NCBI GenBank assembly: GCA_032358165.1
Contig: JAALGY010000038.1
Coordinates: 186,001-250,000 of the forward strand
DNA length: 64,000 nucleotides
Direction of reading: 5' to 3'
DNA from: Diplosphaera chodatii
Lineage: Eukaryota > Chlorophyta > Trebouxiophyceae > Prasiolales > Stichococcaceae
Positions 1 through 64,000 of the stretch are shown in pieces; the stretch's first letter is position 1, and each line of letters opens with the position of its first letter. The notes under the pieces are model-generated. The model was not told the DNA's origin and made no database searches. It was given only the letters and a program-made list of their open reading frames with translations. The position numbers were made by a program, and so were the translations under genes.

Positions 1-188
1 AACCAGCGGTGGGTCAGGTGGCCAGCACCAGAAGTTGCTGGCTGCCCAATCGCAATATGCTGCCGCTGACAGGCTCAAATGTCAAGCAACCTGCCTGCAA
101 CTCGCGGTGCTCGGCGCACAGTGTTGACCGCCCGTCCTGGCGTTGGTGGCACGGCCCGTTCATCTGAGCACTCCGAACCTGCTTACAG

Positions 189-2684
189 ATGGGCAGCCGG
201 GCGCGCTCTCGGCGCTGGCCAGCCTGCAGCACCTGTCCGCGCCCCGCGCACATGGCGCCTCTCTGAACCTGGCCGAATGCTCCGCTTTGACTGCCCTCAC
301 AGCTGTCGACCTGACAAACGTAAGTCTATGCTAAGGTATCAAGGCTGTCTGGAAAATTGCCGCAGCATTACTGCTCTAGAGCTGAATGCAACTGAATGCC
401 GTGAGTGTACAGTCTCTTCATGTTTAGTGCCAGTTGCTTCCCTGCTGAGTTACGCTGAATGTGGAAACTTGTCAAGGGCTGGCGGGTGTGGCTTCAAGCT
501 GTCGAGCCGTCCTGCCATTGCAGCTGCCACCTGCTGGAGATGGACCAGCCTGCACCCTGCCCGGGAACCCAGTCTGCCAGGCTCGTCCCCGGCCCGAACC
601 CAACCCTTGTCGTGCATGCAGGCGCACCCCAGGCTCAGCGCCGCAGACATGGTGGCGGCGCTTGGCGGGTGGCAGCGGCTGCGGCGGCTGGCGCTGCGGG
701 GCTGCCTGCAGTTTGGCGCCACGGTTGTGCAGGCAGTCGCCGAGCGGGCCCCGGGGCTCACCTCCCTGGACCTCTCCGGCTGCGTCATCGCCATCACCCC
801 CGAGTGAGCATGTCGAGCCTGGTAGCCACACGTTCCCAAACAGAAGCTGCTACCTACACTGCAACCGGGTGTGATCCTGCGAAGGTACCATCACTATGCG
901 TCAGCTGTTGCACATCCTTCTGGCCAGTCTGAAGGCGCACCATGCTGAGCGTCCTGCTTGGTCGTGACAAAAGGCGGCAGCTGGCGGGTGTGCCAATGAC
1001 GGTGCCCAACTGTGTCCCTCGCAGCTCCGCCGCCGCGGTCGCGCAGCGGCTGACGTGCTTGGAGGCGCTGGCGTGCCAGGCCCCGTCGCTGGCGGCGGCC
1101 GCGCCCCTGGCCCGGCTGCCGCGCCTGCGTCACCTGGCGCTGGGCGACCTCGCGGCGCTCCCGGCGCTGCCGCTGTGCTGCGCCCTGGCGCCCGCGACAA
1201 AGCTGACGCGGCTGGCCGTCTGCATTACCTCGGTGCGTTCTTCATAGATGCGTGTCTTTGCTTCAACCCTGGAGGTAGCAAGATGCATATACTGTAGCAC
1301 TAGTGCTTCAACATTAGGAGGCACCATGTTGAGCACGATCCCAGCTATTGCACACTTGGAGGGGGCTCAGCAGTGAGCACTGCAGTGCACGGGCTGCTGG
1401 CGGCAGCACCTGCGCGTCAACCTGCTGACTCAAGTGGCTCCTGGGCATGCCCCTGGCTGCATGACGTGCCTGCTGCATCGCCTACAAGTGGAAAACTGCA
1501 ATGCAAGGAGAGTTTTCCCTGGCAGCCTGGCCACCGTAGCCACGCATCTTCCTCGCGAGCCCTGCCCGTGCAACACCACCAAATGCCAGAGGGCTCAACC
1601 AGCACAGGCAATGGAGGCAGGCAGCACAACACATGTGTTATGCTTGCGATCTTTCCCCTCGCAGGTCGGCGCGGGCAGCCTGGGTCCCCTGGCGCGGCTG
1701 CCACAGCTGCAGGCGCTGTCCCTGACGCTGCACCTGCAGCGCTGCGGCTCGGAGCACCGCGCGCTGGCGGCGACGCTGCCCCGGCTGCAGGTGCAGGCCC
1801 CTGCTGACAGGGGTCTGGCGTCTAGGGTGTCCAGTGGAGGACGGCTGGGGCACTGCACTGCTGCGCACAGCCTCAACTGTGCTTTGGCCCTGGCAAGACA
1901 GAGGTTTGAGCACCTGCCACAACGCCGAGTCTCGTGTTTAGCTCCTGACGGCGATGTCGTCCCACCCTGCAGCAGCTGACAGAGCCGATGCTGGTGCCAT
2001 ACCCTTATGCACGAGGTGGCACGCCACCAGACCTGGATCCGAGTGCGCACTCAAAACCCTGGCTCAACATGCCTATGCTGAGTATGCTGTTGCCCCACCC
2101 TGCAGCGGCTGACGGAGCTGGCGCTGGCACCACACCCGGAGACGCGGGGTGTGAACCCGCTGCCAGCGTGCGTGCTGAGCGCCGCGGCGCAGCTGCCGCG
2201 CCTGCGCCGGCTGTTGCTGGACGGCAACGCCGGCTGCTGGACTGCCAGGTGCGCTGATGCCTAGGGTTTCACGGTTTCTGAGGTTCACACCCATATACGC
2301 TGTGAAGGGGCATGCCCTGAGGCCGCCAGGTAGGGCGGCTGCTTCGCTGGGGCAGCCCGAGGCAGCCATCTCCGGCGCACACAGAAGTGCAGCTTGGCAG
2401 CCGTGCTGAATAGGGTGTGCACCTTCTGACTTCGGACGGTGCAGCTGCTGCGTGTGATTCGACCCTGACCGTGCCGTTCCTGCACTCCCTGCAGCGAGGT
2501 GATGGAGGCGCTGGGGCCGGCGGCTCAGCTGCGGCTGCTCAGCGTGGCGGGGTGCGGCCTGGCGGCCATGCAGTTGAGAGTCCGCGAGTTTGCAGCGCAC
2601 CCGTACCTGCGGATACAGACGTATGCCGCGGCGCACGTGGCTCAGGATGTTGCAATTGATAACGGCAGCGATGACGATGCATAG
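189..2684 (+). CDS. Leucine-rich-repeat protein (5' end not resolved)
   Basis: Exons fit in one frame at 189-319, 622-803, 1025-1232, 1665-1790, 2106-2248 and 2495-2684 (TAG at 2682-2684), with GT-AG introns and consistent phases. The product is a string of degenerate plant-type LRRs (LTSLDLSGC, LPRLRHLALGDL, LPRLRRLLLDGN, LRLLSVAGCGL) followed by FAAHPYLR and an acidic tail ending DNGSDDDA. A further upstream exon may start near 75 (it reads CLQLAVLG), so the gene probably begins outside the window. I see no kinase or transmembrane segment. The FAAHPYLR tail recurs in the convergent F-box/LRR gene at 3473-6791, so the two are likely paralogues. Such proteins usually serve as protein-binding scaffolds or substrate adaptors; the partner is unknown. 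Confidence 0.7.
1962..2015 (+). repeat. Decayed duplicate of the next exon's 5' end, inside an LRR intron
   Basis: The stretch beginning CCCACCCTGCAG (1963-1974) followed by a CTGACAGAG-type sequence closely resembles the real acceptor and exon start at 2095-2150 (CCCACCCTGCAG then CTGACGGAG). By eye about three quarters of the bases match over some 50 positions, including the polypyrimidine end and AG. The copy loses the LRR reading after a short distance, so it looks like a dead tandem copy of an LRR exon start. Confidence 0.5.
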
Positions 2685-3472
2685 GCCCGAGCAGCCTGGG
2701 TGCACAGGCTACAAACTCATGGCTCCGCTGCGACTTCGGCCTGCGCTGTGCATTGGGTTGCGGTTGTCAGGGTGCTTGGGTTGATGGGCGGCAATTGCAG
2801 ACTGCAAAACGCTCAGGGCTTTGCTGTGCATGAGCAGCACGACAGCATACAAGCATGTTGGCTGCTTGCCGTGGAAGGTGACACAGGTCTTTGTGAGTGA
2901 CGCCAAGTAATGGCACTGTGTTATACACCAGGACAGAGAGGAACTGGTCGAAAGATCGAGCTCAACACATTCAAAACAGATAGGCAGGATGGGAGGCAGC
3001 GGTAGGTACTGCTGACACATATACACGTATCTCATTACTTTCCAGTTGCGCCTGTGTCTGTTGGATACTTGGTTATCTGCCTGCAGATGCACGCCTGCGT
3101 TCGATTGATCATTCTTAGGTGCCATCCATCTCGAGGATGTGTGGTGCACCGCAGCAGTCAAAACCATCTTTGGCGGTACCATATGATGAAAAAGGGCATT
3201 GTGGCAATCCAACCCTTGCATCTGTACACATTTCAGCAACTCAGTGATGTAGCACTGTTGACTGTCGCGCAGAACCAAGCCTGGTCCACTCATACATGAT
3301 GACGCATATGTCATCGGTTCACGGCGCCAGTGCGCAACCCCCTTCAACTGTAGTTGTGCTCCACTACTGCGTCAGCCCTTCGTAGGCATGCTGATGGGAC
3401 ATTATTGCCGCCAACCCAACATCAGCTCAAGGTCGTCACAATCAGGAGAACATGATATCAACAAGTGACCAG
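2685..3472. other. Intergenic, between convergent LRR genes
   Basis: This interval lies between the stop codons of two convergent genes and should hold both 3' UTRs. A long open frame runs on the minus strand here but has no family resemblance or splice logic. I see no supported gene. Confidence 0.5.
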
Positions 3473-6400
3473 TCACAATTGGCTATCGCTCTCCTCGCTC
3501 TCCCCACTCAGCAACGCTGGCGGGTGCCATGTGTCATACTCGCTGTCAAAGACCCGCAGATATGGGTGCGCTGCAAAGATGGCTGTGTTGATGTGATATG
3601 TGCCTCGGCACCGCAGAACCCGCAGCGCCTTCATCCTGTGCAGCGGCACCAGCCACCTGCATTCATGATGCGACCTGTTGAGTGTGTGGGATGAAACGAG
3701 GCTGCCCCGTCCACAGCTTAGACAGCAAGAGCAGGTCAACAACCAGGCCACACGCACATCATCCACACGGTGTGTTCGCAGAAGGCTCCACCATTAGGCT
3801 TGAGAGGTACGAGTATGCTCACCCGCTTTCCTTGGCGCTGCCATTGAGGTTCAGGAAGCGCAGCGCTGGCGCCGCTGCGACCTTGGCCAGCAGCGCCGAG
3901 CAGGCGTGCGCGCCCAAGATCTGCATGTTCTCCATGTGCAGCGCCGACAGCTGGGTCAGGCGGCCCAGGCCTGCAAAATCAGGGCGCCAACAGCCAGCTC
4001 AGGGACGCATTCGAAGCACCAGCGAGAAACCTGCACCGTCACCGCATGGCATAATGGAGTCACCTGCAAGCATCGCCGCCACAGTGTGGGCACCGTTCTG
4101 ACGTCCGGTGCGCCAGCCGTTGATCCGCAGCTCCCGCAGGTTGGGGCAACAGTCCGCCGGGGCTACACCCTGATACAACAGGCGCAGAGCGTCACGCTCA
4201 CACCCCGCCAGATTGTGTTGTTCAGGTTTTGCAATCAATGCTGAAAGCTGCATGGCGCTGAGCAGGGGCGCTTGACAGCGCAGAGGTGCAACACGATGAG
4301 TCATGGTTGTCAGTTTATTCCCCACTGATCTGCCTGACAGCACCTCAGTCGTGGTGACTGGTCCCGACATGTCGAGGCACGTCAAGCGGGGCATCCGGCA
4401 ATCGGCCGGCAGGCTGTTCAGGGTGCCGGCCATGTCCAGCTGCCGCAGGGCCGGCAGGGCTGCCAGATGCCGCAAGCCCCTGTGACCTGCCAGGAATGCT
4501 GGGCACGCTGAGATGCGGATTTTCTGTTGGCGGTGGCATGCAGTCAACAAGCAGCATCATCGTATGCCATGGTGACCAAGCACTGCGTGCACCCGTCACC
4601 TATGAACGGGCAGTGTGCAATGCCCAGGCTACGCAGCTGGATCAGCGAGGTGCTCATCATCCAGCAGTCGCTGCACCAGCATTAGCACCAACAAGCATCA
4701 GCAAAGACGGCACAGACCAAGACGGCGGTGTAGTGGCTGCTGCATATACAACCCATGGCTGTTTACCAACAATACACCAGCTGTTCAGGAGGAGTAGCTG
4801 GAGTGCTGTGGCAGTACACGAGCTGCAACTCCCTACCTCACGGAGCTGCATAATATGTTGCTGTGACCCAGCTGCAGGCTTTGGAGTGCCGGCAGCTGGC
4901 AGATCTGCTGCACGGCGGTCTGGCAGCCAGTCTGCAGGACCATGCCTGCCAAGTCCAGCCGGGTGAGCTGCAGCAGCTGCGTGCCCGCAGGCAGCAGCAG
5001 CTCCTGCAAGAGGGTGCGCAAGCCAAGCATAGCCAAGTGTTCCAAACCATCGATGTGATGTTGGAAGGCAGCATACAGCGCCAATCACAGTGGAGGTGGT
5101 CTGCACAGGCGGTCACATGTGCCGACTGCCTGCAGCCCTGCTGCCACAAGCGTCAGCTGCCGCGCACAGCCTCACCTGCGCCCTGGTGTGCTGCATCGCC
5201 AGGCTGCGGAGCGACGACAGGTGGGTGAGGCGGCTCAGGCTTGGCGCCAAGCACCCCGCCGCGCGCCCGCTTATAGCAAGTGCGGTCAGGGCTGCCAGAG
5301 GCCCCAGCATGATGAGAAGCCCCGCGTCTGAAAGTTGGCAATAGCAAGTTGTAGGCATCATCACTGGACGCTGGTCGAAAGAAGTGGCATGCGCAGCCGC
5401 AGGCAAGCCCGCCGTGCGATGTGCACAAGCAGGTTCACCTGCATGTTGGTTTGGTGGCTGCATGGCCGGGTCCCTTTCCGAGTCGAGTGCCAGCGCCCGT
5501 AAGCCGCGGAGGCTTCCAACAGCCGCCCAGTCTTCACTTTTCAGCACATATGTCGACGCTCTGATGTACAGCGCTGTCAAGGATGTCAGTGCTCTCAGCG
5601 GTGTCAGCGCCGAGCCAAATGACCACACGTTGTGTGCCCGCAGGTGTCGCAGGCTCCCAGCGAGGGGTGCCAACATCGCCAGATCTGAAGCGCAGAGCAA
5701 AGCAGCCACACGTGATACTGAGCAGCAGCGTCAGCATGCCTGCACTCAACCCTCGTGTTGCGCCTGCCACACCCAGACCGTTGCAACAGTGGACATTCAG
5801 GTGCTTGCCTGGTGTCATCTCTGCGCCAAGAATCAGTGTACGAAGCCTGCGCCCAGCACAGAACGAGGTATGCAGATGTCTGTAGCGAGGCGCACATGAT
5901 GCGCCCGCACTCACTGGAGCAAGCACGCAGGTGTAGCATGGAGGTTGCACCGGGTCAGCTGCGTCACAACCACGGGGATCCCGAGGTTGTCGTCCGTGGG
6001 CCGGCCCTCCCAGCGATGCAGGTCCATCAAGTCCAACTGGGTGAGCGTTGATGCCAGCGGCGTCAGCGCTGATAGCTGCTGCAGCACCTGCGGCAAGCAG
6101 CAGGCGACGTCCAGCGCTGGCAAGGCTGTGAGCTGGCGATGCTGCATGTTGCGCAGTCCGACACGCAGTTTTGCTGCACACCTGGTCCGACCGGCAGCCC
6201 GCAAGTGACAGGTCGGCCAGCTGCGGCAGCTGCGCCACGGCCCGCAAGGCAGCACGGTTGCGCAGCCTGCTTGGCGCAATGAACAGCTTTCAGCCATCAC
6301 TTGTGTGTCGCCCACCACAACACTGTCCAGTCCCTCGTGTGAGCTGATGTGCACACATGGGCACCAGTAGCGACTGACCAGAGGCCGCCGAGCTGTAGCG

Positions 6401-6791
6401 ATGTCACGGCTGGCAGCACGAGTGCAAGTTGCTGCAGCTGTGCGGCGACCTCATCGTCTGACTTGCGGTGCATGCGGCACAGGTCGAGGCTCCTAATGGA
6501 TGTGAAAGCCGCCGCCACAGTAGCGCATGGCACGCTGGCAGGCTGCATGCTGCCCTGCAGACCCCTGTCGATGATGCACCGCCACGTCTGACACACCAGC
6601 CGTGCTGCAGCTCGATCCGCTGGGTCGTCAAGCCTGCGCCGACGAGCCACATCGCTGAGCATGCTGCCATGCGAGCAGCTGCAAGTTGTAGGGAGGCAGA
6701 GGGAGCAACTGTGAGCGATTCACCTGCCACTGCCATGCAGTATCTCCTGTAGGATGTCATCAGGCAGCTGCGAAATGTGGTGTGCTGACAT
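3473..6791 (-). CDS. F-box/LRR protein
   Basis: The start ATG at 6791-6789 opens an exon reading ISQLPDDILQEIL, the hallmark start of an F-box. After a GT-AG intron the frame resumes with RAAARLVCQTWRCIID, which completes the F-box helices. LRR exons follow: TSLQLGGLW (about 6375-6440), PQLADLSLAGC (about 6190-6250), STLTQLDLMDL (about 6000-6130), GLRALALDSE (about 5470-5640), LSSLRSLAMQH (about 5180-5330), LTRLDLAGM (about 4860-5050), RLTCLDMSGP (about 4330-4490) and ALRFLNLNGS (about 3830-3970). The last exon carries MKALRVLRC, FAAHPYLR and an acidic Ser/Glu tail, with TGA at 3475-3473. F-box/LRR proteins are substrate receptors of SCF ubiquitin ligases; the target is unknown. Internal exon limits are approximate. 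Confidence 0.72.
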
Positions 6792-7512
6792 CGCGATGAT
6801 GCGGTGGGGTCAGACACACGGTCTCAGCAGCAGATGCGTGCGCCCGCTAGCATGGTTGCCTGCGCATGTTAGTCGACAAAGTGACAACGATCCGCCACCA
6901 CTCTCACACGATGCTTAAAGCGCGGTTTGCTTTCACGAGTAAAGGGTGGCTGTTGATCCATATATCTGTGTGCCTGATGGGAAGGTAGCATGGCAGCTTC
7001 CGCACCCGTATCTTGCGTGCATCGCGGCCGAGAAAGACACTTGCTTCGACATGACTCAGCTGCAGCAGATGAAAAGCCTGCGGTTTGCCCCTGCGAACTG
7101 GTCACGTAGCTGCACAGATGATGCACTGCCTGAAGAAGACAGATCTTCCAGGAACGCTCTGTGTGTCTGCTGTACATGAGACCAAACCAAACCAATGGCA
7201 ATTGCGATTTGTCGACACTGTCACCGTGGAAGGGCTCCCTGTGCGCGATTCGTGTGCAGAACCTGGAGCCATGACATGTACGGCTGCATGTGACCCGCGT
7301 GGTGGTAGTGTGACGACATGCGATGAACCATGCTCGCAGTGGCCTTTTGCGTCAGACCACGACCTGTGCTGGTGTGGCAGCTCAGCGAATGTACAGCATG
7401 CCCAACGGCCTGCCCTGGTGCTGTCGACCTTCGGGTGAACCGAAACCTGGCGTTCACAGTGCTCGCCGCAGTGCAGCTCAGAGGGTCAGGAGAGTGCAGC
7501 TTTGACATCGGA
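6792..7512. other. Intergenic, between LARS 3' end and F-box/LRR 5' end
   Basis: About 720 bases should contain the LARS 3' UTR and the F-box/LRR promoter, both on the minus strand. On the plus strand 6990-7110 reads an LRR-like fragment (HPYL..., then MTQLQQMKSLRF), possibly a relic of the neighbouring LRR family. No full gene is visible. Confidence 0.45.
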
Positions 7513-10500
7513 TCATGCCAAAATCGTGAATATGAGCGGCTCGCCAGGCACCGCCCGCTTCTCCTGCTTGTTTGACACCCTGACATCGGCGTCGGTCGCG
7601 AGCTCAGCCGTCGCCTGCTGCACGCCCAGCGACCGCAGCAGGTATTCCCGGCACTCATCCAGCAGCTCAATCTCGTCGAACGGCAGGCTCTCCTTCAGCA
7701 TCTGCACCCGAGCAACGGGCACGGTGTTGAAACAAGTTGGCAGAAGAGGCACCTCCTCCCAGATGTACAGCGGTGCCACCCGGCTGCCCCAGCAAAGGTA
7801 TGCTCAGTTGTTTTCAGGAGAGATGCATGCAGGAAGGGACACGTAAGGAGGTTGCCACTGCACTTGCCGCCATCCCAGACTCGAGCCTACCTCATTGCTT
7901 TGTATCCGCAGCGCCTCGTCGCGCTTGTACTTTGCAAAGGGCAGCACCACCGACCGCATCCACTTGTTGGCGGCGGTTTCTCGCGCCGCGGCATCCTTGC
8001 CGTCGTCCCCGCTGGCCTTTATCCGCGCCGCCGCCTCTGCCCGCCCCGCTGCAAATGCCTCGTGGCCCGCCAGCTGGTCCTGCACAGCAGCCGAGGACGG
8101 CGAATAACAGCAGGGACGATACACGCTGTCGTCACTTGCGACACGCACCGGGTATCGTCAATCACCAGCACGCTTGATTGGTGTTGCATCCATTATGGCA
8201 ATCATGGCACACGCTTGACGTGCAGGTCGTAGTGCAGTTGCAGGTGAGTGGCAAGACTCGCCAACTATATGCCATTGTGCCTGGGGTGAAAGCATAGATC
8301 AGCACTCGATCATAGCAGCTCACCGCCACTTCGCCCAGAATGGCGTCGCTGCTGCCGGGCTGCTCTGCCTCTGCTGCTGTGAGGTCGCCATACCGAGCAT
8401 GAAGCTGGTCCAGCACGGCTGCCTGCTGCCCCTCGAACTTGCGCGACACCTTGAAGGCAATGCCTGTCACCTGCATCATCCCAGCATGTCCGCATCACAA
8501 GTCATTCTTGATAGTGGGCAACCCAAGTGCCTGCTGCTGTTTGCAACTGGGCATGCACCAGCAGCTGCCACTCACAGACGGCAGCATAGCCGCACACATC
8601 CCTGACGCAGGATGTGGTCTCTGATCAACAGCGGTGAGGGCGTCATGCAGCTTGTCATGGTAGAATGGGCCTACACGCTAGGCAAGGCTCACTACACCGT
8701 GCCCTTTATCGGTGCCTGCTGGTAAAGTTGCTCACCCGATTGGCTGTGACAGCGAATAGAGAGCAGGGGGCGGGGGCACAAGGCACAGGGGGTTCCTCAT
8801 GACTCACCTTTCGGGGTGGTGGCGCGTCTGCCTTCTTCTTCTTCGGCACCGCCTGCGCGCCGGCGATCTCCTTCCGCGCCCGCGCTATTTGCTCTTCCAG
8901 GTACGACCTGACCAGCACCACCGTGACATATCAAAGTTAGGATGCAGGCCCGTCACCCGGGCGTGAGATACTTGTGGGGCGGGATCCAGTCTGGACAGAT
9001 GTGCGGTCAGAAGCAGGCGTGTCATGCAGGCCCAAAGCCTCCTGGTGTCAGCACGAGCCGTGCTGCCACACGGTTGCCACAGGCCAGCGGACTGCACCAG
9101 GCTGCAGCAGCAAAGGTGCCAGGCCGGCACGTTGCCAGCAGCATCTTAGAGGCGGCTGACCTCTGCAGCTGCAGGACCCCGTTGACGCCCTGCGCCGGCT
9201 GCTGCGGCCACCCTGCGGTGATGACCAGGCTGCCGTTCTTCAGCAGCTCGCCCCAGACGTGCTCCGCCCAGTGGGGCGCGATGGGCGTCAGCAGCTTCGT
9301 CTGCACCTGCACATCCACCGTAGTGCAGCCGTTGCAGCTTGAGCATTGGTATGCCGATGCCAGGGTGGCAATCCTGCCTGCCCAGTGGCATACTGTTGAT
9401 AATCAGGACCCATAATTGAATGAACCACTCTGCGTGGCATGAAGGAGCAGTGTCTCATGGCAGCTTTGTTGCAGGAGCCACCCACCTCGATGAAGCGCTG
9501 TATATGGGAGCCCTTCATGCCTGCAGGCCCACAGGCCACCCTGTACCAGTCCCGTGTGTTTTGCAGCTCGAACCACCCTGCCTGCAAAGCGGATGTTGCT
9601 TGGTCTCTCAATTTCATGCCAGGCTGCCATCTCATGTGGAGTGATGCCAGGCACCACAGATACTGCTGTTGCAGCTGCCAACTATCGCAGCGTGCAGTGG
9701 CAGCATGGCGGCCTGACACGCAAGCAGCACACCCACCTTCAGCGCTTCCCTGAACTCGAGGTTCTCGTAGGCTGCCCGAGTGACTGCCGCTGCAGCGCTG
9801 ACCTCGTTGTCGAAGGCCCTGCAGATGCCGACAAGTGTGCTTGCTGCTTTTTCCCTGCTGATCAAGCCTCACAAAACAGCCAAGCTGATGGGCAGGGCAC
9901 GTGCTGCCACCAGCGGTGCTATGTGCTTCCAACTTGCAAGGCAATCTATCGATGGCTTGTATACCCCCAACACTTGAGCCAGCACACCTGTCGATGAAGG
10001 TGTCCTCGCCGCCGCGCAGCTCGCCGTCATTTATCGCCTTCACCGCCTCCGCCACCCACATCGCCTCCTTTGTGAGGCGCAGCACCGCCGCATTGGCGAC
10101 CTGAACAGCAGGTCACGATGTCCAGTGACAGCCTGTGTGCACGGCGGTCCCCATGTCGCTGGCAGCACCTTGCCTTCATGCCAGCGGCACATGTGTGCCA
10201 GCTGATGCGCCGCATGGCCACATGAAGGTGAGTCGCGGTGTCCTGAAAATGCTCGTCCAGCAGCACACGTCAGCCTCTGGGGCGCCCAGAGATCACTTGG
10301 CCCAGAGATCACCTTTTCGTCGAAGTTGGCATCGTCCATGGTGTCGCCGGCATCCGCAAGCGCTATCCGCATCGCGTCCGCGCTGTACTCCCGGATCGCC
10401 TGCTGCAGCGTCTTGAAGTTGCCTGCACCATGGGAACCAGAATGTTCAGCATTCAAGCATTCCAAGAGCGATGCAACTCGATCTTCAATGCAGGAAGCTC

Positions 10501-13500
10501 ATCCGCCCGACGCCGCCGCACATGTTGCTCGCTGTACTTTACGCGAGCGCCTGCCGCTGCTGCCTGCAGGCTGGTGCGTAGAGCACGGTGCCGGGTGTGG
10601 ACATGCTGTGTGTCACAATAGCGCGCCCGTGGTGACCATGGTAAATGCGCACCCGTGGACTTGGACATCTTCTCGGAGTTGAGCATCAGGTGGCCGTTGG
10701 TGCGGAAGGCGCGCGGCTGCCGGTCCTCGTGCCCCGCCCACACGCTGGCGTGCGTGTACAGGCAGAAGCTGAGGTGGTTCTGGATGAGGTCCTTGCCGCT
10801 CACCCGCAGGTCCAGCGGGTACCTGCGGCGCACAGGGACACCCTGTCAGGACAATGCCGTGCGAGTGTACGGGTGATGATGCCTGACTCTGCCAGCTTCA
10901 CCCACGGCGATGCACACAGAAGCGATCGACATGCTGCTGTTCCAGCAGCGTTGGGATCTGGCAGGTCTCAGCAAACCGCCGTCATTGCAGGCAGCAGCAC
11001 CAACAGGTGCAGCAGTGCTTCACGGGTTTGCCTTGACCAAGAGGGGCGGTGCGCACCAGTACTCGAACTCGCGCCGCATCCTTGTGAGCACATCTGCTGG
11101 GATTGGCGAGTTGGTTGGCTGCGGCCCATCCAGGAAGAGGAACTCCCACACCTGACTATGCAGGATGCGGGTCAGGCAAGGCTAGCCATGTGTTGCGCCA
11201 CATGGTCGATAAAGATCCCACTGGGTTGGTACTTAAAACCATGCCCACTGGACACAGCTTTGCAAGACGACCACCATAAGTAACCCCAGCAAAGGCCGCA
11301 ACCCTAAGCACACCTCGCTGGTGAGGTGCTCCGGCTGCACTGGACCATCCCTGTTGTCGCCGTACATGTCGCCGTTTTGCAGGATGTGCGCGACGGTGTA
11401 GAAGGCCATGTAGATGGTGGAGTCGCTCAACGACTCGATCAGGTACTGCTCATCCCACGGCAGCCTGGCACGCACACGAATCAAGAGGTAAAGACGAGCA
11501 GCGGAGTGCATCGGCAGCGGGTTCGACCAGAGCATGACCCCTGCGACGGTGGCGGCATGTAAAGTGCAGCACTCCTGGAGGCTGCCTGTACAGAACTATG
11601 GTGTTGGTGTGGCCTTGAGTTGGAGTGCACCTGGTGCCAAGCCCGAAGGATCGGGAGCAGGCCCATTGGTTGAGCCACTCCAGGGCTGCCTCGAAGTCCT
11701 TCTCAGCGCCATACAGCTTCATGCTACGCAGCACCTGCCCAGGAGCGAACATCATCATATACAGGATCCTGAGCTGCTGCACTGCACGTGCTACATAGAA
11801 GGCTGTTGACCAGCAGACTTACATGTGGCGCAACGAAAGTGCCTGGGCAGCCATCATGCTTGTTTGTGGTGACAGGGGCAGGGTGCTGGTGCATTGCCTA
11901 GCATCCCTTTGCCAACGCCCACCTGCTGTGTGGCTGCCTGCCACTCTGTCTCGCCGTATGTCATGTACCACTGGTCCGTGAGCGCGACCACACACTCGTC
12001 CCCGCTGCGGCTGATGACCTGTGCAGGTACAGGCAGCATCGCTCAGCCAGGGCTATGATTGGCATGCTGATATAGTTAGTGGATGGCTGAGAGCGTGACG
12101 TGATTGCCAATGCTTTCGTGAGAGCTGTACTTGCTTCCAACTCACCTGCTTCTCTGGCTCGGCATATGCCACGGCCTGCCCTGCCTCGAGCAGCTCCTGG
12201 CGGATGATGCTCTTCACCTCCGACACCTGCCATAAGCGCACATGCGCACATACCTTACAGAGTGGCTGTGCGTGAGCACCAGCAGGGACAGCATGGCGCG
12301 TGACAGCTCAATTTGCAATGCAAACACCTCGGCTCACCTTCTTGCCAGCATGGGGGCCGACGATGAGGACGCCCTCTGTGAAGCCCTTGAGGTACACCTG
12401 CAGGTGGCAGCGTGTGACCACTGTAGTGCTGCAGTGTTCAGCCACTGTAGTGCGGGAACTGTGTGCAAATTCGGCAGAGTGACTGACAGCAAGCACACCA
12501 ATTGCTCTGAACGCATTTGCACCGGCCAAAGCAGACCTGCTTCTTGGCCTCCTCCAGCTTCTTGGCATCATGCTGCGTCTTGATGCCCAGCTTTATGCAC
12601 ACCGTCTCTGCCGCGCGGTCGCCGAGCCCCGGGATGTCGATGATGGGCACCACCTGCCGGAACAGCACGACCCTTCAGCGGGTCATGCAGACCTTCGCCG
12701 TCACGCTACTGTCTACCCCTTGCTGCCTGCAGCTTACCTGCCAGCCGAACACGAGGCAAGAACTCAAGCTTGAACCACATGCCCAACATGCCGCACCTGC
12801 CCACCCACAGACGCACATGAAGGGTACGACGGCAAGGATCTGTGCTGTAGCCACACAGTGATGGCTGCAGGTTCACCTGGAACTTCTCGATGTGGGTCTC
12901 CAGCTCCAGGCCGTACTTTTTGCGCAGCTCCGCCTTCTCGCGCAGGTCCTGCAGCGCCCGCCAGTCATCTGGGGAGTCTGACGGCACGCTGTGCACATCA
13001 CACGCAAGCCAGTCATTTGGTATGTTGCTGCAGACGACTTACGACACTGCTGAAACCACAGTACAGATGATGGTGTGCTGTGTGAACCAGCTCATTGTCA
13101 GCTGTCGGTGAGGGAGGTGCACGGTCAAGGCTCGACGAAGTGGACACCGTTCATCAGGCGGAGGTTTGCAGCTTGAGGCAGACGTGCAAGCAGTTGGTGC
13201 ACTTGACCCCACATCACTGTGGGTAGATGGGGCCACGCCCCTTCTGCACAGGATCGCTAGTTATCACCTTGTGACCACGCCCGTGCCCTTCGACATGGAG
13301 ATGGACGTCAGTGGCAGCACGAAGATCTCATCGTACTTGCAGTAGGGTGCCTGCAGCGGCAGCAGATGCCTTTGTGCATAAGCACCAACGTGCTGGACCA
13401 AATGTTGCATTCACGTCACCATTGGTCATGGACCCTGAAGCATGGCACCCTTTCAGTATCAAAGGCATGACCAGCAGCACAGCATCATGAGCACCTGCTC

Positions 13501-16240
13501 CACCTACGAGCGACTAGTACGGTAAGCAATAGCAGCATGCCGACCTACTGAGCCCTTGCTGTAGGCCCACCTGCAATGGGGTGCCGATCAGGTCCTTGCC
13601 CTTCACCAGCGCCAGCAGCTCTGGCGCAGAATCCTTGTCCAGCTTGGCAGCACCCTCATCTGCCGGCTGATGCCCATTGGCTGCTGGGGCGCCTTCCGCC
13701 GGCAGGCCATACTGCAGGCACAGAGACTCCGTCAGGAGTTGGACTGACAGGATGGCCTGCAGTCCTCCTGGCCATTGGCAAAAGACGGCCCATGACCCGC
13801 TGTGAATGCAGAGTCCAGATGCCAGCTGACTGGCGACATACCTGCCAGAGTAGGTTGCGGGCTGACCTCGCCGCCATGACGTACACGTCGCCATTCGGGC
13901 CCCTGTATGCGCCGTACTCGCCCTCGGGCAGCACCCAGCAGTTCGTCTGGCCATACATGGTCTCCGGGCGCAGCGTGGCTGCCATCAGGTAGACGTCCCC
14001 CTTGCCCTGCGGATGGGACAGCAGTGTCAGCACTGCACTGCTGGCGCTTGTTCAATGGCGCGCCAGGCTCCTCGCCTGCAGCACGATGGTCAGCACACAA
14101 TTGCCGGCAACGTTGCTGCATACGGACGTGCTTTGGCGTCAACATAGCCGCAACCTGCTTCTGCAATAGGCCACAACACAGTCGGCAGGTGCATCTTGCG
14201 CCGCACCTCGAGCGCCGCCAGGGCCGGCGGCAGCGCGAGCGCCTTCATCTTGACGAGGGTGTACTCCTGCGGCTTGGCGCCCTCCCCGCTCGCGCGGTCG
14301 TGGTCCGCGCACGGTTGGCCGTCCAGCGGTGAGTACACCGACAGCCTGCCAGTGGTGACTATGAGCGTGTTGGTCAGGGGCGAGCGACTCTGGCGGCGCA
14401 GTTTGCCACCCTCACAGCAGGAGCGCCTCCGGCAGGCTGCTTGTGTCATGCTGGGCATGGCTGACGCGAGGCGGACGTGCTTCGGTGACGGGCCAAGCCG
14501 CATGCGCTGCTGCTGGGGCATGTGCAGGCCTCAATCATACCGCATAGCAGGAAAGCTTGCCTCGTTGCAACATCTTGCATTACAACATGTAGGCTTCCAG
14601 CAGTTTATCGGGGGGAAACATCAGACTGAGGCGTGCAACGCGCACCGCACGGCTTTGATGACGCGACCCTGCCGCCGGAGCACCTCGAACTGCCAGCGGA
14701 TGAATGCGTCGTAGAACGGGTTCTCGTCGGTGGTGATGAACGTGCGGCGGTCATCAACGCCAGCACCCATCGCGAGGATGTCACGCATGCCCTTGGGCGG
14801 AAAGTACCGCAGCCAGTGCCTCTCGTCCCTGCACCACAGCAACAAGACTGCCCGGCTTGCACCGGCTGCCTACCCGACGATCTAGAGAAGCACACCTTGA
14901 ATCTTGGACCATGTCCTCGTTGCCCACCTGAAGCGCTCAATCTCGCTGGCTGGTATGTCGAGGTCCAGCATGATCTGCCACTGGTACTTGGCGCCGCCGG
15001 TCTTCGCTGCCGCCTTGCTCTTCTTGGAGGCAAACTTGGTGGCTGGCCCCTGCGCTGCCGCCACCTCCTCCTTCACCTCCTGCAAAGACACATGCGATCC
15101 CTCCTGCAGTCGCGAATGCCTTCTGCAATCAGTGCACCATGCTCGGAGTCCGCATGCCGCCTAGCCATGCTGGTCAGTGTTCCTGCGCAGAGCGGCATCG
15201 CACAGGCTGCAACATGGCCTTTACACGGAAGCAGTTGTGCTGACCTCTGCCTCGGGCATGTCAGTATCTTCGCCTGGGACCCTGCCCGTCCTGGTGTACT
15301 CCTCCACCAAAGCAGTGAAGTCGTCCAGGCTGCCGGCCCGCGCGATCTCGTGCTTGAGCTTGTCGGCGCAGGCCTGTATGTCACGGTGCCGCCGGTGGGG
15401 TTGTTTGTGAGGTGTTCTGAGAGGTGTTCTGTATCAACCACCTGCTGCAGACGTGGGTGTCAATACCACCCTCACCTTGATGGGCATGCCGGTGCAGTGG
15501 AACCCCTGGGGGAACAGCACTTGCTTGCCCACCAGCTTGTGGTACCCGGACGCAAACACCAGCTGCAGCAACAGAGTTGGGTCGGTTATCTATTCTCATG
15601 GTGCACCTGTGCTGCGCCGCCCACACACTCCTGGAATGGTACTGACACTGCACGCAGCAGCGTTGTCTAACTGTGCGTACCTTCGACAGCGAAAAGGCAT
15701 GCCCAAGGTGCAGCAGGCCGTTCATGTAGGGGTACGGAAATGTGCCAAAGAACTTCTCGTCAGGCGCCCCTTTTCCTGTGCAGCGTACAGTAGGAAGGCT
15801 TGATAGCAGGCTCCAGCTGGCCAACGTGGCACAGTGGCGCAAGATGCTCGGCTGATGTAAGGTGAGCCGCCAATTCTGTAGTTGTGTAGATCATGTGCAC
15901 GCAGCGGTGCCAGTGCCGAAGCATGGGCAGACAGCATGGCAAAGAGCATGCTCAGGCCCAGATCGGTCCTCACCTTCTGCGGGTGCGTCCACATGGAAGG
16001 CCTTGTGCGCAGCCCACTTCTGCTGCGCTTTGCTCTGCATTCCCAGCAGCTCGTCACGCCGCGCATGGCTCGACGGCTCTGGTACAACCTGCGATCATCA
16101 ACCTTCAACGCTTGCGCCAGCCATGCGCACTGTTCCACAACGGAGGACCTTTGATGAGCGTACACGGAGTGCCTTCCAACCATGTTGCATGAGCAGCGCG
16201 AGCGGTGCTAACTGACCTTGGCTGCTGGGCCATCAGCCAT
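7513..16240 (-). CDS. LARS1: Leucyl-tRNA synthetase, cytosolic (eukaryotic) type
   Basis: The enzyme charges tRNA-Leu with leucine in the cytosol. The start ATG at 16240-16238 gives MADGPAAK. Early exons are 16217-16240, 15974-16088, 15681-15775, 15476-15562, 15245-15373 and 14928-15079, all in phase. Hallmarks in order are the class I HIGH signature as HLGH in exon 3, FHCTGMPIK, the editing domain with [14 protein letters not shown] (about 13.9 kb) and [16 protein letters not shown] (about 13.3-12.9 kb), [11 protein letters not shown] (about 11.7 kb), [18 protein letters not shown] (about 11.4 kb), [12 protein letters not shown] and KMSKSTG (about 10.7 kb), then the C-terminal extension ending [11 protein letters not shown] with TGA at 7515-7513. 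I count about 29 exons and about 1,090 aa, the usual eukaryotic length. The GEP-x-IF ending resembles plant enzymes. No missing catalytic motif was noticed. Confidence 0.93.
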
Positions 16241-16769
16241 GGCTGAATCTCAGGCACCAGATAGTTGGCGCTGTGCTGCAAGCTGGACTAGCTCAATGAT
16301 AATCAGATGCACTAGCTCACAAATCAGCGACAGTCGATCGTAATTAACTGATCTTGCATGTCATTGAGATGGCTGCAGAATGATAATCATGGAAACCATG
16401 CACGTAGTGCGCGTGTGACCGTTCCCAGACAGCTCAAAGATGCTGTATTTGTATTGAACTTGGATATGCCACAGTCTACCGCAAGACAATTTTGTAGAGT
16501 TCGGGGTGCCTGCAGCTGGAAGCTCGGCCATAGTCCCTGTAGAACTATACTCCCTGCCGCCGTCTGTATGCAAATCGTGGGACAGCCTTTGCTGTCACAT
16601 GTGCTTGTGTGCAGGGCACAGCTCCCTGGAGCAACGTCCGGTTGCAATTATTGTCACGTTGTTTGCAACGTGGTCTGTTCATCCACATCCTATACTGCTG
16701 CCTGCTGTAACCATGGCCACGGACTTCTGACATATATCGGACATATGAGCGGCGAACTGAGGGAATTCT
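16241..16769. other. Intergenic, LARS promoter side and SDR 3' end
   Basis: About 530 bases lie between two minus-strand genes. The interval should contain the LARS promoter and 5' UTR and the SDR 3' UTR. It is less GC-rich than the exons. No gene or clear motif is visible. Confidence 0.5.
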
Positions 16770-18556
16770 TCAATGGTCCATCTCGTACAGCTGTCGGACT
16801 CCATTGTCTGCATATTGCTGCCCAGGTTCGGCAACCCGCCTGCCCTGCTTGTCGAAGAACCTGCCGCCCCGCACAATCTGCGGCACACGCCTCAGTACAC
16901 GGCCCACTGCCGATACTGGGTTCAGGTAATCCACGCTGCTCCCGGTACCCTGCAGTGTCGTTCGGTGCTGATGTCAGTGTTTGATCGAGAATACTCAATA
17001 AACCCCGCTGAACAGCATTTGGCACCCCAGAGTTGGCTAAGCATAGGCATGCTACTATTCCCACCTGCACTGCGCGCAGGCGCTGCGCCAGTGCAGCCGC
17101 CACTGTCTCCGGCTCCTCAGCAAGCGCATTGAAGAAGCGGCGTGCCCCCGGCGCAGTGTCCTGAGGACATTTGGTTTGATGTTCAGTACAGGTGTCAGCT
17201 TGTGTTTCACGATTTCACAGGCACACTGTGGGCGGCAGCGGTGGCGAGCTGCATCAGTGTGCAGGCAACACGACAAGGACATGCATGGTTCAAGGACGCA
17301 CCTTCAGCAGCAAGCCGGTGAGTACCATGCCTGGCGACAGGTTGTGGACTCCGATGGAAGTGATACCTGGACGAAACAGCGGCCAGGTATCACGCTTGGC
17401 AACGGCTGCTGGCAAGAGCCTCGGCTCCTCGTGCTTGCAACAGAGACGCAGCACTGGCAGACTTCACTGGCTGCACCAACTTCCCGAGCCTTGCCTGCAG
17501 CTTTTAGGTCGTCCCCGAGGGCCTCTGTCAGCGCGGACAGCGCCGTTTTGGTGGCCTTGTGCGTGCAGGCCGTGGCGCTCAGCTTGCGGCCCCAGGCGCT
17601 GAAGCCCAGGTTGAAGATGTGGTAGGCCGGCTGCCCGCTGGGCGGCTGTCTCCGCATGACCCGGATTGCCTCCCTGCAGGTCACGGTCAACGACACATTG
17701 CGTTACTGACCACTGTACTGGCCACCCCAGATGTCACAGCCAACCTAGTATGCGGCTGTGACGAGCGCATGTGTGTGCATCAGCAGCCTGCTTGGAGGAA
17801 GCTGCAGCAGCATGGGGTGCAAGCTCACCGGCAGCAGAGCAGGGACCCTAACACGTTGGTCCCGACTGCCTCACTGATCTCCTCGGCAGGCGTCTCATCC
17901 AGCAGCCCTTTGCCCGTCACCGCGCCCGCATTGTTTATCCACAGGTGCACCGTGCCCAGCTTCTCTGCCGCAAAGTCGCCCAGTGCCGCCACATCTGCAT
18001 GGTATGAGGTTTCCCTGTACATCAGCCGCAGCCTCTCCTGCGCTGTGTCGGACTGTGTGTATTTGCAATGCACTCAACCACAGTGCAACAGGAATACACC
18101 AGAACTGCACTCAGGCGGTTACGCAGGTAACTGTCATGTGTGCAACACCCTTGCGTCAAGCTGACGGACATTCCTGATGCGACATGATGTCAACGCGACC
18201 CACCATGACCGTTTGACACATCGCAACGGAAACCATGGATTTGGGCACCAGATCCTGTGCGTCGTCGCAGTGCTGCTGTCGCTGCTGCCAGACGCGCCTC
18301 GTCACGGCCGCAAATGACGATGCTGTCTCCACCGGCTGCCAGCTCCTGGTGTAGGGAGTGCATGTACCCGCCGTTGCACATCTTTGAACACATCAGGAGG
18401 GCTGTTAGTGTGTCCTGTCCGTGGACAGACCCTCGATTTGCGCGATACAGCAACATGCATGGCGACTCGCACCTGAGCAAGCGCAAAGCCAAAGCCTTTT
18501 GTCCCGCCAGTGATGACGCACCCCAACGTGTCAGTTGCAGCTCCTGTGCCCTGCAT
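16770..18556 (-). CDS. NYC1/NOL-like short-chain dehydrogenase (chlorophyll b reductase family)
   Basis: Exons on the minus strand encode a Rossmann-fold SDR. The first recognisable exon (ending 18473) has the cofactor motif ITGGTKGFGFALAQ. Next come DSIVICGRDEARL (about 18.3 kb), LGTVHLWINNAG with TNVLGSLLC (about 17.85-18.0 kb), YHIFNLGFSAWGRK (about 17.6 kb), NLSPGMVLTGLLLK (about 17.3 kb), FFNALAEEPETVAAAL (about 17.1 kb) and a final exon with RFFDKQGRR, TGA at 16772-16770. HLWINNAG, SPGMVLT and the FDxQGR end are typical of chlorophyll b reductases NYC1/NOL, which reduce the 7-formyl group of chlorophyll b in the thylakoid. The SDR YxxxK site reads HKATK here, so His replaces the usual Tyr. 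The plastid-targeting N-terminus is not resolved; the ATG at 18556 is only the nearest in-frame one. Confidence 0.75.
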
Positions 18557-19336
18557 GCTGATGACGTCGCAATCATTGGCCGTTTCACCTTGGACGTTCT
18601 GTTGTCGATTGTTGAAACACGCTGAGTGCTGAACCAACATCTTACCTTGGGCGTATCACGATCTGAGGCTGTAGCATGTGCGATGGTAGGTCCTTTGCAC
18701 CTGCAGCCGCTTCCTGCTGTAGCCGTTACCGATAAGGCCCTCGCAACGCTGCTGTTGTCCTGATGCTGTCGGTGAAACAGGCTGCAGTGCGTCCTGACAG
18801 GCACTTGCGCCCGTGCTGTGCTGATGCACGAAGTATGCTTGCAGCATGCCGCCCCACCAGGAGCAGGCGTTGAGAGCATGACTGTTGTGCTGGCGTAGCA
18901 GACCCTGACACGTGGCGTTGAAGATTTCTGCACGGTTGCAAGCCACTTGATGCAGATGGCGCATGCAGCACACATGCAGTTGAAGGCGCGCCAAGCATAT
19001 AACTTGCTCTGTAACGCACGCCAGCAGCGAAACTGGTAGGTCGGCTTCTCTTCGCTGTGAGATGGAAAGTTTCGATTGATCGATTGTGCATGTCGTTGTG
19101 ATCTTGCATGTGAGATGTAGCTGCACGTGTTGTCGACATGTCAGTGATCTGCAGCCAGGCATGACCGTGCAGCGGCTCAGACATCAGAGAACTGATTGCA
19201 CCGTTTGGTGCAAAAGATGGCTCAGTGTGAACAAGCTTGTGAAGCGTGTTGCATGTCAACGTTTGGTGGGTGCATGACGTTTTGAGCACCTCAGCCAGCC
19301 TGCTCTGGAGTTTCCAGGGCATCACGGTTGCTCGTC
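18557..19336. other. Intergenic, divergent promoter region (SDR and S28 peptidase)
   Basis: This interval separates the minus-strand SDR from the plus-strand S28 peptidase. It must hold the S28 promoter and probably the missing SDR transit-peptide exon. A minus-strand frame at about 18.9-19.1 kb is Ser/Ala/Arg-rich like a transit peptide, but I could not connect it by splice phase. Confidence 0.4.
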
Positions 19337-22300
19337 ATGAAGCTTCGGTCAGCGTTGGCGTTCGTTCTGACCTCCTTGGCGTTGCTGCTTGGTGCCGATG
19401 CGACATGCGTACCCCCGCTCGGCCCTGTCAAGGGTGCCCGCAGCGCCGCACCCAATGCATTCACGGACCAGCTGATCAGCAGATGTGACGTGCAGTACCA
19501 CGAGACCATTCTGGACCACTTCGATTGGGTAGGTTTTCCATTGGTCTGACTAAGAGACACACTGTCCCCGCAAAACCAGCGCTGCATCAGCTTTGCACGC
19601 CCCTCAAGTTGCATCGAACCCCATGCAGGCTGAGCCAGACGGTGGGGAGTACACCTTCAGGTGCACGACATCGCTCGCTCGACCTCCACATGGCTTAACC
19701 TGACTGTTCACTTGTTGAACGTGCGCCCACATGGCCGAGGCTTGCTGCGCAGGCAGCGTGTGTTTGTGTGCGACAAGCGGAACTGGAAGAAAAATGGCCC
19801 TATCTTCTTCTATGTCGGCAACGAGGCAGACGTTACCCTGTGAGCACCCACCCTCCTGCACTGCAGCGTCCTGTGGTGCTCTCGCATGTCATGTGTCTGC
19901 ACAACGCATCAGATCATCTAGTTATCAACACTGTCCCGTGCACAGGTATCTAAATGCGACTGGCTTGATGTGGGAGTCCGGCCCAGACTTTGGTGCGGTT
20001 CTCGTGGTGAGCCTCCTGCAAGTCCTGGGTTTGTGTTCGCTATGTTAGGGGATGAAAGAAACGCTTTGCCGACAGCAGCCAACCATCCCGTTCTGCAGTT
20101 TGCGGAGCACCGGTATTATGGCGAGTCAAAGCCGTTCGACCCCTCCATCATCCGCAAGCATATGCAATACCTCACGGCAACACAGGTCAGCTCAGCGGCA
20201 GTCTTCACTTAGAGATTTGTTGATGTTGCTGCTCAGGCGGAGACTACACGCCCCGTCAACGATGGATATGCATGGGGAAAGCACCCGTGCCGGCTGACAG
20301 GTTGCATGAAAAGCGTGCATACACTTGCCTGCTGCAGGCGCTGGCAGATTACGCGGTGCTGATCGAGAAGCTGAAGCACGAGTGGGAGTCGCCTGACTCT
20401 GCTGTGATCGGCTTCGGCGGCAGCTATGGCGGCATGTTGGCCGCCTGGTTCCGCATGAAGTACCCCAACATGCTGGACGGTGAGCAGCCGTTAGGCATGC
20501 TGTCTCTCGGGTGTCATCAGAGCGCGATGAAACCCTTCGTGCGTAAGCCGCTCAAGCGTAGGAACAGGTGCATTGTCTGCAGGGCCCGCACTGCAGCAAT
20601 TCCGCGTGTTTTTGTTATTGCACAAGCAAGGAGGGTTGGTCTTTGCCAGGCAGATGCATCCTGTGGACTGTGCAGGAGCCATCGCATCATCAGCGCCCAT
20701 CTGGTCCTTTTACAACATGGGCTACAACGACAAGTCGTTCGCGCAGATCGTGACACGGGACGCCTCCCCTCCGGGTGGCTCCAACAGACATTGTGAAGGT
20801 GCTCCACTGCGGCAGCGCTCCTGGAAAGTATGCAGCTATAGCATGCAGCCACGTTTGTGCGCGCGAGTGATGCGTGCGGAACACCTCGCTGATTACCCAA
20901 TCACTAACCAAACTGTCCTGTCATCCTTAGGCAACCTACGCAAGGCGTGGGCGGCGCTGTTTGCTCTGGGCAAGCACAGTGACGGCCGCGCCGCGATTGC
21001 GCGGGCGATGAACCTGTGCGGCGGCGGCAATGCGCTGCAGAATGAGGCGGACGTGGACATGCTGGCGCAGTGGGCACAGTCCGCATGGGACTACATGGCC
21101 ATGGTGCGGACACCGGCATCTGACTGCGGGACATATAGCGATTCAAACACGCTGGCGGAGTGCGGGATGGCCAGGATGCTGCGCTCGGTGCTGGCAGCTG
21201 CTACTGCCACACACTGCTGCAGGGTCTTCACCGCAGACCTGCTGTGGCTCAAACTGCACATGGACGAGCTTCACAGCGTGAACGCCACCTCACACAGCAG
21301 GTCTGCATGCACATGGAACCTGCCGCTGATATGCAACTTGACCATGCTGACACGACCTTTGTGCTGTGTCCGCAGGGCGACTACCCGTACCCATCATCGT
21401 ACATTCTCAACGGCCTGGGCGAGCTGCCGGCGTTCCCAGTGCGCGTCGCGTGCGACAGCCTGGGCGCGAAGGGCATGGCCGGCGCCGAGCTGCTGGCGGG
21501 GCTGGCGGGGGCGGTGGGCGTGTTTTACAATTACTCTGGCACCCTGGAGTGCCTGGACTACACCAGGGTGCGCTCTTTGTTGAGCTATAACGGCTGAAGC
21601 TGTGTCCTTAACCCTTAGCCACCATGGGTTGTCACCATGGGGCGTCAGATGTTGCGCACTGGTCTGTCGGTGGTGCACGGACCCCTGGCCAGCATTGCAG
21701 GATGCTGTAGCGGGCCTGGTGGGTGTGCGCAGGGGGTCAACAACGCCACGGACGAGGACGGCGAGTTCTGGTGGTACCAGTCGTGCACTGAGCAGCCCAT
21801 GCCCTTTGCGCGCGACGGCGGTGCGCATCATGCACCCTGCTGGCGCTGCTGCTGCCTTTGTGCTGACCCGCACACCTGAGCCGGGACAGGGGAGAGAGCC
21901 ATGGACCCGGACTTTTTGGAAGTCTGGGTGGAGCATCGAAGCAGCTGGCAAAGGGTTGTGTATCCAGCCTTGCATGCAGCACTGCAAGGCTGGATACGAA
22001 ACACATTTGTCAACTCTGGTTGTGTACGTTCTAAAGGGACATTTTTGAGGGGAACTGTGCCAGTGGGTTTACCTGTGATGCGTTTGCAGTGGACGATGCA
22101 TTCTGGGACCAGCCGGACAACAGGACGCAGGCGGCGGCGGACTGCGAGCAGCGGTGGGGCGTCAAGCCGCGGCGCCACTGGCCCGGCCTGCAGTGCGCCT
22201 TTTGAGCATCTGGCTACGGTTCTGTGCACATGTGCTGCTGCCTGACTGGCGCCGCTCTGATGATTCTCCTGGCCGCAAGCCAGCCAAGCATTGCTTCAGC

Positions 22301-23063
22301 GCATGTGCAGAGGCCTTGAGCTGTTGTGCGCTAACAAATTGGTGTGGGCGCTCTCCTCCGCCTCAGGTTCCTGGGCAAGGACATCGACACAGCGTCCAAC
22401 ATTGTCTTTGCCAACGGCGACCTGGACCCCTGGTCGGGCGGCGGGGTGCTCGAGGTGTGCGCACTGTGATGATGTGCACGTGTGTGGCACCACCTTGGTC
22501 TGACAGTGTGAAGGATACCCTGGCCCACCCTCCGCACGGTTCATTGACATCGGCAGTTCAGCCACAGTGGGCACCACTGCGCATGCATGGAGTGCGCACA
22601 CGGCATGTGTGTTGTGCGCAGGACATCAACGACTCGGTGAAGGCGATCCGCATCCCCGAGGGCGCTCACCACCTGGACCTGTTCTTCTCGCACGTCAATG
22701 ACCCGCCTTCCGTCAGGTGTTGTTGCCAACCACCCCCGGATGTGCATGGCTCCAGCAGGGGCACGCGCTTCTGGTTGGGCCGCACAAAGAGCCGCTAATC
22801 AGCCTGTGGGCAGGCGTTTACAATGCTGCGTCCCTGTGCGCTCCGCTGGAGACCTTCACAGCGTGTGCTGCAGGAAAGCGCGGGATGCGCAGCGGCGGGA
22901 GATGCGGCGGTGGGTGCGGCAGAAGGCAGAGCGCATGGCAGCCAGAGCGGCTAGGGTTTCGGGAGCTAGGGTGAAGGCTGCAGACCAGCCCTTGGGTGGG
23001 CAGTCTGCTCTGCTGCGTCGGAGGCACCACACATCTGGCCAGACCTATTTACTGGACGCCTGA
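19337..23063 (+). CDS. Secreted serine carboxypeptidase, family S28 (prolyl carboxypeptidase-like)
   Basis: The protein begins with a clear signal peptide (ATG at 19337; MKLRSALAF followed by LALLLGADA). Exon 1 is 19337-19528 and ends [11 protein letters not shown], a conserved S28 opening. It continues with exon 19629-19660 and the blocks [26 protein letters not shown] and [13 protein letters not shown] (nucleophile Ser, about 20.4 kb), then [43 protein letters not shown] (catalytic Asp, about 22.4 kb) and [10 protein letters not shown] (catalytic His, about 22.65 kb). The last exon begins near 22874 and ends with TGA at 23061-23063. The whole Ser-Asp-His triad is present. S28 enzymes cleave C-terminal to proline in extracellular or vacuolar spaces. 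Middle exon borders are approximate. Confidence 0.9.
21960..21997. repeat. Perfect inverted repeat in an S28 intron
   Basis: Two exactly complementary 15-base arms (GTATCCAGCCTTGCA and its reverse complement) at 21960-21974 and 21983-21997 flank an 8-base spacer. It sits in the intron after the [10 protein letters not shown] exon. Possible explanations are a relic of a small mobile element, a small-RNA-type hairpin or chance. Confidence 0.75.
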
Positions 23064-23588
23064 CGACAATGTGGTGGCGCCCTCATGTTGACCTTATTCT
23101 GGCCCACCTCAGGAATCATCCCGAAGAAGCCCACTGCACTTCATGTTCAGGTTCACAAGATACATTGGGTTCGTGTCTGCATCCCTTAAGGCTTGCTTGC
23201 TTGATGTCAGTCAGTCTGCCTGGTGCTGTAGTCCATCGGTTTTGAACGGGTTCCCCGACTGCAGCTTGATGTCCCCATCCGCAAGCTGCCCTCTGCAAAG
23301 CCCTAGAGGCGGCGTTCAGCCTCGACAACTGAGCCCCTGTCCGACCTGGGCTCATCCCACCCAATCGCGCCGGCGCGTCAGCGTACTGCAGCGCAATCGG
23401 CCGTGCAGCAGAACCTTGCGGTACCTGATTGCATCCGTGCAGCTTACGAGGCAAATTTGAACACTCCCAAGAGCGCACGGGGTCGACACCAGCCTCCAGT
23501 CCTTTGAAGCTGCGGCCAGGCCGGCGTTTCGCAAAGCGCTCAGCTCAGCCGTTTGTAAGCGCCTATTTACAGGTCATAGCGCAGCGCG
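23064..23588. other. Intergenic, S28 peptidase to MGCC gene
   Basis: About 525 bases hold the 3' end of the peptidase gene and the promoter of the next plus-strand gene. No coding exon or distinct element is visible. Confidence 0.45.
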
Positions 23589-25818
23589 ATGGGGTGCTGC
23601 AGCTCGCAGCCCGCCGACGGCGCCCAGCCCAAGCCCAGCCAGACGCAGGTGAGTGAAGGCACTCGGACACAGCTGCTTTCTGTCACCAGCTGGCCGCCTA
23701 CAAAGGCACCGCACCATGTCCTACAGCTGATCGCGCGCCAATGCACGTGCGGCGCAAGCACGGAGCGTCTCTTTATGCTTCCGGTCCGCTGGTGTTAGCC
23801 ATCCCGGTTCTGAGACTGCCAGCTTCTAAAGTCAGCCAGCCGCCTCGAAGCTGCCGACACCAGCTTTGTCTGCTATGCTCCTGCAAGCAGCACACAGTCC
23901 AGCAACCTGCTCCCGGCAGCCGGGCTGCCAAACGAAAGCATCAGATCAGATACCCAGCTGACTCAAACACAGGATCGCTCAAGCCGTGTTTGCTGCTGCA
24001 CCCATGCAGCAGCAGCTGTTCTGGTGCTTCAGAGGCGTTCAAGACCTGCTAGCATGTCGTTCAACGGCTCCACGCGGCAGCATGCAAGGCGCATGCGCAT
24101 CAGCTGTCCTCCCGCACAGGATGGTGGATCTGAGCGTTTCCGATGGCCGGATTACGTGCACAGAAGAGTTGTAAGCTTGCGACATCTCATGATACTCATC
24201 GCCGCCTTCGCAGGGTGCGAACGGACCTAAGGCAGCAGCCGGCGCAGCAGCAGGAAAGGTGGCAGGCGCAGCGCACAACGCTGCTGGCACAGCGCAGAAC
24301 ACGGCGGCAAAGGTCGCAAACGCGGTGCCGGGCGTGGGCGGCAAGGCGGCCACGGGCGACAAGTCGGGCGCACCCACAGCTGGCGCCGGCGCCGGTGGTG
24401 TCGGTGGCGCGGCTGGTGGCGCTGCTGGTGGCGTTGCCGGCAATGGGGCCGGCGGCGCAGCACCTGCGGCGCCCATTGCAAACCACACCGCAACCCCCGA
24501 CCAGGTGCCACTGACCAAACGGTGTCGTCGCTGCAGCGCCTGTCCACCAGCCTGATGCTTTCTCTTGCCGATGATTGAGGGCACTCGTTACCTCTCGGTT
24601 GGCTCTTCTCCAGATTGCGGTGCTGGCTGTGAGATGGTGATGTGTTTCACGTGATGCCTGCAGACCGCAGCCAGCAAAGCAGCCGGGGGCGTGAGCCAGG
24701 CGCCAGTGGGCAGCGGCGGCAGTGCCAGCGGCGGGGCTGCGGACAACAATGGTGACCTCGCAGCTGCCTCCCAAACCGCAGCCGCCGCAATGGCAAATGG
24801 CCCGGCAGCCGTGAACGGCGCCGGTGCTGGAGGCGCTGCCACCTTCGCGTCGCCTCCCCGCCCCAAGCCCACCGGCAGCCCCAAGCCAGCTTCATCAGGT
24901 GCGTGCCCCTTCTCCGGGCGGCCGTGGCATCTCAAAAATTGAGCAACAGTTGTGAATCGCCTCCTGCGCCGGCACTATTTCCTGCTTGCACATGTACGTC
25001 CTACAGATGCCGCAGGCAAGCCAGCATCCGCTGGCCGCTCGTCGCAGGCACAAAGGCGGCGGCGGAGCGCCCGAGGTGGGGGGCCCGGTCCGGCGCCGCC
25101 GAGGGCCAGGCCACCCGCAAGGGCGGCAGCGGCCGCCTGAGCTTCAACGAGGGCAGCCCTGTGCTGGCCACGCCGCCGCGCCGCCGCACCACTGGCGAAA
25201 CCGCTGGTGAGCCGTCCTGTAGCCTGCTGATGAACCGGTGTCCGTGGCCGCTACAGATCCGTGCTCTGTCGGCAGAATGCATGCCAGCCTGCACAGGCAA
25301 TGCATCCCTCGATGCAGCCGTTCGTGAAAGCAGCACAGGCTATCGCATACATGCCACCATCTTGCACGTGCTGTCTTCATCAGACACCGCACAGCTTTGT
25401 ATGCTATAGCATCAAGACTGCTGCGATTTGTCCATGTAGGGGGCGCCGTGCCACAGAACTCCACGCCGGATCAGCGGCGTGCGAGTTCGCCGCTGGTCCG
25501 CACGCCCAGCTACATGCTGGCCACCAGCAGCTCAAAGTCCAAGGTGTTCACCACCCCGCCCACCAACCGAAGCCGCAACGAGGTGTGCTGCCGACACCCA
25601 GCACCGCCAATGGCTGAGCGACCTGATGTTGCGATGCTGGCTGCAACGCAGTGCATGTGCAGATGCAGAGGAGCTGTGCACTTGTTGATGATCAAGATCG
25701 CATCGTTCGGAGGCAACTCAGCTGCACGTGTGTGAATGACGCTCACACTCTGCGCTCTGTGCAGGGCCGCCGCCCCTACGGTCTGATGGAGCCCTCGGGC
25801 GGCGAGGAGCAGACATGA
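23589..25818 (+). CDS. Low-complexity protein with MGCC acylation motif
   Basis: Exon 1 (23589-23648) encodes MGCCSSQPADGAQ; Gly2 followed by Cys3-Cys4 is a classic signal for N-myristoylation plus palmitoylation, so membrane attachment is likely. Exon 2 (24215-24504) is Ala/Gly-rich (AAGKVAGAAHNAAG, VPGVGGKAATG). Exon 3 starts at about 24664 and ends at about 24898. Exon 4 (about 25050-25206) is basic, with KGGSGRLSFNEGSP. Exon 5 (about 25440-25580) has SSPLVRTPSYML and KVFTTPPTNRSR, which look like proline-directed phosphosites. The last exon encodes GRRPYGLMEPSGGEEQT then TGA. The joined protein is about 310 aa with consistent intron phases. I do not recognise a family. The Ala/Gly tracts suggest disorder, so this may be a membrane-tethered scaffold or flagellar/cytoskeletal protein; that is inference only. 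Confidence 0.65.
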
Positions 25819-26214
25819 GGATCGAGCAGCGTCACTGCTGCACTATGGGAGGTGGGGAAGGTCGGCGGCAGCTCATTCGCCATACCAGTGTTGGGGCACT
25901 GAACACGAGGGCACCGTGCACCGTGGCTTGGAACGGAGCACTGCGGTGTTGGCGACCGACATGCTAGGGGACAACAATGGTTTCTGTCACTTGCCGCTCG
26001 TAAGAGGCATGCTCCTGCGCGCAGGGCGCGCAGTGCGTGCCTGCAGGCGATATGGATGAGTCCTCCGTGATGCACTGACGTACACATGTTAGCCATGTGT
26101 AGACCAAATCGCACCCGCTCAATCTGGAATCACTTATGTGTCATAGGTGCGCTCTTGCGATGTTTCTTTTCGGGGGTTGCTGGACATACTGGTTTTGCGA
26201 TGGTGGCGCTGTGC
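25819..26214. other. Intergenic, 3' of the MGCC gene
   Basis: About 400 bases follow the MGCC stop codon. I see no coding exon or clear signal. The interval may hold the 3' UTRs of the MGCC gene and of the tentative minus-strand gene that follows. Confidence 0.4.
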
Positions 26215-26684
26215 TCATTTGGCGTAGAATTGAGAAGGCTGCGGTGTTGTGTTGGCGAGACTTGCATACCATACTGTGTTCTTGCTACCGTATACACGAC
26301 GTGAAGCGGATTTAGTGATAGGGCGGAAGTCAGGGCCTGTGCGCTTTGGGAAGTCAATTGCATGCATCTGGTGGTATATGCTGCAACACTGGTGAGCATA
26401 CATGCTGTGCAACATCTGTACAGGTGGAAGCATCGAACAGCCTCAGCTCTACTAACCATGTGCATGTGTGGCGTCATGTTGTCTGACTGGTCTGACAGCT
26501 GGGAGGTCACCCTGCCACTCTGCAGCTCGTCGCGCAAATTCCTCAGCACATCAGCTGTCACCGCTCCTGTATATCACATGAGATTGTAGGTTCGCACACC
26601 TGACTGCTGCCCTGGGAGCGCTGCGTATACGCTGTCACCTGGACGGCTTGTGTGCAGCGACAGATCTGTCTTGAGAAACGCAAA
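26215..26684 (-). CDS. Tentative small minus-strand gene, unrecognised
   Basis: Three candidate exons join in phase. One ends DSVYAALPGQQSG with donor GTGTGC near 26597. The next starts after an acceptor near 26570 and reads AVTADVLRNLRDEL then VTSQLSDQSDNM, with donor GTTAGT near 26455. The third (about 26215-26392) reads IDFPKRTGPDFRPITK and YGSKNTVWYASLANTT before a stop. The middle exon looks like an amphipathic or coiled-coil helix. The first exon and start codon are not resolved, and no family is recognised. It lies between two plus-strand genes. It could also be chance open frame or antisense transcript. Confidence 0.3.
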
Positions 26685-26805
26685 TCTGGCGTTGTTTGGC
26701 CTCGTCTGCTGTGGAAGTCCTATCGATACTATAAGCACTGCGTGACGTATGACCCAAGATGTAGCTTGCGCCTTAGCAGGACGGTTGTAACACCTGTCAG
26801 CAGCC

Positions 26806-29800
26806 ATGGCCAGCCTCGATGCACTCGATGTGGTGGGCGTCGTGTTCAACGGCAACGACTCGCAGATCAGCTACCTGCCAAACTGCAGCTCAGCAGTCAG
26901 CTACGGGGACTACACCATTGCCGGCGCCAGGGGCTTCGACCTGCGGCGCTGGAGCTACTACAAGGTGCCATGCGGTCCTGCATGCATGCATCCGGCCACA
27001 GCATTGCACGCACGTGCGCCACTGAGCAACTCCAAGTAGTGCGGACGTTCGCAGCTACAAGATTCATGGTAGCCTGGTGCATGGTTGCAGCTGCGCCAGG
27101 TGTGACCTCCTGACGTGCAGGGCCATTTGACATATGCCATTGGCGGCTGGGTGTGCGCAGCCGTCTGCCTGGTCCTAGCCATTCTGTTCACCGCATGGGT
27201 GCGCCACCTGCGCGAGCCACCGCAATGCTGAGCTCCTGCATGCAGATGCGTCTGGTGCGCATGCAGAATGACCACGGCTGTGACACACTGAAAGACGTGC
27301 CCGCCTGCATGCTGCAGCTGCTGTCGCTGTGCGCATGCACATGCTGCTTTGGCGTGCGGAGGCGGTCAAACTCGGAGCGGAGGGACACCGCAGCATGGGA
27401 CACGTACAAGGACAACCCTGCAGCTGCCTCACCGTCCAGGTGGGTTCCTCACAAAGCCGCATGCGGCACGCTGCGCCACGTTGAAGTACCAGCACCTGTT
27501 TGATGCCGCATGGCTTATGGAAGCTGCCGCCCGTACGCTGGCGCTGGGCACTCCTGTACGGGCCCGCCTTGCCCACGGCATTCGTGGCTGCATGCTGAGC
27601 TGGACATGCTGCCCTGCGGCCGCAGGCTGCGGGGCTTCCGGGGGCGCCACGGCATCTGGAACATCCTGTTCTGCGCGCTGATCGTCGCCTCGCTGCTCAT
27701 CATGCTGGCGACGTCCGCGTGGGGCCTGGCCGCCGGCATCAGGGCCACCCGCCACCTGTCGGACAACTTCTGGTCCGTCGTCCAGGTTGCGCGCACCAAG
27801 GTGGGGTTCAGGGCATTGGGTACAGCTGCTGCTGGCAGCAGGGCTTGCGTGTACCAGGGCATTGCGTGCGGCATGGCATGCTGTGAGCACATCGTGGTTC
27901 CAAGAGTTCGGCCGGGGTTTTGCAGTCCGGTTGCCCGACATCGTCTGACATGTGCCATCGCAGGTTGCCGCGCTGAGAAACGATGTCGGCACCTTTTTGG
28001 ACGGCGTAACGAACCTGCAGTCGGCACTGTACGCCATATCGACCGTGCTCGCCGGTCAGCAACCCTGAGTCTCTCCTTGTGGCGCAGAAAACTGACATGA
28101 TTGCACCTGAATTGCCCATGATGCAGCGTGGGACATGGCAGACTGGCCTCTTGACTTGCACAGAATGTGCAGTTCGAGCAGACAGGTGTGCAACATTCTG
28201 TTCAATGTGCTCAATCTGCCTGTTCCATATCAGTCAACACGCAGGTTTGATGCTCGCAGGTGTGAACCTGAACAACGTCGTGGGCCAGCTGGACCTGCCG
28301 CTGAACCTGACGGGGCTGGTGAACGACCAGGTGTCGGGCGCCATCTCGGACGTCGCCGATGGTCTAGGTGCTGCTCGGCTCCAAACTGCAGATGGCCTTG
28401 GTTGCAGACCAGACTCAACACTGTTGGTCACTGTTGCATGCATTGCACCGCGTCAGCAGACCGAACCAACAGCCCGTTGCGGATGCAGCACATCCCTATT
28501 GCAGAGGGTTGTTGACGTGGTTGTGTGGGCTTGGCAGGCCAAGTCACTTCCGGCGGCAGCGACGTCACAGACAAGATCCAGCGCTACGGCGTGCAGACGC
28601 TGGCCAACCTGCAGAACGACTACAAATCGCGAGTGGACGACGTGCGCACTCATCTCGACCACGACATGTTGCAGCTACTCTGTGTTGTGCATTGCTCGGC
28701 AGATGTGAGTCACCAGACAACAAGCAAGTGTGGGTTGTGCCGCCATGGATGCTAATGACGCTTCGGCCTGCATGCAGGTGCAAAACATTTACGTGCCGAT
28801 TGTGCTCAGCGTCCTGTTCGGGGTGATGGTCATCCTGGGCATCGCGGCCACAGTGCTGCTGCTGCTGCGGCGGGTCAGGGTCGGCGGCACGTTCCTGGCC
28901 CTGCTGTGGTTCTGGACCGTCATCTACATGATTGCTGGACCAGGTGTGCAGAACCGCCAGGACTGCCGGCGTACATGACCGAAAGCTGCGGAGTACTCCT
29001 GCGCACCGTTGCCCCGAGCACACCTGCAGATGAGCACCTGCATCCCATTCAAAGATGACCTATTGAAGGTTATGTTTTGCGACCGCAGGAGCGCTGAACT
29101 ATGCGACGCACTTCACCAGCGACACCTGCCTGTACCCTGAGAACTTCACGTTCAAGGTGAGCAACAATATAGTGTGCATATGTTGTCCCATGTATGCGCG
29201 TGTCAGTGGTGTCTGGGATCAGTGCGAGCAACAGGACTCAGCATCATGGCCGGCCGGGGCATCCCTGGAGTCCCCACCCCCTGAGGACGACCAGCTGTTG
29301 ATATCCCAGGGGTGGCTGTGCCACTCACTTTGAGATGACGTGCTGCGCAGCCAGCTCGCCTGATCTACTGCTGTGCAGGTCGTGAACCAGACAGGGTCGC
29401 TGACATTGGCAGACCGGGGTCGGATCACTACGGGGCTGGAGTACTACTTTGGCGCCTTTGGCACCACCGTGACTCTCGACGAAATCATCGACCAGGTATG
29501 CTCCGCATCTCAGAAAACCTTGCAGCAACTCCCTAGGCAACTGCTTAGGGATGTGATTGATTGCGTTTTTCCAGCCAAAGCTGACCGGTGCCTGGCTGCC
29601 CAGCCGTCTACTATGTTGTGCTATGCTATGCTCAGCAGGCCACATAGTCTCTGCTGCCATGCCATGTCTCCTGAGACTGAGACCGCCTTGCACTATCCTG
29701 CACCCGCTGCGATATTTTGCCACGCTGCAGCAGCATGTCCTGTGCTTGCCTTTCCCTGTCCTGGTGTCCAAACTTCTTCAGCTCTGCACCTAGCCTGAGT

Positions 29801-31662
29801 CTGGGCCTGCCGCCTGCCGCCTCAGTGCTCCAGGCGGAACGACCCCAGCCTCCTCCGGCCCCACTGGGCCAACACGCTCCCCTGCCTGCGGCCAAAGCCG
29901 CCTCCATCTGTGACTGCATGTGCTCAGGCTCACCACTGGACGTCACATCGCCGCAGATTGCTGCTGAAGCAGCAGCTGCCCGGCGCTCTGCAGAACTTCC
30001 AGCTTCCGTCAAAGCCCAGTGCAGCCCAGACAGCCCCGACAGCGACCGATCGCTGGTATGGATCGGAAGACGCTGACATCTCTGAGGGTCTGCTTGGCAG
30101 GTGTACGGTATTGACCTGGCGCTGGTCAGCAACCTGGCGTCAACTCCAGTGGTCAACGAGACCATCGTGAAGCTGTCGAACCAGGCTGCCCAGGTACGTC
30201 CGTGTGATGCTGCCATTCCGTGCCCATCCTCCGCTACAGCAAGGTCGCGACAGGCTGCGCGTCCCTGCAGATAGGTGTGTCAGCCGCTGCAGCGTTCAGA
30301 TACTGACGGAGGCCGGGACCACATACCATCTGTTGCTTCTGTCTGACCAGAGTCAAGGCATGCTGACGATCACTGCAGGACGTTTTGAGGGCAACCAGCT
30401 CGCTCAACAGCACGCAGCAGCAGGCGCTGTCAGCAGCACCTGCCACCCTGTCGTCCATAATCTCGGTGAGATGTGTGCATTGAAAGCGGCGAGATTGCCC
30501 TGTCTGCTGTCGTCTGGCGCACTCCCCCTGTCTGGACCGCAGCAGCAAGTGACACAGCTTGCACATCCTACGTTTGACAGCAACAACAGCCGTGGCAACT
30601 CTCGCCGCCATGGTGTTGCAACAGCAATCTCCTGCCTGGAACCCTGGCAGCTGTTGCACGACCACGCACCCAGGCTGATGTGCTTTTGTGCCGCGCAGTC
30701 CTTCAACCAGCTGCAGCGGCAGATGTCGCGCGGCAACTACGAGGCGCTGTACAGCCAGGCCAAGACGCTGCTGTGCTGCACGCTGGCCGACGGCACGCGG
30801 GACGCCTGGGTCGCGTATACAGTCGCCTCGACATTCGCAGGTGCGCGCGGGTTGCACCTGGTTGATCATGCTATGTGTTCAACGGGCTATCAGGCGTTTG
30901 CCATCAAGGTGCTGTGAGCAGCTCTATCCGGTCGGTTGCTGCTCGTCATGGCCCCTCTTCTTACTGCACAGTTGAGCAAAAGTAGGGCCCGCAGCGCATT
31001 TACACGGGCAGTGTGTCGTTGCTTCACCACACTTGAAGCAGCTGCCGCCAGCAGGACGTCTGCATAGCTGATGGCTGATCGAAGTGTGGTTCTCGTGCAG
31101 CGCTGCTGTGCATCCTGCTGTCGGTGCGGGCGCTGCAGGCGGCGCGCTCCAGCTACACATCGCGGCCGCCGCCGTCCGAAGCACAGTTCATCGTGGGGCC
31201 CGGCGCCAACGGCAGGCCGCCCCCCGACAGCGGCATGGGCTCCCCAGCTTCATCAAACCACCGCCAAGTGAGTGGTGCCTTGGGCACGTAAAGCGGTGTC
31301 GACGAAGGGCGTGGCTGCAGTCGAGTCGCATATAGATCCAGTTGATCTGAACAAAATTCGCTTGCACCATGCAGATGTACCCGCCGCCAAATGTCGGCAA
31401 TGGCTATGGCGGCGAGGTGAACGGCAGCGCCAATGGCCACTCGCCCCAGGGCGGCTACCCGGCGCCAGGCTCGCCCAGCCACGCAGCGAACGGATTCAAC
31501 GGCTACGGTGCGGGCCCAGAGCAGCAGCGCCCAGGCTGGCCATCCGCGCCGCCGCTGCACAATGGCAGCTATGCCCGCTTCAGGGTGCGGGGTCGCGATG
31601 TTGGCCTTTCGTTTTCCCCTCCCTTCCTCAACGGCCGCACACATGCCACGTATGACATGTGA
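26806..31662 (+). CDS. Multi-pass membrane protein, tweety/prominin-like topology
   Basis: About 14 exons keep one frame from ATG 26806. Membrane segments appear in five places: WVCAAVCLVLAILFTAW (about 27.15 kb), WNILFCALIVASLLIML (about 27.68 kb), a paired block from IVLSVLFGVMVILGIAA to LALLWFWTVIYMIAG (28.79-28.95 kb), and ALLCILLSV (about 31.1 kb). Between TM2 and TM3 lies a long amphipathic loop (NLQSALYAIST, LDLPLNLTGLVND, LQNDYKSRVDDVRTHL). A second extracytoplasmic loop has Cys and N-glycosylation sequons (SDTCLYPENFTF, VVNQTGSL, PVVNETIVK). The tail is Pro/Gly/Asn-rich. This matches the five-pass layout of tweety/prominin and the uncharacterised plant AT2G12400-type family. A signal-peptide exon upstream of 26806 is possible. 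An alternative last exon would end RAVIEKD near 31749. Confidence 0.65.
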
Positions 31663-32445
31663 CAAGCTGATCTATAGCACAACGTCTGCTGAAGGAAAAA
31701 GGCGCTACTATCTGTTCTGTGCAGGAAGGGCCGTGATTGAGAAGGACTGAGAAGTGTCTCGGCAGCGCACATGGGCTTGTATGTTGCCGGACTTGTCCCC
31801 TGTGCAGTGCTCCTGTACACATGAACATCTTGGAACCCCACGCTTGGATGCGGTACCGCCTCTGCGTCTGCTTGTACGTACATACCCTGCCCTACGCCTG
31901 CCTGGCAGCTGCTGACCATGAGCGTCTGTGTCAAATATCCGGTACCGTATTCTTGACGAGAGTGCATAGGGGTTGCTGGTGTGTAGAAAAGTAGTGAGGC
32001 GTGCAGGTTCTTTCAGACAAAGGTGTCAGTCAGAATGTCAGTATCTTATTTCTCAGTGGCCTGCCGGGGCGACCTGTGAAACGTACGACTGCTGATCGTT
32101 CAATATGCCAAGATATGGTGTGCAAGGGGCAGCAACAAAGCAGAGCATCAGACCACCGACCACTGCATCGAAAATTTCGATCTGTCATTCTTCCATAGCG
32201 GCTCTTCGCACAAGGCGGATCGCCTGCAGATGAGGGAATAAGCGCCCTGACTACAGCCACAGAGTCTGCATTGAAGTGCGCCGGGACAGCGTTGAGGGGC
32301 AACTCGCACGGCCAGAGGCAACGGATGAGCCGGATGGATACTCACTGCTGCATATGGTAGGTTGCAATCTGTCGAAGCAGAAGGAGCCGTGGTCCTCTGG
32401 AGTCGGGGTCTGGAGCCTCCAGTGGTGCGCACCGTGGCCGCCCCA
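31663..32445. other. Intergenic between convergent genes
   Basis: About 780 bases hold the 3' ends of the five-pass membrane protein (plus) and the methyltransferase (minus). An alternative last exon of the former may lie at 31727-31749. Nothing else is supported. Confidence 0.45.
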
Positions 32446-34790
32446 TCACTTGTACGCGATGGCGGCTGCCGTGCTGCCCCGCAGCTGCAGCCGCTGCCAG
32501 GAGCCGAAGCCCGCTGCCGCCGTCCAGTCCTTGAACTCCTGCACTCATGAGCACACGTTGACGCAACAAACAGCTGTTAGTCGTCCAGCCTGCTCATAGT
32601 CAGTGGTCATTGGCATGGTCAGTGCTGTGCATCCCTCAGTGACCCGCAGTCTCACTACTGGCATCATACATATGTAGCAAGTGATTCGGAACTTACCTGG
32701 AACGTGTACTCCCCGGCGTTTTCCCGCCCAAACTCCACCAGCATCGTCAGCGAGCGCGCGAGGGCCTCGGCGGCGGCACGCCGCTCGTCATCGAGCAGCA
32801 TGTCAACGGCCACCAGCGCCCCACCCTGGGGCAGCGCATCGTACGCCTGCAGTGCAGCAGGAGCCATGCAACTTCGTGGGAAGTGTATCTGGCTTGATCC
32901 TGTTGTGCTGAACGCTGATGCCTATTGCCTACAGCAGGGGAACAGGTAAAGCCTGCAAAACATGCACAGCCCCGATGAATGCCATCAGGATGTACCCTGT
33001 TGTGACTGGGCTGCTGCTCACCTTGCCTATCAGCAGTTGCTTCTTGGCCGTGCCCCAGTCGTGCAGGATCATGCCCAGCATGATGACGTCTGCGCGTGGA
33101 AAAGGGTCTGCAAAGAAGTCCAGGCTGCCCGCCTGCAGCCAGGAGTCATGCAGTATGTTCCGGCAAACCTGATGGCAATGGTGCAGTAGCCACTGGATGC
33201 ATTCCATCCTGCAAGCCGCCCATGTTGTGCGCCTGCTGTTATCGAAAGTGCCCTACGTCCGAGCATGTGCATGACTGCATGTTCATGTAGCTTTGTGGAT
33301 GTAGCTTTGTGGACGGCGCAAACCCGGCAGCAGCACACTTGCCTCTGCGCCGGAGCTGTGCTCCTGCAGGTAGGCGCGTGCGGCTGGCTCCAAGGTTGGC
33401 AGGTCGTAGGTCGAGCAATGTAGGTGCAGGTGAGCTCTAGATATGCACATGGCTGCTGTGCCTGTGCGTGCAGCAGAGCAACGCATGGCGCGATTTCCGC
33501 AAACCAGAGATGGAAATGGTGCTGCCTGACCGAACGCTCGTCAGTGTCGACAGCAGCTGTACGGTTTGACTGATCATTCATCGCAACAAAAGACATGTGA
33601 CAGGTGGATCCGCCCAATACAGTGACAATGTACCCCAGTAGGCCACCCACCTACAGAGCCGCCTATGTCTGCAAAGCTGCGGTACGGCGCAAAGTCAAAC
33701 TGCCGTGCAAACACCTCTGCGTTGCCTGCAGCACCACCGCTTTGTCACGTTGCTTGGTGCTTGGTGCCTCGCACATGCATGTGCGAGACGGTGCAGGACA
33801 TCTGGATGACTGTCAAGCCACAGCGACAGCACCACCGCAGGGCATTACCGAGGGTGGCGCCTGTCATGCCGCCGGCAAAGGCTGCCGCTGTGTCGCCGTC
33901 ATCCGCAAAGACCTCCGCCACCGGCGGGCAGCGCTGCAGGGCCTCCAGCGGCAGCTGCCCACCCCGCAGCACGTCCTCCAGGTACTCGAACTGCACGTAG
34001 GACCTGCGCCCCGGCCCAGTTGCGCAGAGATGAGCTGCTTTACGAACCAACACCACGTGATACCCTGACATTCTGACGCTCTGCCAATTTCGGTCCAGGA
34101 TGCGGACTCCAACAGTTAAAACTCGCATATCCTAGGATGCGTGCAGCTATTGTTACTCTTGCCGGTCGTAGTTGAGGTCATGGATGCCGCCCATGAAGCC
34201 GGGGCGCCCCTCCACAAGGCCGGATGATGCTGCCGCTGAGTTGCAGTACCTTGCAGACGCCCCAGTACCTGCACCCCAATGAATGTCCTTTCCGCAGACG
34301 CTCGACAACCAGCGCTTCGTGCCGCTCCTGTCGGGAGCAGCGGGAGCAGCGGAGGGATCAATTAATATCCGTTCCACTGGAGCACGGCTGGGCAGTCCGC
34401 AGGCATCGTGCATGTGGCGCGGTGACTGGAGACTGATTTGATTTGGGATCGACTGACTGGACTTTGGGTGACAGGAACTCACCGTCCCTGTCCAGGGCGC
34501 GTATGGCGACCAGCAGGTCGAAGAAGTCGGCGGCGCCACGAAACCCCGGCGCCACATGGAACCCGAGCCGCTCGGCGAGCTCGTCGCACGGCAGACCGCC
34601 TGCCACCACCGTGTATCTTGATTCACGATCTGTGTGTCCAACCTGCAGTCTACCAAGAGCTTTGGCACGACAATGCTCTGCCACATGCATGCAAGTGTGT
34701 ACCTGGCGCTGCATCGAGGAGGTTGAACAGGCGCATCTTGACGGCCAGCTGGATCGCGCGAGCCTGCGGCCAGCAAGACCGATTTTCATA
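32446..34790 (-). CDS. SAM-dependent O-methyltransferase (Methyltransf_2 / COMT-ASMT type)
   Basis: Exons on the minus strand read AIQLAVKMRLFNLLDAAP (about 34.72-34.77 kb), CDELAERLGFHVAPGF and FFDLLVAIRALDRDG (about 34.5 kb), GGIHDLNYDRQE (about 34.17 kb), YLEDVLRGGQLPLEAL (about 33.9 kb), FDFAPYRSFADIGGSVG (SAM motif I, about 33.65 kb), TYDLPTLEPAARAYL (ending 33343), GSLDFFADPFPRAD with MILHDWGTAKKQLL (33022-33132), GGALVAVDMLLDDERRA (32697-32846) and EFKDWTAAAGFGSWQ (32446-32538; TGA at 32448-32446). MILHDW carries the His-Asp pair typical of plant small-molecule O-methyltransferases. The substrate cannot be predicted. The first exon is not resolved. The frame around motif I is ambiguous because GGTG occurs twice in a row. 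One intron has a GC donor. Confidence 0.82.
33133..33342 (-). other. GC-AG intron in the methyltransferase gene
   Basis: The upstream exon ends GCAGAG at 33343 and the intron starts GCAAGT, the classic GC-donor consensus. It ends ...GGCTGCAG before the exon starting at 33132. No nearby GT donor keeps the frame. Confidence 0.65.
33285..33312. repeat. 14-bp tandem duplication in a methyltransferase intron
   Basis: ATGTAGCTTTGTGG occurs twice in direct tandem (33285-33298 and 33299-33312). It lies inside the GC-AG intron. Confidence 0.9.
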
Positions 34791-35814
34791 GCCTCAGACA
34801 CAGCAGCATCGAACTATTATCGCATGGACATCAACAAATCAAGAGCTGGCATGCATCTGGTGTGAAGCATCCCAGATTGTGCCTGCTTGAATGCTCTGCT
34901 GATTGACAGTAGGCTGTCTAATGCTTCCAGGACTTCTGTGGAGTCCGGCATGCTGGCCCGATGCATGTGGTGCAGTCAAATACACCGTGGTGCATGCACC
35001 TCTGAAGTGTGACTCAAGAATCGGTCAGTGCAGCGCCCAATAATGTGACACATGGCAACAGTGTTGATGCAAGGCTCTAGGATGAAAACAACGCGGATCT
35101 GGGGTCTCTGCAAGCGATGCCGTAGCGTGGAACCCTCGCCTACTCAGCTTGCCGTACCATGTCGCCCGTACATACAGCCGTACATTCAGCCCAACATGAT
35201 GACCAGCAGGCTGCCCGCCGTGGTCTCCGATACCAACGAAGGAACGTGTGTGGGAAACTGGTGATTGCATTGTCAACACTCACCACGCCATGATCACCTT
35301 GAGTCGACAGCTGCACTTGCGGCGTGAAGGCTGCTGTGCCGGTGTTTTGTGCCACTGACTCGCTGAGCCCTGCTAGAGCGACTTAAGTGCAAATGGCACC
35401 AGCCGAAGCCTACGGTGTCTCACTGCTGGCGACTTGCGCCTGTCCGCTCCTCCAGCCAGCTCATGAGCTGCCCTGAACAGTCCGTCCCAATGCCATCCTG
35501 GCGCTCTGCATGTCTTGACTTAATGGGCAATACCGCAACATGTTTGTGCCTGCAGCCCTCCTGGATACCATCTACTCTGACCCACACGACGAACTACAAC
35601 CTGATGGGGCCGCCAGCTGCAGCCCGGCGTGCCCTGTACCACACACCTTGACACAGGAGTTTCGACTTCACTCTACTAGTCGCTAATCACTCAAAGGGAA
35701 CTGCACCTAGCCGCAAAGGTGTTGCAAAGCACAGCTCGCTGCATGGACATCTGCTCGTTTGGCCGGGTTCTGCCGTGGTGAACATAGTTGTAAGTTGAAG
35801 AGGCTCCGCTGCCG
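34791..35814. other. Intergenic with unresolved first exon of the methyltransferase
   Basis: About 1 kb between two minus-strand genes must contain the methyltransferase start exon and promoter and the 3' UTR of the HlyIII-like gene. A minus-strand stretch near 35.2 kb reads AGSLLVIMLG and could be part of the missing N-terminus, but I could not join it by splice phase. Confidence 0.35.
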
Positions 35815-37699
35815 TCACAGCGTTGTGCCTGGAAGCGCATGCGCCATCCTGTACACCTGCGCACAGCGCACCCGGACACTACTGGGTTTCTGCTTGGTAA
35901 ACCGACACAAGACACTCTCCTCACGAAAGAACAGCCCTCTTCGCAGTAACAGACACCAACAGCAACTGCACACCATTGGGGGCGGCACTCACCGCAGCAA
36001 AGTGACAGATCGAGGCCAGCAGAGTTGCGGCGTGGAAGATCTCGTGGTAGCCGAAGTACTTGGGGGACGGGTTCGGCCACTTGAAGGCGTATATCGTCCC
36101 GCCCACTGTGTAGATCACCCCACCGGCCGCCACAAGCAACGTGCCCTGCAGCGGGAGGTGGCGGCGAGTCTGTGAGAATGCACACATGCTCAGGCAACGG
36201 CGCGAGCGCATCCCACAGATCGCAGTGACAGAGGGCTGGTGCTGCAGCTGCGTCCCAACCACCATGCTGCTGGATGTGAGAGCTCTTGTGTGGCTCATGG
36301 ACGAGGGACGGTGGAAGCAAGAAGGCGCACCATGCCGCCCAGTGCTGTCCTCATCTCCCCTGCGTACGGCAGCACCGCCCAGCCGAGGAAGATGTAGGTC
36401 GCCGTCTTCATCTGCTTTGGGGCGTTCACCCAGAACAGCGTCTGCATCTGCAAGGATGGAGAACGCGCGAGTGTTGCAGCGGTGCATCACATTGCACGTG
36501 CTATACGGACGGCCAGCTGTGAGCAACTTGTGTGGCTGCAGAGCTTGCAGTGACATTGAGCAGGATTCGTATGCACGCACATGCTGCCGCTGGTTGCAAA
36601 GTATAGTGCAGTGAGGTGCCCCTCAGAAGGCCGCACCATGCCGAGGAATGCAGCGCCCCACTCGATGCACAGCAGCCGGGCTGCGGTCGCCTGGTCCAGC
36701 GCCAGCATGCACAGCGGCGTGTATGTGCCGGCAATGAGCCTGCACACGCACCATCATCGGATGCAGCGCAGTACTGCTGCCTCGAGGCCCCTTGGTGCAA
36801 CATACACAGTGCGACACAAACGCCACGGGAGCAGCATTCCAGGTGCAAGAAGTGGGAGCACAGCAGCCGTGTCCCATTGCGGGAGATGCAAAGGCCCTCA
36901 CGTGAAGATGCATGCGTGGTCCAGGCGGCGGAGCCAGGTGCGGGTACCGTGGCGCCAGCTGGGCACATGGTACAGCGCCGAGCAGAACAGCTGCAGCGTC
37001 AGCGCGCCTGCCCAAGCAGGAGGCCCTCGATCAGCACGCACTCTGTGCTGACCCATGTGTTCACGGCGAGCAGCGCGTGCAGCCACACTGCGGGCGGCTG
37101 CAAGACGCCAGAGCAGCGGCGAGGGCGCACACACCATTTCTTTTATTTGAGGGAGTACAGCGCACCTGCGTACACTGCGCAGCCGGCCTTCGCCCTGCCG
37201 CTGGGAGCGCCGATGATGAGCATGATGCCCCCTGCCAGCGCCGCCCCGGCTGCGTGCTGGTGCAGCACCCCGCGCCACACCGTCTTCTGCGGCGGCCAGT
37301 CGGGGTCCGCGTCCATGCGCGCCTGGCAAGAGACAGTTTGCGTCAGTACAGCAGTTGACAAGCTGCAGCACGGTGGCATGCTGTGCCCTACATTAGCCTG
37401 CAGATCCTCTGTGTTAGAGGGTTGTGGACCACACGAACTCCTGAGTTACACAGCAGACACGAGCTGTGCGATGGAAGCACCTGTGCACGTGCTGCACGGC
37501 GCGCTGCCCGCTCTGCTTTGGGGTCCTTCGGCTGTGCCGCCTGCACCGCATCTGCGGTCATGATGTCGGCGGTATCTGCGGCGCTGGCACCGTTCGCATG
37601 CGTGTCGCTGCCGCTGCCGTCATAGCCGCTGCTGCCGCCGGTCTCGGTGCCGGAGGCCGCCGCCTGAACACCATTGCACGCCCGCAGCTGCGGCGCCAT
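35815..37699 (-). CDS. HlyIII/PAQR-type seven-pass membrane protein
   Basis: The ATG at 37699 opens exon 1 (37481-37699, 73 codons), a soluble Ala/Ser/Asp-rich extension ending RAARRAARAQ. The following exons carry LHQHAAGAALAGGIMLIIG, LFCSALYHVPSWRHG with RLDHACIF, AGTYTPLCMLAL, MKTATYIFLGWAVLPYAG, GGVIYTVGGTIYAFKWP and FGYHEIFHAATLLASICHF. The last exon (35815-35856) encodes VYRMAHALPGTTL and TGA. The SALYH, LDH and HEIFH motifs give the Ser-His-Asp-His-His metal-site set of the HlyIII/PAQR (TrhA, adiponectin-receptor) superfamily. Overall it is closest to bacterial-type TrhA but with an added N-terminal region. Proposed roles in the family are membrane-lipid/hydrolase homeostasis; despite the 'hemolysin III' name, lytic activity is not implied. 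Confidence 0.88.
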
Positions 37700-38800
37700 G
37701 GCGGTTGGAACAGGAACCGCCTGCTCCGTCCGACCGCTGCCTGCCGGTGCGCTCCCAGCACGCTGTGCAAGCCGCTGAGCGCGAGTGCCACGCAGGGTCT
37801 GCGGGACCTGCGAGCCACAGCTGAGATGTCACTTTGGAGCGCGGATGCAGCTGCTGGCCTGGCGCACATGGAAGGGTTGTGCCGCCTGATGCTGAGAACT
37901 GAAACCAAATCATGCATCTGCGCAGGCACGGTTCTGCGCCGCCGACCATCCTCCTAAGTGGTCCAGAAGCATACCTGCCTGGAATGGCCTTCGGGATGTG
38001 GGGCACCTTGTCAGCACACTCTGGGTACTGAGCCCGAGGCTACACGGCCACTGATGAAGGGTTTCGGGCGATACAACCAAAGCAGCGCAATAGGCGAGTG
38101 TCCAGGACAAGCTGCCGGCCGCGGTGCAGGATGGCCAAATTCCATGAACCAATGGTCTGACTCTGGTTATCGTCCTGCAGCAAGCAGAACATGTACTGGT
38201 AGATTCAGCACGCAGCAGGGGTGTGATGAATGACAACGAGTGTGGAGGAGGGCACCTTGTAATTTAAAGGCAGTGGCAAAACATGCCTATTGTGCATGTC
38301 CATCTGACGGGGCCAGCTGCTGATCGGAGGGACTGAGACCTCAAGACCGATTAATTCCCCGTGAGTTTCACTCGTCTCATGCCTCCTCTCATCTCGGCGC
38401 TGTCGCCCAGTACGGCGACAGAGATATGCGGGTGACCCTGGCCCACTCCCGCTAGTACGCCGCACGTGGTGCTGTGCAGCGGATCCAGACCACCCCCAGC
38501 TGCGGCTTCTACAAATTTGCTGGCAGTTCGGAGCGATGCAACGGTGATACGCCCCTCGGCCAGGTGGCAGGGCACGACCAGGGTGCCGGCTGGCAGTTCG
38601 GCACGCTGCGATGGCAGCCTGCGAGGAATCATACGGCTTCCTGCCTTGGTACGCGGCTGTCCCGTCACGGTGCTGCTGGTAGACCTGCTACCAACCTAGC
38701 AAGGCCGTCTGCGAACCTATGACCCTGCTGACGCGCTGGGCAGCACTCAGCTCCGATCGCAGAGTCTTTCGGGCGATCGCCATCTACCGAGACCTGCAGC
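37700..38800. other. Divergent intergenic region with unresolved first exon(s) of the exchanger
   Basis: About 1.1 kb separates the HlyIII-like start (minus) from the first certain exchanger exon (plus). Both strands are open around 38.35-38.70 kb. A plus-strand exon candidate reads CGFYKFAGSSERCNGD (about 38.49-38.57 kb) and could be the luminal N-terminus of the exchanger. A minus-strand frame over the same bases is equally open. The choice cannot be made here. Confidence 0.35.
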
Positions 38801-41800
38801 AAGCTGCTTGCACTGCCAACAAACTCTCGGCTTGGCGCATTGCAGCTCAACCAGCCTGGGCGGCAGCATCGCAACAATTGTGATCTACGGCTACTGCCTG
38901 CTGCAAGGCGCCAACTACCTGTCCGACGGCAGCGAGATGCTGCTGGAGGTGCTGGACCCGGGGCTCATCGGCGGTGCGCGCCGGGTCGTACGCGACTATT
39001 GCTGCTTGAGGATGCCACCTTGACGAAGATGTCGGAGTGCCACGCGTCCCGCCCGAGTCTGACTACTGCTATGTTGATGATGTATTGCCCTCTCTGCACT
39101 GTCATGCAAAGGCGAAACCGCGACAAGCGACGACTCTTTGTTTGTATGTCCTGTGCATCCACACTTGCCCGAGAGCTGCTCACACCGCTGCTGCAGGGCT
39201 GCTGCTGCCGATTCTGGGCGCTTTGCCGGACAGCCTCATCATCATCGTCTCCGGGCTCGGCGGCACGCTGGCGGAGGCGCAGGAGCAGGTTGGCCCTGTC
39301 AGCCAGGCTGTACCTGGTTGCCTGCATGCACTTCGCAGGTCCTCGGCTGCATGCACCTTGCATTTGCACGCTTCACCGGAGGGGGATAGCATGAGATCTG
39401 CTGCCGGTGCACAAACAGGTACACATGACGGGGAGGCTGCATGCAGGGCTGAGCACTGACATCAGCACTGCGTGCGCAGGTTGCCGTGGGAGTTGGCACA
39501 CTAGCCGGCAGCACGATCATGCTGCTGACGATCGCCTGGGGAGGCTCAGTGTGGGCGGGTCGCTGCGACATCGGCCCGTCGGTGCGTGCTCGGCAGCTCC
39601 AGCTGAACCGCCCTGCCGCGACAAATGCCAGCTGTGAAAGACATGCACTGTTGCACCTGTGTGCGGAGCACACACGTAGTACACATATAACCTACAGGGC
39701 CGCGCAACAGATAAGAAGCTCACACACGGCGCAAGCTTGACGAAGACGGGCATCACTACCGACAAGTTCACGCCGCTGAATGCCGTCATCATGAGCGCAA
39801 CCGTCCTGCTGTACCTGGTCATCCAGGTGACTTGACGCTTTCTCGCTGCTGACATGCATATGTGGTCAACGACACCTGCTGCGTCTGCACCAACACTGCG
39901 AAACCGTTCCAGTGTAATCCTGGTACCAAAGCTGTCGGGGCATATGCCCGCAGGTCCCGGCGTCCTTCTTTCCGCGGCTGCAGCCCATCGCCTCGCTACT
40001 AGGCGCCATCATCTGCATCGCCTCCCTGGCAGCCTACTGCGCATACCAGGTGCTACAAGCTGCGCCGCTGATGGGGCCGCTATCCTGTGGCAGCACCACC
40101 ACATCAGCCGTTACTGCGGTGCCCCAGACTGGCACCTGACTGGAAGGCCTGCACGCCTTGTCAGCGGCGACACATGGTGGAACTGAGGGGAGACTGTATC
40201 GATCCCATCTGGCTCTGAATCGTCAGCCACAGCCAAGGAGGCGCTGCCCACATCTGCAACGCGATTCATCCTGCAGGTGCTGTACCCGGAGCTGCAGAAG
40301 CGGCAGATGGTGCGTGCCCGCAAGCGGCGGCTGCGCACCTCCGTGCTCAAGTCTCTCGCGTCCACCGCCTCCCCCTTCGGCTCGCTGCTACTGCCCAGCG
40401 GCGAGCTCAACGACGAGGTGCGCGTTTGTCGCATGTGGCAGCATGCCGCTGAACTGAATGCACATCTGCCTGCATGAGCAAGCGAATGGCAGTTTGCCTG
40501 AGCCACTGCGATGCTATAACGCCAAAGTTCAAGCAGTGCCCTTCGCCCTGCCGCAGGTGGTTGTGAAGCTGTTTGAGCACTTTGACAGAGACAACGACGA
40601 CAGCATTGACGAAGGTGAGCAGACAGTCCCCATACGCTCGTGCTATCTAAGGGCACATCGGGCAAGCTTTTCGGGCCAGCCGTCCAGTCGGCACGTTTGT
40701 GGGATCAATGGCCATGGCGCGCTGCCGCAGGCGAGCTGCGGGCGCTGCTGATGGGCCTGAGCCTGGGGGGCCTGCCGAAGACGGCGGGCGAGAACGCGGA
40801 CATCGACACCGAGGTCGGCATGCTCATGACCGAGTTCGACAGCAACCAGGACGGCTCCGTCAGCCGCGACGAGTTCAAGACGTCGCTCGAAAGGTGCCAG
40901 ACATGAAGCACCCAAACAGGCCCGCCCGCATTCCAGGCTCGCATGGCCGCCTTGCGCCTCGTGGTCTGCAGCAGTTCTCGGGTCCCTCGACACAGCATCG
41001 AGGAACTGGTCACGTTCCGCGGAGTCTGTTTGCTGCTGCTGCACTGACGCCGATCTGTGCGCGCAGGCTGGTGATCGAGCGCATGGCCAAGGTGCGGGAG
41101 CACCACACGCGGTCGCTGAGCGGGCGCCTGAGCTCCACGGCGGCCGACTGGGCGGCGCACGACCTGGCCATCGACCTGCCCCACGACAGCGAGCCGCTGC
41201 TGGACGCGCCCCAGTGCGTCGTCCAAACCCTGAGCCCTGAGCCCTGAACCACAGAGAGTGCTCCTGCGGCAGCGCACTCCATGGCAGCAGCAGCACCTCC
41301 GCATTGTTGCAACAGTGGGTTGTGCGCCACACACTTTCCATCATCTGACTGCACGTCCACTCGCCAGCCACGTCCAAGACCCAGAGTTTCGGTGCAGCGT
41401 GTCTCGAAAGGGCAACCGGTGTGCACATGAGGTTGCGACGCCAGGACCACCACCCAGCATCCCCGGGGCTTTGACGGTCGTCCTGGCTGTTGGTGCAGGG
41501 AGACGGATGACGAGGATGAGGGCGCCGGTGCGGAGGTGGGCAGCGACGACGGCGAGGGGGAGAAGCCGCTGACGCGGGGCCAGATCATACAGAACGCGGT
41601 GGTGTACCTGTTCATCGGCGCCGCCGCCTGCGCCTTTTTCAGCGACCCCATGGTCGACGCTGTCACCCACTTCTCAAAGGTAAGAGTGCCAGATTGACAC
41701 TCGTATGGGCAATTGCATGTGGCTCACTGTGAACTATGGTGGTCAGCACAGCACAACGCCAGCACATGCCGTCGCTGGCCTTCTGACTGGACCTTCAGAG

Positions 41801-42681
41801 AAGAGGGATGCAGCCGTCTGACTCGCAGTTGCAGATTGGAGATAGCTTTCCAAGGCGCACAGCTGCTGTCCGCAGGCGTCAGGCATCCCGCCCTTCTTCG
41901 TCGCCTTCTGCGTGACGCCCTTCGCCAGCAACGCCAGCGAGCTGGTGTCCAGCCTCAAGTTTGCGTCGGGCAAGCGGCGGAAGAACATCTCGCTGACTTT
42001 CAGCCAGGTCTACGGCGCGGTGAGTGGCATGCCCATGACCGTGCCGCTGTCTCAGTGTGGCTACTGAAGTGCATGCCCCTTTTGCTGCCGTGTAGCTGTA
42101 CACACTTCCTGCTGAACTGCGGGGCTGTTTTGTCACTCGCCTGCTCACTATGTGTTGGGGTCTTACCCTAGGTGACGATGAACAACACGATGTGCCTGGG
42201 CCTGTTCCTGCTGGTGGTGCACTCCCGCGGCCTCAACTGGGACTTCACCTCCGAGGTCATCGTCACAGTGGGTGAGCGCAGCACAGCATGCGGGCGGCGG
42301 CCTGTGCCGTGGGCGATCATGCACGAGCCCAATTTCTTGGGCTGGACAGCAGACTGCAGTTCGAAGCCCAATCCTGCAGAGAATTAAGGAGCTGGCATGC
42401 CGTGCTCATGAGATCCTGGCTCGCATGCAGGCACGACTCTGATCATGGGCGTGGTGGGGTACAGCCGCCGCACCTTCGAGACCTGGTATGCGCCCTGTGC
42501 TTGCCCCCACTGCAGGCTGTTGTATCGTTGATGCATGATCCTGTAGCGAGCAGTCGCTGCGTCTGAGGCGCAGGAATCATACATAAACCGGTGTTGCAGG
42601 TGGGTGATCCCGAACCTGGCGCTCTATCCGCTGGCCATCGCCGTGGTGTACGTCCTGGACACCTACTTCGGCCTGCACTAG
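38801..42681 (+). CDS. NCL: NCL-type Na+/Ca2+ exchanger with EF-hands
   Basis: The first certain exon reads LGLAHCSSTSLGGSIATI and GANYLSDGSEMLLEV. Next come LLLPILGALPDSLIIIVSG with AEAQEQ (first alpha-repeat), VGVGTLAGSTIMLLTIAWG, FTPLNAVIMSATVLLYLVIQ and AIICIASLAAYCAYQ. A cytosolic loop follows with two EF-hands: loop DRDNDDSIDEGE (split by an intron at about 40.6 kb) and DSNQDGSVSRDE (about 40.85 kb), both with acidic or polar residues at 1, 3, 5, 9 and Glu at 12. The second half has VVYLFIGAAACAFF, IPPFFVAFCVTPFASNASEL (second alpha-repeat), NNTMCLGLFLLVVH and LALYPLAIAVVYVLDTY, with TAG at 42679-42681. This is the layout of plant NCL proteins, which move Ca2+ against Na+ at internal membranes under Ca2+ control. 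The signal-peptide exon is unresolved. Confidence 0.88.
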
Positions 42682-43728
42682 GGAAGTGAAGGGGCAAGAA
42701 GGGGTCCCTATGCAGACCCTTGACCCCGGCCGGCGGCCTGCAACTGTTGACGCTGGAACGCCGAGAGTCGTCAAGTTCAGGCGCCGCGGCAGCATATGCC
42801 ACTGTGCAACAAGGACTGCTTACTGACTATCAGATGACACCACGGGTTGTGCGCACAGCTGCGCACAGTGCACATATGAGGTGTGCTTTGTGCAGCCGTG
42901 CGAGCAACCGCAACACCAACATCGGGCACTTGGCTTGCAATTGGTCCGGCTGCGGTGGCCGCTGCTTCTGCAGACCCACAAGCTGTGTCAATTGTGCAGT
43001 GCTTTCAGATCTCCTGTCGACTCAAGCCTGCTCAGTGGTTTGTTGGCCCTCTGACTGTTCTGGCTGTTGCACTTCAAGTCGTTCTGATGTTATCGAACCA
43101 TCAAAGACGGCACTTTACCAAGTCGTCCCTTTGGTACACCCCAATCCATAGACCTCAAAACCACGCCTGCACAACTCTGCAGTTCACCCGGCAACACCCT
43201 CCTCTGGGAATTGCAGTGCAGAACCAGCGCCCCTCAAAATGCCCATTGCATGCGGGCTGCCAGAGCCACGGTGGTGGCGCCGCTCGCACGGACTGCAACC
43301 ACTCCCGGCGTCACAGCCAGCCCCTCTCCCAACGACACCTGCGTTTTCAGAGCCACAACAAATCAGCACCGTGCATGGTTGCCTGCATCCTCGGGCTCAT
43401 CGAGCACAGGGCATTGCGTGCTGTGGTGCCCTCATGCGACAAATGCAGGGGGGAAGATCGGATGCAGGCTGTGACAGAGTGCAGTTTGCACCTGTAGGGA
43501 CGCCTCTGCGATCCAGGGCAGGTTGTCCACGGCACCGTCGCATGGGCTGCAATCAGTATCGTTGCTCGGCTCACCGGCCACCCCTGAGCCAACCACATGC
43601 CGTACGGGATCACAAGGGCATCCAAGCTGTGCACTCGGCTGATGGTTGATACAAACCTTGGGTGTGGCGCATGGCTGGTGCAATACCATCCACAAGTGAG
43701 GCCTCTGTCAGGGCTGCCACATGATGCA
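42682..43728. other. Intergenic between convergent genes
   Basis: About 1 kb holds the 3' ends of the exchanger (plus) and the unrecognised Gly/Ala-rich gene (minus). No coding exon is supported. Confidence 0.45.
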
Positions 43729-46700
43729 TCAGCAGCACTGACCAATGTGGCCTGCTGCTGCTCGAACGGGTGCTGATGCAGCAGCTGAGGAGGAGTCCCC
43801 CGCTGCCGCCGCCGCCGTCGCCGAGCCATTGCCCCCGCGGCCGCTGTCGCTGCTGACTGCAGGGGCAGCAGCGGGTGCACCATCGCTGCCGGCATCTGAG
43901 CTGTAGCTGTAGTCGCCACTGGCGGCGGCGTTGCCGACGGCAGTCATCGAGGCCGGCAGTTGGGGCCCCCTGGAGCGCCCAAAGGCGAGCGCCCAGCCCC
44001 CAGGACCTGCAAGAGGTCGTCAGAGTCAGTCACCGCACCCTCGATGCTTTGTTTTACATGGTAAACACAGTGCTTCACCACATATCCGACACTCTGCTCG
44101 GCATCTGGTCTGGCACAGGGGTTGTCAGGGTTGTCACGCCACACAGCATGGGGCACAGTGGCATCTGGCAGGACTGGAACGAAACTGCACCTTTCAGCGG
44201 GTGCGAGGCCAGTGACACGCCAAACTCCAGCTGCTTACTGGCCGCGCCGCTGCCGCCGCCGCCGCCCCCCGCGCTCTGCGCCGCCCACCAGGACAGCAGC
44301 GCCGCCTGCTGCACATCGAGCGTGCCTGCAGCAGGTGCCGCACACAGCTGAGGCCCTTGAGCATCGCACCACTGGCATGATGACCCTTCACCGCTAAAGG
44401 CACACCCGCCTCAGTCGCTGCTGTGCAAGCATGAGCGCTGCGACCCTTGCAGCCGTGGATGTGCTACGTGCACTGGCACATCAGCAGCACTGGTTCTCTA
44501 GACAGTCGCTGCCCTGACTCGCCTGTGGCGGCGAGCGCCCGGTGCACGGCAGCCGGCGGGCCACCCTGCAGCGGCAGCGCCACATCCCCCAACTGACCCT
44601 CCAGCTGCCACCCACCTGCAGCAACAGCTCATGATGCACATGCTGCTCGCTTTGCATACACGGACTCTAACTCTGGCAGACCTTGCCCTGGATCTGCCCT
44701 TTCACAACAGAAGAAGCGTGCTTCTGGCTGTCCTGGTTGACAGGTGGCACTGCCGTCTGCATGAAACGTCCAGCAGGCAGCACGCTGCAGGCGTACCCCA
44801 GGCAAGTTGGCAGTGCCACACGTCAGCACGCCGGATGCAGTGGGTCAACATGGCCTTCACCGCAGGTTCAACACCACCTTGGTGATATTCTCTCGAAGGC
44901 ATAGACAGCATCCATTCTGCGATTTTAGGAGATGCTTGCATGAGATTGGACCTCACCAGAGCCCTGAACCGAGCCGCCTGCGGCACCCTGCCAGCTGCTG
45001 TGCCGCCGCTGCCGCAGCGCCACCAGGCCCACGCTGCACGCGTCCGACACCGCCACCGTCGCCTGCGCCAGGCTGCTGCCCACCCCGGGGCGCCCGCCCG
45101 GACCCCCTGCAGGAGACGACCCAGTCACTCTCATGTGGGATCAGCAGCAGTCAACCAGCAGACACACAAGAGCGCCCTCACGCCACAAACATGGGCTGCT
45201 GCCGCCCTTTACAACTTGTACTTGGACACGTCGAAAGCCTGTCGCAGGCGGCACCCTTCCCAACGCTGTGACACCCAGCACCGCTGGGCTCAGGGTGCTG
45301 TGGATGGCACCTGAGACGAGGTGCGCCGCGGCTGCGTGCAGGCGCTCGCCGCTGTGCAGCGCCACGCCCACCCCGGAGCCAGCGGCCCGCTGGTGCAGCG
45401 CGCAGCCGCGGCGCAGGAGGTGCGTCAGGCCGCGGCCGGCGGCGGGGTTCAGCGTCGCCGCCACGTCGTCGCCCCGGCCGCGCCCCAGCAGCAGCTGCCA
45501 CCTGCGCTGCGCGTCTGCCTCTGCGCCCAGGGTGTAGATCACCTGCGGGGCAGCCCCCATACGGCGTGAGCAGCTGTTTCGGTGCAAGTGGACGTGGGCT
45601 GTTGGCAACAGCACCAGCTAGGAGATAGCTGAGCTGCCAACCTCCTGCCGACCCGCAGCACGGCTTGTGGCTCAACTGAGGAACCATCTGGTGTGAGACT
45701 ACCTTCCACGGACACAACTGCACATCATCAGTTCCCCTGCATGCAGAGCAAGTAAATTAATCAAGGCTCACTGCAGCCCTGCTGCCGTGCAGCACATGAG
45801 CCACTGCAGCAGTTTGCACATCGTGCACAATGGGAGCTCAGGCTCTGGGCATGAGGCACGCAGGCCACAGGCATCACAAATCGCTTCCCTTCTGCAGCAC
45901 AAGCTGTGTGCATTGGCCCGAGCTCCTCATTGGCACATGCGCAAAGTGCTGCACCACGGTCCGCTGATTGGCAGTGGGTATGGGCTATTGGGTGCCCGGC
46001 TTATCACTCATTTCAGCACTCCCCACTCTCGACCAGGGGAATGCTTCATAGCATTCGAAGTACAAGCAGCTGATGTCAACTCAAAATCCAAAGCTGCATC
46101 CAGGGTAGACACTCGCCTTTTGCAGTGTCGGCTGCAGGCTGTCGCTGACGCCGGGGCCGCACGGCAGCAGGACCTCGGCGGACACCTGGTCCGCGCCGCC
46201 GCGCGCCTCGCTGCGCAGCTGGCCGCGCAGCAGCGGGCCGCCGCCGACGCCGCCGTCCAGCGTCGCGCATGCAGCACGCAGCGCCCCTGCTGAGTTGCCC
46301 TGCACCGGAAACAGTGACTGCGCTGAAGCCTTGTGCACCTCAGGTGCGAGATTCTGCATGCGCACTTGTTTCTGCGGCTCGGCTGCTTGGTTGCCGCATG
46401 ATGGCCTGTGGGACAGGCAGAATCGAGGCGAACATCTCGGCGCTGCAGCACCGCTGCGCCGTGGCTGACTTCACTGTGAGCAAGCACTGGAGGGACGTCT
46501 GTGACAATGCACAGCAACGAGGGACGGGGGTTCGAGTTTTGGGAGGGTCACCTGCGACAGCACCAGCGCGGGCGTGGTTTCCACGGCGCCGACGAATGTG
46601 ATGTCCGCCGCGCGCGAGGGCGCCAGGTCGGCGCCGACGGTCCACCCCCCGCCGCCCCCCGCGGCCCCCCTGTGCTCCAGGGCATGCAGCCGGCCGCCCT

Positions 46701-48770
46701 GGTCCGTCAGCTCCGCAAACGCCTCGCGCAGCAGCCGCTTCAGCGCCGCCACGTCCTCCCTGTAGCGGATGCACATGTGAGGAACCAGGTTTGCACATGT
46801 CTGACATGCTGTACTGCCAAGCAATCATGGCGAGGGTGATGGAGGAGCATGTTGGTAGGTAAAGTCTATGTGCAGCACCCAGTGCGATGAGCAGAATTGA
46901 CCCCGATACCAGTGGTGAGGGGGTCAGAGCCCATGCTGAGCTAGCTGCTGCATGTAGGGTAACTTCTGGTCAAGCATGCCTTGGACCAGCACTGATCAGT
47001 CAACAAGCAGGCCTCAGAGTTGGCCGACACCAGAGGGATATCGGTAGGAATCATAGCTTTGAATGGTGGGGATGTCATGCCACCACCAGATGTGCACCTC
47101 ACGGGCCGCTTGCGGGGCGCGTCCTGCACGCTGCCACGGTCCCTGAACCATGAGGAGGCCGCGACCGCCGCCGCCGCCGCCACCGCGATGCTGAGCACCG
47201 TCTTCCACGCGCCGCCGCCCCCGGGTTGCTCGTCCCTGTCAAGTGCACAGGCACAGCCCTGATTATATCCAGGAAAACAGCAGGGAGGCCGGCTTGTGCA
47301 CGCTGCAGGTGGACCAGGGTTGCCCACTCCCAAGCAGCTGCAACTCGTATCAGCGCCCCGGTGATCCTAGGCACCTTTGAAGTGCTGTCGCCGGATTTGG
47401 TCAGGCATGGGCAAGCATGGTTCTAAGGCAGTACCCATCACTCGCACGGCCGCTGTGCTGATAACCCCTAGAAATATCGTGAATGCTGCTCACCCGTCGC
47501 CGCCGCCGCCGCCGCCGTCCCCGTTGCGGCTGCGGGGCGGGTCGCCGCCGGAGCCGTCGTCGGTGGGCACCAGCTCCCCGGACAGCCGGCCCGCGTTGCC
47601 ATTGGAGGACCCCGGGCCCCCCAGCCGCTCTTGCCCCGTCTGCGAGGTGCCACGCGCACACACCAAGAACCTCTCTGAATTGGCGCGGTTCAGTGGGCAG
47701 ACCTGCAGCAGCTGGTTTGAAAGTGGCATGTAAGGCCGCTGCCGCCAGGTGTCCAGGCAGCGCCAGCATGTATGGGTTGCGTGACTGACTGAAGCCGCTA
47801 CATTGGGCAGGTGCAGATCGGGTTGGCATGCGCATGCTGGCTTGACCATGCGGCGCATGTCGTATTGGACGGCCACCTCGTCAACAAAACTGCTGTTTTG
47901 CAGCGGCTCTGTCGACAGGTTTGGCACGCTCAATACGTCATCTTATCTGATGAGCCTTCAACTGCAAATGGTGAATGGATGTACCAGGCCAATCACGCGG
48001 CGGCCGTTGCCGTTGCTGCTGGAGTCCTGCAGGCCCTTGGCAGCGGCTGGGTCGCTGCCGTTGGAGCTGCAGCCCGTCCGCAGGCCGCCTCTGCTGGCCG
48101 CACGTCCGCGTTGCGGGCCCCTGATCAAGCTGTGGCTGCATAGCCATCTTGCGGCATGGCATGCGATCAGCGTGGCATGCGTCTGCCGTAGGGCCGCAGC
48201 GGTGCTGCGGCCTAGCAGGGTGCGTCTGCCGAGCACTGCTGGTTGCTTGCGGCCTGCGCAGACTCGCTGGGCAGCCTGCGGCACGGTTTGCTGCATCCTT
48301 GCAGCGCTGCGCAGCAGTCACCAGTGCATGCTGCTGTTTGCAATGAGCGGTGAGTCCATCACAGACCGTGCAGCGCTACCTCAATGTGATGAGATCACAG
48401 GAGAGTATCATACGCTGCTCACGGAACAAAACGCATCAGCTCGCAACAGCCTGGGATGCTTACATGCCCGATGAATTCGCTGCTTTGCAATCATTACAGC
48501 ATCCCGCTTGCTTGCAGCCTCCTCATCCACACATCATAGATCGAAAGCCTTTGGCCCGCTCGCCGGGAGCCCGCGACACAATCAGATCCAGGTTGCACTC
48601 AGGATCTCCGACAGCTGGAAGCCGTGTGGCAGCCGACCTGATCCGCCGGTCCGAAGTCCGGCGGCACACCGCCTGGCCGAGCTAAATTTGACTGAGCATG
48701 CAAGCAACCTGGTTTGCTCAACATTACAGTTGCCCAATGGACATGTGCATCCACTATAGACATCAGCCAT
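43729..48770 (-). CDS. Unrecognised Gly/Ala-rich, membrane-anchored protein
   Basis: Minus-strand exons with good splice sites include CSSNGSDPAAAKGLQDSS (about 48.0-48.1 kb), GSSNGNAGRLSGELVPTDD (about 47.5-47.65 kb), AWKTVLSIAVAAAAAVAA then SSWFRDRG (one membrane segment, about 47.1-47.2 kb), YREDVAALKRLLREAFAEL with ADITFVGAVETTPALVLSQ (46.55-46.77 kb), VSAEVLLPCGPGVSDSL (about 46.2 kb), YTLGAEADAQRRWQLLLG with SGVGVALHSGERLHAA (45.32-45.54 kb), GSSLAQATVAVSDACSVG (about 45.05 kb), LEFGVSLASHPLK (about 44.25 kb) and GWALAFGRSRG before a Ser/Ala-rich tail ending GHIGQCC (TGA at 43731-43729). The short alternating hydrophobic strands after the membrane segment resemble beta-barrel or beta-sheet proteins of organelle envelopes, but I recognise no family. 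The start at 48770 (MADVYSGC) is a guess. Confidence 0.5.
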
Positions 48771-48985
48771 GACGTGGGAGGTATTTCTGGGCAGCCTGGG
48801 CGAGACAACGACAGCTGTATGTAACACAATTTGGGACGAGCGAACCCTGGGACAGTATATCGGCGAGCGAGCGAGGAAATCTGCCGGCACAGCTGAAGCA
48901 GCCACCTCCGCCGTCGCATGGCCAAGCTGAAAGCTCAATTCTTCAGATAACAGCACTCCTTCTCCACATCGAGCTTGGGGTGGAC

Positions 48986-51900
48986 ATGTCGGCACCTCGC
49001 CCCCTCACGATGCAGCTGCTGTTTGCCGTGGCCAGCGTCGCCTGCTGCGCCGTCGCCGCCTCTGCAGGCGCGACCATGCTGAAGTCATAATCGAGGTCCT
49101 CGAACGCACAGAAACATGAGTGGTCAGGGGCTGTGCAAGTTGCTCGCAAGCCTTGCAGCACAGCATGGTGGCTAGTCACTTCACTGTACCGAAGTGCATG
49201 CATGCATGAAGTCAGCTTATTGAGGGCTGCTGACACGCTCGCATGTCTCTCTCGTGCGGCATTTGCGGTCGTAACTATGTGCACCACCTGCCAGACGTGC
49301 TGCCGTGCTGCTGGCCAGCAGCGGCAGTGGCTGCGCCCTCATCCGCAGTCCCATGCAATGCATGCAAATTGTCATGGTGTCGCATCACATCCCAGACACT
49401 CGGAAGCCTGGCTTGATATATACAATCAAGTGTAGCCATGTACTTTGTATGTTGCATGCATACAGCACTGTATTTGTATACTGCAGGGGAGCTGAGGGAC
49501 CCACCAATGTTGGTCGCGCCAGCTGTCATCCCAGCCGGCAGCATGTTTGGCAGCGGGCGGCAGATACTGCAGGTGAGTGGACAGCACCCCTGCGATGCGA
49601 TCTAGGCCTGATCACGCGCATCATTTGAGCCACCCCCAGACACATTCAGGCAGCACCCCGCACTGTGAGTGGCCAGATTAGGTCATCAAGTGGCGATATA
49701 CATGCATGCAATCAGTACTACTGTGCCCCCTCTGGTTGATATGGTCGCTGTTGCTGCCAGCAGGCTAGCTCATCGTCTGCTGGAGCCGCCGCCGCCGCTT
49801 CTGCTGCCACCGCAGCAGCGGGTGCCGCTTCGGCGGCTGTCGCTGCTGCTGCCACCACTGGTGACCCTTTGTCACGAGAGCCTGCCTTTTCATTGTTATG
49901 ACGCCTGCCTGCAGACCAAGTCTGTGCAAGGGTTGAAAAACAAACAAGGTTGAAACACAAACAAAGCACAACCGAGGTGCAGAACAGCCGTCAGGGTGCT
50001 GCACTGACACAAAGCAGAGCACCCTGCCACTCCTGAGCCGCGTTGCGCTTGTGTCGTCAGGGACTAGCGGCGCAGCAGCTGCATCTGCAAGCGCCAGTGC
50101 GGCAGGCAAGGCTGCGACATCCGCCGCCGCGGCTGCAGCGTCTGCTGGTCAGGTATGTCCATATACATATATCTCGCATCTTTGAGTGCTGGTTCAGAAG
50201 CAAGATGACAGATCATCGTTGTTGTCATCCCCAGACAATCAGCGTGCTGTGCACACATCAACATCTTTGTGACAGCGTCACCAAGCCAGCGGATGGGACT
50301 GGTGACTTGCACATGCGACTACAACCGTGACCAGCAGAAGTGCAGACGGCAGCAGTGCATCTGGTGTGTGCAGGGCGCGGCGGCAGCCTCGGCAGCCGCC
50401 GCCGGCAGCGCGGCAAGCGCCGCCGCCTCTGCAGTGTCTGCGGGGTCCGCCGCCAGCGCCGCCAGCGCCGCCGCGACCTCCGCCAACAACGCCGGCTGCG
50501 CCGCCAGCGCCGCCGCCGCCGCGGCCGGCGGCTCGTCGGCAGCCGCCGCCAGCGCTGCTGCTGCCACTGTGTCCACCATCGCCGCGACCGCAGCGACGTC
50601 TGCTGCCGCAGCCACCGGCACCGCATCGGCGGCCGCTGCATCCGCCACCGCCTCTTCTGTGGCCGTCGTGACAGCCGCGGCGGCTGCAGGTGATGACGAT
50701 CCTGCCTGCAAAGTGGCTGTGCGCATGGCTGTACCAACAGCATAGTGTGTAGCTCCTGACCTGTCAGCAGCGTCGCAGGAGGATGGCAGCATGCGCTTCG
50801 TGTATAAAACAAACTGCAGCTTCTGGCCTCAAGATGCGCCCAAGTAGGACGCTGGCTGCATGCAGGCGCTTCTGCTGTGGGCGCATCTGCCGCCGCCAGT
50901 GCCGCGAGCTCTGTCGCGGGCGCCGCTTCCGCCGCTGCCTCCGCTTCCGCCAGTGGCAGCACTTCAGCTGCAGCGTCCGCCGCCGCATCCGCCACAACTG
51001 GTGCCGCCGCGGCCGCCAGCGCATCTGCATCTGCAAGCGGCGCCTCTGCATCCGCATCGGCTGCGGCCGGCGCTTCCGCTGCTTCCGCCGTCGCCGCTGG
51101 GGCGGCGGCCTCTGCCGCTGCCAGCGCCTCAGGTACGTAGCTCTTGCATCTCCCAACTCTTCGATGCTTCTGCCTCAATTCGATTGTGTAGCATGCCTGC
51201 CTTCATCCCCACTGGTAGTGTGCTCATTGAAGTTACGCATCAGCCACAGCAGCAGAACAAACACCAATTTCTGCTGTGCTGCACAGCTGGTGGGGCGGCG
51301 GCCTCGTCCGCCGCCGCCGCTGCCTCCGCCGTCGGTGGCGCCACATCCGCCGTTGCCGCTTCAGCCGCTGCAGCTGGGGCGGGCGCATCTGCCTCTGCTG
51401 CGGCATCGGCTGGTGCTGGCGCCTCTGCAAGCGCCTCTGCTGGTGAGACAATGCGATGTACATTTCTGAACGCCTGTTTTACAAAGCGCGTGCAGTGCCT
51501 GGCCTGTCTGCACATGCCCAGCACCACAGTGCAGGGTGCAACTGGCCGACAGGGTGTTTGAGGCTGCACAACGCTCTGGGTCGCATTGCTTTCTTGGGGC
51601 GTCGCATGCTGACAGCAGTATGGCTGACGTTTGGGCTGTCCTCCGGCTGCAGCGGCGAGCGGCAACGGTGCGAGCGCCTCTGCGGCCGCTGCCTCCAGCG
51701 CATCTGCGGTGCGCTATGCATAGCGGCCAGCGTGTTCGATATCTCCCCCGGCCATACGTATGGCACTTCTGCACCCAGAACTCGGCACTTTAGGGGTCAG
51801 AGTGTGTCTGCACGGCTGGCCAAGGTGGCTGAACAGCCCATTGTCAGCAGCAGGCGCTGCTTCCTGAGCGGCGCTGATTTTTGCGTGTGTCTGCTTTCGA

Positions 51901-52504
51901 CAGGCATCGTCCTCCGCTGCCGCCGCGGCGTCTGCCGGCGCCACGCTGCAGGTGCGCTGGGTTTCAAACCCCATCATTTACTCCGACCAGGCACTGAGGG
52001 CTGCATTGACGCATTTATGTGCGGCTTGTGAACTGCATGCCCACGTCTGGCCGAACGAGTGCCCATCTGACGGTCGGCACTTCGGCAGGTCGTCACAGCA
52101 GGGTCGCAGCACTTGCAATGCTAGGTGTCAGCAGCCTGCTCCTGCACATGCATCGCAGGGCAGCATTGCGGCTGGCGCCGCAGCCGGCTCTGCAGCCGGC
52201 ACTGGAAACCCCGCGCCGCCCATCCCCACCGCCGCAATCCCGGTCTGTAAGCCGTCTGCCGCACTTGATTCGTACTGCACACGAAGATGCCTGTGCAGCA
52301 TGTGAGTACGCTAGCTTGCACACACCTGCTTATTTGCATCGGTAGAGGGCAGATGGAAATTAGCCCCACTGTGCCCGCATGACGATTGCGTGAAGGCCGT
52401 CAGACCCGCAGCCACGTGCTTTTATGCAGGCTGGGGCGCCCGTGCCTGCGCTCCCGGCGCAGCCGGCCAATGCGCAGCCCGCAGGGACATACGGCCGGCG
52501 CTGA
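48986..52504 (+). CDS. Secreted alanine/serine-rich modular protein (complete, 452 aa)
   Basis: Eleven exons keep one frame: 48986-49067, 49487-49572, 49764-49860, 50061-50152, 50374-50689, 50866-51132, 51287-51442, 51653-51708, 51904-51951, 52159-52242 and 52430-52504 (TGA). Exon 1 is a signal peptide (LTMQLLFAVASVACCAVA). Exon 2 is ordinary sequence (DPPMLVAPAVIPAGSMFG). Exons 3-9 are almost wholly Ala, Ser, Gly and Thr (AASAAASAVSAGS, SASASASGASASAS). Exons 10-11 switch to proline (NPAPPIPTAAIP, PVPALPAQPANAQPAG) and end TYGRR. Intron phases are only 0 or 1. Exon 1 appears to use a weak GC donor (GCGCGA). No catalytic domain is present. It resembles silk-like or cell-wall structural proteins in composition only. 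A paralogue-like gene follows at 55677. A matrix role is inference. Confidence 0.72.
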
Positions 52505-52941
52505 TTTCCAGCGGCTGTGCAGTGAAACCGCAACAGCGCTGTGTAGAGCTGCGGCTGGCCGTCTGCTGATGAACAGGGGCTCTAAAACCCTTGAGCGACC
52601 CCAAGCTGACCTTATTGAACCTTGGAACACCTCCAGTATTGCTCTATTGGCCAGAACCAGGCACTGTACAGTGTCAGCATGAGCTGCGTGCTGTAGTTGC
52701 CTATTTTGTTCGTTTGTGCACATGCTGAATGATGTAGTAACACCAATGAACGTTCCCCACCAGCAAGATCGCCTGCGACTGCCCTGTTAACCAGTTGCAG
52801 ATGCCAGTACTGCACAGGCATGGCAACGCAATCCCATCTCTGACAATCAATGCTGTCTGAACTGTTGGCACGTGTGCACAGATACAATATCAGCCATGAT
52901 GTTTCTGTGGGCCAGCAAGTCCGCCGTCTTCAATGCCGCGG
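52505..52941. other. Intergenic between convergent genes
   Basis: About 440 bases lie between the stops of the Ala-rich gene (plus) and the glyoxalase-like gene (minus). Presumed 3' UTRs only; nothing else is visible. Confidence 0.5.
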
Positions 52942-54448
52942 TCATGTCAGCACGATGGTCTTCCCCTCGGCCGTCTTGATGCCCACGCTCCTGAGCGCCG
53001 GCGGCCCCTCAGCCCACCTGCGAGGCGGCAGCACCGAATTCGAGCTTCCAGGGCCCAAACACCTGAGTCAACGTCCAGTCAAAGGCTGTGCACCACTGAG
53101 AGCAGACTTGCGCGAGTGCGGCTGCGCAATCCTGCGTCCCGAGGCTGCAGCGCAGTGCGCACCTGAGCGGCAGGTCCTCCCAACCGGGCCCGATCCAGTC
53201 CGCCATGGCCGCCTTGTCGCCCGCCACCTCCACGTACTCGATGCCCGCCGGCGACACCCGGTGGTCCGCCGGGAACTGCGCGGCATGCCGCAGCGATGAC
53301 TCAGCAGACGGGCTCAACGTGAAGGCTCTGGTGTGCTGGTGATCTGGCTGTCAACGTTTCAGCGCAATGTAGGACAGGGCTGTCGCCTGATGCCGTACTG
53401 AGCATGGCCTTGTTTTGACAGGGTCAGAGCTGAGCCTGCAAGCGTTCGCAGCGAAGGTGAAGCGATGTATTGAGGCCCAGTGAGGGACAAGAACCTTGTC
53501 TGGCCGCAGCGACGGGTCGTCCCAGGTGATGAAGAAGGGCTTGGGCGCGCGCCCCGGCTCGTCGAACTTGCTCATGGTGGCCACCCGCCACGTCAGCTTG
53601 CTGCCGTCGGGCCGCAGCCGCACCATGTGCCCCAGCATGTGGTCCAACCTGAGAATGCCAACACGGTTTGTGGCCCAAGCGCCATGGCATGCGCAGCAGA
53701 GCTGCCCTGCACAGCCGTGAGCTGGCGGGGCAGAACATGCGACTTGTTCATGCTATTGCATGTGCCAAGGGCTCATCAAGCACGAGCTGAAACCGTCTGT
53801 GCACTCGCCGGCATCCTGAAGTCAGCACATATCGCGTCATGCGCACCGCTTGGACACGTCCGCGGCGTCCTCTGTTGTCTGCACGCAGAAGGTCATCAGC
53901 GTCCAGGGCTTGTCCTTGATGGGCGTCGCCGCAATGAACCTGCAGAACAGGGCGCATGCGGTTCTTAGCGTTCAGGACCTTCCACCCAAACAGAACACGG
54001 ACAAGAGTCTGTGACAGGGCTGGCATGCAGGCATGACACCCAGCAGCACGGAAACTATGCTCACTTGCCCCAGTCGCACGACTGCGCTGCCTCCGGGTCC
54101 CACACCGCCGCGATCTCGATGTAGCCCGCGCCCAGCGGGATGATGTAGTTTTCCGTGCCCCACCCACCCTGCAGCGTGGTGAACATCTGGCCATCAACCA
54201 GTGGTGTAACAGTGCATCCCAGCGATCTCCGCTGCTCATATGCCATCTGCTGCTCGCAACATGGATGACAGAACGAGACGCACAATCTGAAAGATCCCTG
54301 CAGATCTTTCATGGTGCCTCGCCTGGTGCTTGCCGCCGTGGTACGCGGCGAGGCCGTACTCGTTGTAGAAGTGGTCCACAGCCGCCTTCAAGTCCTGAGC
54401 GCCGATGATGATGTGGTCAATGCGCGGCAGCGCCTCCGGCTCCGCCAT
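52942..54448 (-). CDS. Glyoxalase-like (VOC superfamily) protein, 241 aa
   Basis: Six exons fit exactly in phase: 54323-54448, 54065-54168, 53847-53939, 53495-53648, 53163-53335 and 52942-53017 (TGA at 52944-52942). The N-terminus reads RIDHIIIGAQDLKAAVDHF, the usual opening of a VOC beta-alpha-beta unit, then HGGKHQ joined to GGWGTENYIIPLGAGYIEI, matching the GGxH...GTxN signature of the 'glyoxalase-like' domain (PF13468 type). Later blocks are LMTFCVQTTEDAADV, LRPDGSKLTWRVATM, FFITWDDPSLRPD and GIEYVEVAGDKAAM. No organelle signal is evident. The substrate is unknown; VOC enzymes act on small metal-bound substrates such as hemithioacetals. Intron 1 needs a GC donor to preserve the signature. 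The gene sits between two Ala-rich secreted protein genes on the other strand, with no obvious functional link. Confidence 0.85.
54169..54322 (-). other. GC-AG intron 1 of the glyoxalase-like gene
   Basis: Exon 1 ends CACCAG and the intron begins GCGAGG. Using it joins HGGKHQ to GGWGTEN with no frame change and restores the conserved signature. The nearest GT donor would insert about 13 extra residues. Confidence 0.65.
54288..54311. repeat. Short perfect hairpin next to the GC donor
   Basis: Arms TGAAAGATC and GATCTTTCA (9 bases each, exactly complementary) are separated by 6 bases. On the minus strand the stem starts about a dozen bases inside intron 1, directly downstream of its GC donor. 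Confidence 0.7.
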
Positions 54449-55676
54449 CACGCCGGCTGCAGGCTCTTTGCACGCAGCCCTGCATGCACATAGGAGTGCA
54501 GAGGCATTTGAATATCCTCATGCATGCACAGGAGCTGCCCCACAGGGCAGGGACCATCGTGCATGCAGGGGTACATCAGCCTGCACGTGAACACGCAGAC
54601 GACATGGTTTTGAGGGTCCAGAAATTCTCACGTCACATGAGGAAGCCTGTGAGGAAGCCATCACAGACAAGTATGCTGGCCGCATGTTCCACATCTTCAC
54701 TTGCAGCAGAGACATGCAAGTGGCACGTGCTCATGCACATGCTCTGCTGCGCGTGCTTGTTTGTGGGCCGGACTGTCACTCAAGCGCAATCTTCAACATC
54801 GTGAGGCCTACCAGATGCGTTGCCAACGGTGGTCCCGACAAGAGGCGGCTATCCCGGCTCGCAGATCACCAGTCTAAGAACACTGCGCTGTTGTCACACA
54901 GCGGTACTGATGCAGACGATGGCACAGGACTGCTGTTGTGAGCTGCAGATCGCACAAGTGTCTGGCAGCAACTGCAGGGGTGCAGGCGCCGCAGGCGAAA
55001 TTGGCCTCAAGGAATGGGGCTCCTGCACGTGGACAGCGTGGACACTTTGGGACCAAGCCTGCTGCAGCTTTGGTAGTCCGCCTGCCCGCCCCAGGAAAAC
55101 TGGGCGGACCACCGCCACGGGCGGTCAAGGTTACAAGGGGCGGCCTTGCAGCACCAACGCTGCTGGGGCTTCGGCGCAACAGCAGCGTGCATCTCCCAGC
55201 TTCAGGCGACTGTTTGCCCATCGCTGCATGCTAAGCCTTCTGCTTGCAAAGACTACCTCCATGCGCATGGGGAAAACTGCGGCTCGGCACACATGGCGTG
55301 TAATTTCACAGTCAAGCGTTGCGAATAGAAAGTCCTACTGCTCCAAAACCAATGCATCGACTTGATTGGCCGTCCCAATGGCACGCGAAGCTGGCCTGCG
55401 TGCGTGATCATGACGTCAGATCTACATGGCAGCATTTACAACAAAGTTGATGGCCGGCCAGGCGCAGCCAAAGAAGTCTCGTTCGCGCAGGTGACAGTCT
55501 TGGTGCATCGTTCACAACACCATGAACAGTCAGCATCTTTGGAAGGGCACTTGAGCGGGGAAATGCAGCACTTCTGAGTACTTGAGGCACTTTCAGCACA
55601 CTGGAGTATTGAGCATCGAGCACCAACAGCACCTCGGCACTGCCAGAACTTCGGTGTCACGCATTGCAATATAAAG
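54449..55676. other. Intergenic, divergent promoter region
   Basis: About 1.2 kb separates the glyoxalase-like start (minus) from the second Ala-rich gene (plus) and should hold both promoters. Both strands are open for about 100 codons at 54.87-55.23 kb without family resemblance. The ATATAAAG box at 55670-55677 runs into the start ATG of the plus gene, so it cannot be its TATA box unless translation starts downstream. Confidence 0.4.
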
Positions 55677-58600
55677 ATGCTGTGGCGCCTGATGATGACT
55701 GTCTGCCTTCTGCTGCTGCGGCATGCCACCGCCGCTGGCTTCTCGGCGGCTGCACCTACCGACGGTATATGCATCGTCCTCCGGAATGCAAGTGACATCG
55801 GATCAACATATGCACCTGAGTGTGACCTGCTTGAGAGTTGCTTGCATACATGGCCTGATGGCCACCCCTGCTAGAAGGTGACGCCTGGTATAGGCATCGT
55901 TGCCAAAACAGCCGAGCCTGCTGCTGTCAAGACCAATGTCGACGGCCTCGACTGGCCAGCATGCATGCGAAGACTGCTGCTGTGGCTGTAAACACATTCC
56001 TACAACAGCTCCTGACTGCGGGCGGTCTCAATGCAGGGGCTGTGCAGCCCTCGGGTGGCGTTCCGCAGCAGCTGCGGCACGCGCTCACTGATGTGGCAGC
56101 GCAGGCAGATGCCAGGACGCGGGTCCTGCTACAGCAGGCTCCTGGTAGCCCACTTTCTGCTGGCCAGGTGTGCAGCAGGCTATCCTGTCCTGTCCGCCTG
56201 CCTGTTACAAGCGTCATCAGAACTACAGCATGTGCCATGTCATGCACTCCGATGGACCATGTTGCGACGTGCCACCACAGAGAATGCAGCCTGATACTAG
56301 ATATCCGACCAGCCAGCACCTGCATTGGGCGTTGCAGGTAGCAGCTACCGACGCTGCTGGAGCCGCATCTGCAGCAGCATCCGCGGCGGCCAGCGCCACA
56401 CTCACAGCAGGTAGCACCCTGGACGGCTCTGTTCTGCTTCGTCCATTGCTTGTGATCATTCCATTAATGCGCTGGCGATACAATCATCTAGGCCAAAAGC
56501 TGCTCCTGGTCGCCAAATGATGCAAGTGTCAATTTGCGAGGTCTGAGCGGACACTTGGATTCAATTGATTTCAGAGCTTTTTCCAGTGGTCTGATATGTG
56601 CACAGCACCTGCTGCATCGAACAGATCTGATCGTTTATGATAGCTGATTGTGTGAACCGCGATCACACTCATGATGCAACAATTGCAACTTTCCTGTGAC
56701 AGGTACCCCTGCAGCCTCAGATGCGGCTGCCACCATCCGCAGCCTGAGCGCGACGGCAAATCAGGCGGCGACCGCTGCCAATGATACTGGCGAGGTCAGC
56801 TTCTATCTCAACCTGCATTGCCCTGACAAGATCCAGCAGTGTCACTACACGAAGACAGAGACTGCACAGAAGAGTGCTGTTTCCCAAAGCACGTCGTCTG
56901 GCATGATACTACGCTGATGGGACCTTGAAGTCGCGGTGTGCATGCAGGCTGCGGTTGCAGCGGCCGCTGAGGCAACAGCCAACGCTGTCGACGCCCTGGC
57001 CACCTCGCTCCTGACCGGCCTGCGGCCGCAGCTGCTGGCGCAGCTGACGGCTGCGATACGTGCTGCCAGCGCTGCTGCAGGTGTTGTGGCCCCAATGCAC
57101 GTCCACACAATCAGATGCATGATCAATGTTGCTGCAAATAATGGCAACAAGCGGTGTGTGAGCCACTTGATTGGCTTTGGAGCCTGGGTCAACTCCCAGG
57201 CCTTGCTGCACCTCGGGCCATCTTCTGTCAAGGTGGCCTGTGGCGAACCTCGTCTAGCGGGTTTGACACACTGCTCTATAATGTCGTGAAAGGAAGCACT
57301 GGTTGTCCCACAGACGGCATTTGACTTCGTTGTCAACCTGTTGCACCTCACGACCGCAGGTGCAGCGGCGGCCGCGAATGGGCAGGGCGCCGCGGGATCC
57401 GCCGCTGCCGCTGCCAACACCGCCGTCAGCATCTCACTGTCTGTTGCAATTGCGGCATCAGCTGCTGTTGGTAAGCTCCACCATTGCCACAATGGTGACT
57501 TCGCTGCTTGGCCGAGGTTTCTGTCTGCCAACGCTTCAGGTGACGCATCTTGACACTGTGCCAGGATGTTGTACGAGGTCACAGGCATGTATATGTCCAG
57601 CGGTGCAAGGTGAACAATTCCTGCTGGCGCACAGGTACGCCTGCTGTTCCCGCGGCTGCTGCCGCCACCACCGTTGCGGCTGATGTGGCGTCCGCTGCGG
57701 CGGCCAATGCCACCCGCCAGGGCGCGACTGCTACTGGCCGTGCCGCGTCTGCTGCTGCCGCCTCTGCAGCCCTGGCTGCCAACGCGTCACTGTCGGGTAG
57801 GGGCCAATCTAGCTAATGATGAAGTGTGTGTCTTCCCTCACATCGTGTGCACATAAGTGATGGTTGGCTGCCATTTGAGCACACAAGGCTGTTGTAGTCA
57901 CTGCTGTAATCTTGCCCAGCATGTTGAGGTCCAATTATAAACACAGCCTCAACTTCAGATCTCAAATGCAGTATGGTAGCGCTTGTGAGTCTCGACATGA
58001 CAAGTCCAGGCAGAGACTGAGCAGAGTATTTACATGTAGGTGATACATCCAGCGCTAGCCTTGCTGCTGCTGGAGCGGTGACGAATGCTGCTGCAACTGC
58101 TGCAGCATCTGCCAAGGTGTGTAGTCAAGTCGGGTTGAACCTGTAGACAGTAACAATGCTGCAGCTGCATTCAGGGCAACAAACTCCCGTGGAGACTGCC
58201 ATCACTATCATCAATGATCAGACATATTCGTGTCGAAGCATCTCCCAGAACCCTCAGCGAAGGAGGCAGCTCTGTGTGGCATTGCAGGCCGCTGGGGCAA
58301 ACGACACCACTGCAGCGGCGGCCGCCGCAGCATCCGCATCAGCTGCTGCCGCCGCTGCAGCCGCAGCCGCCGCTACAGGCGTAACAGGTGTGACAACGAA
58401 CCGATGCCAAGCTTGAGCATGCTGAAGCCAGATGCCTTCTCTACTTTCTCGAATCTGTGCTGGATGTCCCTGCTGCTGACAGATTCTGGCAACATGCGCG
58501 CATATGCAGTGGGTGGCAACGCCAGCGACTCTGCTTCTGCGACGTCTGCCGCCGTTGCTGGCGCAACCAGTGTGGTGGCCACGTTTGCTAGTGGCGCGAA

Positions 58601-61600
58601 TGCCACCAGTGCCGCCGCGGCTGCATCTACCGCAGCTGCTGCCGCAGATGCGGCCAGCTCCGCTGCAGCCGCCAACAACAGCATGGCGGCCACATTGGCT
58701 GCTGGCGTCGCCAATCAAGCGGTGCGGCGCAACTGTATGTGCTTCTCAGATGACTTGTGAACTTGTGGGCACGGGCAGCAGGGTATGTAAATCGTGGATG
58801 AGCAGCTGCTCTTTGATGTTGGCTGCATGTGCAGCCAGCTGCTCAACTGCCTGTTCACCCCGGTTGCCTTGTGGCCCCTCACACTGCTGGCTTGTACTTG
58901 CCCAGCCACCCGCGGGCCAGTGCAGTGTGCATGACCCTGCAAACTCACCTGCAGTGTGATGCCATTTGCAGTGCAAAGCTTCTTGCAGTAGTTGCACCAC
59001 GAAGATAGTTGAGAAAATCTATGCCTCACAGAACTGAAGATCCTTGCAGCAGGTCTTAATACTGTGGTCCTGCTTGGCACCACCCTAGCGTACTTTGCAC
59101 ATGAGCAAGTGTGCATGTGCAGGCGAACGCTGCAGGCAGCGCAGCAGCCTCCGCCGGCGCGCCACTGCAGGGCGCGACATCCTCCGGCGTCGCAAATGGC
59201 GCCGCTGCCACCGCCTCTGCAGTTGCTGGCCTGCCGCCACCACCGCCGCCGCCGCCAAGTGCGCTCCCCCTGCACTGACTGCACGCCTCAGGCTGTGACA
59301 CAGAAGGGCAGTCAACCAGGATAGAGGCAGCATTGCGCACCGCTGACCATCAGTAACTCAGTGCGCCATATTGCACGTATTGTAGCTTTAAGTTGTGTGC
59401 TCGCATGCCATCAGGACGCCTGTCGACTGATGATACAGGTCCGCCCCCGCCGCCGCCTCCGCCCCCTCCGCCACCGCCGCCATTGCCGTCGCCATCACCC
59501 CCGCCCCCACCACCACGACCCAGCCCAACACCAGCCCCTTCCGCCATACCCACCCCGCCAACTGCGGCACCAACCTACGCCCCAACATACGCGCCGTTCA
59601 CCGCTGCCCCGACCGCGCTGCCGGCGGCAGCCCCCAGCTATGCGCCCACATCCCCCCCTGCAGCAGTCATCAGGAGGCCGCCGCCCCCGCCGCCGGTCCC
59701 ACCGCCGTCCGTGAACATCTCGCAGGCCGCAGTCGGTGCCGCAGCAGCGGGCGTCGGAGGCGCCGCAGCTATCCCCGCTGCAGCTCGCAACCTTGGTGAG
59801 ATAGCCTGGCACCTTGCAACAGGCACAGGAGATGCATTGTGCAATGCCATCAAGTGGCATGGTGTAAGCAGTGACAGTCAGATTGTTGTCGAGAAGCGTC
59901 CACTGCAGCGGGAAACAAGTTGGTGTGGTGCATACCATCTGTAGGCAGGCCCCTGGCCGCACGAGCCGCTGACGAGCTGAACATCACCGCAGCCAACGTT
60001 CAGCGCTCCGTGAACACGGCGGTTGCGGCAGGCCAGGTGTGCAGCGTCAAGCAGTCGGCAAGAGATGCCCGCTGGTACCGCACTCACACATACAGAGGGC
60101 TGTCACGCTTGACTTGTGCATGTGCAGTCATATGCAACGCAACCACTTGTTGCTTCTGCTCACCATGATAGATATCAAAGATGTCGCATAACCAATGTGC
60201 TGGTCCTCCAGACCCCGGTGGCGCTGGCGGCCGACTCCGTCGTTGACTTCCTGCACGGCGCTGCCGCGGCCATCGCCGCCGGCAACGCCACTGCCGCCGC
60301 TGAGCTGGCGGGCATGGCGGCCCTGGACGGCGTCGTTGCCACGTCACTTGCGGCAGCAAGCCAGCCTGTTGCAGTGAGCCATCTGTCAGTAGCTGTCCGT
60401 CGTACTGAATAGTACATTGACAGATGTGCTGGATGCACCTTGTCTTAATGCTGCCTGTTGTCGGCTGAGCATACACTGTCTGTGCTGCCTGCGTGCAGAC
60501 CCAGGACCCCAACGCCATCTCAGCTGCCGGCAGTTCGGCGGGCGCGCTGATCGCTGCGACTGGCGCCATCGCTGCTGCAACGTCGACAGGCAAGCCGCAA
60601 GTCTTTTGACGGCACACAATTATTCACCCTCGGCAGCTTCCGCACAGAGTGCCCGAGCCATGACAGCTGCACGCGAACACCTTGATGCTGCAGTTGCATT
60701 GGCACGGCCCAGACAGCAGGGTTTTTTGCACAGCCAAACTTTCACACGACTCGCCCAGCGCCTCCAGCACTAGCCACCCGTCTGAGCAAGCACCTGAGAG
60801 CCTGTGCGCTGCTGACATCTGGCTGCAGGGACGTTGGGCGCTGCAGGGCTGGCGGACGTGGTCAGGGCATTGGCGACGGGGGTGCGCTCTGGCGCGCAGC
60901 TCATCCGGCCATCGCTCGGCGGCAACGTCACCACAGAAGTCGTGGATGCGGCAGACGCCGCCGATGCTGCCGCCGACGCTTCTGCAACTGGTGAACGGTC
61001 ACAAAATGAGTTTGTGACACGGATGTAGGTCGTACGACGATGCTGTGCTCCAGCACTTCACTTGCCAAGCTCAAGCTGTTAGGTAGCATGCTGTTGAGGC
61101 ATCAGACGCAACACTTGGTTTCGAGCAGCTGCCTAGCAGGTGCTGCTCTTGTTGCAAGTGAAGGGTCTGATGCTGCTGTGAAGGGGAGCACCACTTGTGG
61201 CGATGCATGTAGGTTGCCCGAATGGTGATGGTGCTGCCAGACACACTCCATGGTGGATGCCCCCATGCTCTGCTGCCTTGCCTCACCCCGCCCTTGGTGT
61301 TGCCCCTGCTGATCATGTTCAAAGCCCCGAAGCTTTCACGCCTGCTGCGCAGGAGATTGCGGCGCTGCGGCGGCTGCAGCGAGCCGCGCGCTGCTGGCGG
61401 CCGTGACGGCGGCTCGGGGCTCCGCCGCCGCCGCCGGCGCAGGGCCCGCGGCGCAGGCCGCAGCCGCCGCAGCGACAGCGGCCAGCGCTGCTGCGGTTGT
61501 TGCCGCCTCGGCCTCCTGCGTCAACACCACCAGTGCGCATTGAGGACTTGAAAACTACCAGTCCGGCAGGGCACCTGTACTGTCTGCATAGTGTCATCAG

Positions 61601-64000
61601 TCGGCTGGATCTTGACGGTGATGGCTGACACTCGCAGCCATCAGAGGCCTTGATCCAGGCAGACTGATGACTGGCCAGTCCAAATACGCTCACTATGTGA
61701 TTAGTGCTGTCCACAGCAACGGGCAGTCCGTAAAGCTACCAGCCAGTCATCTTGACTTCAGCCCTGACAGGCTCTTGCTGTAAGTGCCACAGCACCACGG
61801 TGCCACAGCCACACAATAGCTGCCAGTGGTCGTACTCCCCACCCCGCCAGCACCACCTGACAGCTGTCGATAGCATGCTCCTCATGTGGCACCACAGCGT
61901 CATGCAGGACAGTCAGCCAGCTTCAGAGCTGACTTGCCACCGTAAGTCTGGATGCAAGGTACACATGCATGATGGTGTGATCGTGTGTGCAGTGTGCGGT
62001 ACGATCACGGCCGGCCGCATGGCCAGCATCGCCCGGGCGGCAGCCCATGACGCCGCCGCAGCCGGAGCTCCAGCCGCCGCCACTGCCACTTCTGACGCTG
62101 CGGCTGCTGCCATCGCCGCCGTGGCGGCCGCGCAGTCGGGCGATGCTGGGCGTGCCGCTAACCTGACCGCTACAGCTCTGGCCGCGGTGCGTCAGCCTCT
62201 CAAACATGTCAACATATAGCAGTTTCAAAACCCTAAACGTTGGTGGGCAGAGCCCAGCAAGCGCTCACTCGAGCTGCTGTGTGCTGCTGTCCATTAGCAA
62301 CAAATGCCTTGCACACGCGCAGACGGGATGCCAGTGGCAGTGCCTGGTCTGACTCTGATTGTTGACTTCTACCACCTGTTCCTCGCTGCTGCGGTGTCCT
62401 GCAGCGTTGGGGAGAGCTGAACGCTCTTCCGCTCAGCTCGCCCTTGCATCTGCCTCCGCTGCAGCTAGCTGCCCTGTGTCACCTGACGTTGTGGACAACA
62501 TGCTTCTGATACCGCTCCAGACTGATGCTGCTCTCAGACGGCGCGACCGCTTAGCACATTGGCATCATAACTTAGGCAGCTTGACACCAGACGCTGTTGC
62601 ACATGCATAGCGTGCTGCTGTCTGCTGGGCAGCCAAGTCTGCACTGTCTTCCGCATTGCAGGCCCTGGCGGCGTCTCGTGCAACCGCTGCGGCGGGCGCC
62701 AGCCTGCAAGCGGCGCTCGCGGCTGCCGTGGCACTCACCGGCTCGTCTGCCGCCTGCCCTGGTGGTGAGTTTGGTGTTGAACGGCAACAGTGCACATAAC
62801 CGTGTATGCCAACACAGAATGCACCGAAGCAGCTTCATGTGCAGCGGATGCTCCAGCACTGCTGCTGTTCCTGGCAGGTGGCCTGCCGCCGGCTGCACCG
62901 CCGGTGCCGCCTTCGCCACCGCTGCTCCCGCTGCTGTCGCCACCGACGCCTTTATCGCTGCCGCCGCCGCCACCCTACTACCACCCACCCACCAAGGCCC
63001 CAACATACGCCACAGCGCTGCCCACGGCCCCACCTGCAGCACCACTGACGGCAGCGCCATCAGCAGTAGCTATCCCAACCTCAGCCCCCAGCTATGCTAC
63101 CCTCGCCCCCACCGCAGCCGTCCCAACCCCAGTTCCCTCCTATGCTACCCTCGCGCCAACGCCTGTGCCTACCGCTTACACACGTGAGCCCACAGCGGTG
63201 CCCACCACTGTTCCCACCCCAGCCCCCTCCTATGCAGTCCCCACACCCAGCCACACGCCGCCGCCCACGGCAGCTTCGACGGCGCCGCCAACAGCAGCCC
63301 CAGCTGCGGTGCCAACGACCAACCTTTTTGCGCCACCAGCTCAGCCGACGGTAGGCATCCAGCTGTTTGGGCCCCCTGAAATGTGTTCAGCACATGTGCC
63401 TCTGTCTGACAAGCTGTCCACACGCATGCAGCTTGCCTGCAGCAAACTTTGCCAGGAAATGCGAAAGTCTGTGTGACGAGCAGACAGCTGAAGTTGCTGC
63501 ATGTTAGCGCCACAGGCGGCCCCGTCCGCAGCGCCAACAGCCGCCCCAGCGGCAGCACCCAGTTACCACCCCTTCGCGCCCGTACCGACCCCCAGCTACA
63601 CTGCAGTCCCCACAGGAGTCCCCACTGCGGCGCCCAGCCTCCTCCCAGCCCCCACGCGCGCTCCCACCAAGCCGCCGGCTGCAGCACCAACCGCTGCGCC
63701 GGCCGCGCCGCCGATGCCGCCGCCGCCACGCAAGCGTCCCACTCGGCACCCCCCGCCCCCTCCGCCACCGCCGCCGCCCCCGCCACGGAGACCAGTCCGC
63801 ATCCCCACAGCGGCGCCGTCCAAGTCCCCCACAGCAGCACCCACAGCCCAGCCCACCACTACGCATGCTGCAATGCACCCACCTACGCCAGCACCGCCGG
63901 CCGAGGTGCCGCCCGCAGCGCCGGTTCTCGTCACGACGGCGCCTTCAGGGCTGACGCTGGGGACATATGCCCCCACCTATGGCCCCACACCAGCCGTGCC
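55677..64000 (+). CDS. Giant secreted alanine-rich / proline-rich modular protein (3' end outside window)
   Basis: Twenty-one exons keep one frame: 55677-55819, 55960-56167, 56338-56410, 56703-56794, 56948-57080, 57360-57470, 57635-57796, 58040-58116, 58288-58387, 58510-58721, 59123-59258, 59439-59795, 59945-60036, 60212-60373, 60499-60589, 60829-60990, 61353-61532, 61993-62186, 62662-62764, 62878-63350 and 63516 onward (about 1,248 codons). Exon 1 is a signal peptide ([15 protein letters not shown]). Exons 3-11 and 13-19 are Ala-rich helix-like modules of about 25-70 residues, many with N-glycosylation sequons (ANATRQ, GANATSA, GNATAAA). Exons 11-12 and 20-21 hold proline runs and APTYAPTYAP, APSYATLAPT and TAAPT repeats, typical targets for hydroxyproline glycosylation. 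The exon 1-2 junction is the least certain. It looks like a cell wall or matrix glycoprotein related in plan to the 48986-52504 gene; the role is inference. Confidence 0.72.
59439..59795 (+). repeat. Proline-run and APTYAP repeat block 1
   Basis: Within one exon the protein has a run of prolines, then [17 protein letters not shown], then APTYAPTYAPF and APSYAPTSPP, then more PPPP. The matching DNA is CCG/CCC-rich low complexity. It divides two groups of Ala-rich exons. Confidence 0.8.
60590..60828 (+). other. GC-AG intron in the giant Ala-rich gene
   Basis: The exon ends ACGTCGACAG at 60589 and the intron starts GCAAGC, a close GC-donor match. It ends GGCTGCAG at 60828. The join keeps the Ala-rich frame with a phase 1 to phase 1 junction. 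Confidence 0.65.
62878..63350 (+). repeat. Proline-rich and PSYATLAPT repeat block 2
   Basis: One exon encodes PPVPPSPP, LPPPPPYYHPP, KAPTYATALPTAP and two copies of PSYATLAPT, followed by TAVPTTVPTPAP and TAAPAAVPTT. Tyr recurs in an AP-T/S-Y-A setting about every 15-30 residues. Confidence 0.8.

Follow-up and report, generated by a model that had tools for sequence, protein, structure and literature searches.

A Tandem Cluster of Ala-Rich Candidate Cell Wall Glycoproteins in the Green Alga Diplosphaera chodatii

Described Matrix Proteins and the Ala-Rich Locus

Extensins form covalent cross-links through Tyr, arabinogalactan proteins are recognized by a content of Pro, Ala, Ser, and Thr of at least half of the residues, and silk fibroins and spidroins are dominated by Ala, Ser, and Gly. 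Alanine-rich, hydroxyproline-containing wall proteins reportedly also occur in Pythium, an oomycete, judging from the title of a 1994 paper by Takenaka and Kawasaki. The pherophorins of volvocine algae are secreted proteins whose heads are parted by a Pro-rich rod, very variable in length (PMC9818292). For trebouxiophytes, passages of a review of the green-algal matrix give polysaccharides and hydrocarbons as wall material and name no wall protein family (PMC10762512).

Here, we describe a locus of the trebouxiophyte Diplosphaera chodatii that begins in a window of 64,000 nucleotides of contig JAALGY010000038.1. A first-pass annotation of the window proposed a modular, Ala-rich, tandemly expanded family from two neighboring genes, G1 and G2, and this proposal holds: downstream of G2 lie two more Ala-rich genes, G3 (708 aa) and then G4 (419 aa), and the row of four consecutive genes is repeated on a second contig. 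The signal-peptide starts ascribed to G1 and G2 are likewise borne out by N-termini that, by eye, are hydrophobic and signal-like.

The locus resembles the pherophorins in its secretion, which is predicted here, in forming a large family, and in the head-rod-head layout of G2, whereas G3 consists of one head and a rod, and a real rod is missing from both G1 and G4. Pherophorins thus stand less far apart from the locus than first proposed: G2 is pherophorin-like in layout, and the difference lies in the heads, which are Ala-rich and in which no pherophorin (DUF3707) domain was found in the Pfam-scanned parts of G1–G4. The Pfam scan took in G1 and G4, both module parts of G2 (types I and II, defined below) with little of its rods and tail, and G3 minus its signal exon, and no family matched at E ≤ 1. 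A genome-wide search with the PF12499 profile gave no match, and its controls likewise gave none. The likeness to extensins and other hydroxyproline-rich glycoproteins lies in the Pro runs and Tyr-bearing rod motifs of G2 and G3; however, the repeated Ser-Hyp3–5 blocks of extensins were not found (SPPP occurs seven times in G2, twice in G3, and never in G1 or G4), and the best conserved sequence here is nearly free of Pro. The Pythium proteins are likened by title and share the composition in words only; relatedness is unlikely because Pythium is an oomycete.

Gene Models, Strand, and Selection

The exon ends of G1 and G2 were picked by eye from frame and splice motif and then checked against the second genome copy, and the final gene models derive from comparing the copies on the contigs C32, which includes the window, and C12 (Table 1). 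G1 (48986-52504, plus strand) closes at 452 aa over 11 exons without an internal stop, exactly as first annotated. G2 starts at 55677 and keeps its frame unbroken over 21 exons inside the window, again as claimed, but the earlier figure of about 1,248 codons gives way to a count of 1,203 complete codons as far as the window's end at 64000. The gene runs past the window through three further exons and closes at 65995, for a total of 24 exons and 1,708 aa. Exon 2 of G1, G2, and G4 shares the motif R-x-[LI]-L-Q.

Table 1. Exons and modules of G1 and G2, in positions of the window
Feature	Position	Strand	Remarks
G1 exon 1	48986..49067	+	signal-like peptide; GC donor (gcgcga), likewise GC on C12
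G1 exon 2	49487..49572	+	ends in RQILQ
G1 exon 3	49764..49860	+	Ala-rich
G1 exon 4	50061..50152	+	92 nt, phase 1 to 0, within type I module
G1 exon 5	50374..50689	+	Ala-rich, 105 aa; folded with AlphaFold2
G1 exon 6	50866..51132	+	Ala-rich
G1 exon 7	51287..51442	+	Ala-rich
G1 exon 8	51653..51708	+	Ala-rich
G1 exon 9	51904..51951	+	Ala-rich
G1 exon 10	52159..52242	+	Pro begins to appear: NPAPPIPTAAIP
G1 exon 11	52430..52504	+	short tail with Pro, then stop
G2 exon 1	55677..55764	+	signal-like peptide
G2 exon 2	56037..56167	+	RVLLQQ motif
G2 exons 3-11	56338..59258	+	type I Ala-rich module; pooled dN/dS 0.135
G2 exons 3-7	56338-56410, 56703-56794, 56948-57080, 57360-57470, 57635-57796	+	type I module
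G2 exons 8-11	58040-58116, 58288-58387, 58510-58721, 59123-59258	+	type I module
G2 exon 12	59439..59795	+	first Pro-rich rod, passing into start of type II module
G2 exons 13-19	59945..62764	+	type II Ala-rich module, four Cys; pooled dN/dS 0.129
G2 exons 13-16	59945-60036, 60212-60373, 60499-60589, 60829-60990	+	type II module
G2 exons 17-19	61356-61532, 61993-62186, 62662-62764	+	type II module
G2 exon 20	62878..63350	+	second Pro-rich rod; Tyr motifs PTY/PSY
G2 exon 21	63516..64000 in window, to 65121 beyond	+	long rod
G2 exons 22-24	end 65995, beyond window	+	tail SGGKRSGGK

The C12 contig carries a colinear but diverged second copy of the region, and the gene copy number is unequal between the two (copies are marked by primes). 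Two extra bases in exon 3 of the C12 copy of G2, a mapped frame of G4' that does not read through, and one extra stop in exon 2 of G3'', where the alignment is poor, imply that not every copy need be functional. A few exons have weak splice donors (e.g., gcccgt in G3 exon 7), and two admissible donors of G4 exon 3 give 89 or 92 nt, the 92-nt form being kept in the model.

Splice dinucleotides are kept in 52 of the 52 introns compared (10 in G1', 23 in G2', 12 in G3', and 7 in G4''), and, read on the plus strand, every one of these has a GT or GC donor and an AG acceptor in each of the two copies. Apart from the terminator, the gene frame is open in G1, G2, G3 versus G3', and G4 versus G4'', whereas in the mirror frame on the minus strand stops fall in 2 codon pairs for G1, 30 for G2, 19 for G3, and 6 for G4. 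Because the dinucleotide GC reads alike on both strands, a frame rich in Ala has an Ala-rich counterpart on the opposite strand, and dN/dS by itself is a poor guide to the coding strand: the gene frame gives 0.079 against 0.126 for the mirror frame in G1, and 0.304 against 0.338 in G2, the other two plus-strand registers giving 1.4 to 8.2. The minus-strand reading is thus ruled out, and the plus strand settled, by splice-site conservation together with these stops. A splice-aware exon-chain search scored 863 for the plus and 284 for the minus strand, which is indicative only, as its scoring favors Pro, Ser, and Thr and its chains are over-permissive.

The heads are more constrained than the rods. 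Against the low value of G1 between the C32 and C12 copies and those of the two G2 modules (Table 1), the G2 rods (exons 20-21) reach a dN/dS of 0.463; in G3 versus G3', the Ala domain gives 0.161 and the rod with the tail 0.336, and G4 versus G4'' gives 0.215. Some single exons of few codons are without constraint, namely G2 exons 1 (1.31) and 4 (1.01), and for G3 versus G3'' high values fall on exons 1 (1.29), 7 (0.94), and 2 (0.69), again with few codons. An artefact, in which low-complexity, GC-rich DNA is open by chance, could draw on the mirroring of Ala-rich frames, but the conserved splice dinucleotides, the synonymous third-position changes between the copies, and two module homologies far above their shuffled controls refute it as the main explanation. 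Judged from the two copies, the locus holds real spliced genes under purifying selection.

Module Classes, Rods, and Composition

The Ala-rich modules were compared as profiles in ten pairs, each with 40 locally shuffled controls. The G1 profile aligns with that of the first half of G2 (G2a) with a probability of 91.6 and a score of 41 over 315 aligned columns (controls ≤7.2), and the second half of G2 (G2b) matches G3 with a probability of 98.6 and a score of 81 over 322 columns (controls ≤6.8), including four conserved Cys. In the remaining 8 of 10 pairs, the real score was reached by 5 to 30 of the 40 controls, the nearest being G3-G4 (5/40). By this comparison there are two homologous Ala-rich classes, type I (G1 and G2a) and type II (G2b and G3), and G2 is a two-headed chimera; G4, also Ala-rich, matches neither class. 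A 92-nt exon common to modules, certain in four of them, and a similar phase order suggest common ancestry of the module classes.

The proposed silk-like character was not borne out by this comparison. The dominance of Ala, Ser, and Gly is seen here too, strongest in G1, but the modules comprise two conserved domain classes plus G4, have no evident repeat unit, and are conserved in exact sequence. A tandem array of one Ala-rich unit is ruled out for them, as alignments run along the module and there is no clear periodicity. Tandem repetition is confined to a 36-aa unit with TYAPTYAPT or TYAPTYGPT in the part of G2 exon 21 beyond the window, in six copies on C32 and, by eye, about two on C12.

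The longest Ala run in the modules is 6–11 residues. In scans of five modules, neither polar nor LIVMF residues gave a significant periodicity, and Ala did so in G1 only, marginally (p 0.017) and close to the longest period scanned. AlphaFold2 models of G1 exon 5 alone had mean pLDDT values of 41 to 63, and the best of the five (63) consists of two long helices at low confidence; this model of a single exon is the support for a helical fold. The Pro-rich segments first ascribed to both genes are found as rods in G2, and also in G3, to which two genes they are confined, but G1 has only a short Pro-containing tail. The G2 rods contain TYAPT (n = 11) and TYGPT (n = 2), and G2 and G3 end in basic Gly-Lys tails. 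N-glycosylation sequons number 13 from 28 Asn in G2, 6 from 11 in G3, and 8 from 16 in G4, an enrichment at p ≤ 0.0015 by whole-protein and ≤ 0.0025 by local shuffling. The absence of sequons and near absence of a rod in G1, like the missing rod of G4, count against a wall role for the cluster.

Outside the genome, no protein matched G3 among the 7,992 best-sharing candidates or the G4 pair among 7,984 (E ≤ 0.001), and no PDB chain matched a three-row type II profile (E ≤ 0.1), the only profile searched there; type I (G1, G2a) was compared outside the genome with Pfam only. As relatives were not found among the best-sharing candidates scored, function cannot be borrowed.

Proposed Role and Alternative Explanations

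The best reading of the locus, to which we assign a probability of about 0.6, is that its tandemly arranged genes encode secreted structural glycoproteins with a pherophorin-like layout and unrelated heads, whose most likely place is the cell wall or the extracellular matrix. The Ala-rich modules would be mainly alpha-helical heads that associate mutually or with wall polymers, and the rods would be hydroxylated, O-glycosylated spacers whose Tyr-bearing motifs may form covalent cross-links, by analogy with extensins. The basic tails of G2 and G3 may bind acidic polysaccharide, and G2, between its G1-like and G3-like neighbors, would join both kinds of head.

Among the alternatives, proteins of adhesion or recognition, such as sexual agglutinins or colony or fungus-contact adhesins, would carry heads on glycosylated rods and present a variable surface. 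The head-rod-head layout of G2 and the differences in gene copy number and rod repeats between the genome copies fit this, yet constraint falls on the heads, not the rods, and the modules of G1, G2, and G3, with pooled dN/dS of 0.08–0.16, show no trace of diversifying selection, which makes it unlikely. Secreted stress protectants, i.e., ice-binding or desiccation-protecting Ala-rich helices outside the cell and not a wall framework, are slightly less likely still: possible helices would be Ala-rich and decorated by Thr, Ser, and Asn, a neighboring gene has its nearest named relatives in Coccomyxa and Apatococcus, and drying folds and unfolds the walls of Coccomyxa and Trebouxia, according to passages of the review (PMC10762512), but the periodicity scans described above do not favor such helices, and this reading gives no reason for rods and basic tails in G2 and G3.

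An arabinogalactan-protein-like nature, in which the composition is decisive and glycans sit on Pro, Ser, and Thr, is the least probable of these three. Pro, Ala, Ser, and Thr make up 77% of G1, 68% of G2, and 59% of G3 and G4, within the range of arabinogalactan proteins in 4/4 cases, and [ASTVG]P dipeptides number 167 in G2, 44 in G3, 5 in G1, and 4 in G4. However, glycomodules of clustered Ala/Ser/Thr-Pro do not extend over the protein body, although the G2 and G3 rods would pass, and the most constrained parts, the modules, have only 0–5% Pro and so can bear few Hyp-glycans. Asn sequons are enriched in G2–G4, and by eye G1–G3 lack a hydrophobic C-terminal anchor signal, while G4 has an Ala-rich end.

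A bolder and less probable reading makes these proteins founding members of a superfamily, so far undescribed, whose extracellular domains are Ala-rich and conserved, and in which type I, type II with its four Cys, and G4 would descend from one ancestor. It would form a trebouxiophyte wall protein framework independent of volvocine pherophorins, the head-rod-head layout having possibly arisen by convergence. Low-complexity masking usually hides sequence that is nearly half alanine, yet such sequence can make up a domain family that is constrained and diversified, and that standard searches may miss. With a defined trebouxiophyte wall protein family, the flexibility of the wall could be approached, as could the contact of surfaces in relatives that form lichens.

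Four successive genes for Ala-rich proteins

The searched genome comprises 85.57 Mb in 55 contigs, and the analysis covered the window (C32:186001-250000), the 49 kb downstream of it and the corresponding 70 kb of another contig, C12. On the contig that carries the window, C32, four successive plus-strand genes, G1 to G4, encode Ala-rich proteins with signal-like starts. The first-pass annotation had described two neighbouring secreted Ala-rich genes; this observation is real and extends further than described. G1 has the 11 exons, exactly 452 aa and frame without an internal stop that were claimed for it. The 21 exons assigned to G2 within the window also stand, but the gene is larger, running past the window to 24 exons and 1,708 aa. 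All 52 introns in the C32 models of G1–G4 are of phase 0 or 1. Ala accounts for 50% of G1 (with Ser 19% and Gly 10%), 43% of G4 and 28–29% of G2 and G3, in which Pro makes up 16–21%.

Genes of the region in window numbering, which is extended beyond 64000
Feature	Position	Strand	Description
G1	48986-52504	+	11 exons, 452 aa, internal stops 0
Glyoxalase-like gene	52950-54450	-	PF13468 in best matches; flanked by G1 and G2 on C32 and likewise on C12
G2	55677-65995	+	24 exons (21 within the window), 1,708 aa
G3	66824-71778	+	13 exons, 708 aa
G4	72515-75006	+	8 exons, 419 aa (418 with alternative exon 3 donor)

A second copy of the region and the coding strand

Protein searches of the genome picked up exons on C12 that match the Ala-rich genes. 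The neighbours match as well: a leucyl-tRNA synthetase stretch, identified by eye, has 77% DNA identity between the two contigs, and the gene between G1 and G2 has 72–88% DNA identity to its C12 copy. In a DNA comparison of window positions 40000–100000, C32 and C12 are colinear from upstream of G1 to past G4. Matching exons, matching neighbours and colinearity together therefore indicate that the genome has two diverged copies of the region, and such a pair suggests that the genome is a hybrid, that the region was duplicated long ago or that the haplotypes differ greatly. G3 and G4 are each present two times on C12 (G3' and G3'', G4' and G4''). By segment, window positions 15381–16300 and 40002–64000 (continuing to ~86834) have ~68–96% DNA identity to C12:887816-974627.

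Individual C12 copies differ in detail. Exon 3 of the G2 copy (C12:928329-928403) is two bases longer than on C32; this copy could be broken, its splice site could have shifted, or the assembly could be wrong at this point. The mapped frame of G4' (C12:945032-947481) is not open throughout; that of G4'' is. At window position 50108, within G1 exon 4, the C12 copy (C12:921787-922095) holds 217 additional bases that start with GTATCG and end with ACAG, and this insertion looks like an intron of one copy only.

Third codon positions vary most between the C32 and C12 copies, the change in G1 being 0.065, 0.029 and 0.381 at positions 1, 2 and 3. Values of dN/dS (Nei-Gojobori counts over MAFFT pairs of the C32 and C12 copies) in the gene frame and in the mirror frame, the minus-strand frame opposite to it, are 0.079 and 0.126 for G1, 0.304 and 0.338 for G2, 0.27–0.28 and 0.30 for G3, and 0.22–0.24 and 0.23–0.25 for G4. 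Since GC is self-complementary, the mirror frame is seemingly constrained as well, and dN/dS cannot pick the strand; the plus strand was chosen because of stop counts and splice sites. For G1, G2, G3 against G3' and G4 against G4'', the terminator is the sole stop in the gene frame, and codon pairs containing a stop in the mirror frame number 2, 30, 19 and 6, respectively. One additional gene-frame stop each appears against G3'', in its poorly aligned exon 2, and against G4'. GT/GC...AG is preserved at all mapped intron ends of G1' (10/10), G2' (23/23), G3' (12/12) and G4'' (7/7), a count that excludes G4' and G3'', one mapped acceptor of the latter being other than AG. The C32 models contain six GC donors, whose C12 counterpart is GC in four and GT in two. 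Introns with a GC donor in both copies lie at window positions 49068 and 60590 and at positions 2327 and 3900 of L001; two G3 introns have GC on C32 and GT on C12. Unconstrained exons of 25–48 codons each (dN/dS 0.69–1.31) are exons 1 and 4 of G2 and exons 1, 2 and 7 of G3 (against G3'').

Modules, rods and tails

The Ala-rich modules were compared as profiles in ten pairs, each against 40 locally shuffled controls. Two relationships are clear: between G1 and the N-terminal half of G2 the probability is 91.6 and the score 41 (controls ≤7.2), and between the C-terminal half of G2 and G3 they are 98.6 and 81 (controls ≤6.8); the scores of the remaining eight pairs, including all G4 pairs, are not above the controls. 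These two matching pairs therefore define two recognisable classes, type I and type II respectively, one of each being joined in G2. Type II modules carry four Cys, at 728, 781, 787 and 882 in G2 and 293, 346, 362 and 457 in G3, and all four are conserved in G3'.

With exon ends fixed prior to length comparison, four modules out of five contain a 92-nt exon running from phase 1 to 0, namely exon 4 of G1, exons 4 and 13 of G2 and exon 4 of G3. Exon 3 of G4 has the same phases; two donors are admissible there, one giving a length of 92 nt and the other 89 nt. No further 92-nt exon exists among the 56 exons of the models used, and the subsequent phase order is similar, a combination that hints that the modules may share a single ancestor.

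In G2, the modules are under stronger constraint (dN/dS 0.135 and 0.129) than the Pro-rich rods (0.463 in exons 20–21); the corresponding values in G3 are 0.161 for the module and 0.336 for rod and tail. The G2 rod contains six 36-aa repeats bearing TYAPTYAPT or TYAPTYGPT, and the C-terminal tails consist of Gly-Gly-Lys repeats in G3 and SGGKRSGGK in G2. N-x-S/T sequons exceed chance in G2 (13), G3 (6) and G4 (8); G1 has none.

Relatives and a probable role in the wall

Elsewhere in the genome, C21:2981312-2981575 (L044) contains the TYAPTYAPT motif in a sequence similar to the Pro-rich rod of G2 (E 5e-6). An Ala-rich stretch on the minus strand of C18 (1665709-1666347; 52% identity to G1, E 2e-11, three internal stops) is possibly a distant relative of G1 or possibly a product of composition alone. 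Pfam yielded no family at E ≤ 1 in a scan of G1, G4, the type I and type II parts of G2, and G3 minus its signal exon; the PDB had no match to the type II profile, and no match at E ≤ 0.001 was present among the best 7,992 protein database candidates for G3 and the best 7,984 for the G4 pair. Of 294 candidates for the glyoxalase-like gene, 22 matched. The top three, encoded on contigs of ~1 kb, have 89, 74 and 72% identity, and next come proteins from Coccomyxa subellipsoidea (64%) and from Apatococcus lobatus (63%), which suggests that the alga belongs to Trebouxiophyceae.

Such an Ala-rich family is undescribed in the listed titles and abstracts on alanine-rich algal wall or matrix proteins or trebouxiophyte wall proteins, with subscription journals mostly outside coverage. 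In excerpts of PMC10837150, alanine is the commonest residue (13%) of a Chlamydomonas wall extract analyzed by NMR, and earlier work is cited that described walls rich in Ala and containing Hyp. The words hydroxyproline, extensin and alanine are absent from the text of PMC11126685, on lichen algae, that was covered by a term search.

A silk-like or matrix family had been proposed for these genes. Silk, pherophorin, extensin and AGP membership were each rejected on at least one tested feature; pherophorins have a dumbbell layout, as described in part of PMC9818292. Signal-like starts, sequons and rods favor, as the best reading and with a probability of roughly 60%, that the proteins would work like a pherophorin-type wall glycoprotein.
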